Source: Microbacterium rhizomatis
Lineage (GTDB): Bacteria; Actinomycetota; Actinomycetes; Actinomycetales; Microbacteriaceae
Assembly: GCF_008710745.1 (NCBI RefSeq)
Contig: NZ_VYSA01000003.1
Coordinates: 62,001 to 126,000 of the forward strand
Direction of reading: 5' to 3'
Length of the DNA: 64,000 nt
The translations under genes were made by a program, and so were the position numbers. Below, in pieces: positions 1-64,000 of this stretch. The notes under the pieces are model-generated. The model ran no database searches and was not told the DNA's origin. It worked only from the letters and a program-made list of their open reading frames with translations. The first letter of the stretch is position 1; each line of letters starts with the position of its first letter.

Positions 1-403
1 CCGCGGCCTGTGCGTTGTAGTCGGCGACGGCGGCAGTGACCTTCGCCGACGAATGCTGAACGAGGCTGGTGAGCGCCTGGACCGAAGGCTCAGGCAGCGC
101 CGACGAGTCGTTGAGCGCGTCGATCTGGCGGGCGAGGGTGGCCGTGTCGACCTTGCCGGCGGCGGACTTCTCGACCGCGTTCGCCACGGTGACGTAGAAG
201 GCCGCATCGTGATCGATCGGTCGCTCGACTGTGGCGATCTCGGCGGTGGCGGTGCGTTCCTGCGATGAGGTGGCTGCGATCGCGCTCGTCGTGCCGGCGG
301 CCACGCCGGCTGCCGCGAGGAGGGCGATGGCGAGACTGGCCGGAAGGATCGTGCGGCGGGCGCGGTGGACTCGGTGGATACGGGCGATCGTGCGAAAGCG
401 CAC
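1..403 (-). CDS. Secreted protein of unknown function (C-terminus outside window)
   Basis: Read on the minus strand, this frame stays open from a GTG at 403 to the window edge, giving about 134 residues. GGAG lies 5 nt before the GTG. The N-terminus is basic (RFRTIARIHRVHRARR), followed by a hydrophobic Ala/Leu-rich stretch at about residues 20-45 (ILPASLAIALLAAAGVAAG) and an Ala-Thr-Ser cleavage-like region, so it looks like an exported protein. The mature part seen is helical and Ala/Val rich with no motif I recognise. The gene continues left of position 1. It is separated from the next gene by 296 bp. Confidence 0.6.
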   Translation of the reverse strand, partial: MRFRTIARIHRVHRARRTILPASLAIALLAAAGVAAGTTSAIAATSSQERTATAEIATVERPIDHDAAFYVTVANAVEKSAAGKVDTATLARQIDALNDSSALPEPSVQALTSLVQHSSAKVTAAVADYNAQAA

Positions 404-699
404 AGGGCTCCAATGGTCGAGCTTCCCTGCGGTGCCCCGTCATGGGGCGGGCGGACGCAAGGGTGGGACGCGACCTGCAGCAGGCTGAACGCTCCACTCG
501 CACGCTCTCGTCGGATGGCTTCGGGGCCACCCGGTGACCGGGACGTGCGGGCGGAGCATCCGTCACGTCATCCTTCGGGTGGATTCCGTGACGAACCCGT
601 ACACGGTAGACGCCGTTTCTGGACGACTCCTCCGAAAGCCCTAGCCGTTCCATCCACGCGAATCGATCCGCACGGAGCTCTCTTGCGGTGCGATGACTT
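404..699. other. Intergenic region, 296 bp
   Basis: This gap lies between the start of the secreted protein and the end of the sulfatase, both on the minus strand, so it should hold the promoter of the former. I see no convincing small gene, and the frames open across it have no ribosome binding site or recognisable protein. A strong intrinsic terminator is not evident. Confidence 0.4.
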
Positions 700-2568
700 C
701 TACGGCGTCACGATGTCGAAGGCGGGGTCGCCCGGATCGAGTACGCCGAGCAGCGAGTCGAGCACAGCCCGATCGCCCTCGATCTGCACGCCGGGGCTCG
801 TGAGATCGCCGCCGGCCAGGGCGATGAGTCGCGGTTTGGTAAGGATCAACGAGACGCCCGCACCGCCCGGCTCGCGGCGACGGTGGATCAGCACGCCGTT
901 GCGCAGGGTCAGGCGATAGGTGACCTCGAGGTCGGTGAGGGTGACGTCGATCGCGAGATCGAGATCCCACGCCTTCGGGCCGTCGATCGAGAGGGCGAGC
1001 GAGTCGAAGAGCTGTTCGGGCGTGAGCTGCGCGACGATCGCGGGGGCCGCGGTCGCGGCCGGCGTGCCGAAGTTGCCCTCGCGCAGCTCGGTGGCACCGG
1101 AGAGGTAGAAATTCCGCCAGGTGCCGTTCTCGGCGCCGTACGCGAGTTGCTCGAGCGTGTCGGCATAAAGCTCGCGTGCGGCGGCGTGACCGGCGTCGGT
1201 GAAGATCGCGTGGTCGAGCAGAGTCGCCGCCCAGCGGAAGTCGCCGTCGTCGAAAGCGGTCCGGGCGAGCGCGACGACCCGGTCGATCCCGCCGATCGCC
1301 GCGACGTAGCGATGCGCCTGCTCTTGTGGGGGGTGCGGCCAGAGCCGGGCCGGGTTGGCGTCGAACCATCCCATGTACCGCTGGTAGACGGCCTTGACGT
1401 TGTGGCTGACCGACCCGTAGTAGCCGTGCGTGCTCCAGGCGTCGGCGAGAGCAGGGGGGAGCTGCATCATCTCGGCGATCTCGGCCCCCTGATACCCCTT
1501 GTTCAGCAGGCGCAGCGTCTGGTCGTGCAGATACGCGTACAGGTCGCGCTGCGTCTCGAGGAAGGCGATGACGCGCTCCTTCGTCCAGGTCGGCCAGTGG
1601 TGCGATGCGAAGGCGACGTCGGTGCGGTCGCCGAACGTGTCGATCGCCTCGGTGAGGTATTCCGACCACACGTGCGGGTCGCGCACGAGCGCGCCGCGAA
1701 GGGTCAGCAGGTTGTGCAGCGTGTGAGTCGCGTTCTCCGCCATGCACAGCGCACGATAGCGCGGAAAGTAGAAGTGCATCTCAGCCGGCGCCTCGGTGCC
1801 GGGGGCCATCTGGAACTCGATCTCGACTCCGTCGACCGTGAGCGTCTCGCCCGTTTCGGTGACTTCCACGTTCGGGACGATCAGCCCGACCTCGCCGCTC
1901 GAGGTGGTCTGCCCGAGCCCGGCGCCGACCTGGCCCTGCGGACCGCGGGCGAGCGCGGCTCCGTACATGTAGCCGGCTCGGCGGCTCATCGCCGTGCCCG
2001 CATAGACGTTCTCGGCGACCGCGTGCCCGGTGAAGCCCTCGGGCGCGATGATCATGACGGCGCCGGACGCGGCATCCTCTTCCGTGGTCACTCCGAAGAC
2101 GCCGCCGAAGTGGTCGACGTGGCTATGGGTGTAGATGACCGCGACGACCTTCTTCTCGCCGCGATGCGCGCGGTACAGACTGAGAGCCGCGGCGGCTGTC
2201 TCCGTCGAGATCAGCGGGTCGATCACGATCACGCCGGTGTCGCCCTCGACGAATGTGATGTTCGACAGGTCGAGGCCGCGCACCTGGTAGATACCCTCTA
2301 CGACCTCATACAGCCCCTGCTTGGCGACGAGCTGCGACTGCCGCCACAGGCTCGGATTGACGGATGCCGGTGCCTCGCCGTGCAGGAACGCGTAGCTGTC
2401 GTTGTCCCACACGACGCGGCCGTCGGCCGTTCGGATCACCCCCGGATCCAGTGCGGCGATGAAGCCGCGATCGGCGTCATCGAAGTCCTGGGTGTCGGCG
2501 AAGGGCAGCGTCGTGAGCAGCTCGCGGTTGGCCTTCTCGATTGCGGGGGTGACGGGCTTGCCGACCAT
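700..2568 (-). CDS. Alkyl/aryl-sulfatase-like metallo-beta-lactamase fold hydrolase
   Basis: About 622 residues from ATG 2568. The N-terminal two thirds carry the metal-binding motif THSHVDHFGG (HSHVDH near residues 148-153), followed by the acidic and histidine positions typical of class III alkyl sulfatases of the BDS1/SdsA1 type (for example MAENATHTLHN and ASHHWPTW). The family then has an alpha-helical dimerisation domain and a C-terminal SCP2-like domain, and the length fits that three-part layout. These enzymes cleave alkyl sulfate esters and release inorganic sulfate. The upstream YhgE gene ends 90 nt before this start on the same strand, so the two may be co-transcribed. In-frame GTG codons at 2610 and 2604 are alternative starts. 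I prefer 2568 because family members begin shortly before the KPxTP motif, although its ribosome site is weak. Confidence 0.88.
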   Translation of the reverse strand: MVGKPVTPAIEKANRELLTTLPFADTQDFDDADRGFIAALDPGVIRTADGRVVWDNDSYAFLHGEAPASVNPSLWRQSQLVAKQGLYEVVEGIYQVRGLDLSNITFVEGDTGVIVIDPLISTETAAAALSLYRAHRGEKKVVAVIYTHSHVDHFGGVFGVTTEEDAASGAVMIIAPEGFTGHAVAENVYAGTAMSRRAGYMYGAALARGPQGQVGAGLGQTTSSGEVGLIVPNVEVTETGETLTVDGVEIEFQMAPGTEAPAEMHFYFPRYRALCMAENATHTLHNLLTLRGALVRDPHVWSEYLTEAIDTFGDRTDVAFASHHWPTWTKERVIAFLETQRDLYAYLHDQTLRLLNKGYQGAEIAEMMQLPPALADAWSTHGYYGSVSHNVKAVYQRYMGWFDANPARLWPHPPQEQAHRYVAAIGGIDRVVALARTAFDDGDFRWAATLLDHAIFTDAGHAAARELYADTLEQLAYGAENGTWRNFYLSGATELREGNFGTPAATAAPAIVAQLTPEQLFDSLALSIDGPKAWDLDLAIDVTLTDLEVTYRLTLRNGVLIHRRREPGGAGVSLILTKPRLIALAGGDLTSPGVQIEGDRAVLDSLLGVLDPGDPAFDIVTP

Positions 2569-2658
2569 GATTGCGCCAATCTTCGGGGCATTCGAATACG
2601 ACACCCTCACTCTGCACCCATTCGCTCGGCCCGTGCGTGGAAATTCGTCCGGGCCCGA

Positions 2659-4554
2659 TCAGCCGATCAGGCTGGGCTGCAGGTCGCGCAGCGTGCGTCG
2701 ATGGGTCATGCGCGTCACACCCACCGCTGCGAGAGCGAGCGCACCGACGAGCCAGCACAGCAGGACGAGGATGTCGCCGCCCACGCGCGCGACATCGCCG
2801 CCGTACATGAGCTGGCGCATGGCGTCGACCACGTACCCCATCGGCAGGACGTGGTGCAGTGCCGCCAGCGGAGCGGGGAGCGTCTGCCACGGGAACGTGC
2901 CCCCCGCGGTCACGAGCTGCAGCACCATGAGCACGAGACCGAGGAACTGCCCGACCGAGCCGAACCACACGTTCAGGGCCAGGATGATCGCCGCATACGT
3001 GAACGACGCGAGCACCATGATCCCCAGGGTGCCGAGCGGATTCGCGAAGCCGAAGCCGAGAGCCACGGCAAGGACGCCGAACAGTGCCGCCATCTGTACC
3101 GCCCCGAGCGCCGCGGGGGTGAGCCAGCCGGCGAGCGTCACGCGCAGGGGTGAGTGCAGGGCGGTGACCGCGCGCCGCGAGATGGGCTTGACGATCAGGA
3201 AGAGTGCGTAGATGCCGATCCAGCCGGCCAGAGCCGCGAAGAACGGAGCGAGGCCCGCGCCGTAGTTCGAGGCTTTCGTGAGAGCGCTCGATTCGACGTC
3301 GACGGGATTCGCGAGCGTCGATGCCTGCAGCTGGCGCGTGGCCTCGTCGGTGTCCGGAAGCTGCTGCACCCCGTCGGCCAGGCCGCTCTGCAGCGTCTGC
3401 GCACCGGTCTGCAGGGTCGCCAGGCCGCTGTCGAGCGCGGTTGCGCCATCGCGCAGCTGCGCGGCGCCCTGCGCGGCCGTCGTCGCTCCCGCCGACAGCG
3501 CGGCGGCCCCGTCGGCGGCGGTGCGGGCGCCCGTGGCGAGCTGTGCGCTCCCTGACGCGACCTGGCCGGCGCCGTCATTGAGTCGGTCGATGTCCGACAC
3601 GGCGGTCTGCACCCTCTGATTGACGTCGACCAGCTTTGACCCGACCGGATCCAGCGCGGCGAGCACATCGGCGATCTGCTGCGGAGTGAGTCCCGCCGCC
3701 TCCAGGCGCGCCTGAATGTCGGCGCGTGCCTGAGGAAGGAGGGCGATGGCGTCGCGGGATGCGGCGCCCACCCGGTCGGCGACTCCTGCGAGCTGCCCCG
3801 TGCCGGCCGACACCTGGGCGGCGCCGTCGCTGAGCGTCACGAGGTTGTCGGCGATCTGCCCCGTGCCGGAGGCCAGCTGTGCCGCTCCGCTCTGCAGTGC
3901 CGCGGTGCCGTCGGCGAGCTGCGTCGAGCCGGAGGCCAGCTGCGAGCTGCCGTCGTGCGCGGTACCCAGGCCGTCGGCGAGTTGCTGCGCGCCGTCCGCG
4001 GCATTCGAGAGGTTTACGCGGACGGTGGCGAGAGCATCCAAGAGTGTGAGTCCGCCTTCGCGCACGATCTTCTGCGCGACTGTGGTGCGGATCTTCTCCA
4101 CGGCCTGCGTGCCGATCGTCGACGCCAGGTAGTTGTTCGCGTCGTTCGTGCGCAAGAGGATCTGCGCCGTGCGTGGGTCATTCGACGTGATCGAGGCGAT
4201 GGCCGAAGAGAAGTCGGCGGGAACCTCGACGGCGAAGTCGAACTCGCCCGAGTCCAGGCCCGCCGTCGCGGCGGCATCGTCGACGACGTGCCACTGGAAG
4301 CTGCCGCCCGAGACGAGTTCGTCGGCGACCTCGTGGCCGACGTTGCGGTCGGTGCCGTTGATCGTCGCGCCCTCGTCGTCGATCACGAGCGCGACCGGGA
4401 TGTCGACGAGCTTGGCGTACGGGTCCTGGTTCGCCCAGAGATAGAGGCCGCCGTATAGCACCGGCACCGCGATGAGGGCGATGAGGGCGATGACCGCCAT
4501 GCGCGTCGACGTCAGCCGCCGGAGTTCGGCGGCGATCATCTGTGGCACCTTCAC
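2659..4554 (-). CDS. YhgE/Pip-type ABC-2 family membrane protein
   Basis: 631 residues. One membrane segment lies near the N-terminus (about 20-38, MAVIALIALIAVPVLYGGLY). A long extracytoplasmic region follows, dominated from about residue 185 to 400 by short repeats of the form QLAxGxxxLxxGAxQLASG, which is the hallmark of YhgE/Pip proteins. At least five membrane segments lie between about 430 and 615. Family members include a phage-infection protein and the EsaA core of type VII secretion, but most have no known substrate. The start GTG overlaps the stop of the ATPase-like gene (GTGA), so the two are translationally coupled in an operon headed by a TetR regulator. An efflux or secretion role is inferred only from this setting. 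Confidence 0.85.
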   Translation of the reverse strand: MKVPQMIAAELRRLTSTRMAVIALIALIAVPVLYGGLYLWANQDPYAKLVDIPVALVIDDEGATINGTDRNVGHEVADELVSGGSFQWHVVDDAAATAGLDSGEFDFAVEVPADFSSAIASITSNDPRTAQILLRTNDANNYLASTIGTQAVEKIRTTVAQKIVREGGLTLLDALATVRVNLSNAADGAQQLADGLGTAHDGSSQLASGSTQLADGTAALQSGAAQLASGTGQIADNLVTLSDGAAQVSAGTGQLAGVADRVGAASRDAIALLPQARADIQARLEAAGLTPQQIADVLAALDPVGSKLVDVNQRVQTAVSDIDRLNDGAGQVASGSAQLATGARTAADGAAALSAGATTAAQGAAQLRDGATALDSGLATLQTGAQTLQSGLADGVQQLPDTDEATRQLQASTLANPVDVESSALTKASNYGAGLAPFFAALAGWIGIYALFLIVKPISRRAVTALHSPLRVTLAGWLTPAALGAVQMAALFGVLAVALGFGFANPLGTLGIMVLASFTYAAIILALNVWFGSVGQFLGLVLMVLQLVTAGGTFPWQTLPAPLAALHHVLPMGYVVDAMRQLMYGGDVARVGGDILVLLCWLVGALALAAVGVTRMTHRRTLRDLQPSLIG

Positions 4555-5333
4555 GAGTGCTGTCCCTCTTGTTCTTCTTGTTCTTGTTCTTGTTCTTCTT
4601 GTTCTTGTTCTTGTTCTTGTTCTTGTTCTTGTTCTTCGCTTGTCGGAGCATCCGCGGAATCTCGGACGATGTCGCCGGGATCCTCCGACAAGGGGTCGAT
4701 TCTCCGACTTTCGGATGCGGCCGGCTCCGGTTCATCCGTGGGTTCGGGCGCGGCGAGGACGGACTGCGATGCCCGCCCGGCGATCACGAGGACGGCCGTG
4801 CCGCGCGCGGCGAACTCCTCGGCGATCTCCCACCAGACGAGCGGCTCACCGCCGTGGCGGTCGGGAGACGTGAGCACGAGCCCGGTGACGCCCGGCCGCT
4901 GCGCGGCGAGCTCGCACAGGAGCCGGATGCGCTGGGCGGGATCGACGTCGCCGATCGGCATCGACGCGACCGCCGCGAGTCCATGTTCGTCGAGCCAGCG
5001 CCGTGCGGCGATGGGGTGCGAAGGACGGCCGGCGAACATCAGCTCCTCGGCGACGACACCCGCGACCGACACGTTCGGCTCGGGCTCGGAGACATCCAGC
5101 GCGTCGACCAGGGCGACGGCACGGCGGAGGGCTCCGGCATCCGTCCGCCCGTCGATGCGTACGCTGCCGCTGTCGGGGCGCATGCGGCCGGAGGCGATCA
5201 GGCCGAGCACCGTCGGGCGCTGCTCCGTCTCGGCGCACACCAGCGCGGCACGGCCGGATTCGTAGACGAGCGACGTCTCAGGAAGTGCGCGCCGGTCGCG
5301 CCCCTTCGTGACGGCATCGAGCTCGACCCTCAC
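4551..5333 (-). CDS. Degenerate ABC-ATPase-like protein with Glu-Gln repeat tail
   Basis: 260 residues from GTG 5333, which overlaps the TetR stop by 4 bp (GTGA) and follows GGAGG. The order of elements resembles an ABC nucleotide-binding domain: a strand-rich start, then VLGLIASGRMRPDSGSVRIDG, which mirrors the segment after Walker A, a LLCELAAQRP segment where the signature helix would end, and LVLTSPDRHGG in the Walker B position. The glycine-lysine P-loop itself is replaced by CAETEQRPTV, and the Walker B acid-glutamate pair by TSPD, so ATP hydrolysis is unlikely. The C-terminal 60 residues are acidic and end in a run of Glu-Gln dipeptides encoded by a hexanucleotide repeat. It is coupled to the downstream YhgE gene and probably acts as a non-catalytic partner of it. 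Confidence 0.75.
   Translation of the reverse strand: MRVELDAVTKGRDRRALPETSLVYESGRAALVCAETEQRPTVLGLIASGRMRPDSGSVRIDGRTDAGALRRAVALVDALDVSEPEPNVSVAGVVAEELMFAGRPSHPIAARRWLDEHGLAAVASMPIGDVDPAQRIRLLCELAAQRPGVTGLVLTSPDRHGGEPLVWWEIAEEFAARGTAVLVIAGRASQSVLAAPEPTDEPEPAASESRRIDPLSEDPGDIVRDSADAPTSEEQEQEQEQEQEQEEQEQEQEEQEGQHS
4566..4637. repeat. Hexanucleotide microsatellite coding for Glu-Gln
   Basis: On the plus strand the unit GTTCTT (GAACAA/GAACAG-like on the coding strand) is repeated about ten times, with a few 9-bp variants (GTTCTTCTT). It lies inside the 3' end of the ATPase-like gene, 12 bp before the YhgE start. Units of 6 or 9 bp keep the frame, so copy-number change would alter tail length without breaking the gene. 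Confidence 0.9.
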
Positions 5334-5959
5334 GACTGGCCTCCGAGCAGATCGGGATGCTGGGCCAGCAGCGCGACCGCCTCGCGCCACGACAGGCCCG
5401 CGATGCTCATGACCGCCTTGACGGCGAGAGCGTGCGCCGCCGGAGAGGTGCCGTCCACACGGGTGATGACGCTCCGCGCCGCTTCTTCGATGAGGCGAGC
5501 GAGCGTCGGCGCGGCGATGTCGGTGCGGAGGGCGTCGCGGCTCTGCCCTTCGCGCACGATCTCGACCAGCCGGCGGCGGAGCGGCGCCAGTGCGGCGGCT
5601 GTGTCGTCGATGTGCGCGTCATCCAGGGCGATCGCCGCGGCGACCTGCACGTGCGCGGCGTCCTGCCAGAGCAGTGACGCGAGTCGCGCGAGCGCGAGCC
5701 GGGGGTCATCGTCCGTGACGCCGTCGGCGATGTCGTTGAAGCGCCGCGCGCCCGTGGTCACGAGCTCGCGGATCAGCGCGTCGCGGTCTTCGAAGTGCCC
5801 GTACAGCGCACGACGGGAGAGCCCCGCGTCGAGCGCGATGGTGCCGAGGGATGCTGCGGGGTCGACCGCGAGGGCACGACGGGCGGCATCGAGGATCGTC
5901 TGCCTGTTCTGCAGCGCATCGCGCCGCTGGGGCCGTTGAGGAGGGGCTTCTGTCGTCAC
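5330..5959 (-). CDS. TetR/AcrR family transcriptional regulator
   Basis: 209 residues from GTG 5959. The N-terminal helix-turn-helix is clear (TILDAARRALAV, then LGTIALDAGLSRRALYGHFEDRDAL), with a divergent ligand-binding C-terminus. The start was chosen because a -10 box TATCCT lies exactly 6 nt upstream (5966-5971) and GGAG also precedes it; an upstream TTG at 5995 would fall inside the promoter. It is the first gene of an operon with the ATPase-like and YhgE genes (4-bp overlaps). A palindrome over its own promoter suggests autorepression of the whole operon. Confidence 0.9.
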   Translation of the reverse strand: MTTEAPPQRPQRRDALQNRQTILDAARRALAVDPAASLGTIALDAGLSRRALYGHFEDRDALIRELVTTGARRFNDIADGVTDDDPRLALARLASLLWQDAAHVQVAAAIALDDAHIDDTAAALAPLRRRLVEIVREGQSRDALRTDIAAPTLARLIEEAARSVITRVDGTSPAAHALAVKAVMSIAGLSWREAVALLAQHPDLLGGQS

Positions 5960-5998
5960 GTCTCCAGGATAGCTAACCTGCACATCGGTGTGCAAGTT
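5960..5998 (-). promoter_or_regulatory. TetR operon promoter and operator
   Basis: Minus-strand promoter: -35 TTGCAC (5990-5995), 18-bp spacer, -10 TATCCT (5966-5971), then 6 nt to the GTG. A 24-bp inverted repeat at 5975-5998 has arms AACTTGCACA and TGTGCAGGTT with one mismatch. It covers the -35 box and most of the spacer, a typical position for autorepression by the adjacent TetR protein. Confidence 0.75.
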
Positions 5999-6028
5999 AA
6001 ACGGTGGCGGCGACCGCGGAGTGCGGGG

Positions 6029-7480
<1,452 letters not shown>

Positions 7481-7556
7481 CTAGTGAGCGCCGCCCGCCG
7501 GCCCCGCGGGCCCGGGGTGCGGAGGGGGGTCCGCGCGGATGCCAGAATGGGACGCC

Positions 7557-7588
7557 GGATATATCACGATTCCCTTTCGTGTACATCC
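7557..7588. promoter_or_regulatory. Imperfect palindrome in the argG/surface-protein intergenic region
   Basis: The arms GGATATATCACGA and TCGTGTACATCC are inverse complements apart from one base gap and one change, around a 7-nt centre. It lies about 100 bp before the start of the giant surface protein and about 85 bp from argG. Binding by a dimeric regulator is possible but the protein is unknown. Confidence 0.4.
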
Positions 7589-7686
7589 GTAACACTGGTG
7601 TCGGTGCTGAGAGCCTGGCTAGGCTGACGCGGGCGGGCACCGGGGGCTTCGCAATGTTGGGGTTTGAAGATTCCGGGGGGAATACC

Positions 7687-10600
7687 GTGCGCAGTGGTCT
7701 GATGAGGCGTGTTCTGGCAACGATCGCCGTCGTGGCGACGATCGCAGCGAGCGCCGTGGCGATCGGTGCACCCGCAGCTGCGGCCGGCGACACCGCCGTG
7801 CTGTCACAGCTGAAGACCGTTGTGGGTTCTCAGACGAACTTCGCGCCGGGCGACACGTTCCAGTACCAGATCGATCTGGGATGCTCGTCCACGATCGATC
7901 CGTCGTGCCGCAACACCAAGATCACCGACATCCTCCCGGCCCCCCTGGTCCTCGACCCGAGCGACCCCAGTCCCGTTTCGGCGACGACCAGCCCCAATGC
8001 CCCCGTCGACATCGCGCTGAGCGGCAACAACGGCTTCACCGTCACACCGCGCCTCTCGGCGGGCGGGTCGGCGGGGCTTCCCGCGGGCGGGAGCATGACG
8101 GTCTTCGTCTCGGTCCAGGTGCCGACGACGACAGGCGCCGACTTCAACGGGCAGACGATCACGAACACCTCGTTGGCGACCGCCGACAACGCGCAGGACG
8201 ACCAGTCCTCCGCCGACATCACGCTCACGGTCACCACGACGCTGTTCGCCTCGCTCTCGAAGACCGTGTCGCCCACGTCGACGCTTCCCGCCGCGGCGGG
8301 GCGCACCGTCGACTGGACCCTCGTCCCGGGGAACGCCTCGAATCAGACGGTCGACACGATCACCGTTCAGGATCCGATCACCCCGCCGGGGCCGTTCACG
8401 TACCTCGACATCACGAGCGTCGACATCACCGACCCGGCCGGGGCGACAGGAAGGGCGACCGAGTACTACGTGGGCGGCGTGTGGACGGCAACGCCACCGA
8501 CGCCGATCAGCCTTGCCAAGGGCGTACGCGTCGTCTTCACGGGATCGTTCGCGCCCGGCGTCACGGGGAACGTCGTGGTGCACTCGGTGACCAACGACAC
8601 CGTGAGTTCGATCCCGAACGGCCAGACCGTCGATGTCCAGAACGACGCGTCCACGACGGTGACGAAGTCGGGCGTCGACAGCCCTGTCGTCACCGACACC
8701 GCGTCGGTGTCGATCGCCGCGGTCGATCCCGACGTCAGCATCACCAAGAGCTTCCTCGACTCGACACTGGTCGCCGGACAGAGCACGACGATCGCGATCG
8801 TCGCGACCAACGGTGCGCAGGACGTGCAGACCTTGACGGTCACCGAGCCGTCGTCGGGCGAGCCCGGATTCACCGCCCAGGGCCTGGCCTTCAACGGCTT
8901 CGGGCCGACGCTCGCGTGGCCCGTGGCGGCGAGCTCGGCGACCATCCTCTACACCTACTCCGGTTCCGGATGCTCCACCCTGCCGCAGACGACCACCACG
9001 CCGCAGACGCTGCCCGCTCCGCAGAACGGATGCACGGTGGAGGGATTCACTGTCACCTATGCATCGACAGGCGACGGGATCACGGCGGGCGGCTACGCCG
9101 CACTCCCGCTCCTGGTGACGGCGCTTCCCGTTCCCACGCTCGCGCCGGTGAGCAGCACGAACGTCGTCGACACCCAGGTCGTCAACTCCGACGGCGCGAG
9201 CGGCGAGGCGACGGCATCCACGCCGTTCACGATCGATCCGCTGCGTATCGACACCGTCGTGTCGAAGTCGATCACGCCAACGGAGGCGTTCGCCGTTCCC
9301 GGGGCGAGCATCAGCATCGCCCTTTCGGGCAAGGTCAGCGATGACTCGACGGTCGGATCGACCAAACTCGAGATCTCGGACCCGGTGGACCCCGCGGCGA
9401 CGCCGGACTTCTGGAACACGTTCGCGCCCACCGCGGTGCGCAACACCGACATCCCCGGATGCAGCTCCCTCGAGTTGAGCTACTACTCCAAGGCCTCCGG
9501 GGACTGGGTCGACTTCCCCGGTGCGGGCAACGTGGCCGGCCCTGTGGCCGGCTACACCTATCCGATTCCTTCCGCCCTGCGCTCCGACATCGGCGGCATC
9601 CGGTTCACGTTCCGGCCGCTGCTGACGTCGCCCTGCACCGGCACGTTGCCGCCCGGATTCACGGTGCTGCCGAACATCGCGGCAGAGGTGCGCGAGTACT
9701 CGGATGTCAGCTCCGTCCACACCAACGACGTCCGGTCGGCCGTCAACAACCCCGTCGCGGTCGAGCCCGACGCGATCGACGACGCGTCCGCGCCGATCAC
9801 CCTGCAGCCCATCAACGGCGGCGACGGACCCGACTTCGTCGATAAGGCCTGGCTCGACGCGACCCTCCCCGCCCAGGTGCCCGCCCTCTCGGCGCAGACA
9901 CGCACCGCGCGGCTCTCGTGGAGCACGCAGGGACTCAACCTCACCTCGATGACACTCACCGACCCGGCCTCCACGGGCGAGCTGACGAACCCGGCGACCT
10001 CCGTGTACGACGCGTTCGACCTGGTCGCGATCAAGCCGATCACGCCGTCCACCGATCCGCTCATCGTCAACGATGTCGTCACGAGGGTGGAGCTGTACTC
10101 GACGACCGCGAACGACTGGGTCGACATCACGGCGGCCGCCTGCGCGCTCGGGTGCGACGGCGGTTTCGGCGGCTACGCGCTGTCGACCGCTCAGCAGGCA
10201 GACACACTCGGCGTGCGCGTCACGTTCACGGAGAAGACCGCCGGCGCGGGAGTGGGAACCTCCTACACCGGCCGCCCGTTCGACCTCGATTACCGCATCC
10301 GCGACACGCTCCGCAGCGATCCGACGCAGTACGTCCTGGGTCAGTACCACTCGTACACGTACAACACCACCACCCCCGGGCTGGTGAACAACACCGTCAG
10401 CGCGCGCGGCCAGAACCCGAGCATCGACTTCGATTCCACTTCGACGGATGCCGACACCATCCAGGTCATCGACAGCCCGGTCAACGTCACCCTCACCAAG
10501 AGCTTCGATCAGACGGTACTCGGGCTGCCGCAGGCCGGCACGCCTCAGGCGAACTACCCCCTCATCTCCGGCACCATCACCTCGCGGAACCAGTCCAACA

Positions 10601-13600
10601 CCAAGATCGCATCGATGGTCATCGACGACCCCTCGCCCGGTCAGGTCGCTCCGACCGCCTTCGAGACGCTCAACCTGTACTCCATCGATACGCTCACTCC
10701 GCCGAAGCCGCTCACCGCCGCGGATGTCACCGTCACGCTGACGCGAGAAGGGGGCGGAGTCGACCTGCCGATCTCGGGCGATGCTGCGAAGCTGCTGACT
10801 CCGGACCAGCTCGACGATGTCGTCGGCATCTCGGTCCGCTACGCCGACGCCGCCGGTCGCCCCATCATCGTGGCGGCGACCCCGGACTCAAACGACGCGG
10901 CAGGCGTCGTGGGTCTCACCTGGCAGCTTCGTGCCACCCAGCGCACATCCGGTGACCCGATCGCGGTGACCGAGCCCGGCGGCGAGCCGATCGTGAACGT
11001 CGCGCACACCGCCCTCGACAGCCCCGGACGCATCCCGTGCGTCAACGGTCAGAACATCCCCGGCTGCAGCACGGGGGAGTTCTACGCGTCCAGCCAGTTC
11101 AACATCGTCGCGGCCGACTACTCGATCTTCACCGACAAGGCCATCAACCCCGCGTCGGTGCTCGAGAACGGCTCGAAGAACTACACCACGACCCTCACCG
11201 CACGCCCGAACGGGAACGCGCGGACGTACCTCGCGACGGTGAGCGACAGCACGCCGACGTTCTGGAACACGATGACCTTCGTGGGCGCGCGCATCACCGT
11301 TCCGCAGCCCGTCAACCAGGTCGCCATGGACGTGCTCGTGAACGACGCGACCCGCGTGGTCGCCTATTCGGTCGTCGGCGGAGCGCTCGTCGCCACGTGC
11401 AACGGCCTGCCGCTGGACCAGACCTCCCCATGCTGGGCGACGGGTGACTGGGTGACCGCGAACCCGGGGTCCGCCGTGACGTTCGGCCTGCCGGGCGGCG
11501 TTTCTGCCGGTGATGTGGTGGGCACCCGATTCCGCGCCCAGGAGGTCGTCGACGGTGAAGTCGTGGTGTGGGAGCGCCCGTACAACCCGAAGCTCGACTT
11601 CGTCGTTCAGACGACGCGACGCGACTTCCTCCGCAGTGATCCCTCCGTGCCGGTGTCCACGACCCGCCCCGGCGTCGCCCCGAACCCCGGTGAGACGGTC
11701 TCGGGCACGATCACGAACACGGTCGTCACCGACGGGAACGCCCGGTTCGGAGCGTCGCAGCTCTATACCGGACATGCCGAGAAGACGACCACGACGCGCG
11801 TGACGCACCTGGTGAATCAGATCAGGGTCACCAAGACGCGCGGTACGACAGCCCTCTATCCGGCCGGCAGCACTGTGCCGTTCACGATGGTGGTCACCAA
11901 CACCGGTCGCTGGGACATGACCGGCTTCACAGTCGTGGATCAGATCACTCCCGTGGGCGGGTCGTCGCCGATGGTCGAGCCGAACCCGGCGCAGTACTCC
12001 TTCGCGATCACGGGCCCGAGCGCGCCGTCCGGCTCGGCCGGGTTCTCCGCCTCGCTGGATGCCGGCACCGGGCTCCTGTCGATCGTCAACTCCGACCCGA
12101 ACTTCGTCTTCAAGGCGGGGTGGACGCTCACCATCAAGGCCGGTCTCAATTTCCGCGCGGGCCTCTCGCCGGATGTGACGGTGCAGAACGCCGTGACTGC
12201 GACATCCGACCGCGCCTTCGAGAAGTGCGAGTCGACCTCGACCGACCTCAGGCCCAAGCCCGACGAGACCAACGTCGCATCGTGCACGGCGAACACGTCT
12301 GTGACTCCGCGCGCCGCCGCCACCGTGTCGCTGAAGAAGTGGGTCAAGGGCGAGCTCGCCGGCGACCCGAAGGACCCGACAGCGGACGACCTGGGCGTGC
12401 TGAACGTGGACGACACGATCGCGGGCGGTTCCGGCTCGGCGTGCGACTCGACGACGGACGCACCCAGAGACGCCGGCTACTACGATGAAGCCCGCTTCTA
12501 CTCGTACCCGTGCGCGCCGATCACCCGCCCGGGCGGCCTCGAGCGATGGCGGCTCGACTTCACGAACACGGGGAACGCGAACGCCAAGGTGCTCGCCATG
12601 GTCGACACGCTGCCCGCCGTCGGCGACAAGGGCGTCATCACGACGAACCCCCGCGGTTCGCAGTTCCCCGTGACGCTCGTGGGCAACGTGCAGACCAACA
12701 TCACCACCCTGCGGGATGCGAGCGACGCGCAGGTCGCCGCCTATTTCTCCACGGTCGTCCTGAGCGCCGACTGCAACAAGAACGCGATCAACGTCCACAC
12801 TGCGAACTCTGCACCGCTCCCGTCGTGCGTCTTCAACTGGACGCCGTTCACCTCCTCCACGCCTGAGTCGGATCTGGTGAACGCCAAGTCCGTCAAGTAC
12901 GTCGTCACGTTCACCCCGACCGTTGCGAAGCCGACGCCAGGACTTGCCCCCGGCGAAGTGCTCTCCCTCACCTACAGCACTCGGACCCCGTACGTGCTCC
13001 CGAAGGAGACGGCGATCTCGCAGGGCGCGTCGACCGCGTACAACTCGTTCGCCGGTGCCTCGCGCTCGGTCGCCACCCTGACGCAGCCCGAGACCCCCCA
13101 GGTCCCGCTCGAGCCGCAGCGCGTCGCGGTGGCGACCTCCACGGGTCAGCTGCAGATGAGCAAGAGCGTCGTCGCACCGTCGTTCTCCACGCCCATCCAG
13201 CTGCCGACGACGTACCCGCTCCTCGTGACGTGTGTGTCGGGCGGCGAGCCCGTCACCTTGCTCTACGCATCCGGCGGCGACGCGAGCCGGCCCACGGTCG
13301 CAGCCGATGGCACACTTCTGGTGTACGACGACCCGACAGGTCCCGTGAACCTCCCGCTGTTCGCTGACTGCACCGTCGTGGAAGACCCGGTTCCGCCCGG
13401 GGCGACCTCGGTGATCACCCCGCCGACCGCCCTGACCGCCGAGCGCGACCTGAGCTCGAATCCGCGTATCTTCAACGGCTATGCCGGCGACCCGACCCAG
13501 TCGTTCTTCGGCATCGAGAACACCTTCACCGCCGGCGGCTTCGTCGTCTCGAAGTCGATCGACAACGGCGGCGCGGTCGATCAGGACGGCACGCCGATCG

Positions 13601-15312
13601 CCTACAACAGCCTGTTCGGCTTCACCGCGTCGTGCACGTACCTCGGACAGGAAGCCGTCCCCGAGGGCGACCGTTCCTTCGCGCTCGCCGATGGAGAGAG
13701 CAAGACTTTCACCGGCATCCCGACCGGGGCCACCTGCGTCGTCACCGAGACCGACACGGCGGGCGCGGCATCGACGACGGTGAACGGTGTCCCGCAGGAA
13801 GGCACCCCGACTTCGAGCTTCACGATCGAGGAGGGCGAGACCCCGGCGTTCACGGCCGCGTTCGTGAACAACTACACGGTCGGCAGCGTGCAGGTCACGA
13901 AGCAGATCACCGGTACGGGAGCGGATGCCTGGGGCCAGGGTCCGTTCACCTTCCAGCTCGTGTGCACGCTCGACGCGGCCACCCCGAGCGTCGTCTACTC
14001 GGCGACGCACGACGTGACGCCCGACGAGCCGACGTGGACCGTAGACGACCTTCCGACGGGTGCGACGTGTGCGGTCAGCGAGCCGGACAACGCCGGTGCG
14101 ACGGAGTCGACGTTCTCGCCGGAGAGCCGCACCGTCACCGTCGGCGTCGCGGATCAGGATGAGCCCGCCCTCGTCACGGTGACGAACGACTTCCGCACCG
14201 GAGGGCTGAGGATCGCCAAGACGCTCTCCGGCCCCGGGGTGCCCGACTTCGGACGGGGACCGTTCGTGTTCTCGGTCGTCTGCACCTACCAGGACGCGAC
14301 CGTCTATACCGGCGATCTCACGGTGAGGACCGACGGTGAGCACCCGCTGTTCTCCGATACCGTCACCGGCATCCCGGTCGGCGCGGTCTGCGTGATTCGC
14401 GAGACGGACTCGGCCGGTGCGGACGACGTTCCCGGGCCGACGACCATCACCATCCCCGACGAGGAGAACGGCGTTCCGCAAGTCGCGACCACCGACCCCT
14501 TCGTCAACGAGTTCTCGGTCGCCGAACTGACGCTGACCAAGACGCTCGACGGTGCCGGTGCGACCGCCGACTACGCCACCAGCGCGGTCTTCACCGTCGT
14601 CGTGACGTGCGAGATGGAGGCCGGCGACGGCAGCATGATCACGCTGCTCGACAGCCCGTACGACATCAAGGGCGGCGAGACGATCACGCTGACGGATGCC
14701 GACGGAAACCCGGTGCGGATGCGGGCCGGCGCCCACTGCTACGGCACCGAGACGGTGACCGGCGGAGCGACGGCATCCGTCGTCACTCCGGACAACTACG
14801 AGGACGGCCTGGTGGTCCAGCCGGGCGCCGAGGTGCAGACCCTGGCGCTCGAGGCCACCAACACGTTCGACCCCGGCATCCTCGCCCTCTCGAAGGTCGT
14901 GACGGGGACCGCGGCCGAAGGCAATGCGTCCAAGACGTTCACGCTCGATCTCACCTGCGTGCTCGATCAGGGTCAGGAGACCCCGACCGTGCTGATCGAC
15001 CATCGCGCGGTCACGATCACGGGTGGTCAGACGATCCGTATCGAAGACCTCCCTATCGGTGCGCAGTGCTGGGTGGCCGAGACCGATAACGGCGGTGCCG
15101 ATCGCGTCGAGATCACCAACTCGACCGCGGCGATGCCCGCGGTGGTCGCTAGCGACCCCGTCACGATCACCGTGACCAACACGTTCACCGCGCCGCTGCC
15201 GGCCACCGGTGTCGACGGTCGGGCGCTGCTGATCGCAGGCGGGGTCGCCGGCATCCTGATCCTCGCGGGTGTCGTCGTGATGATCGTCATGCGCCGGCGC
15301 CGCCGGGATTGA
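7687..15312 (+). CDS. Giant LPATG-anchored surface protein with DUF11- and DUF5979-like repeats
   Basis: 2541 residues from GTG 7687, which follows a GGGGGGA ribosome site at 5-6 nt. The signal peptide is MRRVLATIAVVATIAASAVAIGAPAAAA-like (about residues 6-33). Residues about 35-1810 are a string of beta-rich modules with the DUF11 pattern (repeated VTKS/TKT strands, NT.T..N ends). From about 1820 to 2500 come roughly six DUF5979-like modules, each with VSKSI or TKTL at the start, a central cysteine pair (FTASC...ATCVV) and a closing VTNTF. The end has LPATG at about 2504-2508, a hydrophobic helix and RRRRRD, so sortase should attach it to peptidoglycan. It probably acts as an adhesin or stalk; the ligand is unknown. 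No sortase or pilin is adjacent. A long frame on the opposite strand is a GC artefact. Confidence 0.9.
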   Translation: MRSGLMRRVLATIAVVATIAASAVAIGAPAAAAGDTAVLSQLKTVVGSQTNFAPGDTFQYQIDLGCSSTIDPSCRNTKITDILPAPLVLDPSDPSPVSATTSPNAPVDIALSGNNGFTVTPRLSAGGSAGLPAGGSMTVFVSVQVPTTTGADFNGQTITNTSLATADNAQDDQSSADITLTVTTTLFASLSKTVSPTSTLPAAAGRTVDWTLVPGNASNQTVDTITVQDPITPPGPFTYLDITSVDITDPAGATGRATEYYVGGVWTATPPTPISLAKGVRVVFTGSFAPGVTGNVVVHSVTNDTVSSIPNGQTVDVQNDASTTVTKSGVDSPVVTDTASVSIAAVDPDVSITKSFLDSTLVAGQSTTIAIVATNGAQDVQTLTVTEPSSGEPGFTAQGLAFNGFGPTLAWPVAASSATILYTYSGSGCSTLPQTTTTPQTLPAPQNGCTVEGFTVTYASTGDGITAGGYAALPLLVTALPVPTLAPVSSTNVVDTQVVNSDGASGEATASTPFTIDPLRIDTVVSKSITPTEAFAVPGASISIALSGKVSDDSTVGSTKLEISDPVDPAATPDFWNTFAPTAVRNTDIPGCSSLELSYYSKASGDWVDFPGAGNVAGPVAGYTYPIPSALRSDIGGIRFTFRPLLTSPCTGTLPPGFTVLPNIAAEVREYSDVSSVHTNDVRSAVNNPVAVEPDAIDDASAPITLQPINGGDGPDFVDKAWLDATLPAQVPALSAQTRTARLSWSTQGLNLTSMTLTDPASTGELTNPATSVYDAFDLVAIKPITPSTDPLIVNDVVTRVELYSTTANDWVDITAAACALGCDGGFGGYALSTAQQADTLGVRVTFTEKTAGAGVGTSYTGRPFDLDYRIRDTLRSDPTQYVLGQYHSYTYNTTTPGLVNNTVSARGQNPSIDFDSTSTDADTIQVIDSPVNVTLTKSFDQTVLGLPQAGTPQANYPLISGTITSRNQSNTKIASMVIDDPSPGQVAPTAFETLNLYSIDTLTPPKPLTAADVTVTLTREGGGVDLPISGDAAKLLTPDQLDDVVGISVRYADAAGRPIIVAATPDSNDAAGVVGLTWQLRATQRTSGDPIAVTEPGGEPIVNVAHTALDSPGRIPCVNGQNIPGCSTGEFYASSQFNIVAADYSIFTDKAINPASVLENGSKNYTTTLTARPNGNARTYLATVSDSTPTFWNTMTFVGARITVPQPVNQVAMDVLVNDATRVVAYSVVGGALVATCNGLPLDQTSPCWATGDWVTANPGSAVTFGLPGGVSAGDVVGTRFRAQEVVDGEVVVWERPYNPKLDFVVQTTRRDFLRSDPSVPVSTTRPGVAPNPGETVSGTITNTVVTDGNARFGASQLYTGHAEKTTTTRVTHLVNQIRVTKTRGTTALYPAGSTVPFTMVVTNTGRWDMTGFTVVDQITPVGGSSPMVEPNPAQYSFAITGPSAPSGSAGFSASLDAGTGLLSIVNSDPNFVFKAGWTLTIKAGLNFRAGLSPDVTVQNAVTATSDRAFEKCESTSTDLRPKPDETNVASCTANTSVTPRAAATVSLKKWVKGELAGDPKDPTADDLGVLNVDDTIAGGSGSACDSTTDAPRDAGYYDEARFYSYPCAPITRPGGLERWRLDFTNTGNANAKVLAMVDTLPAVGDKGVITTNPRGSQFPVTLVGNVQTNITTLRDASDAQVAAYFSTVVLSADCNKNAINVHTANSAPLPSCVFNWTPFTSSTPESDLVNAKSVKYVVTFTPTVAKPTPGLAPGEVLSLTYSTRTPYVLPKETAISQGASTAYNSFAGASRSVATLTQPETPQVPLEPQRVAVATSTGQLQMSKSVVAPSFSTPIQLPTTYPLLVTCVSGGEPVTLLYASGGDASRPTVAADGTLLVYDDPTGPVNLPLFADCTVVEDPVPPGATSVITPPTALTAERDLSSNPRIFNGYAGDPTQSFFGIENTFTAGGFVVSKSIDNGGAVDQDGTPIAYNSLFGFTASCTYLGQEAVPEGDRSFALADGESKTFTGIPTGATCVVTETDTAGAASTTVNGVPQEGTPTSSFTIEEGETPAFTAAFVNNYTVGSVQVTKQITGTGADAWGQGPFTFQLVCTLDAATPSVVYSATHDVTPDEPTWTVDDLPTGATCAVSEPDNAGATESTFSPESRTVTVGVADQDEPALVTVTNDFRTGGLRIAKTLSGPGVPDFGRGPFVFSVVCTYQDATVYTGDLTVRTDGEHPLFSDTVTGIPVGAVCVIRETDSAGADDVPGPTTITIPDEENGVPQVATTDPFVNEFSVAELTLTKTLDGAGATADYATSAVFTVVVTCEMEAGDGSMITLLDSPYDIKGGETITLTDADGNPVRMRAGAHCYGTETVTGGATASVVTPDNYEDGLVVQPGAEVQTLALEATNTFDPGILALSKVVTGTAAEGNASKTFTLDLTCVLDQGQETPTVLIDHRAVTITGGQTIRIEDLPIGAQCWVAETDNGGADRVEITNSTAAMPAVVASDPVTITVTNTFTAPLPATGVDGRALLIAGGVAGILILAGVVVMIVMRRRRRD

Positions 15313-15314
15313 AA

Positions 15315-15357
15315 CGAGCAGCGCCGGATCGGGATGCGGTCGATCCGGCGCTGCTCG
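15315..15357 (+). terminator. Strong hairpin terminator of the surface-protein gene
   Basis: Two nt after the stop codon, 15315-15331 and 15341-15357 form a perfect 17-bp stem (core AGCAGCGCCGGATC) with a 9-nt loop. There is no long T run, which is common for actinobacterial terminators. Confidence 0.8.
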
Positions 15358-15392
15358 CCTGCGCGGCTCAGGGATCTCATAGCATCACTGGG

Positions 15393-15401
15393 TAATATAC
15401 T
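15393..15401 (+). promoter_or_regulatory. -10 region for UPF0114 gene (leaderless)
   Basis: Overlapping -10 candidates TAATAT (15393-15398) and TATACT (15396-15401) end 5-8 nt before the ATG at 15407, and no Shine-Dalgarno is present. A leaderless transcript is likely. No good -35 box is visible. Confidence 0.5.
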
Positions 15402-15406
15402 GCAAT

Positions 15407-16147
15407 ATGAGAACTCGCGGGCGTGCGGCTAACGGCATAGGTGGCCTGATCTTCTTCAGCCGGTGGCTACAGGCACCTCTGTACCTCGGACTGATCGTGG
15501 CGCAGCTGATCTACGTCGTGGTGTTCCTCATCGAGCTCATGCATCTGGCCGAGACGGTGATCGCCGACCCGGCGCATATCGACGAGGCGCAGATCATGCT
15601 CGCCGTGCTCGGGCTGATCGATGTGGTGATGATCGCGAACCTGCTGATCATGGTCATCATCGGCGGGTACGAGACGTTCGTCTCCCGAATCAATCTGGAG
15701 CACCACCCGGACCAGCCGGAGTGGTTGTCGCACGTGAACGCCAATGTGCTCAAAGTCAAGCTCGCCATGGCGATCATCGGGATCTCATCCATCCACCTGC
15801 TGAAGACGTTCATCGAGGTGGGCGATCTGGGTGCGCCGAATGCGGGGCAGGACTCCATCACCGGACAGACGTACACCGGTGAGGGAGTGTTCTGGCAGGT
15901 GATGATCCACAGCGTCTTCATCGTCTCCGCGCTCGCACTCGCTTGGATCGACCGAGCCTCTCATTCCGCTCCGAGCGCCGGGCCCACCCCTCCGCAGGTC
16001 GCCGCAGGCGGGGCCGCCGCCATCCCTCTCACGCGCGCGCTCGGGACCACCGGTCAGAGCACGTCTTACACCGACGAGAAGCACGTACCGCCCACCGTCA
16101 CCGGGCATATCGTCGATGGCTACTTCATTCCCCACACGACCACCTGA
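15407..16147 (+). CDS. UPF0114 (YqhA) family membrane protein
   Basis: 246 residues. Four membrane helices are visible at about 25-47, 63-90, 108-130 and 160-182, and the sequence GGYETFVSRINLEHHPDQPEW is diagnostic of the family also called TIGR00645. Its function is not established. Family members are usually about 165-190 residues; this one has an extra cytoplasmic tail of about 60 residues rich in Pro, Thr and Gly. It stands alone between the surface-protein terminator and a convergent gene. Confidence 0.88.
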   Translation: MRTRGRAANGIGGLIFFSRWLQAPLYLGLIVAQLIYVVVFLIELMHLAETVIADPAHIDEAQIMLAVLGLIDVVMIANLLIMVIIGGYETFVSRINLEHHPDQPEWLSHVNANVLKVKLAMAIIGISSIHLLKTFIEVGDLGAPNAGQDSITGQTYTGEGVFWQVMIHSVFIVSALALAWIDRASHSAPSAGPTPPQVAAGGAAAIPLTRALGTTGQSTSYTDEKHVPPTVTGHIVDGYFIPHTTT

Positions 16148-16176
16148 GGTCGCGGCGGTTCGACGTCGCAGTCGGG

Positions 16177-16887
16177 TCAGCGCATGTTCCCGCCGGAGCC
16201 GCGGCGTCGTCCGATCCACACCACGAACAGCGCGACAGCGACGATCGCGACCGCGATGCCCACGACGTAGATGAGCACGGTCAGATAGCCGTTGGCGAAG
16301 TTGTTCGGATTGAGGAACGGGTACGGGTACCAGAACGGGTCTGCGCTCACGGGGTTGGTCACGAGCGGCCCGCGGATGAGGGTGTAGATCACCCAGACGA
16401 CCGGGAAGACGATGATCGCGAGCACCGCCCTCCAGGGGAGCCGGCGGCGAAGCGGCCCGACGAACAGGTCGAGCAGAAGGAAGATCGGCGCGACGACGTG
16501 CAGGGTCTCGTTCGACCACGGCACGGGCTGGCTGCCCTGCGGCAGCTCGATTCCGCGCAGCAGCAGGTTGTAGACGATGCCGGTGACGATCATGTACACC
16601 GTCACCGATGCGAGGGCGACGGCCAGCCCACGCGGCTCATGGGTCGCGGCACCGCGACGGGTGAGGTACCAGATCGCGGCCCACGCGAGCACCACCACCG
16701 AGCCGGCGTTGGAGAGGATCGTGAAGAAGCTGAAGAAGTTCGCGACCACCGTGCCGACGTCTTGACCGTTCGCGGCCGTGCGTGTCACGGAGGCGACCAG
16801 TTGGGTCACGATGGCAGCGGTGATCGCCGCAGCCATCACGAGTCTCAGGATCGTCCAGGTCGTCGCCCATGCGGAGGTACGCAGCAT
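16177..16887 (-). CDS. Pr6Pr family membrane protein
   Basis: 236 residues with six or so predicted membrane helices, the motif [18 protein letters not shown] near residue 50 and the closing [15 protein letters not shown] that mark the actinobacterial Pr6Pr family. Function is unknown. It is convergent with the UPF0114 gene and divergent from purA. A -10 box TAGGGT (16894-16899) lies 6 nt before the ATG, suggesting leaderless expression. Confidence 0.85.
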
Positions 16888-16994
16888 GCGATCACCCTAG
16901 CGGCGGCATCCCCCGGAGTACGCGAGCCCGGCCGATAGGATGGGGCGTAAGCGTGCTCTCCGCCAGGAGTGCCCGACAGCGGGGGAGTGGACCC

Positions 16995-18281
16995 ATGCCA
17001 GGCATCGTGATCGTCGGCGTCCAGTGGGGTGACGAGGGCAAGGGCAAGGCGACCGACCTGCTCGGCGAACGCACCGACTGGGTCGTCAAATTCAACGGCG
17101 GCAACAACGCCGGTCACACCGTCGTCATCGGCGACGAGAAGTATGCACTGCACCTGCTGCCGTCCGGCATCCTGTCGCCCGGGGTCATCCCGGTCATCGG
17201 CAACGGCGTCGTGGTCGACCTCGAGGTGCTCTTCGGCGAGCTCGAGGCGCTGAACGCGCGCGGTATCGACACGTCGCGACTCAAAATCAGCGCGAACGCG
17301 CACATCATCACGCAGTATCACCGCACGCTCGACAAGGTCACCGAGCGGTTCCTGGGCAAGCGGATGATCGGGACGACGGGCCGCGGCATCGGTCCGGCAT
17401 ATGCCGACAAGATCAACCGCGTCGGCATCCGCATGCAGGACCTGTTCGACGAGAACATCCTGCGACAGAAGGTCGAGGGTGCCCTCGACCAGAAGAACCA
17501 CCTGCTCGTCAAGGTCTTCAACCGTCGCGCGATCACGGTCGACGAGGTCGTCGAGGACCTGCTCTCGTACGCCCCCCGGTTGCGTTCGATCGTGTGCGAC
17601 ACTTCTCTGCTGCTGAACACCGCGCTCGACGACGGCGACGTCGTCGTCTTCGAGGGCGGCCAGGCGACCATGCTCGACATCGATCACGGCACCTATCCGT
17701 TCGTCACGTCGTCGTCGGCCACGGCGGGCGGTGCGGCAACGGGTGCAGGCATCGGACCCAACCGGCTCGACCGCATCGTGGGCATCGTGAAGGCCTATAC
17801 GACCCGGGTCGGCTCGGGCCCCTTCCCGACCGAGCTGTTCGACGAGCAGGGCGAGTGGCTGCGCTCGCGCGGCTTCGAGTTCGGTACCACGACGGGCCGG
17901 CCGCGCCGCGTCGGGTGGTACGACGCCCCGATCACGCGCTACGCGACGCGCGTCAACGGCATCACCGACCTCGTGCTCACCAAGCTCGATATCCTCACCG
18001 GGCTCGCTGAGATCCCGGTGTGCGTCGCCTACGACGTCGACGGCGAGCGGTTCGACGAGGTGCCGGTCAACCAGTCCGACTTCCACCACGCCACGCCGAT
18101 CCTGCAGTACTTCTCCGGCTGGAAGCAGGACATCTCACGAGCGCGCACGTTCGAAGATCTGCCGCTCGAGGCGCAGGACTACGTGCTCGCGCTCGAGGAG
18201 ATGAGCGGCACCCGCATCTCGGTGATCGGCGTCGGTGCGGCGCGCGACGCCGTGATCGTGCGCCACGATCTCATCGACTGA
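16995..18281 (+). CDS. purA: Adenylosuccinate synthetase
   Basis: 428 residues, normal length. It converts IMP and aspartate to adenylosuccinate using GTP, the first committed step to AMP. The GTP-binding loop GDEGKGK is at residues 12-18, with [11 protein letters not shown], the IMP-contacting [11 protein letters not shown] and the C-terminal TKLDILTG. The start ATG follows GGGGGAG at 7-8 nt; longer upstream frames lack support. The stop TGA overlaps a tiny 17-codon frame that leads into the lactonase-like gene. Confidence 0.97.
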
Positions 18282-18334
18282 TGCCGGGTCTCGACGCGCT
18301 TATCGTGCGGCATCTGCGCGACGGAACCCGCTGA
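18281..18334 (+). CDS. Possible 17-residue linking ORF
   Basis: ATG 18281 overlaps the purA stop (TGATG) and its own stop overlaps the next ATG at 18334 (TGATG). The peptide would be [17 protein letters not shown]. It has no ribosome site of its own. It may simply be chance spacing, or may help ribosomes pass from purA to the next gene. Confidence 0.2.
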   Translation: MPGLDALIVRHLRDGTR

Positions 18335-19575
18335 TGCGGCTCTGGCTGGGCGCGTACACCGCTGACAGCGACGGCCGCGCGAGCGGCATCGGCACGATGG
18401 TCGCCGGCTCCGCCGACACGGGGTCGGCCGCGGGAGCTCTGTCGTTCACCGGAACCGCGATGACCGCCGACTCTCCGTCGTGGCTGGCGCAGCATCCCGC
18501 TCTCGACGTGGTCTACGCGTCGCTCGAGGCCGCAGAGACCGTCGCGGCGTTCGTGCGCACCGGCGAGAGCACGTTCGCCGCGCTCGGCTCACCGGTCACC
18601 GCCGGCGCCGCCGTCTGCCACGTCGCCGTGGCGCCCGACGGCCGCTCGCTCGTCGCGAGCTGCTGGGGCGACGGGCGCGTGGTGCGGATGGCCCTGGATG
18701 CTGCGGGCCGGCCCTCCTCTCCTGTGCTCGGTGCGGCGGCTGCCGACCCGTTCGCCGGGCCGGTCGACCCGTTCGCGAGCGTCGCCGTCGACCCCGCGTC
18801 CGCCCGCGACAGCGGGATGGAGAGCGAGCTCGCCGCTGCGGCCCGATCGTTGCGCGCTGCGGCCGGCGACGAGTTCGCCCACCTGGTGCCCGGCTACGAT
18901 GAGCTCGCCGATCCTCCTGCCGCGGGGTCGGGCGTCCTGCTCTTCGGATCGGGCGAGGAGGACGCCGTGCCAGAGCGGATCTCGCGCGCGCACTCGGCCG
19001 TGTTCCTCTCCGATGGGCGCATTGCGACGACCGATCTCGGGTTCGATCTCGTGCGCGTCTGGCGGCCGACATCCACCGGCCTGCGGCTCGACCACGAGGT
19101 CGTGCTGCCGCTCGGGACCGGCCCGAGGCACATGGTGCTGCACCCCAGCGGTCATCTGCACGTCGTGACCGAGTACTCGTGCGAGGTGTTCACGCTCGCC
19201 CCGGGACGCGATGGCCGATGGCGCCTGCTCGGAGGCGTTGCGGTGAGCCCCTTCGCCGCCGCCGACGACAGCGCTGCCGAACTCGCTCGGTCGCGCGACG
19301 GCGATTACCTGTACGCGGGCCTGCGGGGCACCAACACGATCGCGACGCTCCGCGTGCGCGGTGCGGGCGAGCGGGTAGAGCCCGTGGGCTTGGCCGACTC
19401 GGGCGTCGACTGGCCCCGCCACCACCTCGTCGTGCGCGACACGCTTCTGGTGGCGGGTCAGCGCTCCGACGACGTCGTCTCACTCACGCTCGACGCCCGC
19501 ACGGGCGTGCCCGGCGCCGTTCGCCATCGCGGCGAGGCGCCGAGCCCCACTTGCCTGCTTCCGGCCCGCTCCTGA
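18334..19575 (+). CDS. Lactonase-family beta-propeller protein
   Basis: 413 residues, matching the YbhE-like 6-phosphogluconolactonase family (seven-bladed propeller), with WLGAYTADSDGRASGIG at the start and GTGPRHMVLHPSGHLHVVTEYS near residue 265. In E. coli the family hydrolyses 6-phosphogluconolactone, but many members have other or unknown lactone substrates, and no pentose phosphate gene is near. It is somewhat longer than the usual 330-370 residues; an insertion rich in Ala and acidic residues lies at about 125-215. It directly follows purA and may share its transcript. Confidence 0.8.
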   Translation: MRLWLGAYTADSDGRASGIGTMVAGSADTGSAAGALSFTGTAMTADSPSWLAQHPALDVVYASLEAAETVAAFVRTGESTFAALGSPVTAGAAVCHVAVAPDGRSLVASCWGDGRVVRMALDAAGRPSSPVLGAAAADPFAGPVDPFASVAVDPASARDSGMESELAAAARSLRAAAGDEFAHLVPGYDELADPPAAGSGVLLFGSGEEDAVPERISRAHSAVFLSDGRIATTDLGFDLVRVWRPTSTGLRLDHEVVLPLGTGPRHMVLHPSGHLHVVTEYSCEVFTLAPGRDGRWRLLGGVAVSPFAAADDSAAELARSRDGDYLYAGLRGTNTIATLRVRGAGERVEPVGLADSGVDWPRHHLVVRDTLLVAGQRSDDVVSLTLDARTGVPGAVRHRGEAPSPTCLLPARS

Positions 19576-19604
19576 CCCGGCCTCTGCCCCCGGGGCGGGG
19601 GTCA
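19573..19604. terminator. Probable bidirectional terminator
   Basis: TGACCC (19573-19578) pairs with GGGTCA (19599-19604), with an inner GC-rich hairpin (CCCCCGGGGCGGGGG) between. It contains the stop codons of both convergent genes. Confidence 0.4.
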
Positions 19605-20801
19605 GACCTTCGCGTCCTGCCGGGGGATGAAGACCTGCTTGATGATCAGCAGAATGGATGCCGCGACAGGCACCGCGATCAGCGCGCCGAGCAGCCCGAG
19701 GAGCGTGCCACCGATCAGCGCGCCGATGATCACGAGTGATCCCGGGATCGAGATCGCCTTGCTCATCACCCTCGGGGTGATGACGTACGCCTCGATCTGG
19801 ATGTAGATGAAGTAGGCGATCGCGAAGATGAGCGCCGAGAGAGGGCTCGTGAAGAGGGCCAGGACGGATGCCGCGATCCAGTACAGCACCGGACCCACCA
19901 GCGGGATGATCGTGATGGCGAACGCGAGAACGCCCATCAGCAGCGGGTACGGCAGCCCGAGGAACAGGTGCAGCAGGAAGGCCACGATCGAGTTGAAGAA
20001 CGCGAGGATGACCATGCCCATGAGGTAGCCGCCGATCGAGTCGGTGATCTGGTTGGTCATGTCGCGCACCTTGGCCCGGTTGCGGGCCGGTGCGAACTGT
20101 GTCAGCGACTCCTTGATGCCGGGCAGCGTCGCAACGAAATACAGCGTCAGCACGACGATGATGAGGCCCCCCGATACCGCGGTCGCGATGCCCGCGCCCA
20201 CCTTCAGGATTCCCCCCGAGATCGCCGCGATGTTCGACGGGGTGGTGAGGAACTTCTGGACCTCGGTCACGAGGTCGGTGAGTCCTGTCCCGAAGATCCC
20301 TTCCAGCCAGTGGTAGAAGTCCGTCGTCTGGAAGTTCGTGACGGTGGAGGGGATGCTGGTGAAGAACTGCCCCACCTGCGTGATGAACGTCGGGATGACC
20401 AGCACGAGGAGGCCCCCGCCGAGCACGAACAGGATGAAGAAGATGATCACGATCGACCACGTTCGCGACACGTGGTGCCTGCCGAGCATCTTGATGACGG
20501 GATCGAGGCCGAGCGCGGCGAACATCGCGAGGGCGATGTAGATGATGACCGTGGCGATGTTGGTGATCGCGATGCCGAGCAGGATCGCGACGAGTCCACC
20601 CAGGGTCAGGAACAGGCCGACGGCGAACGGACTGTCGAGGCGGGCCCAGAGCGGCTTGCCGCCTCGGTCGGTCGGCAGAGTCGCTTCGGATGCGACGACT
20701 TCGAGCGGCTTCGCGTCTGCCTGCGCGGAGGGGGTGGCCGCATCGGTGCCGGCGCGCGGGTCGGCCGCGAGCGGCTCGGGAGAGGGTGTGCCGTCGGTCA
20801 T
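19602..20801 (-). CDS. AI-2E family (PerM/YdiK) transporter
   Basis: 399 residues from ATG 20801. A soluble, Pro/Ala-rich N-terminus of about 60 residues is followed by eight membrane helices with the family pattern: a long periplasmic loop at about 155-220, LPLxxGVLAFAITIIPLVGPVLYWI, and IEAYVITPRVMSKAISIPGSLV. Members include the E. coli TqsA exporter and Na+/H+ antiporters, so the substrate cannot be named. A -10 box TAGAGT (20808-20813) sits 6 nt before this ATG, which selects it over the GTG at 20807. Confidence 0.88.
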   Translation of the reverse strand: MTDGTPSPEPLAADPRAGTDAATPSAQADAKPLEVVASEATLPTDRGGKPLWARLDSPFAVGLFLTLGGLVAILLGIAITNIATVIIYIALAMFAALGLDPVIKMLGRHHVSRTWSIVIIFFILFVLGGGLLVLVIPTFITQVGQFFTSIPSTVTNFQTTDFYHWLEGIFGTGLTDLVTEVQKFLTTPSNIAAISGGILKVGAGIATAVSGGLIIVVLTLYFVATLPGIKESLTQFAPARNRAKVRDMTNQITDSIGGYLMGMVILAFFNSIVAFLLHLFLGLPYPLLMGVLAFAITIIPLVGPVLYWIAASVLALFTSPLSALIFAIAYFIYIQIEAYVITPRVMSKAISIPGSLVIIGALIGGTLLGLLGALIAVPVAASILLIIKQVFIPRQDAKV

Positions 20802-20944
20802 GGACACACTCTAGGGCTCGACGGCGGGCCAGAACGACGGCTGTCGTTCGATATCGCCCCATGAGGATGACGGGTGTCGTCGGGCCACGTCTCATCGGTA
20901 CCGCGCGGTATCGTCGGAAGCCCCAGCCGGACCGAGGAGGACCG

Positions 20945-21250
20945 ATGGCACAGAATCCTGACAGCGATCCCACATCGACGCTGCTTCGCCTCCGCAGCAG
21001 CATCGACAACATCGACGCGGCGCTCGTCTACATGCTCGCGGAGCGATTCCGCTGTACCCAGCAGGTGGGTGAACTGAAGGCGGAGTATGGGATGCCGGCA
21101 TCCGACCCCGCCCGTGAGCAGCGGCAGATCGAGCGGCTCCGCTCCCTCGCTGCCGAGGCCGATCTCGACCCCGAATTCGCGCAGAAGTGGTTCACCTTCG
21201 TCGTGGCCGAGGTCATCCACCACCACGAGCGCGCCGCAGAGAGCCGCTGA
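20945..21250 (+). CDS. Chorismate mutase
   Basis: 101 residues, an AroQ-type all-helical single-domain mutase converting chorismate to prephenate for phenylalanine and tyrosine. The first helix LLRLRSSIDNIDAALVYMLAERFR and the LKAEYGMPASDPAREQRQIERL segment hold the expected arginine and lysine ligands. The ATG at 20945 follows GAGGAGG, a strong ribosome site. The next gene begins 5 nt after its stop, so the two are probably co-transcribed. Confidence 0.9.
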   Translation: MAQNPDSDPTSTLLRLRSSIDNIDAALVYMLAERFRCTQQVGELKAEYGMPASDPAREQRQIERLRSLAAEADLDPEFAQKWFTFVVAEVIHHHERAAESR

Positions 21251-21255
21251 ACCCC

Positions 21256-22375
21256 ATGCCCAGTGTCTTGCCGATCGGCACCCTGCTCGAGTCCGAAGAC
21301 GCCGCCGTCGCCCATCTGCACGCCGCCAAGTTCAACCGCCACACGTTCTGGTGCGGGCAGAGCGGTTCGGGCAAGACGTACGCGCTCGGCGTCGTGCTGG
21401 AACAGCTCATGCTGCACACGCACCTGCCGCTCGTCATCCTCGATCCCAACTCCGACTTCGTCCGGCTGGGTGAGATCCGTGCGGATGCCTCGACCGAGGC
21501 GAAGGAAGAACTGGCGACGCGCGACATCCGGGTGCTCCGCAGCGGCGACCGCGAGGGCCTGCCGCTGCACGCGCGATTCCTCGACCTTCCGCTCCGCTCC
21601 CGCGCGGCGGTGCTGCAGATCGATCCGGTGTACGACGCCGAAGACTTCAACGTCATGCTGCACATCGAAGACCAGATGCAGGAGATGGTCCGCGGCGGCG
21701 GAGCCGATCGGGTGACCGGGGACGGAGCCCTGGTGAAGTTCCTCCGCGCTTCGGATGATCCTGCCCGTCATCGCCTGGCGACCCGGCTCGAGAACCTCGG
21801 CATCGCCGACTGGGGACCTGTGGTCGTGGGGGCGCGACGGCGTCACGGATGTGATCGATCAGAAGCCCGACGCGACCGTCGTCGATCTCGGCAGCTTCGC
21901 AACGCAGCCCGAGATGCGATCCGCGGCTCTCGCCGTGCTCGATCATCTCTGGCTGCATCGCGAAGACCGCATCCCTCGCCTCATCGTGATCGACGAGGCG
22001 CACAACCTGTGCAGCCCCGAGCCCGAGACTCCGCTCCAGCGGCTCCTGACCGAGCGGATCGTGCAGATCGCCGCCGAGGGGCGCAAGTACGGCCTGTGGC
22101 TGCTGCTTTCCACCCAGCGGCCCTCGAAGGTGCACCCGAACGCCCTCTCGCAGTGCGACAATCTCGCTCTCATGCGCATGAGCTCGACGCGGGATCTCGA
22201 CGAGCTCGGGTCGGTGTTCGGCTACGCACCGGCCTCTCTCCTCGAGCGCTCACCGGGGTTCGCACAGGGTCAGGCGCTGTTCGCGGGCGGCTTCGTCAAT
22301 GCCCCGGTGATCGTGCAGATGGGCGGCAGGCTCACGCACGAGGGCGGCATCGACGTCAGCGTGCCGCTGCGCTGA
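21256..22375 (+). pseudogene. HerA-type/DUF87 ATPase, interrupted by a frameshift
   Basis: Two frames together give one protein of about 372 residues. The first runs from ATG 21256 and holds Walker A GQSGSGKT (about 34-41) and LVILDPNSDFVRLG. The second frame, up to the stop at 22375, holds the Walker B strand LIVIDEAHNL, LLSTQRPSKVHPNALSQCDN and the arginine-finger region. The frame must change between about 21812 and 21832; removing one G from either GGGG at 21812-21815 or GGGGG at 21828-21832 restores one frame. HerA-like ATPases translocate DNA or act in conflict systems, but the partner nuclease NurA is not present. Both halves are well preserved, so this is a sequencing slip or a very recent mutation. 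Confidence 0.8.
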
Positions 22376-22390
22376 CCCGAGGCATCCCGG

Positions 22391-23077
22391 TCAGGGGATC
22401 GCGCGGCGGAGAGTGAGGAACGACGATGCCGCCAGCACGGCGATCAGGAGCATGCCCCAGAGGGTGAGCCCCAGCGCGCCCTGCGCGCCGATCCAGCTGA
22501 ACACCCGGGCCCACGCGTCGGCCAGTCCGGTGAGCCACATCAGTGCTACCAGCACGGCACCGAGCCCGACGAGCACGATCGTGAGCACGAGCGGGCCGCC
22601 GCGCTTGTAGATCGTCGCGCCCCAGAAGCCCGCGACGAACAGCAGCATCGCGATCGCGAAGTACGCGAGCCACGCCGCCCACCAGCCCGCCTCCCAGAGC
22701 CAGCCGAGGTAGAAGAAGTACCCGTTCATGCCGTACCCGTTTGTCGCCTGCTCGGCGAAACCGCCGATCACGAAGATCGACGCGAGGATGCCCGAGGTCA
22801 ACGCCGCGGTGAGCAGAGTGCCGAGGTAGAACTCGCGGCGCGTCACGCTCAGCGCCTGCGAGAACGGGAACGAGAGGGTGAGCGCCTGGACCCCCACGAA
22901 CATGAAGTACCACAGCGGCGCCTGGGCTCCGCCGCCGTACTTCGCGCCGTCGTAGGGGATCATGCTGAAGACCACGAGCGTCAGCACCCATGACCCGGCG
23001 AGGATCAGGAGCGGCACCCAGATGTACGTCTGCCGGTTGACCAGCTGCAGCCGGACGACGTTGAGCGTACGACTCAT
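22391..23077 (-). CDS. ABC transporter permease
   Basis: 228 residues with six predicted membrane helices and no large soluble domain. It is paired with the ATPase encoded immediately upstream, whose stop overlaps this ATG (ATGA). The layout GntR(YtrA type)-ATPase-permease matches Gram-positive exporters such as the Ytr system, where substrate identity is often unknown. No substrate can be assigned here. Confidence 0.85.
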   Translation of the reverse strand: MSRTLNVVRLQLVNRQTYIWVPLLILAGSWVLTLVVFSMIPYDGAKYGGGAQAPLWYFMFVGVQALTLSFPFSQALSVTRREFYLGTLLTAALTSGILASIFVIGGFAEQATNGYGMNGYFFYLGWLWEAGWWAAWLAYFAIAMLLFVAGFWGATIYKRGGPLVLTIVLVGLGAVLVALMWLTGLADAWARVFSWIGAQGALGLTLWGMLLIAVLAASSFLTLRRAIP

Positions 23078-24006
23078 CGGGAGACCTCCTCGGTCGTGGT
23101 GCCTGCGGGTGGAGCGAAGTCTGCGGATGTTCCGCCGGCGTGCTGCGTGAGCCGCACGATGAGCTGCTGGAGAGACACTGGTGCGATCTCGAGGCCGGCG
23201 GCGGCCAGTCGTGCCCGGTCTTCCTGGGTGAGAGCACCGAGCACGGTGACCGACGACACATGACCGAGCGACTCGCGGTGGATGATCTCGCGGCCCGCGA
23301 CGAATGCGTCGACGGCAGCCGAGTCGCCCACGATCGTTGACGCGCGGTCGCGCACATCGTCGGTCGGCTCGTCGAGAAGGATGCTGCCGCGATCGATCAC
23401 GAGGACGCGCTCGATGAGGTTCGCGACCTCGTCGATGAGGTGGCTCGAGAGGATCACCGTGCGCGGATGCTCGGTGTAGTCCTCGAGCAGCCTGTCGTAG
23501 AAGATCTGGCGCGCGACAGCATCCAGACCCAGGTACGGCTCGTCGAAGAAGGTGATCTCGGCGCGCGAGGCCAGGCCGATGATGACGCCGACCGCAGAAA
23601 GCTGCCCGCGCGACAGCTTCTTGATGCGCCGCGTGAGGGGCAGTTGGAACTCGGCGATCAGCTCTTTGGCGAGCGCTTCGTTCCAGTTCGGGAAGAACAG
23701 GCTCGCCGCGCGGAACGCGTGCAGGGGCTTCGAGTCGTCCGGATACTTCTGCCCTTCGCGCACGAAGCACATCCGGCTGAGCACGCGGGCGTTCTCGTAC
23801 GGATGCTCGCCGAAGATGCGCACGTCGCCCGCGGTCGCGAAGTTCTGCGCGGTGAGGATCGACATGATCGTCGTCTTGCCCGCGCCGTTGCGGCCGAGCA
23901 GCCCATAGATGGTGTCCTTCTCGATCGAGAAGGACACGTCGTCCACGGCGCGTACGTCGCGATAGGTCTTGACGAGGTTCCGCACCTCGATCACCGTCTC
24001 GGTCAT
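23074..24006 (-). CDS. ABC transporter ATP-binding protein
   Basis: 310 residues. Walker A GRNGAGKTT is at 38-46, the signature is LSRGQ (the usual LSGGQ with Arg), Walker B is ITFFDEPYLGLD and the switch histidine is in ILSSHLIDEV. The C-terminal 90 residues are a divergent domain typical of drug or peptide export ATPases. It overlaps the GntR gene upstream and the permease downstream by 4 bp each, forming a three-gene operon. Confidence 0.93.
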   Translation of the reverse strand: MTETVIEVRNLVKTYRDVRAVDDVSFSIEKDTIYGLLGRNGAGKTTIMSILTAQNFATAGDVRIFGEHPYENARVLSRMCFVREGQKYPDDSKPLHAFRAASLFFPNWNEALAKELIAEFQLPLTRRIKKLSRGQLSAVGVIIGLASRAEITFFDEPYLGLDAVARQIFYDRLLEDYTEHPRTVILSSHLIDEVANLIERVLVIDRGSILLDEPTDDVRDRASTIVGDSAAVDAFVAGREIIHRESLGHVSSVTVLGALTQEDRARLAAAGLEIAPVSLQQLIVRLTQHAGGTSADFAPPAGTTTEEVSR

Positions 24007-24401
24007 CGCGTGGTCCCTTCGGTGGATGCCGCATCCGCCCGCGCGAAGCGTTCCTGGATGAGGCGGCTGATGTCGTCGGGGGCGAGCCCGAGCTTGCGCG
24101 CCTCGCCGAGCAGCGGCTCGACGAAGCGGTCGGCGAATGCCGTGCGGCGCTCGGCCAGGAGGCGTTCGCGCGCGCCCTCGGCGACGAACATGCCGATGCC
24201 ACGGCGCTTGTAGATCACACCCTTGTCGACGAGCACGGCGACCCCTTTCGCGGCGGTGGCGGGGTTGATGCGATAGAACGCGGCCAGCTCGTTCGTGGAC
24301 GGTGCCTGGCCCTCTTCGGGCAGGCTGCCGTCGACGATCGAATCTTCGACGCTCTCCGCGATCTGCAGGAAGAGCGCACGTCCTTCTTCGATCACATCCA
24401 C
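24003..24401 (-). CDS. GntR family regulator, YtrA subfamily
   Basis: 132 residues: a winged helix (LFLQIAESVEDSIVDGSLPEEGQAPSTNELAAFYRINPATAAKGVAVL is the family pattern, quoted in parts) and a short C-terminal dimer helix, the YtrA layout. Such regulators usually repress their own ABC operon. The start is GTG 24401; GTG 24395 is an alternative. A palindrome just upstream is the likely operator. Confidence 0.88.
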   Translation of the reverse strand: MDVIEEGRALFLQIAESVEDSIVDGSLPEEGQAPSTNELAAFYRINPATAAKGVAVLVDKGVIYKRRGIGMFVAEGARERLLAERRTAFADRFVEPLLGEARKLGLAPDDISRLIQERFARADAASTEGTTR

Positions 24402-24411
24402 CTCGTTCTTT

Positions 24412-24435
24412 GGTTACTTACTCAACTAACTAACC
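24412..24435. promoter_or_regulatory. Putative GntR (YtrA-type) operator
   Basis: A 24-bp AT-rich palindrome with outer arms GGTTACTTA and TAACTAACC-like sequence (pattern GGTTA.TTA.T....A.TAA.TAACC), 10 bp upstream of the GntR start. Its low GC stands out from the surroundings and its place fits autorepression. Confidence 0.6.
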
Positions 24436-24481
24436 ACAGAACCCGCGCAACCGCAACAGATACTTCAGCGCTGTACCTCGT

Positions 24482-25558
24482 CTATGCGCCGGCGACGTCC
24501 GCCTTCGCGCGCTCCCGCGCATCCGCAAGGCGCATCCCAGAGATCAGACCGGGGATGCCGCGACCACCCTGCGTCGCGAAGAACGCGATGAGCGTGATCA
24601 CGCCGAAGACGCTCGCGCAGAGGTTCCATGGCTCGGGAAGCAGGGTGAGCAGCGCGTAGCCGCTCACTCCGCCGATCCACCGCAGGACCTGGGCCAGCCA
24701 CGACGGCGCTGGGCCACCCCCGTAGCGGAGCTGCACCGCGAGATCGCCGAGCGAGCGGCCCGTTGCCAGCACGAGGATGAGCCACACCGCCGCCGGCAGC
24801 ACGGTGGCGGCGGTGCCGGCGATGTCTCCTGTCAACACCTCGTCGTGGGCGCCGACGACGAATTCGAGCCAGAGCTGGATCGTGACGCCGATGATCAGCG
24901 AGGTCAGTCCGAAGGCGACGGTGTCGCACAGCATCCCGAGCGCCCGTCGTCCGCGCGTGACCGGGCGGGGGTCGTCGGCGCCCGCGAGCACGCCTGACCC
25001 GCGGAGGCGGCGCGGCACCACGAGTGAGAGCACCGAGCCGACGAGCGCACCGAGCGTGTTGGTGAGCATGTCGTCGACGTCGAAGACGCGGTAGGCGCAG
25101 GGGTACAGCGTCCAGACGCCGGTCACCTGCGTGGTTTCGATGAACACCGATACGGCGAAGCCGACGAGGGTGGCTACGACGATCCCGCGCCCGCCGAGCA
25201 CGCGGACGAAGAAGCCCAGCGGCACGAACAGCAGCACGTTGAGGAGCAGCTGCAGAACGCCGGGGTCGGTGAGCGCGTTACCCGGGCGCCGTATCGCCCC
25301 CTGAATGTCGCCGACGAATGCCCACACGTCGAGATTCGCCCCGGCGCAGCGGATCGCGTCGGGGTCGGGAAGGGAGAGGAGCGTGTACGTCCAGATCGCC
25401 ATGAAGTAGACGAGGGCGGCGGCCCACAGCGTGAGGCGTCCGAGCGTGAGTCCCCCGCGGCGCCGGTAGCTGATCGCGACGAACGGCACGAACAGGATGA
25501 GGCCGGCGAGACCGCCGAGCACGATCGCCACCGCGCCGAGACCGAGCTGATCGTGCAC
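24482..25558 (-). CDS. VanZ-RDD fusion membrane protein
   Basis: 358 residues. The N-terminal half (about 1-190) is a VanZ domain with four or five helices and LLNVLLFVPLGFFVRVLGG plus a conserved FIETTQ and DVDDMLTNTLGA. The C-terminal half (about 205-345) is an RDD-type membrane domain (LGMLCDTVAFGLTSLIIG, RSLGDLAVQLRYG, QGGRGIPGLISGMRL). VanZ proteins are linked to glycopeptide resistance; the RDD role is unclear. It is divergent from the next gene. Confidence 0.85.
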   Translation of the reverse strand: MHDQLGLGAVAIVLGGLAGLILFVPFVAISYRRRGGLTLGRLTLWAAALVYFMAIWTYTLLSLPDPDAIRCAGANLDVWAFVGDIQGAIRRPGNALTDPGVLQLLLNVLLFVPLGFFVRVLGGRGIVVATLVGFAVSVFIETTQVTGVWTLYPCAYRVFDVDDMLTNTLGALVGSVLSLVVPRRLRGSGVLAGADDPRPVTRGRRALGMLCDTVAFGLTSLIIGVTIQLWLEFVVGAHDEVLTGDIAGTAATVLPAAVWLILVLATGRSLGDLAVQLRYGGGPAPSWLAQVLRWIGGVSGYALLTLLPEPWNLCASVFGVITLIAFFATQGGRGIPGLISGMRLADARERAKADVAGA

Positions 25559-25590
25559 GGGAGAATTCTTTCAGGTGATATCTTCGGGCC

Positions 25591-25923
25591 GTGAGCCTGG
25601 GGGGACGAGACACCGCGAGCGGCCCCTTCGTCGTGACCCTCGTCGCCGACATGCCCGTCACGAAGCTCGACGCGCTCGAGGTCATCGCATTCGTCTCGGA
25701 CGGTGGCGTCGAGCACGCCGGCACCGCGTTCCCCCGCGTTCCCGTCGGCCCGAACGCATGGGCGGAAGTCCAGATCCCGCGCTTCGCCGATCCACCTCCC
25801 GTCGCCATCGACGTGTGTTCGGATGCCTCGATCGAGGTCGCCCGGGTGGCGGCCGCCCGTCTCACCGCCGCCCTCGAGCGTGTCGGCTGGACGATGCGCG
25901 CTCCGCGAGCCGACGAGATCTGA
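25591..25923 (+). CDS. Conserved hypothetical protein
   Basis: 110 residues, no membrane helix or signal peptide. The pattern of alternating strands and two helices (VVTLVADMPVTKLDALEVIAF... SIEVARVAAARLTAALERVGW) suggests a small alpha/beta fold. I do not recognise a family. The start GTG is supported by a -10 box TATCTT (25579-25584) exactly 6 nt upstream, so the transcript is probably leaderless. Confidence 0.65.
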   Translation: MSLGGRDTASGPFVVTLVADMPVTKLDALEVIAFVSDGGVEHAGTAFPRVPVGPNAWAEVQIPRFADPPPVAIDVCSDASIEVARVAAARLTAALERVGWTMRAPRADEI

Positions 25924-26220
25924 CCCCCCGCCGCCGCGGCGCACCGAGTCGCATCCCTCCCTTCTGCGGCTCACGCCACCTCGTCCTGCCGAACCACCCC
26001 GCTACTTTCGAATCACCCCTCTGCCGAGGCGGTATGGAGGGGTGGCTCGGAGATACGAGGGTGGTTCGGCGGACAGGGAGCGTTCGGGTAGTCCCCCTAC
26101 ATTTCTCGGGGATATTGTCGTAATCGGGCATCGCCGTTCGTGGATCAGGTGTGCGGCCCGATCGGGTCGCCGCCGGCGAGGAGCACGACACGGCCCTCGT
26201 CCCGACGTGAGGAGACGACA
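25924..26220. other. Intergenic region, 297 bp
   Basis: This holds the promoter region for the YCII/sigma pair. It contains several short G-rich direct motifs (GGTGG, GGGTGG) but no gene or clear hairpin that I can support. Confidence 0.4.
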
Positions 26221-26607
26221 ATGCCGAAATATCTGATCGCATTCAACGACGAGTGGGTTCCTGCGCACACGCCCGAGCAGTTGCGGAGCAAGAGCGAAGC
26301 GTCGAAGGCCGTGCTCGATGACATGCAGGCCGCGGGGGTGTTCCTGTTCGCCGATGGCGGGATCGATGCCTCGACCGCGGTGTTCAGCGTCGTGAACAAG
26401 GGCGGTGAGCCGGTGTTCACGGATGGGCCCTTCGTCGAGACGAAGGAGCATCTCGGCGGATTCACCGTCGTGGAGGTGGCGGACGATGACGCTGCGCGCT
26501 ACTGGGCCGGGCGCCTCGCCGTCTCGCTCGACTGGCCGCAGGAGGTGCATCGCTTCCCCTCCGGCGTGGACGAGATCGTCGAGCGCCAGGCGCCTGCGAG
26601 TGAGTGA
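26221..26607 (+). CDS. YCII/DGPF-domain protein
   Basis: 128 residues with the family signature TDGPFVETKEHLGGF in the middle and a ferredoxin-like pattern. DGPF proteins are commonly encoded next to ECF42-type sigma factors, as here (the sigma gene starts 33 bp downstream). Their biochemical role is unclear. ATG 26221 follows GAGGAG at about 6 nt. Confidence 0.9.
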   Translation: MPKYLIAFNDEWVPAHTPEQLRSKSEASKAVLDDMQAAGVFLFADGGIDASTAVFSVVNKGGEPVFTDGPFVETKEHLGGFTVVEVADDDAARYWAGRLAVSLDWPQEVHRFPSGVDEIVERQAPASE

Positions 26608-26640
26608 CATGACGGCATCCGTCGAGGTACTGCGGGGGTC

Positions 26641-27885
26641 GTGACCGCTTCCCCGGTCGACGACGCGATCACCCGTGCCCATCACGAAGAGTGGGCACGG
26701 GTGGTCGCGGGCCTCGCCCGCCGCTTCGGTGACCTCGATCTCGCAGAGGATGCTGCGGCCGAGGCGTACGCCGCCGCGGTGGAACGGTGGCCGCGCGACG
26801 GCGTGCCTCCGAACCCCGGCGCGTGGCTCACCACGACCGCGACGCGAAAGGCGATCGACCGGTTGCGCCGCGAGTCTCATCGGCACGACAAACACCGAGC
26901 AGCCCTGATAATGTCCGACGACACTCCTCACGAACCGACCGGCCCGGTCGAGGACGACCGGCTCCGGCTGATTTTCATCTGTTGCCACCCCGCCCTCCCG
27001 ATGGAGGCGAGGGTCGCCCTGACTCTGCGGCTGCTCGGCGGCCTCTCCGTCGCAGAGATCGCCCGCGGCTTCCTCGTGCCCGAGACGACGATGGCGAGGC
27101 GCATCACGCGCGCGAAGGCGAAGATCAAGGCTGAACGGATCTCCTTTCGGGTGCCGCTGGAGACCGACCTCCGCGAACGGCTGGGCAGTGTGCTCGCTGT
27201 GATCTACCTCGTCTTCAACGAGGGGTACCTGGCCACGGCGGGCGAGGATTCGGTGCGCGCAGAACTGACCGACGAGGCGATCCGCCTGGCCCGCCTGCTG
27301 CACGCTCTTCTTCCCGAGGAGGGCGAGGTGACGGGCATCCTCGCCCTCATGCTTCTCTCGGATGCTCGCCGCGCTGCCCGCGTGTCGCACTCCGGCGAGC
27401 TCGTCACTCTGGAAGAGCAGGATCGTGGCGCGTGGAACCGTACGCAGATCGTCGAGGGTCACGCTCTCGTGCGGGAGCGGATCGCCGCCGTCGCCGCCGG
27501 TGCGAACCCGCCCGGCAGGTACCAGCTCCTCGCTGCGATCAACGCGGTCCATACGGATGCCCCGTCCGCACGCGACACCGACTGGTCGCAGATCGTCGCT
27601 CTCTATGACCGGTTGACTGCGACGGATCCGTCGCCGATCGTGCGCCTGAACCGGGCGATCGCGGTCGCGGAGGTGGACGGGCCCGACGTTGCGCTCGCCG
27701 AGATCGACCGACTCGACGTGACCCTCGACGGGTATCACGCCTACCACGCCGCACGCGCCGACCTCTTACGGCGGGTCGGGCGGAGCGGCGAATCGCGAAC
27801 CGCCTACGACCGGGCGATCGAACTCGCGGGCAACCCCGCCGAGCGCGCCTACCTCACCCGTCGTCGCGACCAGCTTGGCGGGTGA
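26641..27885 (+). CDS. ECF sigma factor with C-terminal TPR-like domain (ECF42 type)
   Basis: 414 residues. Region 2 (about 12-75, DLAEDAAAEAYAAAVERWP) and region 4 (about 115-165, LRLLGGLSVAEIARGFLVPETTMARRITRAKAKI) are separated by a short linker. The C-terminal 240 residues form a helical domain with TPR-like helices (VALAEIDRLD, ARADLLRRVGRSGESRTAYDRAIEL) typical of the ECF42 group, which lacks a normal anti-sigma factor. Regulation through the partner DGPF protein or the TPR domain is known in outline only. One TTA codon is present near the end. Confidence 0.9.
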   Translation: MTASPVDDAITRAHHEEWARVVAGLARRFGDLDLAEDAAAEAYAAAVERWPRDGVPPNPGAWLTTTATRKAIDRLRRESHRHDKHRAALIMSDDTPHEPTGPVEDDRLRLIFICCHPALPMEARVALTLRLLGGLSVAEIARGFLVPETTMARRITRAKAKIKAERISFRVPLETDLRERLGSVLAVIYLVFNEGYLATAGEDSVRAELTDEAIRLARLLHALLPEEGEVTGILALMLLSDARRAARVSHSGELVTLEEQDRGAWNRTQIVEGHALVRERIAAVAAGANPPGRYQLLAAINAVHTDAPSARDTDWSQIVALYDRLTATDPSPIVRLNRAIAVAEVDGPDVALAEIDRLDVTLDGYHAYHAARADLLRRVGRSGESRTAYDRAIELAGNPAERAYLTRRRDQLGG

Positions 27886-27901
27886 CCCGGCGCTCGGGTA
27901 T

Positions 27902-28138
27902 TCATTGGCGACGGGAGGGGAGCTTCTTTTGTAGCGCTGCCGCCCATGCCAGCAGGGCAACAGTCGTCAGGAGGGCCACAACGATCAGAGGCGGAACGAA
28001 AGCGGGAACGGGTTCGTTTGCGTTCGCCACGAGGAGCATCTGAAAGGCGATGACGCCGCCTGTGGCCGAAGCGATCATCGCACCGATCGTCACGATGGCG
28101 ATGTTGATCCGGGGTTTCATCTGCTTCACACTCGCCAT
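27902..28138 (-). CDS. Small two-helix membrane protein
   Basis: 78 residues from ATG 28138 (or GTG 28141). Two hydrophobic segments (about 12-38 and 47-68) with a short loop, and a basic tail. No family recognised. It is convergent with the sigma factor gene, with 16 bp between stops. Confidence 0.55.
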   Translation of the reverse strand: MASVKQMKPRINIAIVTIGAMIASATGGVIAFQMLLVANANEPVPAFVPPLIVVALLTTVALLAWAAALQKKLPSRRQ

Positions 28139-28303
28139 CACTGGCCCCAGCAGGACATGCCCATGACGCCCACGGCGGCTCCAACGATGTTCTCCGCTGA
28201 TGTGATTGTCCAGCCAACGGCGGCGAGCACCGTTGCGAAGCGGTTCTCATCTTGGCCGTGTGGGGGTCCGCAGTCGTGGCCGTCACCCACCGTCGGCGCG
28301 CGA

Positions 28304-28561
28304 TCAGCGGTCGTATACGTCGCGGCGGTGGCCGAGCGTGATCACCGCGACGATGAGGATGTCGTCATCGATCGTGTAGATGATGCGGTAGTCGCCGATG
28401 CGTACGCGCAGACCCGGACGCCCTTGGAGTGCTCGTGCGCCGGGCGGGCGCGGGTCTTCGCCGAGGAGTGCGATCGCCCCACGGATTCGGTCGCGATCCT
28501 GATGATCGATTCGCTTCAGCGCCCGAACCGCGGCTGGGCGCAGTTCGACCCGATACGTCAT
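28304..28561 (-). CDS. RelE/ParE-family toxin
   Basis: 85 residues. YRVELRPAAVRALKRID, the basic centre RALQGRPGLRVRIGDYRIIYTIDDD and the closing VITLGHRRDVYDR are the standard RelE fold and catalytic region (Arg and Tyr). Such toxins cleave mRNA on the ribosome. It overlaps the upstream antitoxin gene by 4 bp. Confidence 0.92.
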   Translation of the reverse strand: MTYRVELRPAAVRALKRIDHQDRDRIRGAIALLGEDPRPPGARALQGRPGLRVRIGDYRIIYTIDDDILIVAVITLGHRRDVYDR

Positions 28562-28806
28562 ACCCAGCCCAGGTCGGCTTTCACCTGCGCCCAGGGGATG
28601 TTCGGACCTTCTTCCGCCATGGCGTCATCGAATGCGGCGACGTCTTCGGCGTCTTCGAGGGCTTCCATCATGCGTTCGTATTGGTCAGGGCTTACGACAA
28701 CCGCGGCACGGTGGCCGCGCCGTTCGATGAACACCGCCTCATTCTGCGAGCGAGCGATGACCTCCGAGAGGTGGTTGCGGGCGTCTGCGACACTGACCGT
28801 GGACAT
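28558..28806 (-). CDS. Phd/YefM-family antitoxin
   Basis: 82 residues from ATG 28806. The N-terminus STVSVADARNHLSEVIARSQNEAVFIERRGH is the Phd/YefM DNA-binding fold, and the acidic C-terminus binds toxin. The start is chosen because a -10 box TACAAT (28813-28818) lies 6 nt upstream. An upstream in-frame start at 28821 would fall inside the promoter. It is co-transcribed with the toxin and probably autorepressed. Confidence 0.92.
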   Translation of the reverse strand: MSTVSVADARNHLSEVIARSQNEAVFIERRGHRAAVVVSPDQYERMMEALEDAEDVAAFDDAMAEEGPNIPWAQVKADLGWV

Positions 28807-28812
28807 GGGGCA

Positions 28813-28841
28813 ATTGTACATCTCAGCGATTCAGATGTACA
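28813..28841 (-). promoter_or_regulatory. Promoter-operator of the toxin-antitoxin module
   Basis: A perfect inverted repeat, TGTACATCT and AGATGTACA (9-bp arms, 9-bp spacer, 28815-28841), spans a promoter with -35 TGTACA (28836-28841), a 17-bp spacer and -10 TACAAT (28813-28818). Each arm covers one promoter element, as expected for antitoxin autorepression. Confidence 0.75.
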
Positions 28842-28887
28842 CGCGTGAGCTAAGCCGTGCAACCGGGGCGCTGGCTAGAATTCGACG

Positions 28888-29508
28888 ATGAGCGCGCCTC
28901 CGTCGGAATCCTCTCGTGAACGGGGCAGCTACCCGAAGGGTGTTGCACGACGCCAGGAGATCCTCGACCGGGCGATCGAGGTGTTCGCCAAACGTGGCGC
29001 GCAGCGAACCAGTCTCCGGGCGATCGCACAAGAGGTCGGGGTCACGCACGCTGCCCTCACGCACTACTTCGGGTCACTGGAGGAGCTGCTCGTCGCCGTG
29101 TACCGGGAATCCGAGCTGAGGCTGGATGACAGTGCTCCGGCAGCGCCGCCGGACGAGAATCCCGCGGAGAGCATGCGCGTCTCCGCGGAGAAGAACCGCG
29201 AGATCCCGGGAATGGTGCAGCTCTACTCGACGCTCGTCGCAACGGCGTTGGAGGAGGGCCACTCGGCAGCGCAGGAGTTCGCCACCGCGCGATTCGCGCG
29301 TCTGCGCGCCGAGCTTGCGCAGCGCGTGCGGCACCTGCAGTCGGTCGGTGGTCTCCGCGAAGACCTCGACCCGGAGCTCGTCGCTGCTCTGATCATCGCC
29401 GCATCGGACGGTCTGCAGACCCAATGGCTCCTCGACCCGACGGTGGATCTCGAGGCCGGGCTCGGCATGCTCGGCGTGCTGATCGCGAAACCCCCCACTG
29501 GCCATTGA
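28888..29508 (+). CDS. TetR family regulator
   Basis: 206 residues with a typical N-terminal HTH (ILDRAIEVFAKRGAQRTSLRAIAQEVGVTH, then LTHYFGSLEELL) and a C-terminal helical domain. A -10 box TAGAAT (28876-28881) lies 6 nt before the ATG, so translation is probably leaderless. The isomerase and dehydrogenase genes lie 95 bp downstream on the same strand and are its likely targets. Confidence 0.92.
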   Translation: MSAPPSESSRERGSYPKGVARRQEILDRAIEVFAKRGAQRTSLRAIAQEVGVTHAALTHYFGSLEELLVAVYRESELRLDDSAPAAPPDENPAESMRVSAEKNREIPGMVQLYSTLVATALEEGHSAAQEFATARFARLRAELAQRVRHLQSVGGLREDLDPELVAALIIAASDGLQTQWLLDPTVDLEAGLGMLGVLIAKPPTGH

Positions 29509-29603
29509 CCGACGACGCGAAGTCTGCATAAACTTCCGGGTGGAGGTTTTCTGTTCCTCCCGGGCATGCGAGTGCTGCCTGCATCGACGACGAGAAGGTC
29601 ACC

Positions 29604-30443
29604 GTGGCCCTGCCTGAAGAATCCAAGCCCCTAGCATCCGTCCAGCTGTATACGCTCGCCTCGGCGTTCTCCGCCGATATGGGCGGATCGCTCGACAAGC
29701 TCGCCGCGATCGGCCTGAAGAACGTCGAGGCGTTCGATTTCGTTCGCCGCCCGAAAGAGATCCGCAGCGCTCTGGATGCTTCCGGACTGGCGTCCCCGAC
29801 CGGACACGCGCCCCTGCTCTCGGACGAGCTGTGGACGCCCGACGGCTCGATCCCCACTCCGGCACCCGAGGTCGTCTTCGAAGCGGCAGCGGAGGTGGGA
29901 ATCACCACGGTCATCGATCCGTTCGTCGCGCCGGATCGGTGGCTGACCCTCGAAGGTGTCACCGACATCGCCGATCGCCTCAACCGGCTGGTCGACGTCG
30001 CCGCCGGTTTCGGACTCAGCGTCGGATACCACAACCACGCGCAGGAGTTCGTCGCCGATTTCGACGGGCAGACCGCGTACGAGCGCTTCGTCGCACTCAC
30101 CGACCAGCGCGTCGCCATCGAGCTCGACCTGTACTGGGCACTGGTCGGTGGGCAGGACGGCGTCGGACTCGTCTCGCGGCTCGGCGACCGGCTCGTCGCG
30201 GTGCACGTGAAGGACGGCATCGCTCCCGCAGTGAACCCCTTCGGACCGGATGCCGGCGAGTTCGGCTCTGCGAGCCTGGACCAGCGCCGCCCGGGCCAGG
30301 GCGACGTACCGCTCGCCGACGCGCTGCGCGCAGCGACCGCGGTCACGTACGCGGTCATCGAGTACGACAACTGCCCCGGAGACGTGTTCGACGACATCGC
30401 GGCGAGCTACGCGTTCCTCACCGACGGCGGGTTCGTCCGATGA
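29604..30443 (+). CDS. Sugar phosphate isomerase/epimerase (xylose isomerase-like TIM barrel)
   Basis: 279 residues with the barrel pattern and metal-ligand regions VGYHNHAQEF and AIELDLYWALVGGQD. Enzymes of this family act on sugars or inositols; the substrate is unknown. GTG 29604 follows GAAGG at 5-7 nt. The stop overlaps the next start by 4 bp (ATGA), coupling it to an oxidoreductase. Confidence 0.9.
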   Translation: MALPEESKPLASVQLYTLASAFSADMGGSLDKLAAIGLKNVEAFDFVRRPKEIRSALDASGLASPTGHAPLLSDELWTPDGSIPTPAPEVVFEAAAEVGITTVIDPFVAPDRWLTLEGVTDIADRLNRLVDVAAGFGLSVGYHNHAQEFVADFDGQTAYERFVALTDQRVAIELDLYWALVGGQDGVGLVSRLGDRLVAVHVKDGIAPAVNPFGPDAGEFGSASLDQRRPGQGDVPLADALRAATAVTYAVIEYDNCPGDVFDDIAASYAFLTDGGFVR

Positions 30444-31564
30444 GCGCGGTGGGTGTCGGCATCGTCGGTGTCGGAGTCATCAGCGACACCTATCTGCAGA
30501 ACCTCTCGTCCTTCCCGGACGTCGAGGTCGTCATCCTCGGCGACCTGCTCGTCGATCGCGCGCGCGAGCAGGCGGAGAAGTACGGGGTGCCGGCGTACGG
30601 CACGGCCGAAGACGTGTTCGCGCACCCGGGCGTCGACCTCGTGATCAATCTGACGATCCCGGCCGCGCACATCGAGGTTTCCCGCGCCGCGATCGCGGCG
30701 GGCAAGCACGTCTGGACGGAGAAGCCGCTCGGCCTCGACCGTGACGCGGCAGCGCTCCTGCTCAGCGAGGCGGACGCCGCCGGACTCCGTGTCGGGTCGG
30801 CCCCCGACACGCTCCTCGGACCGGGCTTCCAGGCCGCGCGCCGCGCGATCGAGGAGGGCCGGATCGGCCGGCCCCTGTTCGCGCAGACGGTGTTCCAGAC
30901 GCAGGGGCCCGATCTCTGGCATCCGAACCCGGCGTTCCTCTTCGCGGAAGGTGCCGGCCCGCTGCTCGACATGGGTCCGTACTACTTCTCGGCACTCGTG
31001 AGCCTTTTCGGCGCGGTTGACCGAGTGTCGGCCTTCGGCACGAAGGCGAACGAGGTGCGCAGGATCCACACCGGCCCGAATGCCGGCGAGACCTTCCCGG
31101 TCGAGGTGCCCTCCACGATGCAGATCATCGCTGCCTTCGATTCGGGTGCGCAGTCGCAGAGCCTGCTCAGCTTCGATTCGGCACTCGAACGACACGGCAT
31201 CGTCGAGATCCACGGCACCGAGGGCTCGATCGTCATCCCCGACCCGAACCAGTTCGCCGGCCGTATCGCCGTGGTCGCCCCGCTGGGTGTCCTTCGCGAC
31301 GGGATGTCGTTCGAGCAGACGTGGATCGAGATCGAGCACGACGAGCTCGAGGTCGGTCGCGGGCTCGGGGCCCTCGACATGGTTCGTGCGATCGCGGAAG
31401 GGCGACCGCATGTCGCCTCGGGCGAGCTCGGATTCCACGTGCTGGACGTGCTGCTGTCGGCCGCCGAATCCGCGTCGAGCGGCGAGACGGTCAAGGTCCG
31501 CAGCACGGTCGCGCCCGTACCGCTGCTCCCGGAGGGATTCGACCCCTTCGCCTCGACTCTCTGA
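30440..31564 (+). CDS. Gfo/Idh/MocA-family oxidoreductase
   Basis: 374 residues. The Rossmann start VGVGIVGVGVISDTYLQNL is followed by VDLVINLTIPAAHIEVSRAAIAAGKHVWTEKPL, where EKP is the conserved catalytic lysine motif. The C-terminal half is the usual alpha/beta substrate domain. With the adjacent TIM-barrel isomerase it probably forms a pathway that oxidises and rearranges a sugar or polyol. Confidence 0.93.
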   Translation: MSAVGVGIVGVGVISDTYLQNLSSFPDVEVVILGDLLVDRAREQAEKYGVPAYGTAEDVFAHPGVDLVINLTIPAAHIEVSRAAIAAGKHVWTEKPLGLDRDAAALLLSEADAAGLRVGSAPDTLLGPGFQAARRAIEEGRIGRPLFAQTVFQTQGPDLWHPNPAFLFAEGAGPLLDMGPYYFSALVSLFGAVDRVSAFGTKANEVRRIHTGPNAGETFPVEVPSTMQIIAAFDSGAQSQSLLSFDSALERHGIVEIHGTEGSIVIPDPNQFAGRIAVVAPLGVLRDGMSFEQTWIEIEHDELEVGRGLGALDMVRAIAEGRPHVASGELGFHVLDVLLSAAESASSGETVKVRSTVAPVPLLPEGFDPFASTL

Positions 31565-31577
31565 GGTGAACGGTCGC

Positions 31578-31611
31578 AAGAGTCGGGGTCTTGGCCAAGA
31601 CCCCGACTCTT
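31578..31611. terminator. Bidirectional terminator
   Basis: A 34-nt perfect palindrome (arms AAGAGTCGGGGTCTTGG and its complement) between convergent genes. It ends at the stop codon of the lipid-kinase gene. Confidence 0.8.
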
Positions 31612-32552
31612 CAGCGCACGCGGATGGCGCCCGGTTGAATCGTCACGGCGAATGAGCTCGTCTCGCCGATCTCCTCGCCGTCGATCTCGAACGCCCGGGG
31701 GTCGGGGAGCGTGATCTCGAGCTTCTTCGCACGACCGTGATTGACGGAGTCGGTGCTCGTGGTCTCGGCCTCCTTGTTGAGGGCCTTCTTCAGGCCGTTG
31801 TCCCACACCATCGTCTTCAACGTCCCGACCCACTGACCCACGCCTTCGGCGCTCAACAGCAGATAGTCGAGTTCGCCGTCGGACGGGTCGGCGTCGGGAA
31901 GCAGGGTGATGCCGCCCTGCAGCATCCCGCAGTTGGCGATCAGCAGGGTGTGGCCCTCTTCGTCGCTGCCCGGTTCATCGTCTTTGACGATGTGGAACGG
32001 GACGATGTCGCTGGCGTCGAGGGCGCGACCGAGCGATTCGACGTAGGCGAGCCAGCCGGCCTTCGCCTTCAGGTCGTCATCGGTCTCGGCGATCATCTGC
32101 GCGTCGATACCGAAGCCGACCATCACCACGAACGCGTGGCGTTCTGTTGCGGCCTCCAACTGGACATCGACCCACCCCACATCGATGGAGAGGGGATCGC
32201 CGGTCAGCGCTCGCGCGAACGCCGCCGCGATGTCGTTGAGCGGGACGCCGAGGTTGCGGGCGAGGAGATTACCGGTGCCGAGCGGCACGATACCCAGATC
32301 GACGTTCGACCCGTCGTCTGCGAGCCGCTCCGCGACCGCCCGTACGGTTCCGTCCCCGCCGGCGACGACGAGCAGCTGAGCGCCGGCATCGATGGCGCGC
32401 TTGGCGACCGCCTGGCCCGCATCGTCGGCGCTGGTCTCCCACCACTGCACACGCGGTCCGGCCTCTCCATCGAGGGCTTTGGCGAGGCCTGTCTCGAGAG
32501 CCTCGCGGTCGGTCTTGGTCGGATTCCAGATGACGCCAACGTCCGTGAGCAT
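31611..32552 (-). CDS. Diacylglycerol/lipid kinase family protein
   Basis: 313 residues with GGDGT (65-69) and PLGTGNLLARNLGVP, the nucleotide-binding core of the DagK/YegS family, and the C-terminal beta domain (IANCGMLQGGITLLPDADPSDG). It phosphorylates a lipid, possibly diacylglycerol; the exact substrate cannot be read. ATG 32552 follows GAGG at 9 nt; longer in-frame starts exist up to 32765 but have no family homology in the added part. Confidence 0.9.
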   Translation of the reverse strand: MLTDVGVIWNPTKTDREALETGLAKALDGEAGPRVQWWETSADDAGQAVAKRAIDAGAQLLVVAGGDGTVRAVAERLADDGSNVDLGIVPLGTGNLLARNLGVPLNDIAAAFARALTGDPLSIDVGWVDVQLEAATERHAFVVMVGFGIDAQMIAETDDDLKAKAGWLAYVESLGRALDASDIVPFHIVKDDEPGSDEEGHTLLIANCGMLQGGITLLPDADPSDGELDYLLLSAEGVGQWVGTLKTMVWDNGLKKALNKEAETTSTDSVNHGRAKKLEITLPDPRAFEIDGEEIGETSSFAVTIQPGAIRVR

Positions 32553-32777
32553 GCGGATGTCCTCTTCCTGGGCCCGGATCACCCGTCGCCACTCCTGCGA
32601 CGATACTGAGCGCCGAGGACGAGCCCGATGGGGTTGACAGTGAGCCGAACGATTGCGGTTCGTCGACCAACGGTACAGCGCCGTCGCGGGTGGGGCCTCG
32701 ATTTGTCTACGACCTGCCCTGCGAATGCAGAGTGATGTACTATAACCGTAATATTCGATATGCAAGGGAGCTCACGC

Positions 32778-33335
32778 ATGAGGATGATGATCACCATCGG
32801 CGCAATCGCAGCAATGTTAACCGCGGGGGTAGGGGGTCCGGCTCTCGGCTCAGGCCTCGATTCCGAGCCAGAGCCCGCGTCGGTGGCAAGTCCGTACCCC
32901 GACGGTGGCGACAATCCCACTGATCCGGCTCTGGTGTACCCCTCGATTTCGAGCCTCCGTGCCGAGGGCAACGATCATGCGGTTTCGGCGACAGGAATCA
33001 GTCCAGCCGGGTGCTACGGCCAAACAGACATTCCTCACCCATCTGAGCTCATCTATGCGTCCGTGCATGGCCGCACGTATTGCGAGCTAGCACCAGTGCT
33101 GGAGTTGGGTGTGACCACGACACTCCAGAAGCTGGGATGGCTCTATTGGGAGTACGCGCTTGCCGACAAGAACATGAGCCAATACAGTCGCACCTCAAAT
33201 GACGCTCATCCTCACTGGCAGTGCAGTGGCTGGGGATCCCAGGCCTATCGGGGGACCTCGTTCCACTACTCGGTAGAGCCATCGGGGACGTACACCTCCA
33301 ACACGACGGGCTTGGAGCGGCGCTTCTCTTGCTGA
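32778..33335 (+). CDS. Secreted four-cysteine protein of unknown function
   Basis: 185 residues from ATG 32778, which follows GGGAG at 7 nt. A signal peptide (MRMMITIGAIAAMLTAGVGGPALG) is followed by a Ser/Pro/Asp-rich linker to about residue 55. The mature domain has four cysteines (about residues 76, 95, 153 and the very last residue) and many Trp and Tyr residues (LGWLYWEYALAD, HWQCSGWGSQAYRGTS). I have a weak recollection of similar cysteine spacing in unnamed actinobacterial secreted proteins. Base composition is less GC-rich than around it and a TTA codon occurs in the signal peptide, hinting at transfer. It overlaps the next gene. Confidence 0.7.
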   Translation: MRMMITIGAIAAMLTAGVGGPALGSGLDSEPEPASVASPYPDGGDNPTDPALVYPSISSLRAEGNDHAVSATGISPAGCYGQTDIPHPSELIYASVHGRTYCELAPVLELGVTTTLQKLGWLYWEYALADKNMSQYSRTSNDAHPHWQCSGWGSQAYRGTSFHYSVEPSGTYTSNTTGLERRFSC

Positions 33336-33895
33336 GGAAGGTAATCGTCATGGTCACGGTTGCCTTATTGTGCGCCGGTTGCACTCCGGAGGCATCGACG
33401 CAACGGCGAGAGGCTGGGCAACCGCTTTCCTCCTCTGCCCCGGTCCCATCGACACCGCCAAGCCTGCTCGTCAACAACGCGCCCATCGACCTCGCCTCAT
33501 ACGACTGGGTGATCGATGGAAAGAAAGAGAACTTCAGGGTGTCCGCGCAGGAGAACGATGCGACGCTGCAGGAGGTGGCCCTCGAGCAGAATGTTCCCGT
33601 AGTCATGACGATTCGGCCCGGGAGGATGCCAGATCAGTTGATCGTGAGCGCTTTCGACGAATTGGATGATCGGGGGATTCCTACCTCGAGCACTGGCAAA
33701 GAGTTCGACTGCAATCGCGGGCAGTGCGACGTGACTTCAGTATCCAGCGCGATGCTCACGTTCAGCGTGACCCTTCCACCAGAAACACGCGTCTTCGCTA
33801 CGCATGTTGGCTACTTCGACGCAACGGGGTTGGGTTCGGGGCGAGAGCCGGTCCTGCTATCTGCCTCCTGGGGTGTGCGGGTTGCACATGACTAG
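33329..33895 (+). CDS. Putative lipoprotein, unknown function
   Basis: 188 residues if TTG 33329 is used: LRKVIVMVTVALLCAGC gives a basic N-region, a hydrophobic core and a lipobox-like CAGC. ATG 33350 has a better ribosome site (AGGAAGG) but would leave no basic N-region. After the acylated cysteine comes a Ser/Thr/Pro-rich linker, then a domain from about 55 to 188 with two further cysteines (FDCNRGQC) and beta-strand pattern. It overlaps the secreted-protein gene and contains a TTA codon. Confidence 0.65.
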   Translation: MLRKVIVMVTVALLCAGCTPEASTQRREAGQPLSSSAPVPSTPPSLLVNNAPIDLASYDWVIDGKKENFRVSAQENDATLQEVALEQNVPVVMTIRPGRMPDQLIVSAFDELDDRGIPTSSTGKEFDCNRGQCDVTSVSSAMLTFSVTLPPETRVFATHVGYFDATGLGSGREPVLLSASWGVRVAHD

Positions 33896-33912
33896 CCGCG
33901 CCTCGAGCTGTC

Positions 33913-34551
33913 ATGTCAGTTGAAGACGCGAAATGGTTGCAGACGCCATCGCTCAGGCCGGCCGTCGTTGTCTCGGACTACGTCTCTGGATACTTCAAGG
34001 CGTATGTCAGGGTCATGAACCCAGCGACCGATCTGACGACAGGGAAGCCGACCAGTTGGTCTCGCGTCGCGGCAGGTCACAAATTGGTGGTTGACGGGAC
34101 GACGCAGTGGCATCAGATCGCACAGATTCTGCCGCCCGCCCAGTGGGAGCTGATCCTGCAGCCGGAGATGGGAACCATGAGCAGGGACACTGCGCGAGCG
34201 CTCGCTACCCACCTCCCCGGCGCACATGATGATCACATCATCGGTGCCGTGTGGGCAGGATATGCGGATGTTCCGGTCGGTCCGAGGATCTTCCTCAGCG
34301 GTGACCGCGAATACATCATCGTCGCGGGATCAATCGATGAGGTGCCTGGCGGATACCAGCCGCATGCATTCGAGCGCATCCCTCTGAGGTGGTGGCCGGG
34401 CGACCACGCGTGGTGCATCGGAAACGACATCTACGCGAGAAGCGTGTACGTCGGCGCAAGCCAGGACGTGGCAGACGCGATCCTGGCCGACTCGTCGCTG
34501 GAGGCGTATCCCGTGTCGCCTGACATGACCGTTCGCGCCGAGGATCTCTGA
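33913..34551 (+). CDS. Hypothetical cytoplasmic protein
   Basis: 212 residues, no signal peptide or membrane helix. Notable features are aromatic and His-rich segments (FERIPLRWWPGDHAWCIGNDIYA) and a conserved-looking WAGYADVPVGPRIFLSGDREY. No family recognised. It starts 17 nt after the lipoprotein stop on the same strand and has the same less GC-rich composition, so the three genes seem to have moved together. Confidence 0.6.
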   Translation: MSVEDAKWLQTPSLRPAVVVSDYVSGYFKAYVRVMNPATDLTTGKPTSWSRVAAGHKLVVDGTTQWHQIAQILPPAQWELILQPEMGTMSRDTARALATHLPGAHDDHIIGAVWAGYADVPVGPRIFLSGDREYIIVAGSIDEVPGGYQPHAFERIPLRWWPGDHAWCIGNDIYARSVYVGASQDVADAILADSSLEAYPVSPDMTVRAEDL

Positions 34552-34575
34552 AGTATTCGGGCTTGCTGTCGTGTC

Positions 34576-34597
34576 CCCTGCCCAATTCAGAGCAGGG
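34576..34597. terminator. Possible short terminator
   Basis: CCCTGC (34576-34581) and GCAGGG (34592-34597) are inverse repeats around 10 nt between two convergent genes. The stem is short and unsupported by a T run. Confidence 0.3.
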
Positions 34598-35866
34598 TCA
34601 GCCCGCTCGGTCGGCGAGCACCGCCCGGGCTGCGCGGTCGCCCGACACGAGCGCCCCCTGGATCGACGCGGTGTCGCGATAGTCGCCGGCGACGTAGACG
34701 CCGTCGCCGAGGTGGGCGGGACTCGTGGTGCGCAGCGGCGCCGGCTGCGCGGGCAGCGCGTCGGCGATGTCGTCGCGGCGCAGCAGCTCCCACCCGGCCG
34801 ATTCGGCTTCCCAGACCTCAGAGAGCTGGCGCCGGACGTCAGCCTCGCGCGCCGGGCCACCGGCATCCACTCCCTCACTTCTCGGCAGCAGGCACGTGGC
34901 CGCCACGAGGTGTCGCCCCGGGGGCGCATACGACGGGGCGCCGTTCGAGATCACGACGGTGTTGACGATCGGTCCGCGGCGCCTTCCGTCGACGGCCAGG
35001 AGAGCGGATGCTGTCGGTGCGGCGTCGGACGCGAACCACCACGTCTGCAGACCTTTCGTCGCCGGCGGGGAGATGTCGAGCAGGTCGGCGACGGCTCCGG
35101 GTCCGACGGCGACGATGACCGATCGCGCCCGCAGAGGGTCGGAGCCCGCGACGTCGACCTCGACGCCGTCCGTGCCGGCGCGAAGCCCGCACACCCGAGC
35201 GTCGAGGCGGATGTCGGCCCCCGCGACAGCGGCCACGCCCGCCAGTTGCGCGGGCAGGGCCCCGATCCCGTTCGCGGGAAGGCCGGGCGCACCGAGGGCG
35301 AACATGCGCATGAGGAGCCGGGTGAAGGCATCCGACGAGGTGCCGTCATCTTCGCCCAGCACCCCGGCGAGGAACGGCTCGAGAACCTCCGTGCGAAGCG
35401 GGCCGCGCAGGCCGATCCGTTCCCATTCCGCGCGGACGGCGCGATCGCCGCCGGCGATGACCGACCGAGGGCGCAGGAGCACGGGCGCGAGCCACCGCAC
35501 GAGCGCGGCGAGGTCCTTCGGAGTGATCAGTCCGCTCCGCAGGGTCGCCGGGATGCCGGCGGGAAGCCTCAGCGGGTGGGTGAGCTCAGCCGAACCGCGC
35601 TCGCGTCGGACGCGAACGCCGACGGGGAAGCGCTGCAGGTGCAGCTCCGCGACATCCACCCAGCGTGTGACCGCCGGGTACGCGGGATTCAGGATCTGGA
35701 ATCCGCGATCCAGGAGGAACCCGTCGACCGCGTCGGTGCGCTGGCGTCCGCCGACGACCTTCTCGGCCTCGAGCACGACCACGTCCCTGCCCGCCTCAGC
35801 CAGGCGGGCAGCGCTTCGCAAACCCGCCAGGCCGGCGCCGATGACGATCGTGTCGTGCGTGTCCAC
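34598..35866 (-). CDS. FAD-dependent oxidoreductase (amine oxidase/phytoene desaturase type)
   Basis: 422 residues. The dinucleotide motif IVIGAGLAGLRSAARLAEAGRDVVVLEAEK and VGGRQRT at the start, and YVAGDYRDTASIQGALVSGDRAAR at the end, mark the NAD(P)-binding FAD amine-oxidase-like family. Substrate unknown. The GTG start has TATCGT (35873-35878) 6 nt upstream and is probably leaderless. The upstream region holds a site almost identical to one beside the SorC and glpD genes. Confidence 0.88.
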   Translation of the reverse strand: MDTHDTIVIGAGLAGLRSAARLAEAGRDVVVLEAEKVVGGRQRTDAVDGFLLDRGFQILNPAYPAVTRWVDVAELHLQRFPVGVRVRRERGSAELTHPLRLPAGIPATLRSGLITPKDLAALVRWLAPVLLRPRSVIAGGDRAVRAEWERIGLRGPLRTEVLEPFLAGVLGEDDGTSSDAFTRLLMRMFALGAPGLPANGIGALPAQLAGVAAVAGADIRLDARVCGLRAGTDGVEVDVAGSDPLRARSVIVAVGPGAVADLLDISPPATKGLQTWWFASDAAPTASALLAVDGRRRGPIVNTVVISNGAPSYAPPGRHLVAATCLLPRSEGVDAGGPAREADVRRQLSEVWEAESAGWELLRRDDIADALPAQPAPLRTTSPAHLGDGVYVAGDYRDTASIQGALVSGDRAARAVLADRAG

Positions 35867-35986
35867 GCTCTCACGATAGGCGTCGGGCGCGGAGGGGGGT
35901 CGAGCGCAGACGAGCAGTGCAGAGTTCCGGTGCCCGGGACGATGCGCGATGCGCGTCGACACGTGCGAGGAGAGTCGCCACACACG

Positions 35987-36002
35987 TTGCAAAAATGTGC
36001 AG
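35987..36002. promoter_or_regulatory. SorC-type operator site upstream of FAD oxidoreductase
   Basis: TTGCAAAAATGTGCAG matches 15 of 16 bases of a site between the SorC and glpD genes (37020-37005, minus strand). It lies about 120 bp upstream of the oxidoreductase start, just past the SorC stop. Confidence 0.55.
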
Positions 36003-36005
36003 CTT

Positions 36006-36968
36006 TCAGCGACCCGATCGCAGGGTCGCGAGCGCGAGGTCTCGATCGACGATGAGGTCGGTGATCAGGCCGGCCGCGAGCGCACCGCCCAGTGCGGGGG
36101 ACTTGCCGGCGCCCGAAACGACGCACACGCGTCGGCGCGCGCGGCGCAGCACGGCGAACGACGGACCGCTCGCGCGATCGTTGAGGGGGATGCCGGTGAA
36201 CGACCCGTCTGCGCGGTAGAACACGGTGGCGACGTCGCCGACCACCCGTTCCGCTCGCAGCTGGCTGTAGTCGCTGCGCTCGAGGTATCCGCCCTGATAC
36301 ACGTGGCCGGGAGTGTTGGCGAAGGGCGACCCGATGCCGAAGACGGCGAGATCCAGGCGCGCGTGGAGGGCGAGGATCCGCCGCGTCGTGCGTTCGCGCC
36401 AGAACGCGTCGCGCGTGGCTGCGGCATCGAAGAAGGTCGGGACCGGGAACTGCTCGATGCGCGCGCCGAACGCCTCGCCGAATCGACGGAGCAGCTCGCT
36501 CGCGTAGGGCACGCCGCTGGTGTGGAAGTTGCCCGCGCCGTTGAGCTGGACCACGGTGGAGCCCGGTGTGGCCCGAGCGGGAAGATGCCGGCTCACCGCT
36601 TCCATCGTCGAGCCCCACGCGACGCCGATGACCGACTCGGGGGTGACGGCGTCGGCGATGACTCGCGCGGCCATCTCGGCGACGTGCTCCAGTGTCGCCT
36701 CGTCTCCGGAGCCCGGCGGGACAGCGGCGACGACGACCTTGATGCCCCACCGCTCTGAGAGGCGACGCTCGAGGGGCGCGATCTCGTCGGGGCTCGATGC
36801 GACGCGCACCTCGACCAGCCCGATGTCTCGCGCGTGCTGCAGCAGGCGCGAGACCGTCGACCGCGAGACGCCGAGACGATCGGCGATCTCCTCCATGCTG
36901 TGACCGCCTTCGAAGTGCAGGCGGGCGACATCCCACGCTGCGCGATCGCGACGGGCCGTAGAAGCCAC
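36006..36968 (-). CDS. SorC/DeoR-type sugar-binding transcriptional regulator
   Basis: 320 residues from GTG 36968, which follows GAGGAGG at 5 nt. The N-terminal HTH is MEEIADRLGVSRSTVSRLLQHAR and the remainder is the sugar-phosphate-binding isomerase-like domain (VIGVAWGSTMEAVSRHLP, VGDVATVFYRADGS). SorC regulators sense phosphorylated sugars. It is divergent from glpD, so a glycerol- or sugar-phosphate signal is likely. Confidence 0.92.
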   Translation of the reverse strand: MASTARRDRAAWDVARLHFEGGHSMEEIADRLGVSRSTVSRLLQHARDIGLVEVRVASSPDEIAPLERRLSERWGIKVVVAAVPPGSGDEATLEHVAEMAARVIADAVTPESVIGVAWGSTMEAVSRHLPARATPGSTVVQLNGAGNFHTSGVPYASELLRRFGEAFGARIEQFPVPTFFDAAATRDAFWRERTTRRILALHARLDLAVFGIGSPFANTPGHVYQGGYLERSDYSQLRAERVVGDVATVFYRADGSFTGIPLNDRASGPSFAVLRRARRRVCVVSGAGKSPALGGALAAGLITDLIVDRDLALATLRSGR

Positions 36969-37004
36969 TCCCACCTCCTCGTCGACCGTCAGGGGCCGAC
37001 GACC

Positions 37005-37032
37005 CTGCACATTATTGCAAAAGCGTGTGCAG
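37005..37032. promoter_or_regulatory. SorC operator between regulator and glpD
   Basis: CTGCACA (37005-37011) and TGTGCAG (37026-37032) form a perfect inverted repeat. Each arm is part of a TTGCA-N-TGTGCAG half-like element: TTGCAATAATGTGCAG on the minus strand (37020-37005) and TTGCAAAAGCGTGTGCAG on the plus strand (37015-37032). The site lies in the 114-bp divergent region. Confidence 0.6.
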
Positions 37033-37082
37033 CCCTGTCAAGGCGTGGCACTGTGGCGGAGTCGCCCGACCAGAGGAGCCCC

Positions 37083-38822
37083 GTGACCAGCCAGCATCCG
37101 CCATCGACGGCCCGCGAGTCCGCGCTCGAGGAGGCTCGCGCGAGACGCCGTGCGGATGTGCTCATCATCGGGGGTGGCATCAACGGACTCGGTCTCCTGC
37201 GCGAGCTCGCCCTGCAGGGGGTCGATGTGACGCTGGTCGAACGCGATGACTTCGTGTCGGGGGCATCTGCGGGTTCATCGCACATGGTGCACGGCGGCAT
37301 CCGCTACCTGGAGAACGGCGAGTTCCGTCTGGTCCGCGAGTCGGTGCAGGAACGCAACGCGCTGATCCGGCTCGCCCCCCACCGCGTCGTCCCGCAGGCG
37401 ACGACGATCCCCATCTACTCGACCTTCTCCGGCCTGCTGTCGGCTCCGCTCACCTTCCTCACCGGATCCAAGCGCCCCGGCCGGCAGCGCGGAGCGATCG
37501 TGATCAAGGTGGGCCTTGCCCTCTACGACGCGTATTCACGAGCGGGGCGGACCGTCCGCAGACACCGATTCACGGGTCGCCGCAGGGCCCTGGCCGACCT
37601 GCCGGAACTCAACCCGCGCGTGAAGTACGCGGCGACCTACTACGACGCGGTGATGGCCAGCCCCGAACGCCTGGCCCTGGACGTACTCGCCGATGCCGTC
37701 GCCTGCGGACCGGCCGTCCGGGCCCTGAACTACGTCGAGGCCGTCGGACTCGATGCCGACGGAGTGCTCGTCCGCGATCGCCTCACCGGCCGAGAGTTCA
37801 CACTCGATGCGGAGCTCATCGTCAACGCGACCGGCCCCTGGACCGATCTGACGAACGGGGCGCTCGGGCGCACGACAGTGTTCATGGGGGGAACCAAGGG
37901 ATCGCACATCGTGCTCGATCATCCCGAGCTCCTGGCGGCGACCCGCGGACGCGAGTTGTTCTTCGAGCACGAGGACGGCCGGATCGTGTTGATCCTCCCA
38001 TTGGGCGATCGCGTGCTGGTGGGCACGACCGACCTCGAGCACCGCATGGGGGATCCGATCGTCTGCAGCGACGCAGAAGTCGACTACTTCCTCGACCTCG
38101 TCCCGACCGTGCTGCCCGGCATCCGGGTAGATCGCTCGCAGATCGTGTTCCGGTTCGCCGGTGTCCGGCCGCTCCCCGCCCATGGCGATGCCAGCGCAGG
38201 AGCAGTCAGTCGCGACTACCGGATCGAGGAGCGGGAGGATGCCGGGCGCCCGGGCCGCACGTTGCTGAGCCTGGTCGGTGGAAAGTGGACCACGTTCCGC
38301 GCTCTCGCCGCCGAGCTCGGGGCCCGGATCCTCGGTGAGCTGAACCGTCCAGGGCCTGTCGACACGTCGGATGCGCCCATCGGGGGCGGGCGCGGCTACC
38401 CCGTCACCCCGGTCGCCCGCAGCGCCTGGATCGAATCCCACGCTGACGGCGTTGCGAGGTCGCGCGTGGACCAGCTTCTGTCTCGCTACGGCACCGCGGC
38501 AACGGCGTACATCGATGCCATCTCCGGCGGGTCGGATGCGCCGCTCGGATACGCGCCCGGGTACTCGCGTGCCGAGATCCGGCACCTCGTCGAGACGGAG
38601 TCGGTGTGTCACCTCGATGATGTGCTCCTTCGCCGCACCACGCTCGCGTTCGAGGGACGGGTCACCGACGAGCTGCTCGCCGAGCTTGCAGAGATCGTGG
38701 GCGACGCGCTCGGGTGGGACCACGACGTACGCGCGGCCGAAGTCGCACGTACCGCCGGCATCCTCCGCGAGCGTCATGGGGTTGATCTCGAGACGCCCGC
38801 GGCGTATCCCGCACGCGGCTGA
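37083..38822 (+). CDS. glpD: Glycerol-3-phosphate dehydrogenase/oxidase
   Basis: 579 residues. It oxidises glycerol 3-phosphate to dihydroxyacetone phosphate, passing electrons to quinone or oxygen. The FAD motif DVLIIGGGINGLG (25-37), SSHMVHGGIRYLENGEFRLV and the LSLVGGKWTTFRALAAE segment are diagnostic of GlpD/GlpO, followed by the C-terminal domain. GTG 37083 follows GAGGAG at 4 nt. It is divergent from the SorC regulator, with shared operator-like sequence. Confidence 0.93.
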   Translation: MTSQHPPSTARESALEEARARRRADVLIIGGGINGLGLLRELALQGVDVTLVERDDFVSGASAGSSHMVHGGIRYLENGEFRLVRESVQERNALIRLAPHRVVPQATTIPIYSTFSGLLSAPLTFLTGSKRPGRQRGAIVIKVGLALYDAYSRAGRTVRRHRFTGRRRALADLPELNPRVKYAATYYDAVMASPERLALDVLADAVACGPAVRALNYVEAVGLDADGVLVRDRLTGREFTLDAELIVNATGPWTDLTNGALGRTTVFMGGTKGSHIVLDHPELLAATRGRELFFEHEDGRIVLILPLGDRVLVGTTDLEHRMGDPIVCSDAEVDYFLDLVPTVLPGIRVDRSQIVFRFAGVRPLPAHGDASAGAVSRDYRIEEREDAGRPGRTLLSLVGGKWTTFRALAAELGARILGELNRPGPVDTSDAPIGGGRGYPVTPVARSAWIESHADGVARSRVDQLLSRYGTAATAYIDAISGGSDAPLGYAPGYSRAEIRHLVETESVCHLDDVLLRRTTLAFEGRVTDELLAELAEIVGDALGWDHDVRAAEVARTAGILRERHGVDLETPAAYPARG

Positions 38823-38907
38823 TCCGGGGACAGCCGGTGTCGTGAGGCGGTGTCGTCGCGGTCAAGGTGGGGTGACTCGTGTCGGGGGCGGGAGCTATCC
38901 TCGCGTC

Positions 38908-39480
38908 ATGGTGGATCGCTCGACCAAGCCCGAACTCCACGTCGATACGGTCGCCGACTGGGAGAGCTGGCTTGACGCGGGCCCCGACTCGAACGGGGTA
39001 TGGCTGCGACTGCGGAAGAAGGGCACGACCCGACCAGGCATCACGTACGCAGAGGCGCTCGACGTCGCCCTGTGCTTCGGGTGGATCGACGGGCAGTCGC
39101 GATCCCTCGACGAGGACTACCACCTGCGGATCTTCACTCCGAGACGACCGCGGAGCATCTGGTCGAAGGTCAACATCGGCCATGTGAATCGGCTCATCGA
39201 CGAAGGTCGTATGCGGCCTCGGGGCCAGGAACAGATCGACCTCGCGAAGGCGGACGGTCGATGGGATGCCGCGTACCGGCAGAGCGACGGAGAGCTCCCG
39301 ATCGAACTGCAGCAGGTTCTGGACGCAGACCCTGTGATCGCCGAAGCATTCGCGCGCCAATCGGCCCAGAACCGGTTCGCGATGGCGTTCCGCGTGGCCA
39401 ACCTCAAGCGGCCCGAGTCGCGAGCGGCACGTGTCGCACGGTACGTCGAGATGCTCAAGCGAGGCGAGACGATCTACTGA
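38908..39480 (+). CDS. YdeI/OmpD-associated family protein
   Basis: 190 residues with VWLRLRKKGTTRPGITYAEALDVALCFGWIDGQ and WSKVNIGHVNRLIDEGRM, the signature of this bacterial family of unknown biochemical role. A promoter with -35 TGACTC (38873-38878), 17-bp spacer and -10 TATCCT (38896-38901) lies 6 nt before the ATG, so leaderless expression is likely. Confidence 0.88.
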   Translation: MVDRSTKPELHVDTVADWESWLDAGPDSNGVWLRLRKKGTTRPGITYAEALDVALCFGWIDGQSRSLDEDYHLRIFTPRRPRSIWSKVNIGHVNRLIDEGRMRPRGQEQIDLAKADGRWDAAYRQSDGELPIELQQVLDADPVIAEAFARQSAQNRFAMAFRVANLKRPESRAARVARYVEMLKRGETIY

Positions 39481-39792
39481 GCGCTCGCCCGAATTCGAAC
39501 ACCCTCACGGACGAAGCCGCAGCATCCCCTCTGCGCGATGACGTGACGTCATAGGCGTTATCCACAGCTGGCGAATGCGCCTCCGGCACGTCCGCTACGG
39601 TATTCGAAATGCGCGTTACGAAACCCTCGTAGCTGAAGCCGCCCTTTTCACGCCCGAGGTATCTACCCGAACTGCACGAACGTGCTGCCGAGCCGACACA
39701 CGCGGAGACAGGGCACACGTCCACCCGCGCATAGGCATCACCGGTACCGACGTCGCCAGGCATCGACAACTCGCGGTCGCTACACTCACGAG
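39481..39792. other. Intergenic region, 312 bp
   Basis: No gene is supported. It contains a perfect palindrome ATGACGT-G-ACGTCAT at 39538-39552 and, just after it, a consensus DnaA box TTATCCACA at 39558-39566. It ends with the promoter of the next gene. Confidence 0.5.
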
Positions 39793-40203
39793 GTGCGATT
39801 GCGCCCCACCGACCTCGTCGACGTCTTCGTCTATCTCGTCGTGCTGGGCATCTTCATCCAGCTCTTTCCTGCCGTCATCTCCGAGTCTTTTCTGCTCGCG
39901 CTCCTGACCGCCATCCTTCTGAAGCTGATCCTCGAAGTCGTGCTCTGGGTGAAGAAGAAGATCCTGAACCGATTTCGCACCGCCGACACGGTGCGGGCTC
40001 GCGTGGTCAGCGTGATCACGCTCGTGCTCGTTCTGCCGGCGAGCAAGTTCGTCGTGCTCGAACTCGTCGATCTCGTGTTCGGCGATGCTGTCTCACTCGG
40101 CGGGTTCTTCCAGGTCACCGCGCTGATCATCGTGCTGATGCTCGCGCGCGGGGGAGTGCGGCGACTGCTCGACCGGTCGGGCGACTCACCGACAGCGGGT
40201 TAG
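39793..40203 (+). CDS. Four-helix membrane protein of unknown function
   Basis: 136 residues with hydrophobic segments at about 8-28, 30-48, 70-90 and 105-122, and a basic cytoplasmic stretch WVKKKILNRFRT. No family recognised with confidence. The start GTG is supported by a -10 box TACACT (39781-39786) 6 nt upstream. Confidence 0.65.
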   Translation: MRLRPTDLVDVFVYLVVLGIFIQLFPAVISESFLLALLTAILLKLILEVVLWVKKKILNRFRTADTVRARVVSVITLVLVLPASKFVVLELVDLVFGDAVSLGGFFQVTALIIVLMLARGGVRRLLDRSGDSPTAG

Positions 40204-40226
40204 AAGAACGTCGCCGGGGGAATCGG

Positions 40227-41165
40227 CTACCTGGCGAGCGCCGGGAACACCCAGCTGCCATCGGTGATCTCGGGGCGAGGGCGGTAGAGCCGAACGAGGT
40301 AGTTCCACCCCTCGGTGATCGGGATCGCGTTCGGAGTGTCCGCCGGATAGTCGCCGAACCGCACCGTCGTCGACCCATCGGCGTTCTTGACCGCGGTGAT
40401 GTTGTTGACGGTGTAGGAATCACGAGCATTCGGCTCGAAGAACCCCTTGGCGTTGTAGACCGAGATCGACCAGAAGCCATCGACGGGAACGTCTCCGACA
40501 GTGAGTTCGTACCGCCCCACCGGCAAGCGCGGATCCACGCCGATGTAGGCAGCTTCGCTCGTCGGCAGACCACCCCACCCGGCCGCTGTCCCGATCAGAT
40601 GCCGGATCGGCTGCACCTCATCGCTCGTGCCGAACATGTGGTCGAAGCCGCTCATGTTGCGAGCCAGGGAAAGCAATGCGTCCCGGGTCTCGTCCAGCGA
40701 CGCGCTGTCGTATTCCGGATACTCGAAGGGCTGGGCGGAACGACTCGTCAGCGCGATCTGATCCTGCAGCGCCGTCACCTCGGCGATATCCGCCTGGTCC
40801 GCCGGGTCGACGAGGATTCGCACAGCCACCCCGACGTAGCGAGTGCCCAGCTCGTCTGCGGTGAGTTCGTAGTCGCCGGCGTTGTGGAAGATCGCTTCCA
40901 CGAAGTGGTCTTCGCTGACCACCATCGCCGACAGATACCGCTCACCTGCGTCCGGAAGCGTCAAGGTCGCGCCGGCCGCCACGTCGACCACAGCGAAGCT
41001 GTACAGCGTGTCGCGGTTCAGCCGAATGACAGTCTGCTTGTCGATCGCCGCGGGCTCACGATTGTGCAGGAACGTGTTCACCCCGCCCGCGCTCTCTTGG
41101 AGATCGTGGAACATCCGATCCGTCTCCGCGCGAACGAAATTGTCAGCGTTCACCCGAATAGCCAC
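40227..41165 (-). CDS. DUF1254/DUF1214 domain protein
   Basis: 312 residues from GTG 41165. The N-terminal part is DUF1254 (VIRLNRDTLYSFAVVDVAAGATLTLPD) and the C-terminal part DUF1214 (DGFWSISVYNAKGFFEPNARDSYTVNNIT). Function unknown. A GGAAAG ribosome site precedes this GTG, and it leaves an N-terminus (AIRVNADNFVRAETDRMFHDL) like that of relatives; starts at 41195 and 41192 are alternatives. Confidence 0.85.
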   Translation of the reverse strand: MAIRVNADNFVRAETDRMFHDLQESAGGVNTFLHNREPAAIDKQTVIRLNRDTLYSFAVVDVAAGATLTLPDAGERYLSAMVVSEDHFVEAIFHNAGDYELTADELGTRYVGVAVRILVDPADQADIAEVTALQDQIALTSRSAQPFEYPEYDSASLDETRDALLSLARNMSGFDHMFGTSDEVQPIRHLIGTAAGWGGLPTSEAAYIGVDPRLPVGRYELTVGDVPVDGFWSISVYNAKGFFEPNARDSYTVNNITAVKNADGSTTVRFGDYPADTPNAIPITEGWNYLVRLYRPRPEITDGSWVFPALAR

Positions 41166-41279
41166 GAGGCCGATCTTTCCACAATGCCTCATCACGCGTC
41201 AGTGCAGGAGTGCGGGCCCAGCTGCTCGGCCCGCCTGCAGACCGTTGGCGACCCTAGTGAAAGATGGCACGATGAAACG

Positions 41280-41591
41280 ATGACGACTGCAGACGCGACT
41301 CCGGCTCGAGTCACAGGTGCCCCCTCCCTGACCCTCGCTCGATTCCAGGCCGAGAGCGGGCGTGGCCTCGCCGTCGCCTCGCTGATCTTGGGGCTCTACT
41401 TCCTCCTGGGATCTCTCCTGCTGGTGGCGACGTCCGCAGGAGCCGGCGCCGTGGCTGCCATCTTCACCGGGCTCATCGGGCTTTATCTGGTGGTTGTGGC
41501 CGTCCTCGGCCTCTCTCGAGCGGCAGCGCGGGTTCGGGCGTTCGAGGCGACCTATGGTCGTGACGCGGGCAAGCAGCAGCCGGTCACATAA
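41280..41591 (+). CDS. Two-helix membrane protein (intact copy of a duplicated gene)
   Basis: 103 residues with two membrane helices (about 31-52 and 57-78) and a soluble basic tail. No family recognised. Its last 33 codons are repeated exactly at 42512-42613, where only a fragment survives. Confidence 0.7.
   Translation: MTTADATPARVTGAPSLTLARFQAESGRGLAVASLILGLYFLLGSLLLVATSAGAGAVAAIFTGLIGLYLVVVAVLGLSRAAARVRAFEATYGRDAGKQQPVT
41489..41590. repeat. 102-bp direct repeat, copy 1
   Basis: Identical base for base to 42512-42613. It holds the 3' end of the two-helix protein gene. The flanks on both sides are related but diverged. Confidence 0.95.
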
Positions 41592-41622
41592 CCAGCGGAG
41601 GCATACCCGGGACATCCCTCCT

Positions 41623-41742
41623 CTACGGATGAGTCTCGCGATCTCGGGCTTCCTGAGCATCCTCCGCTGCCCAGCGTCTGAGCTCGGGGATGGTCGCGCG
41701 CAAAGCGAGGCCGCGAGCGGTCAGCGCGTACGCCCGGTGAAT
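41623..41742 (-). pseudogene. Remnant of an HxlR regulator gene (3' end)
   Basis: The minus strand encodes YALTARGLALRATIPELRRW and onward to a stop at 41623-41625. It is about 83% identical at DNA level, counted by eye, to the 3' end of the intact HxlR gene at 42659-42970. The HTH half is missing. Confidence 0.8.
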
Positions 41743-41751
41743 GGACGGGCG

Positions 41752-41797
41752 GTGTCAAAACCCGCCGCGCCCCGGGCAGAGGGTCATCCCGATGAGG
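41752..41797. repeat. Relic of the region upstream of the VOC gene
   Basis: About 45 bp here (from GTGTCAAAACC to TCCCGATGA) align at roughly 80% with 43400-43444, just upstream of the VOC gene. In this copy the 5' half of the HxlR gene and the whole VOC gene have been deleted. Confidence 0.6.
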
Positions 41798-41800
41798 CCG

Positions 41801-42097
41801 TCAAGCGGGGATGAGCAATTCGACCTGAGCAAGGTCCGCGTCGTGTTCGTCGTGTTCGAGTTCGATGTCGTAGTCGTTCTGGATGTTGAGCCAGAAGCGC
41901 TCGGAGAGCCCGAACGCGCGGGAAAGCCGCAATGCGGTGTCCGTGGTGATGCGCCGCTTGCCGCGGATGATCTCGCTCAATCGGGTCTGGGGCAGGCCGG
42001 TGGCCTGCGCGAGCCGATACGCAGTGATCCCGAGTGGCTCCAGAAACTCGGTCCGGAGGATCTCGCCCGGCGTGATGGGCGCGTGTGCCTTCGTCAT
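41801..42097 (-). CDS. higA: HigA-family antitoxin
   Basis: 98 residues: HAPITPGEILRTEFLEPLGI, then HTH TAYRLAQATGLPQTRLSEIIRGKRRIT and FWLNIQNDYDIE, the standard HigA (VapI) pattern. The toxin gene lies upstream, as usual in higBA, with 12 nt between them and GAGAGG as the ribosome site. Confidence 0.93.
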   Translation of the reverse strand: MTKAHAPITPGEILRTEFLEPLGITAYRLAQATGLPQTRLSEIIRGKRRITTDTALRLSRAFGLSERFWLNIQNDYDIELEHDEHDADLAQVELLIPA

Positions 42098-42109
42098 CGG
42101 AGTGCCTCT

Positions 42110-42391
42110 CTAGCGATAGTCGACCAGCTGGACGTCTGCGGGGCCGGCGGCCGTCCAGACGAAACAGATGCGGTATTGATCGTTGATCCGGATCGAGTGC
42201 TGACCGTCGCGATCGCCAGACAGCTTCTCGAGCCGGTTTCCCGGCGGGATGCGCAGGTCATTGATCGTTTCGGCCGCGTTGAGCAGACGAAGCTTCTTCT
42301 GGGCTGCGCGCTGCAGTTCCGGACCGAACTGCCGGACATGCTCGCGAGTCCAGACTCTGCGGGTCGGCTCATCTGCGAATGAGTGGATCAC
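42110..42391 (-). CDS. higB: HigB-family toxin
   Basis: 93 residues from GTG 42391. The core RLEKLSGDRDGQHSIRINDQ followed by YRICFVW is diagnostic of ribosome-dependent HigB mRNA nucleases. A -10 box TACTAT (42397-42402) lies 5 nt upstream, with a second TACTAT 16 bp further, so the start is likely leaderless. Longer in-frame starts run into the promoter. Confidence 0.92.
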   Translation of the reverse strand: MIHSFADEPTRRVWTREHVRQFGPELQRAAQKKLRLLNAAETINDLRIPPGNRLEKLSGDRDGQHSIRINDQYRICFVWTAAGPADVQLVDYR

Positions 42392-42491
42392 ACCCAATAG
42401 TAACGCGCTGCGATAGTATCGCCGAACAGAACTAGCCCCGAAACCGTGCTCGCACCGCACCGTGGAGCGCGAGATCATCCGGGTCGCGGTG

Positions 42492-42614
42492 ATGCTCATC
42501 GGGCTCTACCCGGTGGTTGTGGCCGTCCTCGGCCTCTCTCGAGCGGCAGCGCGGGTTCGGGCGTTCGAGGCGACCTATGGTCGTGACGCGGGCAAGCAGC
42601 AGCCGGTCACATAG
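42492..42614 (+). pseudogene. Truncated copy of the two-helix protein gene
   Basis: An open frame of 40 codons, MLIGLYPVVVAVLGLSRAAA and on, matches the last 40 codons of the gene at 41280-41591. The 5' two thirds are missing. Confidence 0.75.
42512..42613. repeat. 102-bp direct repeat, copy 2
   Basis: Identical to 41489-41590, 1,023 bp away in the same orientation. The higBA module lies between the two. Confidence 0.95.
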
Positions 42615-42658
42615 CCCGCTCTCGGGGGAGCCGGGCGAACCCCGGGGCGATACCTCGT

Positions 42659-42970
42659 CTACGGATGAGCCGTGGGATCACGGGTGTCGTGAGCATCCTC
42701 GGCTGCCCAGCGTGTGAGCTCGGTGATCGTCGCGCGTAGAGCGAGGCCGCGATCGGTCAGCGCGTAGGCTCGGGTGTTGTGCCTGAGGGGCAGACGTCGG
42801 AGGATGCCGGCGGCTTCGAGCTCGCGAAGGCGGGTCGCGAGCATGTTCGTCCCCAAGCCGAGGTCGCGCTGCAGATCCCCGTACCTCTGCGGGCCGTCGA
42901 GCAGGCGCTCGACGATGAGGAGGGCCCACCGTGCTCCGACGATGTCGAGGGCTGCGGCGAGGTCGCTCAC
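42659..42970 (-). CDS. HxlR-type winged-helix regulator
   Basis: 103 residues: ALDIVGARWALLIVERLLDGPQRYGDLQRDL and LATRLRELEAAGILRRLPL are typical of the HxlR family (MarR-like repressors). The first codon overlaps the VOC stop (GTGA), so the two are one operon read VOC then HxlR. Probably regulates the operon. Confidence 0.9.
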   Translation of the reverse strand: MSDLAAALDIVGARWALLIVERLLDGPQRYGDLQRDLGLGTNMLATRLRELEAAGILRRLPLRHNTRAYALTDRGLALRATITELTRWAAEDAHDTRDPTAHP

Positions 42971-43371
42971 GCGGTCGGATCGGTGTCCGGCTTCATCCAG
43001 AACGGCGAGTAGTGGTAGCCGTCAGGATCATCGAACTGGCGCTGGTACATGAAGGGGTAGTCATCGACGTCGCCGACGCGCCCCCCGGCGAGGCCGGCGC
43101 GCTCGACGAGGTCATCGACGGCCTCACGGCTGCCGAGGTCGAACGAGACCGTCACCTTGGAGGGGGTGTCGGGCCCGCCGACCAGCTCGTCGGTGCCGCC
43201 GACGCTCGCGTACATCTCGCGGCTGCCGAGCATGACGTACTGCTCAGGCGCGATCGCGAAGCACGACACGTTGTGATCTGACATCTGGGCGTTGAGGGTC
43301 CAGCCGAGGGCGGTGTAGAACGCGGTCGCTCGCTCGACGCTCTCGACCGGGCAGGTGATGAAGAGGCTCAT
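42967..43371 (-). CDS. VOC (glyoxalase/bleomycin resistance) family protein
   Basis: 134 residues from ATG 43371. The paired beta-alpha-beta pattern ends in DDPDGYHYSPFWM, and FYTALGWTLN lies near the start, as in VOC metalloenzymes or binders. Substrate unknown. Coupled to the HxlR gene. Confidence 0.88.
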   Translation of the reverse strand: MSLFITCPVESVERATAFYTALGWTLNAQMSDHNVSCFAIAPEQYVMLGSREMYASVGGTDELVGGPDTPSKVTVSFDLGSREAVDDLVERAGLAGGRVGDVDDYPFMYQRQFDDPDGYHYSPFWMKPDTDPTA

Positions 43372-43379
43372 GTGGCCAA

Positions 43380-43398
43380 CACTTCCAAAATGAAAGTG
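43380..43398. promoter_or_regulatory. Inverted repeat upstream of VOC-HxlR operon
   Basis: CACTTCC and GAAAGTG (one mismatch) flank 5 nt, 9 bp before the VOC start. A likely HxlR operator. Confidence 0.5.
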
Positions 43399-43450
43399 CC
43401 GTGTCAAGACCTGTCGCGCCTCCGGCAGTCGTTCGTCCCGATGAAACGGG

Positions 43451-44419
43451 CTACGGCTGCGGCTTGGGGTGCGTCACGCGCCCGGGGGCGGTGTTCGTGC
43501 CGCGCGCGGGCACCGGCCAGGGGCCGGTCTTGGGCTCGCGCATGGGTAGAGGCAGGGGTTCGGCCAAGGGAGGCGAGGCGCTCTGCGGCACCGGGCCCGG
43601 AGAGGGCGAGGGGGTTGCGCCCGCCGAAGGCGCGGGGGGTGCCGTCGACGCGGGGGCCGCGGCATCCGGAACTCTCGGCTGCGCACCCGTCGTGAGCTCG
43701 AGCGTGACCTTGTGTTCGAGCACCTCGATCGCCTCGTCCGAGAGCGAGATGAGTCCGTCGAGCTCTTCGCGTACACGGCGGTAGGCCAGCTGCCGTTCGG
43801 CGGGGGTCGCGGCCTGATCGATCGCGACGCTCAGCAGCTGCTTCGCCGTGTCGAGCCGCTTGCGCTCGACGACGCTGAACGACGAATCCTTGATGCGCCT
43901 CGCGTCGCGCTCCGCGACGTCGAACGCCACCTCGTAATCGGTCACGGCATTGCGGTACTCGGCCAGCTGCTCGCGCGAGAGTCGCGCCTTCGGCGAGGCG
44001 GGCCGGAGGCCGTCGGCCATCTTCTTCGCGCGGAGGAAGGCCGCGGTGAGGGGCTGCCGGCCGTCGCTCATCGCGGGGAACGCGATGATCTTCGCCACAT
44101 CGAGCTCGTACTCGAGCCAGCGCGCGGTGACCGCATCGTGCGACGCCAGCAGGCGCTCGAGTTGGGTGGCAGCGGGAGCGGATGCTGTCGCCCCAGCACC
44201 CGCGCCGACCGAGGTCGTCGTTATCGGCGCTGTCGCAGGGAGGGCTCGACCGGCTGCCGCGGCGGCCTTCAGCTCGGCCTTGGCGTGCAGCACTTCGAGT
44301 CGGCGCTGATGCCGCCGGCGCGCGCCGCGCTCCCAGGCCCTGCCGGCCCCGCCCAGAACCCCCAGAAGAGGAAAGACGAGCCACCAGTAGCCTCCGACGA
44401 ACTGGAAGAACTCCTGCAC
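43451..44419 (-). CDS. Membrane-anchored protein, tandem paralog A
   Basis: 322 residues from GTG 44419. One N-terminal helix (FFQFVGGYWWLVFPLLGVLGG) is followed by a very basic patch (RAWERGARRRHQRR), a helical domain with ARWLEYELDVAKIIAFPAMSDGRQPL and LRPASPKARLSREQLAEYRNAV at about 100-220, and a C-terminal Pro/Ala/Thr-rich low-complexity tail of about 80 residues. A -10 box TACCAT (44426-44431) lies 6 nt before the start. The core is shared with the next gene. Function unknown. Confidence 0.7.
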   Translation of the reverse strand: MQEFFQFVGGYWWLVFPLLGVLGGAGRAWERGARRRHQRRLEVLHAKAELKAAAAAGRALPATAPITTTSVGAGAGATASAPAATQLERLLASHDAVTARWLEYELDVAKIIAFPAMSDGRQPLTAAFLRAKKMADGLRPASPKARLSREQLAEYRNAVTDYEVAFDVAERDARRIKDSSFSVVERKRLDTAKQLLSVAIDQAATPAERQLAYRRVREELDGLISLSDEAIEVLEHKVTLELTTGAQPRVPDAAAPASTAPPAPSAGATPSPSPGPVPQSASPPLAEPLPLPMREPKTGPWPVPARGTNTAPGRVTHPKPQP

Positions 44420-44480
44420 TCTGTCATGGTAACCGCCGGGCGGCGCGCAGGACCGGGCGGTCAGGGCACTCGCAGGTCGG

Positions 44481-45287
44481 TCAGGCAGGCGGGTTGGGTC
44501 GGCGCACCTTCGACATGGTCTCGGCCGACCACGCGACGGCACGCTGAGCGCCCGCCAACAGGTCTTGCGCGGTGTCGATCCACGCCCCCGAGACGAAGGG
44601 GATGCCGGGGCGTTCCGGCTCGCCGCGAACCTCACGCTCCGCGGCATCGAACGCCCGCTCCAGGCGGCGGACGGCGTCGCGGTATGCCGCGAAATCGGCA
44701 GGGGTCATGCGTACGGACGCCGAAGCAGGGCGCAGCCACTGGGCCTGCGACTGCTCGCGGAGGAAGTCGGCCATGAGGGGTGAGCGGCCGTCGCTCATCG
44801 CGGGGAACGCGATGAGCTTCGCCGGATCGGTCTCGTACTCCATCCACCGGGCGAGCACGCGGTTGTGCGCGTCCATCACCTTCGCGAGCGGGTACTCGGA
44901 TGGATCGGCGCCGACGTGCGGCATGCTCACCCGTGCCGCGCGGAGACTCGCGCGACGGGCCAGGAGCGCCGCGTTGGCCGACTTGACGTTCTGTCGCGCG
45001 TTCTGCAGCGCGTGCCGCGCGGATGCCAGATCGCGGTCGGAGCCACCGCGGGCCGAGCGCTCGGCCTGCACACGCATGACCTCGGCGTGCGCGACAGCCA
45101 CGTCGGCTCGGCGCTGAGTCAGTGCCTGGCGGGCGGCGCGCACGTCATGCCCCGCCGCGTCCACCTCGAGCCGCCGTGCCCCGGCGGTGCGCTGCCCGCG
45201 CAGGCCGAACCAGCCGAGTGCGCCCGCACCGACGATCGTCGGCGCGATCCACCACACCCCGGCGACGAACGCCCACAGCGGATCCAC
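44481..45287 (-). CDS. Membrane-anchored protein, tandem paralog B
   Basis: 268 residues from GTG 45287. An N-terminal helix (WAFVAGVWWIAPTIVGAGAL), a predicted coiled coil rich in Ala/Arg at about 45-120 (VRAARQALTQRRADVAVAH), then the shared domain ARWMEYETDPAKLIAFPAMS and LRPASASVRMTPADFAAYRD. It lacks the Pro-rich tail of paralog A. A -10 box TAGCAT (45294-45299) lies 6 nt before the start, so it has its own promoter. Function unknown. Confidence 0.7.
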   Translation of the reverse strand: MDPLWAFVAGVWWIAPTIVGAGALGWFGLRGQRTAGARRLEVDAAGHDVRAARQALTQRRADVAVAHAEVMRVQAERSARGGSDRDLASARHALQNARQNVKSANAALLARRASLRAARVSMPHVGADPSEYPLAKVMDAHNRVLARWMEYETDPAKLIAFPAMSDGRSPLMADFLREQSQAQWLRPASASVRMTPADFAAYRDAVRRLERAFDAAEREVRGEPERPGIPFVSGAWIDTAQDLLAGAQRAVAWSAETMSKVRRPNPPA

Positions 45288-45370
45288 GGTCTCATGCTAA
45301 CCGCGCCGGGGAGTCCCGGCCTGGGAATCAGATCCTCATGCGCGCTCAGCGCGGCTCAGCGCGGGTCAGC

Positions 45371-45432
45371 GCGGGTCAGCCGAAGAGCAGCGCGGGTCAG
45401 CCGAAGAGCAGGGCGGGTCAGCCGAAGAGCAG
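45371..45432. repeat. 21-bp tandem repeat, three copies
   Basis: Units GCGGGTCAGCCGAAGAGCAG plus one variable base begin at 45371, 45392 and 45413. The last copy contains the stop codon of the 44-residue membrane protein, and the others repeat the same Leu-Leu-Phe-Gly-stop codons in frame. A shorter 10-bp repeat precedes them. Confidence 0.85.
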
Positions 45433-45552
45433 GGCCAGGACCGTGGCGCCCCCGCCGACGAGGATGAGCGAGACGATGACGACCCACGCGACGACCTTGA
45501 TGCGTCGCTGCCGCGTCTCGGTGTACGCGTCGTACTCTTCGTCGTTCGCCAT
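45418..45552 (-). CDS. 44-residue membrane protein
   Basis: The frame runs from ATG 45552 to TGA at 45418: ANDEEYDAYTETRQRRIKVV, then a membrane helix ending ATVLALLFG. A -10 box TAGACT (45559-45564) lies exactly 6 nt before the ATG. The acidic N-terminus and single helix resemble small conserved actinobacterial membrane proteins. The stop lies in a tandem repeat that offers the same ending twice more. Confidence 0.7.
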   Translation of the reverse strand: MANDEEYDAYTETRQRRIKVVAWVVIVSLILVGGGATVLALLFG

Positions 45553-45678
45553 GGGCCCAGTCTAGAGGGACGGTCCCAGAGACCGCGAAACAGGGGGGGT
45601 TCCGCCGAGGCAGGGCGAGCACGTGCCCCTGTGTCGGCGAGATCCCCTGTCTCGGCGGCCATGTCCGCACCGCGGGGG

Positions 45679-48006
45679 TCAGACCGGCTCGGAGACCGTG
45701 GGGCCGAAGTGCGCGGGCAGCGTCGACGTGGACAGCTCGAGCAATTCGCCGAGCGGCACGGTGAAGACGTCCTGCACCTCGAGCGCCGCGGCGCCGTCCT
45801 CGGCGACGTCGGTCACCCCGATGCGCAGCACTGGGTAGCCGCGACCGTCGCAGAGGCCCCGGAACTTCACGTCGTCTTCGCGCGGCACCGTCACGATGAC
45901 GCGGCCGGTGGATTCGGAGAAGAGGGCGGATGCCGCATCCACCCCATCGCGCTCCATGATCTCGCCCAGCCACACGCGGGCGCCGACGCCGAAGCGCATC
46001 GCGCCCTCGGCGAGGGCCTGTGCGAGGCCGCCGTTGGAGAGGTCGTGCGCGCTCGAGATCAGCGACTGCGTCGCACCGGCGTGCAGGAGTTCGGCGAGAC
46101 GCTTCTCGTTCGCGAGGTCGACGGCCGGCGGTCGTCCGCCGAGGTGTCCGTGGATCGTGTCGGCCCACGCCGAGCCGCTGAGCTCGCCCGCCGTGACGCC
46201 GAGCAGGTAGATGTTCTCACCCGCGTCCTGCCACCCGCTCGGGATGCGGCGCGCGACGTCGTCGATGATCCCGAGCACGCCTACCACCGGCGTGGGGAAG
46301 ATCGGCACGTCGCCGGTCTGGTTGTAGAACGAGACGTTGCCGCCCGTGACGGGGATGCCCAGTTCGAGGCATCCGTCCGACAGCCCTTCGACGGCACGCG
46401 AGAACTGCCACATGACCTCGGGGTTCTCGGGGCTGCCGAAGTTGAGGCAGTCGGTCACCGCGGTCGGCACGGCGCCCGTGACGGCGACGTTGCGGTAGGC
46501 CTCGGCGAGGGCGAGCTTGGCGCCCTCATACGGGTCGAGCTGGCAGAACCGGCCGTTGCAGTCGGTGGCGATCGCGAAGCCTAGGCCGGACTCCTCGTCG
46601 ACGCGGATCATGCCCGCATCATCGGGGAACGCCAGCGCCGTGTTGCCCATGACGAAGTAGTCGTACTGGTTGGTGATCCACGACGTGTCGCTGAGGTTGG
46701 GGCTCGCGACCAGCCGGGTGAACTGGCTGCGAAGCGTCTCGGCATCGGTCGGGCGGGGCAGCGCGCTCGCCGAGTCGTCGCGGAGCGCATCGATCCAGGT
46801 CGGATAGGCGACGGGCCGGTCGTATACCGGTCCGTCGACGGCGACGGTGGACGGGTCGACGTTGACGATCTCGTGGCCGTGCCAGTCGATCACGAGGCGC
46901 CCGTCGCCGGTGACCTCACCCAGCACGCTGGTCTCGACATCCCACTTGCCCACCACGGCCAGGAACGCGTCGAGCTTCTCGGGGGCGACTATCGCCATCA
47001 TCCGTTCCTGCGACTCGGACATGAGGATCTCTTCGGCCGTCAGCGACGGGTCGCGCAGCAGCACCCTGTCGAGCTCGACCTTCATACCGCTGTTGCCGTT
47101 CGCGGCCAGCTCGCTCGTCGCGCACGAGATGCCCGCGGCGCCGAGGTCTTGGATCGCCTCGACGAGGTCACCCTGGTACAGCTCGAGGCAGCACTCGATG
47201 AGCACCTTCTCGGCGAACGGGTCGCCGACCTGCACGGCGGGGCGCTTGGTCGGGCCCGTGGAATCGAACGAGTCGGAGGCGAGGATGGATGCTCCGCCGA
47301 TGCCGTCGCCGCCCGTGCGGGCGCCGAACAGCACCACCTTGTTGCCGGCGCCCGTGGCGTTGGCGAGCTTGATGTCTTCGTGGCGCATGACGCCGACAGC
47401 GAGGGCGTTGACGAGAGGGTTGCCCTGGTAAACCTCGTCGAAAACGGTCTCGCCGCCGATGTTCGGCAGGCCCAGGCAATTGCCGTAGAACGAGATGCCG
47501 CTCGTGACTCCGTGCACGACGCGGGCGGTGTCGGGGTGGTCGATCGCGCCGAAACGCAGCTGGTCCATGACCGCGACCGGGCGGGCCCCCATCGAGATGA
47601 TGTCGCGCACGATCCCGCCGACGCCGGTGGCGGCGCCCTGGAACGGCTCGATGTAGCTCGGGTGGTTGTGCGACTCGACCTTGAAGGTGACGGCCCAGCC
47701 CTCGCCGACGTCGACGACGCCCGCGTTCTGACCCATGCCGACCATCAGACGCGTCTTCATCTCATCGGAGACCTTGGAGCCGAACTGCCGCAGGTAGATC
47801 TTGCTCGACTTGTACGAGCAGTGCTCGGACCACATCACCGAGTACATCGCCAGCTCGCCGCTCGTGGGGCGCCGACCCAGGATCTCGCGGATGCGCGCGT
47901 ACTCGTCGGGCTTCAGCCCGAGAGCGGCGTAGGGCTGCTCCTTGTCGGGAGTGGCGGCGGCGTTGTCGACGGTGTCGATGGACAGGGCTGCAGGGGAAGT
48001 CGTCAC
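45679..48006 (-). CDS. purL: Phosphoribosylformylglycinamidine synthase subunit PurL
   Basis: 775 residues, the small PurL type that works with separate PurQ and PurS. It catalyses the ATP-dependent amidation in purine synthesis. [48 protein letters not shown] and [16 protein letters not shown] are diagnostic. GTG 48006 follows GGAG at about 10 nt; TTG 48021 would be longer. purQ and purS are not in the window. Confidence 0.96.
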
Positions 48007-48140
48007 GCGGCTGGACTCCAAGATCGCGGGATGCCGGACCCATCGAGTCTAGTTGGGGCCGCGGTGCCGCGAGTCCGGCGGTTCTCTCCCGGCTTTGCCG
48101 CCATTCGTGACTGCCCGCACACGATCACGAGAGAGGAGGG

Positions 48141-48184
48141 TTGCGGCGAAAGCATCCGGTCGCTAATGTACAACCAAATGGTTG
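48141..48184 (+). promoter_or_regulatory. Promoter and operator of the ArsR-SRPBCC operon
   Basis: -35 TTGCGG (48141-48146), 17-bp spacer, -10 TAATGT (48164-48169), 8 nt before the ATG at 48178. The palindrome CAACCA-AA-TGGTTG (48171-48184) overlaps the transcription and translation start, where a repressor would block both. Confidence 0.7.
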
Positions 48185-48558
48185 CACAACAGGAGCTCAG
48201 CGATGATGAGATCGACCGCGTCTTCCACGCCCTCGCGGACGCGACGCGGCGCGACATCGTGCGGCGGACGATCGCCGGCGAGCTGTCGATCTCGAAGGTC
48301 GCGGCGGATTACGACATGTCGTTCGCCGCGGTGCAGAAGCACGTCGCCGTGCTCGAGTCGGCTCGGCTCATCGTCAAGCGTGCCGAAGGGCGCGAACGAC
48401 TCGTCCGGGCAGACCCCGCCATGATCGCCCGCGCCCGCATCCTGCTCGCGCGCTTCGAAGACATGTGGCGCGCCCGCGTCGACCGCCTCGACGCGCTCCT
48501 CGCCGAACCCGCATCTCCACCCACCGATGAAGGCCCATCCACCGAAAGAGGAGAGTGA
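48178..48558 (+). CDS. ArsR-family regulator
   Basis: 126 residues: VFHALADATRRDIVRRTIAGELSISKVAADYDMSFAAVQKHVAVLE is the ArsR winged helix of the group that accompanies SRPBCC proteins. No metal-binding cysteines are visible. ATG 48178 fits a leaderless transcript; an in-frame ATG at 48166 lies within the -10 box. The next gene starts 2 nt after its stop. Confidence 0.9.
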   Translation: MVAQQELSDDEIDRVFHALADATRRDIVRRTIAGELSISKVAADYDMSFAAVQKHVAVLESARLIVKRAEGRERLVRADPAMIARARILLARFEDMWRARVDRLDALLAEPASPPTDEGPSTERGE

Positions 48559-48559
48559 C

Positions 48560-49540
48560 ATGCCTGTCACCGCCGTCAGCACCGATCCCGAAGCGTTCAC
48601 CATGACCCTCGAGGCCGAGTTCGCCGCTCCCGTCGAGCGACTCTGGTCTGTCTTCACCGATCCCCGCCAGCTCGAGCGCTTCTGGGGTCCTCCCGGGTGG
48701 CCGGCCACGTTCACGGCGTTCGACTTCGCCGTCGGAGCGCACGCGAACTACGTCATGACGGGCCCGCAGGGCGAGCGCGCCGGGGGTCGGTGGGAGTTCG
48801 TCGAGATCGATGCCCCCCGCTCGTTCTCCGTGCTCGACTCGTTCGCCGACGAGCACGGCGCCCCGATCGAGGCCATGCCCTCGATGCGCATGGTGCTGTC
48901 GTTCGAGCCGACGGACGCCGGGGCGAAGCTCGTCAGCACGAGCTACTTCACCTCGGCCGAAGCGCTCGAGCAGGTCGTGGCGATGGGCGTCGTCGAAGGA
49001 TCGACGCTCGCGATGAACCAGCTCGACCGTGTGCTCGAGGGGCTCCGTGCGTACGCCCAGGGCACCGGCACGCGCACCGAGATCCTCGACGACCAGCACG
49101 TGCGCATCACCCGGCTGATCGAGGGGCCGCGAGAGCTCGTCTGGCGTGCCCACACCGAGCCCGAGCTGATGACGCAGTGGCTGCTCGGGCCGGACGGCTG
49201 GCGCATGAGCGTGTGCGACTTCACCCCGGAAGCGGGCGCGTCGTACCGCTACGCCTGGGAGCCGGTCGGTGACGCCGAGGGCGAGCCGTTCGGCTTCGAC
49301 GGCGAGATCCTCGTGGTCGTGCCCCAGCGTCGCCTCACGAACACCGAGCACATGACCGGCACCGACTACCCGTCGACCCTCAACGACCTGACCCTCGAAG
49401 AGGAGGACGGGGTGACGCTGATCACGACGCTCATCGAGTATCCGGATGCCGCGACCCGCGACATGGTTCTCTCCACCGGCATGACCGACGGCATGGAGGC
49501 GAGCTACGCACGGCTGGAGCGGGTGCTGATTCCGGCCTGA
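48560..49540 (+). CDS. SRPBCC (AHSA1-like) protein with two tandem domains
   Basis: 326 residues from ATG 48560 with AGAGGAGAG upstream. Two START/AHSA1 domains in tandem: about 8-150 (AAPVERLWSVFTDPRQLERFWGPPG) and about 165-320 (EGPRELVWRAHTEPELMTQWLLGPDG). The fold binds hydrophobic ligands in a deep cavity. With the ArsR gene it forms a small stress- or ligand-responsive operon. Confidence 0.92.
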   Translation: MPVTAVSTDPEAFTMTLEAEFAAPVERLWSVFTDPRQLERFWGPPGWPATFTAFDFAVGAHANYVMTGPQGERAGGRWEFVEIDAPRSFSVLDSFADEHGAPIEAMPSMRMVLSFEPTDAGAKLVSTSYFTSAEALEQVVAMGVVEGSTLAMNQLDRVLEGLRAYAQGTGTRTEILDDQHVRITRLIEGPRELVWRAHTEPELMTQWLLGPDGWRMSVCDFTPEAGASYRYAWEPVGDAEGEPFGFDGEILVVVPQRRLTNTEHMTGTDYPSTLNDLTLEEEDGVTLITTLIEYPDAATRDMVLSTGMTDGMEASYARLERVLIPA

Positions 49541-49565
49541 CCGGGCCCGATCGGGCATGACCGTG

Positions 49566-49624
49566 CGCGGAGGCCCCTGGCTGCGACGATCCTGCGAGGT
49601 CGGCTGCGGCTGGGGGCCTCCGCG
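49566..49624 (+). terminator. Possible terminator of SRPBCC operon
   Basis: CGCGGAGGCCCC (49566-49577) and GGGGCCTCCGCG (49613-49624) are perfect 12-bp inverse complements around a 35-nt loop with further pairing. Lies 25 nt after the stop. Confidence 0.45.
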
Positions 49625-49645
49625 TTCGCCGCCTACGATGGCGGC

Positions 49646-50539
49646 GTGGACTTCTCCTTCGACTTCACACCGGATCTGATCGCGGTGTTCCTGACGCTCT
49701 TCGTCCTCGAGGTGGTCCTCGGGGTCGACAACGTCATCTTCATCTCGATCCTCGCGTCCAAGCTGCCGCCCGAGCAGCAGGCCAGAGCACGCAACCTCGG
49801 CCTCACGCTGGCGATGGTGGTCCGGGTCATCCTCGTCTTCTTCGCCGGCTGGATCATCACGCTGAAGGAAGACGTCGTCGTGCTGTTCGGGATGGGCTTC
49901 TCGGTCAAAGACTTCATTCTCATCGCGGGCGGCCTGTTCCTCGTCTACAAGGCCGTCACCGAGATACACCACAAGCTCGAGGGCGCAGAAGAGGAAGAGG
50001 CGGCGGGCCCCAAGCGGATCACCTTCGCGTCGGTGCTGACGCAGATCCTGCTGCTCGACATCGTCTTCTCGCTCGATTCGGTCATCACCGCCGTCGGCAT
50101 GACCGAGAACCTGGTCGTGATCATCACCGTCGTCGTGCTGTCCTTCGGCATCATGCTCTTCGCCTCGAGGTTCATCTTCGCGTTCGTCAACAAGCATCCG
50201 ACGGTCAAGATGCTGGCTCTCTCGTTCCTTCTGCTGATCGGGGTGTTCCTCGTCGCCGAGGGCTTCGGGGTGCACATCGACAAGGCGCTGATCTACGCCC
50301 CGATGGCGTTCGCCATCCTGGTCGAGGCGCTCAACCTCACGTACTCGGCGCGCAAGGCCGCGCGGGAGAAGAAGCGGCAGAGCGCGGTGCAGCTGCGCCC
50401 GACCTACCCCGGCGTCGATGAGTCGATCGCGGTCGCCGCGGCGCTGTCGAACGCTCCGGATGCCGGATCCGTCGGCCTCTCTCGCAAGCCCGTGCAGGGC
50501 ACCGCCGAGCCCGGAGAGGAACGCGCGGGCCTCGGGTGA
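49646..50539 (+). CDS. TerC family membrane protein
   Basis: 297 residues with about seven membrane helices. EVVLGVDNVIFISILASKLP and LLDIVFSLDSVITAVGMTEN hold the conserved Asp motifs of the TerC family, linked to manganese efflux or metalation of exported proteins. A Ser/Arg-rich tail of about 60 residues follows. A -10 box TACGAT (49634-49639) lies 6 nt before GTG 49646. Confidence 0.93.
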   Translation: MDFSFDFTPDLIAVFLTLFVLEVVLGVDNVIFISILASKLPPEQQARARNLGLTLAMVVRVILVFFAGWIITLKEDVVVLFGMGFSVKDFILIAGGLFLVYKAVTEIHHKLEGAEEEEAAGPKRITFASVLTQILLLDIVFSLDSVITAVGMTENLVVIITVVVLSFGIMLFASRFIFAFVNKHPTVKMLALSFLLLIGVFLVAEGFGVHIDKALIYAPMAFAILVEALNLTYSARKAAREKKRQSAVQLRPTYPGVDESIAVAAALSNAPDAGSVGLSRKPVQGTAEPGEERAGLG

Positions 50540-50591
50540 GAGCGGGGGCGCGCGCCAGCTGGCTCACGTGCTCAGAGAGACCCGGGGCGGC

Positions 50592-51275
50592 TCAGGGGTC
50601 GACCACCAGCCGATAGCCCATGCCCGACTCGGTGAGGAGGTGGCGCGGAGCGCCGGGGTCGGCCTCGAGCTTCTTTCGCAGCTGCGACATGTACAGCCGC
50701 AGATAGCCCGAGTCGCTCACCTGCTCGCTCGCCCAGATCTCCTTCAGCAGGGTCTGGCGGGTCACGAGGGCGCCCGGGTTCTTCGCGAGGAACTCGAGCA
50801 TCTGCCATTCGGTGGGGGTCAGGTGCACGCGCGCGCCGGCGCGGGTGACGTCGCGCGCGGCGAGGTCGACCACGACATCGCCGAATCGCACGAGGGGCGC
50901 CGAGGTTCCGGCCGCGGCGGCGGCGCGTCGGCCGAGGGCGCGCAGCCGGGCGAGCAGCTCGTCGATCTGGAAGGGCTTGGTCACGAAGTCGTCTGCTCCG
51001 GCGTCGAGCGCCTCGACCTTGTCGGCCGAACCGGTGCGCCCCGACACGACGATGATGGGCGCCGTCGTCCAGCCGCGCAGCGCGTGGATCGCCTCGACGC
51101 CGTCGAGCCGGGGCATCCCGAGATCGAGCACGACGATGTCGGGTCGCTCCTGTGCGGCGAGGGTGATGGCGGCTGCGCCGTCTGCGGCGGCCACGACGTC
51201 ATAGCCGTGTGCGGCCAGGGTGATGCGCAGCGCACGGACGAGCTGCGGATCGTCATCGGCGATCAGCACCTTCAC
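50592..51275 (-). CDS. kdpE: Response regulator KdpE
   Basis: 227 residues: a receiver domain with PDIVVLDLGMPRLDG (phospho-acceptor Asp about 51) and an OmpR-type winged helix ending LLTESGMGYRLVVDP. It activates the kdp operon when potassium is limiting. Start GTG overlaps the kdpD stop (GTGA). Confidence 0.95.
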   Translation of the reverse strand: MKVLIADDDPQLVRALRITLAAHGYDVVAAADGAAAITLAAQERPDIVVLDLGMPRLDGVEAIHALRGWTTAPIIVVSGRTGSADKVEALDAGADDFVTKPFQIDELLARLRALGRRAAAAAGTSAPLVRFGDVVVDLAARDVTRAGARVHLTPTEWQMLEFLAKNPGALVTRQTLLKEIWASEQVSDSGYLRLYMSQLRKKLEADPGAPRHLLTESGMGYRLVVDP

Positions 51276-53806
51276 GAGACGGCCCCATCCAGGACGGATG
51301 CCGCAGCCACCGGCAGTGCGATGACCATCGTGAGCCCGCCGCCGGGGGTGTCCTCCGGGGTCAGTTCGCCGCCCATGCCCTCGGTGAATCCCTTCGAAAG
51401 CGCTAGCCCGAGCCCGAGCCCCATGGTGTTGTCGACATCGCCGAGTCGCTGGAACGGCGCGAAGATGTCGTCGCGGCGCTCGGGCTCGACTCCGGGCCCG
51501 CGATCGATGACGCGGATCTCGGATACCCCGCCCAGACGGCTCGTGGTCACGCGGACGCGCTCGCCGCGTGGGCTGTGCCGGTGCGCGTTCGCGAGGACGT
51601 TGACGAGCACCCGCTGCAGCAGGACGGCGTCGGCGAGGACCGCGGGCAGCTCGGCGTCGAGGTCGAGTTCGACTTCTTCGGGGCCGAGCCCGAGTTCGGC
51701 CAGAGAGGCCAGGACGACCGCCGCCGCGTCCGTCGGCGCCAGCGAGACGGCGAGCACGCCGGCCTGCACCCGACTGACGTCGAGCAGGTCGGTGACCAGG
51801 GCCGAGAGGGTGGCCAGGCTCTCGTCGGCGGTTTCGAGCAACTCACGGCGATCGTCAGCAGACAGTGCTGATCCTGCGGCGCGGAGGCCGCCGATCGCGG
51901 CGACCGCGGCGGCGAGAGGGCGGCGCAGGTCGTGGCTGACCGCCGAGAGCAGCGCGGTACGCACCTGGTCGGTCGCGGCGAGCACGCCCGCTTCGCGGGC
52001 CGTCTCGGTGAGGTCGGTGCGTTCGAGGGCGGCGGCGAGCTGCGCGACGATGACGTCGAGGAGCCGGCGCTCCGATGCATCCAGATCGCCACCGTGCCTC
52101 TGCAGACCGTGCAGCTCCAGCGTCGCGCGCGGCGCAGCGTCGGTGCCGACCGGGATGCGGATCACCCGCCCGTCGGGCACGGGCTCTCCGTCGGCGGCGA
52201 GCACCTCGCCATCTGGTGCGACGAGGCGCACTCCGGTCATCGAGAACGCCTCGCGGGTGCGTCCGATCAGGGCAGGAACCGCGCTCTCGCCCCGCAGCAC
52301 GCTGCCGGCGACCGTGGCGATCAGCTCGGACTCGGCCGCCGAGCGGCGGGCGGCGCGCGACCGGCGGGCGGCCTGGTCGACGATCCAGCTGACGAGGATC
52401 GCGATGACGACGTAGAGCGTGAGCGCGAGGGCGTGCAGCGGGTCGGCGATCGTGATCGTGTAGAACGGCTCGACGAACAGGTAGTCGAGCGTCAGCCCCG
52501 ACAGCACCGCGGCGAACAGCGCCGGCCAGATTCCGCCGACGAGGGCGACGACGACGACCAGCAGCTGGTAGGCGAGCACGTCGGAGGTGATAGAGGCATC
52601 GCTGCGCACCGAGACGAGCAGCCACGACAGCAGCGGTCCGCCGACCACGGCGAGCACGAACCCGAGCACGCGACGCGTGACGCTGAGCGCCCCGCCTCTG
52701 ATCCGGGGCAGGGCGAAGCGGCCGCCGGCCGCAGCGTGGGTCACGATGTGCACGTCGATATCGCCCGATTCGCGGACGACCGTGGCCCCGATGCCGGGGC
52801 CGGTGACGGCGGCGGCGAAGCGTCCGCGACGGCTCACCCCGATCACCAGCTGCGTCGCGTTCACGCCGCGGGCGAAGGCGACGAGCGACCGGGGCACATC
52901 GTCGCCGACCACCTGGTGATACGAACCGCCGAGCGATTCGACCAGGGCGCGCTGCGATGCGAGGGCCTCGGGGGCGCCGGCGCGCAGGCCGTCCTGGCTT
53001 GAGACGTGTACCGCCATGAGCTCGCCGCCGGCGGCGCGCGACGCGATCCGGGCGCCGCGCCGGATCAGCGTGTCGCCCTCCGGGCCGCCGGTGAGCGCCA
53101 CGACGACGCGCTCGCGGGCACGCCACGATCCCTGGATGCCGTGCTCGGCGCGGTACGAGTTGAGCGCCGTGTCGACCTCGTCGGCGAGCCAGAGCAGGGC
53201 CAGTTCGCGCAGGGCCGTGAGGTTGCCGATCCGGAAGTAGTTCGACAGTGCGGCGTCGACCCGCTCGGCGGGGTACACGAAGCCGGCGGCGAGGCGGTCG
53301 CGGAGCGACTGCGGCGCGAGGTCGACGACCTCGATCTGGTCGGCGCTTCGGACCACCGCATCCGGAACCGTCTCGCGCTGCACGACACCGGTGATCTGCT
53401 CGACCACGTCGTTGAGCGACTCGATGTGCTGCACGTTGAGCGTCGTGATCACGTCGATGCCTGCCTCGCGGAGCGTCTCGACGTCTTCCCATCGCTTGGC
53501 ATGGCGCGATCCGGGGGCGTTCGTGTGTGCGAGCTCGTCGACGAGCGCGACCTCGGGGGCACGGGCGAGGACCGCGTCGAGGTCCATCTCGCTCAGCTCG
53601 ACCCCGCGGTGCGGCACGGCCCGGCGGGCGACCTCGGGCAGGCCGACCGCCTGCGCGAGGGTGGCCGCGCGCCCGTGCGTCTCGACGATCGCGATCACGA
53701 CGTCGACGCCTTCGCCCTGCAGACGCCGGCCCTCTTCGAGCATCTCGTACGTCTTGCCGACGCCGGGAGCGGCCCCGAGGAGGACCCGCAGTCGCCCCCG
53801 CTTCAT
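51272..53806 (-). CDS. kdpD: Sensor histidine kinase KdpD
   Basis: 844 residues. The N-terminal KdpD domain has RVLLGAAPGVGKTYEMLEEG, then a Usp-like domain at about 240-360 and four membrane helices at about 385-480. A GAF-like region follows, with the H-box AVSHDLRRPLAAAV near residue 620 and the ATPase G-boxes (VIDRGPGV, MGLGLGLALSKGF) at the end. It responds to potassium limitation and osmotic stress. The kdpC stop lies 9 nt upstream. Confidence 0.95.
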   Translation of the reverse strand: MKRGRLRVLLGAAPGVGKTYEMLEEGRRLQGEGVDVVIAIVETHGRAATLAQAVGLPEVARRAVPHRGVELSEMDLDAVLARAPEVALVDELAHTNAPGSRHAKRWEDVETLREAGIDVITTLNVQHIESLNDVVEQITGVVQRETVPDAVVRSADQIEVVDLAPQSLRDRLAAGFVYPAERVDAALSNYFRIGNLTALRELALLWLADEVDTALNSYRAEHGIQGSWRARERVVVALTGGPEGDTLIRRGARIASRAAGGELMAVHVSSQDGLRAGAPEALASQRALVESLGGSYHQVVGDDVPRSLVAFARGVNATQLVIGVSRRGRFAAAVTGPGIGATVVRESGDIDVHIVTHAAAGGRFALPRIRGGALSVTRRVLGFVLAVVGGPLLSWLLVSVRSDASITSDVLAYQLLVVVVALVGGIWPALFAAVLSGLTLDYLFVEPFYTITIADPLHALALTLYVVIAILVSWIVDQAARRSRAARRSAAESELIATVAGSVLRGESAVPALIGRTREAFSMTGVRLVAPDGEVLAADGEPVPDGRVIRIPVGTDAAPRATLELHGLQRHGGDLDASERRLLDVIVAQLAAALERTDLTETAREAGVLAATDQVRTALLSAVSHDLRRPLAAAVAAIGGLRAAGSALSADDRRELLETADESLATLSALVTDLLDVSRVQAGVLAVSLAPTDAAAVVLASLAELGLGPEEVELDLDAELPAVLADAVLLQRVLVNVLANAHRHSPRGERVRVTTSRLGGVSEIRVIDRGPGVEPERRDDIFAPFQRLGDVDNTMGLGLGLALSKGFTEGMGGELTPEDTPGGGLTMVIALPVAAASVLDGAVS

Positions 53807-53815
53807 CTTCCGCTC

Positions 53816-54427
53816 CTAGCCTTGCAGCGCATCGAGCGCCAGGTTGAGCTCGAGCACGTTCACCCGCGGCTCGCCCAGGTAGCCCAGGTCTCGTGACTGA
53901 ATCTTAGACTCCACGAGCGCGACGACCTCGGTGTCGGTGAGGCCGCGCTCGCGCGCGATGCGCGGTGCCTGGAGCAGGGCGTAGGCCGGGCTGATGTGCG
54001 GGTCGAGCCCAGACCCCGACGCGGTGAGGGCATCGGCCGGGATGCTCGAGGGGTCGACTCCCTCGAACGCGGCGATCGCCGCCCGGCGCTCGTCGATCGC
54101 CGAGACGAGATCGGCGTTCTCGGGGCCGAGGTTGCTGCCGCTCGAGGCTCCGCCGTCGTATCCGTCGCCCGCGGCCGACGGGCGGGGCTGGAAGTACCGG
54201 GGGAGCGGGTTGCCGTCGCTGTCGGTGAACGACTGGCCGATGAGCGCCGAGCCGACGGGCGTGCCGTCGGCGGCCACGACCATCGAGCCGTTCGCCTGCG
54301 AGGGCAGGAACGCCTGGCCGATGCCGGTGATCAGGAGCGTATAGCCGACCCCGAGGACGAGGGTGAACACGAGCATCGCGCGGACGGCGACGCCCGCCTG
54401 ACGCAGTGTGGCGCGGGTGAGGGACAT
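53816..54427 (-). CDS. kdpC: Potassium-transporting ATPase subunit KdpC
   Basis: 203 residues: one N-terminal helix (MLVFTLVLGVGYTLLITG) and an external domain with QSFTDSDGNPLPRYFQPRPSA, ASGSGLDPHISPAYAL and LNVLELNLALDAL. It stabilises the KdpFABC pump. Preceded by GGAG. Confidence 0.95.
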   Translation of the reverse strand: MSLTRATLRQAGVAVRAMLVFTLVLGVGYTLLITGIGQAFLPSQANGSMVVAADGTPVGSALIGQSFTDSDGNPLPRYFQPRPSAAGDGYDGGASSGSNLGPENADLVSAIDERRAAIAAFEGVDPSSIPADALTASGSGLDPHISPAYALLQAPRIARERGLTDTEVVALVESKIQSRDLGYLGEPRVNVLELNLALDALQG

Positions 54428-54445
54428 GGGATTCTCCTTGGAGGG

Positions 54446-56653
<2,208 letters not shown>

Positions 56654-56655
56654 TT

Positions 56656-58359
56656 TCAGACGAGCCCTTCCGCCAGGGGACCCAGCGTCAGTACGGGGAA
56701 GTAGGTCAGTGCGGTGACGATGACCGCGACGCCGACGAGCAGTCCGACGAACTGCGGTCGATGCGTGGGGAGGGTTCCGGCCGTCGCCGGGACCGGCTCC
56801 TGCGCCGCCAGCGAGCCGGCGAGGGCCAGGACGAGCACGATCGGCACGAAGCGCCCGAGCAGCATTGCGACGCCGAGCGCGGTGTTCAGCCACGGGGTGT
56901 TGGCGGTCAGACCCGCGAACGCCGAGCCGTTGTTGTTCGCGGCAGAAGTGAACGCGTAGAGGACCTCGCTCAGCCCGTGCACGCCGGGGTTCCAGATCGA
57001 GACGGTCTCGACGTCGGACCGGATGCCGGGAATCGCGAAGCTGAGGGCGGTGCCGGCCAGCACGAGCATGGGCGTGACGAGGATGTAGAGGCTCGCCAGC
57101 TTGATCTCGCGTGGCCCGATCTTCTTGCCGAGGTACTCGGGCGTACGGCCGACGAGGAGCCCTCCGACGAACACCGCGATGACCGCGAGCACCAGCATCC
57201 CGTACAGTCCCGAACCCGTGCCGCCGGGGGCGACTTCGCCGAGCATCATGTTGACCATCGGCATCATGCCGCCCAGGGCCGTGAACGAGTCGTGCATCGA
57301 GTTGACCGCGCCCGTCGAGGTGAGGGTGCTCGCCCCCGCGAAGAGGGTCGAGCCGAGGATGCCGAAGCGCTGCTCCTTGCCCTCCATCGCGCCCCCCGCC
57401 GCCTGCGGCGCGCTCCCACTGCCGAGTGCCTCGAGCACGGACAGGGCTGTGATGCTGACGAGGAAGATCGTCGCCATGACGGCGAGGATCGCGTAGCCCT
57501 GACGGTTGTCGCCGACGATGCGGCCGAAAGCGCGGGGCAGGGCGAAGGGGATGGCGAGGAGCAGGACGATCTCGAGCACGTTCGTCCACGGCGTGGGGTT
57601 CTCGAACGGGTGCGCCGAGTTGGCGTTGAAGAATCCGCCGCCGTTCGTGCCGAGCAGCTTGATCGCCTCTTGCGAGGCCACCGGGCCGCCGGGGATCGAC
57701 TGGGCTCCGCCGGTCAGGGTCGTGACATCGGTGAAGCCCGCGAAGTTCTGCACGACTCCGCCCGCGAGCAGGGCGATCGCCGCGATGACCGAGATCGGCA
57801 GGAGCAGCCGGAACGAGCCCCGCACGAGGTCGACCCAGAAGTTGCCGATCGTGGCTGCGCCGGTGCCGCTCCCGCGTGAGCCCCGGGCGGCGAAGCCGCG
57901 CACGAGCGCGATCGCGATGGCGATGCCCACGGCGGCAGAGACGAAGTTCTGCACCGCGAGGCCCGCGAACTGAACGGTGTAGCCCATCGTCAGCTCGGGC
58001 GAGTACGACTGCCAGTTCGTGTTCGTGACGAACGACACCGCCGTGTTGAACGCGAGGCCCTCGGGCACGGGCGGGAGTCCGAGAGAGGCGGGCAGCACCG
58101 CCTGGAAGCGCTGCAGGGCGTAGACGAAGAGCACGCCGACGACCGAGAAGACCAGGACCCCGCGGAGGTAGGCCTGCCATGTCTGCCCGGCCTTCGGGTC
58201 GACGCCGATGACGCGGTAGAGGGCCCGCTCCACGCGCCAGTCCTTCGGCGAGGTGTAGATGCGGGCGATCCCGTCGCCCAGTGGTCGGTAGAGGAGCGCC
58301 AGGATCAGGATGACCGTGGCGACCTGGAGGATGCCGAAGAGGATGGTCTGAGCATCCAT
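56656..58359 (-). CDS. kdpA: Potassium-transporting ATPase subunit KdpA
   Basis: 567 residues, ten helices. All four filter loops are visible: [49 protein letters not shown] and [11 protein letters not shown]. It binds and translocates potassium. ATG 58359 overlaps the kdpF stop (TGATG). Confidence 0.96.
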
Positions 58360-58448
58360 CAGAACCACTCCGGCTTCACGAGTGCGATGACGAGGTACCC
58401 GATCGCGGCGAGTCCGAGGACGGCGGCGATGATCGAGAAGACGATCAC
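58359..58448 (-). CDS. kdpF: Potassium-transporting ATPase subunit KdpF
   Basis: 29 residues: a single helix ([20 protein letters not shown]) and the KPEWF ending typical of KdpF, the small stabilising subunit. GTG 58448 overlaps the preceding micro-ORF (GTGA). Confidence 0.92.
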
Positions 58449-58528
58449 AGCTTCTCGACCCCCTTTGCGACGAGGCCCACGATCGCGAAGAGCGCGAGGG
58501 TGGCGAGGAGGTAGATGAGATCGAGCAC
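58445..58528 (-). CDS. 27-residue membrane micro-protein leading the kdp operon
   Basis: [20 protein letters not shown] then KGVEKL: one membrane helix with a charged end. The GTG has a strong ribosome site (AGGAG, 6 nt) and the stop overlaps kdpF. It looks like a genuine first gene of the operon, possibly an extra Kdp subunit or a translational leader. Confidence 0.7.
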
Positions 58529-58835
58529 GGCGGACTCCTGCTGTGGGGTGCGGCGCCCGGGATTCCGGGCGCGTGCCCGGCGGGGCACAGCAGACGACTC
58601 AACTCCTGTTCGCCGGTCGCCCGGTCGGTCCTCACGCTTTCCATACGGCGCGAGCCCGGATGCCTACGGCTCCCGAACGATGAGGTTCGTCGCGCGCCGG
58701 TGAAGCCGCCGGGATCGAGTGCGCCGGGCGCGGCGCGCCGGGCGCTGAGCGCCTGGAGTCTCCCGGAGTTCGACTCTTCGCGGCGGCGAGGAGAGGTCAG
58801 GCCCGGGCGGCGGTCAGGCCGGGCGCGGGCGGGCG
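58529..58835 (-). other. Intergenic region with kdp leader, 307 bp
   Basis: Between the permease and the kdp micro-ORF. The part next to the ribosome site is highly structured (separate entry). The rest is GC-rich and no gene in it is supported. The kdp promoter is probably here but no clear -35/-10 pair is seen. Confidence 0.5.
58538..58593 (-). promoter_or_regulatory. Structured kdp leader RNA covering the first ribosome site
   Basis: In the RNA, CUGCUGUG (58593-58586) can pair perfectly with CACAGCAG (58545-58538), which adjoins and partly contains the AGGAG ribosome site. Inside lie a GUGCCC-CGCC-GGGCAC hairpin (58588-58573) and an 8-bp hairpin GCGCCCGG-AAUC-CCGGGCGC (58572-58553). The first hairpin and the outer stem share bases 58586-58588 and so exclude each other, as in a switch. 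Confidence 0.55.
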
Positions 58836-60965
58836 TCAGTCGGTGTGAGGAGCCTTCGGGGCCGGCTCGGGCGGACCGGCGGGGCGCGTGGCCCGCGCGT
58901 GATGCTGCTGCAGCGTGGCCTGACTCGGCAGTCCGGAGCGCTGCTGGCCGGGAAGCGGGCGCGAGCGGCGCCCGTAGATCAGCTCGGACGAGTCGAGGAG
59001 CCACGGCACGAGGTTGATCGAGACGCCGTGGATCAGCATGAGCTGGTTCGCGATGCGGCGGGCGCGGCGGTTGTGGAGGATCGCCTCCCACCAGTGCCCG
59101 ACGATGTACTGCGGCAGGTAGACCGTCACGACGGCCGAGCCGTGCTTCTTGCGGTACTCCTTGATGAATCCGGCCACCGGGCTCGCGAAGGTGCGGTACG
59201 GCGAGTCGATGATCACGAGCTGCACGGGGATGCTGTGCTCGGTCCACTGAGCCTGCAGGTGCGCGGTCTCCTCTTTGTTGGTGGAGACGTGTACGGCGAA
59301 GGTCTTCTCGTGCTTCGCGGCGAGCGCATAGTCGATCGCCTTGACGATCGGCTTCTGCAGCCGGTTCACGAGGATCACGGCGACGTCGCCGCTCGAGCCG
59401 AAGTGCGTCTCGTCGTCGACCTCGATCTCGTGCTCGACGTCGCGGTAGTAGCGGTTGACCCCCACCATGAGCGTCGCGAGGATCGGGATCAGCAGGAACA
59501 CCAGCCATGCGCCGTGCGTGAACTTCGTGATCGTGACGATGACCAGCACCAAGATCGTCAGCGCCGCACCGGCGGTGTTGATGACGAGTCCGTTCAGCGC
59601 CGATCGCCGTTCATACGCGGCGGATGCTTGAGCCGCCGCCTCGGCGGAAAGCCCGCGGAGGTTGCGCAGCGACCTCTTCCAGTGCCGCACCATCCCGATC
59701 TGGCCGAGCGAGAACGAGACGAACACGCCGATGATGTACAGCTGGATCAGGGTCGTGAGGTTGGCCTGGTACACGATCAGGACCGCGATCGCCGCCAGGC
59801 CGAGGATGATCATGCCGTTGGAGTAGACGAGGCGGTCGCCGCGCGTGTTCAGGCCCTTGGGGGCGTAGCCGTCGCGGGCGAGCACCGACCCCAGCAGGGG
59901 GAAACCGTTGAAGGCGGTGTTGGCCGCGAGCAGGAGCACCAGAGCGGTCGCCGCCTGGATGACGTAGAACGGGATCGACCCCATCCCGAACGTCGCGCTC
60001 GCCACTTGCGCCATCAGGCTCGGCTGGGGGTTGTTCGCGCAGTCGAACCCGATGAGGTCGCAGGGGTTCTCGGCGTAGTGCACACCCGACACGAGGGCGA
60101 TCAGCGTGAGGCCGGCGAACAGGCAGATCGCGATGCCGCCCATGAGGGTGAGCGTCATCTGGGCGTTGCGGATCTTGGGCTTTCGGAACGCGGGCACGCC
60201 GTTGGAGACGGCCTCCACGCCCGTGAGGGCGGAGCATCCGCTGGAGAACGCACGAAGGATGAGGAGGATGACGGCGACCTGCCCGAGGTCTTGCGCCTCG
60301 ACGCCGTATTGGGCGCTCGAGGCGATCGGCGGGTCGCCCAGCGCCATGCGCGCGAGACCGACGACGATCATGACGGCGACGGATCCGATGAACACGTACG
60401 TCGGGATCGCGAAGACGGTCGACGCCTCGCGCACTCCGCGCAGGTTGACGATCACGATGATGACGACGAAGAGGATCGCCAGCTCGACGCGCCACGAGTT
60501 CAGGAACGGCAGCGCCGAGATGATGTTGTCGACCCCGGAGGCGACCGACACCGCGACGGTCAGGACGTAGTCCACGAGGAGGGCGGATGCCACGACCACC
60601 CCGGGGATCTCGCCGAGGTTCTTCGACGCGACCTCGTAGTCGCCGCCGCCCGACGGATACGCCTTGATCAGCTGGCGGTAGCTCACCACGACCACGATGA
60701 GCAGCACGACGACGGCCGCGGCGATCCACGGGCTGAAGGCGAGGAACGCGAGCCCGCCCGTGAGCAGGATCATCAGCAGTTCCTGCGGTGCGTACGCCAC
60801 CGACGAGAGGGCGTCGGACGCGAAGATCGGCAGGGCCATCTTCTTCGGCAGCAACTGCTCGTCGAGCTTCTCGCTGGTCAGCGGGTCGCCGATCAGCAGG
60901 CGCTTCGCTATCGGGGATTCGGCGATCGGAGACTCGTCTCCGGGTTCGCGGCTCTCATCTGCCAC
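58836..60965 (-). CDS. APC-family permease, KimA-like potassium importer
   Basis: 709 residues from GTG 60965. [20 protein letters not shown] followed by APQE, twelve helices to about 490, and a cytoplasmic C-terminal domain of about 200 residues with strand pattern [16 protein letters not shown] match the KimA/YdaO type of APC transporter, which imports potassium with protons. Position upstream of kdp supports this. A promoter (-35 TTGCAT, 17 bp, -10 TAGTGT) ends 8 nt before this GTG; starts at 60977 and 61022 are less likely. Confidence 0.8.
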
Positions 60966-60973
60966 GGCGGGCG

Positions 60974-61002
60974 ACACTACGCCTGTCCCGTCGCCTATGC
61001 AA
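60974..61002 (-). promoter_or_regulatory. Promoter of the KimA-like gene
   Basis: -35 TTGCAT (60997-61002), 17-bp spacer, -10 TAGTGT (60974-60979), 8 nt before the GTG. Suggests a leaderless or near-leaderless mRNA. Confidence 0.6.
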
Positions 61003-61073
61003 CGCGACGGGCTGTGCTTCACCGGATCGTCGCTGGATATTGGTACCTCGGTCAGGGTGATCGCCGGCTCGGC

Positions 61074-62363
61074 TCACGCGGAGGGAAGGGGCGCGAGCAG
61101 GTGCGATCGGAGCGTCGTGTCGGCGTACTCCGTCGGGTAGACCCCGCGTTCCTGGAGGAGCGGGATCACCTTCTCGGTGAACTCGTCGAGCCCCGTCGGG
61201 GTGATCGTGGGCACGAGGATGAATCCGTCGCTGCCGCGCGCCTGCACGAATTCGTCGAGGCGCGCGGCGATGTCGCCGGGGGTGCCGACGAACGGCGGTC
61301 GAGCATCCTTCGTGATGACCGCCTGGCGGATGCTGAGACCTTCGGCCTCGGCACGTTCATGCCAGGCCTCGGCGACGCCGCGCGTGTCGTGATGGATCGT
61401 CGCCCGGCCCTCGGCCAGCTGCGCGCCGGTGACGACCAGGTCGAGCGGGGGGAGCGGTCCGTCGGGGTCGAAGTCGCTGAGCTCGCGGCCCCACACCGCC
61501 TCGATCGTCCGCAGCGCCGTGGCCCCGCTGATCTGGGCGGAGCGCTCGTAGCGGTATCGCTCGTCGGCCTCACTCGGGGTGTCGCCGAGGACGAAGGTCG
61601 CACCGGGGAGGATCTTGAGGTCGTCGGGCTCGCGTCCGGCGGCGACGACGCGGGCCTTCACGTCTTCGTAGAACTCCTCGGCGGGCCCGGTCGTCGCGAA
61701 CGGAGAGAAGATCGCGTCGGCATACCGGGCGGCGAAATCGCGACCTTCGGCCGAGACCCCGGCCTGCAGGATCACGGGCCGCCCCTGGGGGCTGGCGGGG
61801 GTGTCGAGGCGTGCGCGCACGTCGAAGAAGTCGCTCTCGTGCACGCTCTCGGCCCGCGTGCCGGCGTGCTCCCACAGCGCCCGTGCGAGCTCGACGAAGT
61901 CATCGGCGCGGCGATAGCGGTCGGCCGAGCCGAGGTACCCTCCGCGGCGGAAGTTCGCGCCGGTGAACGCGTCGTTCGTCGTCACGACGTTCCATCCCGC
62001 GCGTCCGCCGGACAGGACGTCGAGCGAGAGCAGCTGGCGCGCGAGCTCGAACGGCTCGTTGTAGGTCGTGTTCAGTGTGGCGACGAGCCCGACGCGCTCG
62101 GTGACGGCAGCGACGGCGGCGAGCACCGAGATCGAATCGGGTCGGCCGACGACATCCAGATCGTGGATGCGACCGGCGTGCTCGCGCACCCGCAGGCCCT
62201 CGGCGAGGAAGACGAAGTCGAACAGACCTCGCTCGGCCGTCCGCCCGAAATGCTCGAACGACGTGAAGTCGATCTGGCTGCCGGCCCGCGGGTCGGACCA
62301 GATGGTGGTGTTGTTCACCCCGGGGAAGTGGGCGGCCAGATGCACGCGGCGCTTGGCGGTCAT
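61074..62363 (-). CDS. LLM-class FMN-dependent monooxygenase (NtaA/SnaA/DszA type)
   Basis: 429 residues with HLAAHFPGVNNTTIWSDPRA, LLSLDVLSGGRAGWNVVTT and the insertions typical of the NtaA/SnaA/DszA branch, which oxidises organosulfur or aminopolycarboxylate compounds using reduced FMN. It overlaps the GNAT-LLM gene by 4 bp (ATGA). Confidence 0.93.
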   Translation of the reverse strand: MTAKRRVHLAAHFPGVNNTTIWSDPRAGSQIDFTSFEHFGRTAERGLFDFVFLAEGLRVREHAGRIHDLDVVGRPDSISVLAAVAAVTERVGLVATLNTTYNEPFELARQLLSLDVLSGGRAGWNVVTTNDAFTGANFRRGGYLGSADRYRRADDFVELARALWEHAGTRAESVHESDFFDVRARLDTPASPQGRPVILQAGVSAEGRDFAARYADAIFSPFATTGPAEEFYEDVKARVVAAGREPDDLKILPGATFVLGDTPSEADERYRYERSAQISGATALRTIEAVWGRELSDFDPDGPLPPLDLVVTGAQLAEGRATIHHDTRGVAEAWHERAEAEGLSIRQAVITKDARPPFVGTPGDIAARLDEFVQARGSDGFILVPTITPTGLDEFTEKVIPLLQERGVYPTEYADTTLRSHLLAPLPSA

Positions 62364-63772
62364 GCGGTGATCCCTTCACGGACGTAGCGGCTGGCGGGCC
62401 TTATGAGCCCCAGGCGATCGCGGAAGGTTCCGCCGCGGCCCGAGCCGGTGCCGCGGACGGCCTCCGCGATGTCGCGGATCTCAGCGGGGATCCGGTCGAA
62501 GACGATGACCGCTCCGTCGGCGCCCGTCTCCTGTCTGATCGAGACCGCGCGCCCGGCGTCGCCGCGCGGTGAGGCCGAGGCGGGCAGCTCGACGATCACG
62601 GCGACACCCTCGCGGCCGACCGCGCGCACGGCATCCCTCGCCCGCGCGACCCCCGACGCGGAGACGCGGATGACGTCGGCCCGCGCCGCGGCGACGGCCA
62701 GAGCATCCTCGTCCTCGTCGTCGACCCTGAGTACGATCGGCGGCTGCCCCTGCGGGCTGCGCGGCACGATCGACGGCCCCTTGACGGAGAAGAATCGCCC
62801 CACGAAATCGATGTGGTGCACGCGGTCGCGGTCGATGAAGCGGCCCGTCTCGACGTCGCGGATCTCGGCGTCGTCCTCCCAGCTGTCCCAGAGGCGGCTG
62901 ACGACGTCGATGACCTCGTCGGCCTCGGCCCACAGCGTGGCGTCGTCCTCGACGCCCTTGCGTCCGAAGAGGGCGGCGATGCGAGCATCCGTCTCGACTC
63001 CCGGCTGCCACCCGGCGCGACCGCGACTGACGAAATCGAGGGTCTGGATGACCTTCGCGACGTGGAACGGCTCGGTGTGGGTCGCGGTGATGACGGGAAC
63101 GAGCACCGCGTGCCGGGTGCGGGGCGCGGCGAAGGTGGCGAGGGTGCCGGCATCCAGGAGCAGTGAGCCCTCCGGCGCGAGGTAGCCGTCGGTCAGGACG
63201 ATGAAGTCGGCGGCGTCGGCGGCGAGGATCGCCTCGATCACGTGCTGAGGGACGGCTCCGGCGTTCGCGCCGGCGGGGAGCTCGACGCCGACGATGAGGG
63301 GCTGGAGGGGCTTTGCGAAGCAGCGGCTGATCTCTCCATCGTCGGCATACGGCCCGAAGGGCGCGATCGGCGTCCAGCCCTCGCGTTCGTACAGCGCGAT
63401 CGCCTCGGGCTGCCTTGCCCCCGTCTGCAGGACGAGATCGAGGATGCCGCGGCTCCGCGCCACCTCTTCGAGCCCGGCGAGCAGCCGGGCCGCGAGCCCG
63501 GTGCGGCGATGGGTGGTCTCGATGAACACGCGCTTGACCTCGGCGTACGGGCCGGTGCGCTTGAGCGAGGCGGTTCCGACCGGCTCGTCGCCGTCGTAGG
63601 CGACGAGCGTCGCGATGACGTCGTCAACCTGCACGGGGGGCGGGGTCGTCGACCCGTCGCGCAGCAGGTCGGCGTAGCGCGGGTGCACGTCCTCGTCCAT
63701 CCGGGCGCGCAGAGCGGTCGCGGCAGCGCCGTCCCAGCTCTCTTGGACGATGCGGATGCTCGACTCGGTCAT
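62360..63772 (-). CDS. GNAT acetyltransferase fused to a luciferase-like domain
   Basis: 470 residues. Residues 1-150 are a GNAT domain (VFIETTHRRTGLAARLLAGLEEVAR, IALYEREGW). Residues 155-470 are a luciferase-like flavin domain with VIQTLDFVSRGRAGWQPGVE and FFSVKGPSIVPRSPQGQPPIVLR. The fusion may couple acylation and oxidation of one substrate. Overlaps neighbours by 4 bp on both sides. Confidence 0.88.
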   Translation of the reverse strand: MTESSIRIVQESWDGAAATALRARMDEDVHPRYADLLRDGSTTPPPVQVDDVIATLVAYDGDEPVGTASLKRTGPYAEVKRVFIETTHRRTGLAARLLAGLEEVARSRGILDLVLQTGARQPEAIALYEREGWTPIAPFGPYADDGEISRCFAKPLQPLIVGVELPAGANAGAVPQHVIEAILAADAADFIVLTDGYLAPEGSLLLDAGTLATFAAPRTRHAVLVPVITATHTEPFHVAKVIQTLDFVSRGRAGWQPGVETDARIAALFGRKGVEDDATLWAEADEVIDVVSRLWDSWEDDAEIRDVETGRFIDRDRVHHIDFVGRFFSVKGPSIVPRSPQGQPPIVLRVDDEDEDALAVAAARADVIRVSASGVARARDAVRAVGREGVAVIVELPASASPRGDAGRAVSIRQETGADGAVIVFDRIPAEIRDIAEAVRGTGSGRGGTFRDRLGLIRPASRYVREGITA

Positions 63773-64000
63773 CGTGCGACCTCCCGGTAGGCGGCGCCGA
63801 GGCGCCGGACGCCCTCGTGGATCTGCTCGGGCGAGGCCTGCCCGAACGACGTGCGCGCGTGCCGTGCGATGTCGGCGGCATCGGCATCCCCCCCCGCGCT
63901 GCCTGCCCGGGCGGCGAATTGGCTCCCCGGCAGGATCACCACGCCCGCGCGCGCAGCGGCGGCCGCGATGTCGTCGACGCTGACTGACTCGTCGACGAAA
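63769..64000 (-). CDS. PLP-dependent aminotransferase, C-terminal part
   Basis: The frame is open to the window edge; 76 residues are seen, ending QASPEQIHEGVRRLGAAYRE and three more residues. AGVVILPGSQFAARAG matches the end of class I/II aminotransferases, perhaps of the MocR type. It is the upstream gene of the monooxygenase operon. Confidence 0.75.
   Translation of the reverse strand, partial: FVDESVSVDDIAAAAARAGVVILPGSQFAARAGSAGGDADAADIARHARTSFGQASPEQIHEGVRRLGAAYREVAR

What the first reader, a model, noticed from the sequence alone, without database searches (positions are those of the whole stretch)
32778..34551. Three-gene cluster: secreted four-Cys protein, lipoprotein and cytoplasmic protein
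The genes overlap or lie 17 nt apart, are less GC-rich than the surroundings, contain rare TTA codons and have no family I recognise. A secreted protein with an overlapping lipoprotein gene and a cytosolic third gene could be an effector with membrane immunity, or an envelope sensing unit. This is the most plausible undescribed system in the window.
Basis: inference. Interest (0 to 1): 0.6.

Follow-up and report, generated by a model that had tools for sequence, protein, structure and literature searches.

The report
Secreted four-cysteine protein with lipoprotein partner
An actinobacterium carries a small, foreign-looking gene set for a secreted protein with four cysteines, a membrane-anchored partner and an exchangeable third protein; the pair recurs in distant relatives and the secreted domain once sits at the tip of a giant toxin-like protein, which suggests, but does not prove, an undescribed bacterial weapon and its protector.

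Summary
In detail: three tightly packed + strand genes (32778-34551) of foreign composition, with no significant match in Pfam, NCBIfam, PADLOC-DB or PHROGs. The secreted four-Cys protein (P1) and the lipoprotein (P2) form a conserved pair in three Actinomycetes families: P2 follows P1 in 18 of 22 P1 loci, and P1 cysteine spacing is 22-27/44-48/34-37 in 16 of 16 intact pairs. The third, cytosolic gene is not a fixed partner: P3-type in five of the 18, other genes in nine, none in four. The best functional clue is one locus (G1012) where the P1 domain follows the core of an apparently Sec-exported RHS protein, the slot that carries toxins. I read P1 as an exported antibacterial effector acting at the envelope and P2 as its surface immunity protein. 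Against this: P1 is often better conserved than P2, four P1 loci (the RHS one included) lack P2, and no fold or activity is known (both AlphaFold models failed). Toxicity is inferred, not shown.

The parts
32778..33335 (+). P1: exported protein, 185 aa; signal peptide and variable pro-region, then the four-Cys domain
   Evidence: ORF and translation; family alignments; start chosen by ribosome-site context GGGAG upstream; alternative ATG at 32760
33012..33332 (+). P1 four-Cys core domain, C79 to C185, spacing 23/47/36
   Evidence: Spacing conserved in homologues and near-identical in the RHS C-terminal domain, 25/50/37
33329..33895 (+). P2: lipoprotein with lipobox-like LLCAGC; start TTG 33329 (overlaps P1 by 7 nt) or ATG 33350; conserved W, P and two Cys in the mature part
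33913..34551 (+). P3: cytosolic protein, 212 aa; exchangeable third gene, member of a broad actinobacterial superfamily with a conserved WWPxDxAW region near the C-terminus

Best explanation
The core is a two-gene effector-immunity cassette. P1 is exported by Sec, folds outside into a roughly 110-residue domain probably held by two disulphides (inferred from four conserved Cys), and acts on the envelope of neighbouring actinobacteria, diffusing or wall-bound. P2, tethered to the outer face of the producer's membrane, neutralises P1 there. The cytosolic third gene (P3 here) is an exchangeable accessory: a second immunity, regulatory or unrelated cargo gene. Shown: the genes, export signals, conservation of the pair, one RHS fusion, exchange of the third gene. 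Inferred: toxicity, target, disulphides, P1-P2 binding, role of P3.
For: P2 follows P1 on the same strand in 18 of 22 P1 loci (39 loci scanned): in 13 of 17 loci found with P1 queries, the seed left out, and P1 lies upstream in 4 of 7 loci newly found with P2 queries, one of these four P1 having an in-frame stop. Cys spacing holds in 16 of 16 intact pairs (15; G991 from its Cys positions). A permissive lipobox pattern 12-35 residues from a start codon is present in 17 of 18 P2. In G1012 the P1 domain follows the RHS core (TIGR03696 E 1e-9, RHS_repeat E 4e-7), profile match E 6.9e-14 (hhalign 97 %), with a signal-peptide-like stretch upstream of the first start I had chosen. P2 without a P1 in the stretch held: G728, G744, G603; P1 with in-frame stop beside open P2: G835. 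Leifsonia copy on a plasmid beside mobilisation genes; G047 copy beside a relaxase-like gene (name recalled). P1 and P2 distances correlate (Mantel r 0.70, p 0.0001, 16 pairs).
Against: P1 core is much better conserved than P2 in 5 of the 7 closest pairs (90/47, 84/44, 67/31, 60/32, 55/28 %), unlike fast-evolving toxins; in two it is about equal (73/71, 47/52) (P2 was measured with its signal and linker, which lowers its figures). Four P1 loci lack P2: G716, G761 second copy, G1031 (partial P1) and the RHS fusion itself, which is followed by an unrelated gene. Two sets look settled in the chromosome (G761 and G973, beside leuB; G967 and G919, between a Spo0M-like and a SARP-like gene; names recalled). 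The RHS fusion is a single case; the other four genomes of its genus lack the domain. No fold: mean pLDDT 32.8 for P1. The Mantel correlation is expected of any co-inherited pair.
Confidence: 0.45

Rival explanations
1. Envelope ligand-receptor or adhesion unit without toxicity: P1 is a wall or surface ligand, P2 its lipoprotein receptor or anchor, the third gene a reader or regulator.
For: P1 more conserved than P2 in 5 of the 7 closest pairs; apparently settled chromosomal positions in two sets; two pairs precede a SARP-like regulator (name recalled); no growth data.
Against: RHS C-terminal position of the P1 domain, one case; scattered distribution (3 of 198 genus genomes); plasmid carriage; a P1 with in-frame stop beside an open P2; third gene not a fixed regulator.
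Confidence: 0.28
2. P1 is a toxin that must enter the cytosol, the third gene is its cytosolic immunity, and P2 is a surface anchor or secretion partner comparable to MafA of Neisseria.
For: Third gene is cytosolic by sequence, close to P2, and of several unrelated types; the RHS copy is followed by a gene without signal; MafA lipoproteins accompany MafB toxins (PMC3482391 passages) and MafA is needed for MafB secretion (PMC7738311 abstract).
Against: Four of 18 pairs have no such third gene, and the first G761 copy lacks it although its P1 and P2 are 73 and 71 % identical to those of G973, which has one; of 31 plasmid records with a P3 relative only Leifsonia gave tblastn hits for P1 and P2; four conserved Cys argue for action outside. 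MafA is encoded upstream and sits in a Gram-negative outer membrane.
Confidence: 0.15
3. Ordinary secreted protein such as a protease inhibitor or wall component, with a neighbouring lipoprotein of no direct relation.
For: Size and four Cys recall the Streptomyces subtilisin inhibitor (recalled, no call).
Against: No Pfam match at E 0.1 in 16 of 16 P1 members; P2 follows P1 in 18 of 22 loci.
Confidence: 0.12

Closest known systems
Polymorphic toxin systems with RHS proteins (PMC3482391; abstract start and passages seen)
   Same: P1 domain occurs once after the RHS core of an apparently exported RHS protein; that paper describes C-terminal toxin domains and standalone toxin cassettes with immunity genes
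   Different: P1 is mostly a small free Sec-type protein, fairly constant, and its partner is a lipoprotein; the passage I read calls Imm65 (Bacteroidetes, with Tox-JAB-1) the only lipoprotein immunity of that collection
MafB toxin / MafA lipoprotein of Neisseria (PMC3482391 passages; PMC7738311 abstract)
   Same: Secreted toxin with a neighbouring lipoprotein
   Different: Gram-negative; MafA upstream, outer-membrane and part of secretion; no direct sequence comparison made, no Pfam match here
Lantibiotic immunity lipoproteins (NisI, SpaI type; recalled)
   Same: Surface lipoprotein protects the producer of an exported antibacterial
   Different: Substrate is a modified peptide, not a four-Cys protein; recalled only, no test
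Streptomyces subtilisin inhibitor (recalled)
   Same: Small secreted protein with four Cys
   Different: No Pfam match in any of 16 P1 members

Membership tests
Polymorphic toxin system | Toxin domain at the C-terminus of a large exported carrier with RHS or similar repeats | tested here: inconclusive
   One of 22 P1 loci (G1012); window P1 is a standalone protein
Polymorphic toxin system | Immunity gene directly downstream | tested here: inconclusive
   P2 downstream in 18 of 22 loci, but that P2 protects is untested; the RHS copy has an unrelated downstream gene
Polymorphic toxin system | Variable toxin domain on a constant carrier | tested here: not met
   Here the exported protein is the more constant part in 5 of the 7 closest pairs, and the third gene varies
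Polymorphic toxin system | Growth inhibition by the domain, relieved by the immunity protein | not testable with these tools
   Needs bench work
Protein bacteriocin with lipoprotein immunity | Exported small protein and co-operonic lipoprotein | tested here: met
   (signals judged by eye and pattern, no signal-peptide program)
Protein bacteriocin with lipoprotein immunity | Antibacterial activity against relatives | not testable with these tools
   Needs bench work
Streptomyces subtilisin inhibitor and other curated families | Match to a curated profile | tested here: not met
   0 of 16 P1 members match Pfam at E 0.1; P0001 has 0 NCBIfam hits
Known anti-phage defence systems | Match to PADLOC-DB profiles | tested here: not met
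   0 families for P0001-P0003 at E 1

The most novel reading that the evidence does not exclude
An undescribed family of envelope-acting antibacterial proteins in Actinomycetes: a conserved four-Cys domain deployed either as a small Sec-secreted protein or as the warhead of an exported RHS giant, neutralised from outside by a dedicated lipoprotein family, with a slot for interchangeable cytosolic genes behind the pair.
Probability: 0.42. Interest if true: 0.72.

Novelty: new variant of a known kind. Interest (0 to 1): 0.58.

Why it matters
If true, it gives actinobacteria of at least three families a protein weapon with surface immunity that none of the profile libraries used here detects, and that is carried on a plasmid in at least one strain. 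It offers a compact, testable toxin-immunity pair, a new RHS warhead class, and a handle on orphan protein families (P3 and the other third genes), of which P3 is common in actinobacterial genomes and plasmids.

Tried and rejected
Rejected or without result: (1) A fixed three-gene system: the third gene is exchanged or missing (and loci). (2) Phage origin: no P1 or P3 hit in the phage collection; viral-contig scans gave no relative. (3) Weak P1 hits G310, G522, G526, G608: not seen by the P1 profile, dropped. (4) 26 of 34 P2 hits (E 1e-4 to 1e-2) are nearly all short N-terminal matches, dropped. (5) Relatedness of third genes: T2, T3, the G084 gene and the RHS neighbour show no match to P3; the third gene of G1042 is not convincingly T2 (probability 9). 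(6) Solved structures: only chance-level hits, E 0.7-1.8. (7) Structure prediction: pLDDT 32.8 and 34.4, so no fold search was run. (8) Empty-site test: strong matches to the two flanking genes did not fall together in the relatives listed, no conclusion. (9) Promoter and terminator scans: none found. (10) Plasmid searches with P1, with the G761 P1 and with the RHS domain: only Leifsonia for P1. (11) The one genome-contig scan used a single P3 sequence and found one relative, L012, so it says little.

Literature: search listings only; passages of PMC3482391 and PMC12691689; abstract and outline of PMC7738311. None of these seven listings showed a description of this pair; that is the whole basis for calling it undescribed.

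Full report
What is there. The window lies at G000:C3:62001-126000 of a 4.2-Mb genome. The genus is unnamed; the closest named record with all three genes is a Leifsonia plasmid, Microbacteriaceae. The three ORFs are real and packed: P1 32778-33335, P2 33329 or 33350 to 33895, P3 33913-34551. GC, GC3 and, for P1 and P2, TTA use set them apart from 45 other called genes, and the GC dip is visible along the sequence. My codon-based gene caller did not call P1 and P2 and called only part of P3, as expected of recent arrivals.

Co-occurrence. P1 is rare near home: 3 of 198 genus genomes; 6 of 349 family genomes with a four-sequence profile, three of them weak and dropped; 4 of 394 class genomes, one weak; these counts include the window's own genome. 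With an eight-sequence P1 profile, 11 of 150 genomes of the family of G752 matched. The lipoprotein profile gave 34 of 394 class genomes at E 0.01, only eight of them below 1e-7, and 2 of 150 in the genus of G835. Of 39 loci then scanned together, 22 hold a P1. P2 follows on the same strand in 18: window, Leifsonia plasmid, G047, G084, G349, G248, G761 (first copy), G752, G610, G973 (two), G992, G1042, G967, G919, G982, G991, G835; these belong to three families (f1, f24, f26). It is missing at G716, G761 (second copy), G1031 and G1012. Three P2 loci show no P1 in the stretch held: G728, G744, G603. Counting only what each query could not know, P2 is present at 13 of 17 P1-found loci (seed left out) and P1 at 4 of 7 newly P2-found loci.

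Anatomy of the pair. P1 ends in a domain with four Cys spaced 22-27, 44-48 and 34-37 in 16 of 16 intact pairs (for G991 the script worked on a piece cut before the last Cys, and I take its spacing 25/47/34 from the positions). G716 has 26/49/36; the second G761 copy did not fit the pattern. Many members have a motif like YRSRWYGWE where the window has LQKLGWLYWE. P2 has a lipobox-like motif by a permissive pattern in 17 of 18; in the exception, G610, LAGC is there but the open frame begins only a few residues before it, so its N-terminus may be broken. The mature part keeps D-W, P and two Cys. P1 and P2 distances are correlated (r 0.70, 16 pairs). P1 core is far better conserved than P2 in 5 of the 7 closest pairs and about equal in the other two.

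The third gene. It lies close behind P2 on the same strand in 14 of the 18 pairs: P3 superfamily in window, Leifsonia, G047, G349 and, in a longer form, G248 (hhalign 98 %); a second family (T2) in G752, G610, the second G973 locus and G992 (pairwise blastp E from 0.014 to 2e-88), with the first G973 locus weakly attached (49 %); a third (T3) in G835 and G982 (1e-14); single types in G084 (130 nt behind P2) and G1042. G761 first copy, G967, G919 and G991 have none of these. P3 itself belongs to a broad family: 31 plasmid records, 24 of them Rhodococcus or Mycobacterium, of which only the Leifsonia record also gave P1 and P2 hits. In the genus 74 of 198 genomes match P3: six nearly full-length places in five genomes, two of them in the window's own genome, and in most of the other 69 a short C-terminal match; in the seven of these that I translated in the right orientation it lies in a larger conserved protein of very roughly 325 residues. 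So P3 is a recruited gene, not part of the core.

The RHS case. In G1012 the domain is the last 124 residues of a frame of 2421 codons. The last 800 residues contain RHS repeats and the RHS core (residues 613-677 of them), and the P1-like part starts at that point, with Cys spacing 25/50/37. Upstream of my first start choice the frame holds a signal-peptide-like stretch. That position is where RHS proteins carry their toxin domain (PMC3482391 and general knowledge). The gene behind it matches no Pfam or NCBIfam family and none of P1, P2, P3, T2 or T3. None of the other four genomes of that genus has the domain (1 of 5), so the fusion rests on one genome.

Reading. Two exported partners, one free and one tethered, kept together across three families while the rest of the locus changes; a plasmid copy; P2 present where P1 is absent or broken; and the P1 domain in an RHS warhead slot. 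This fits an exported effector and its surface immunity best. The broken copies are weak evidence: G349 (170 contigs) may carry assembly errors and G835 is a single stop. The frequent stronger conservation of P1, the P1 loci without P2 and the apparently settled chromosomal pairs speak for a ligand-type role, to which I give rather more than half the weight of the toxin reading. A cytosol-acting toxin with the third gene as immunity is less likely because close relatives differ in having the third gene.

Known or not. No member of P1 (16) or P3 (14) and, beyond two insignificant hits, of P2 (10) matches Pfam at E 0.1, and profiles find nothing meaningful among solved structures. The 2012 survey of polymorphic toxins names one lipoprotein immunity protein, Imm65 (passages). 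Streptomyces exports alarmone synthetases by Sec without neighbouring immunity genes (PMC12691689, passages), a useful contrast. I found no account of this pair in seven paper searches, read as listings.

Noticed in passing
L055:5469-6128 (- strand): In G248 a second secreted-looking protein gene with late Cys lies directly upstream of P1, a possible tandem P1-like copy.
   Followed up: no
L098 (G835) and L054 (G349): P1 of G835 has an in-frame stop while P2 and the third gene are open; in G349 P1 and P2 are frameshifted while P3 is open.
   Followed up: partly
L099 (G603): A partial P2 (1590-1910, - strand) without P1 has a P3-family gene about 290 bases away on the other strand (609-1298), profile E 3.6e-28.
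   Followed up: no
L060 (G000:C2), 6158-6721: The same genome carries a second, 34 % identical P3 relative; no P1 or P2 in the 13 kb held.
   Followed up: partly
window 28304-28821 (- strand): RelE/Phd-like toxin-antitoxin pair (names recalled, translations).
   Followed up: no
window 41801-42391 (- strand): HigA/HigB-like toxin-antitoxin pair (names recalled).
   Followed up: no
window 7702-15312 (+ strand): Very large, probably exported protein of 2536 aa.
   Followed up: no
L057:4336-5694 (+ strand): In G716 a P1-like gene is preceded by a frame with a different lipoprotein-like stretch; no P2 seen.
   Followed up: no
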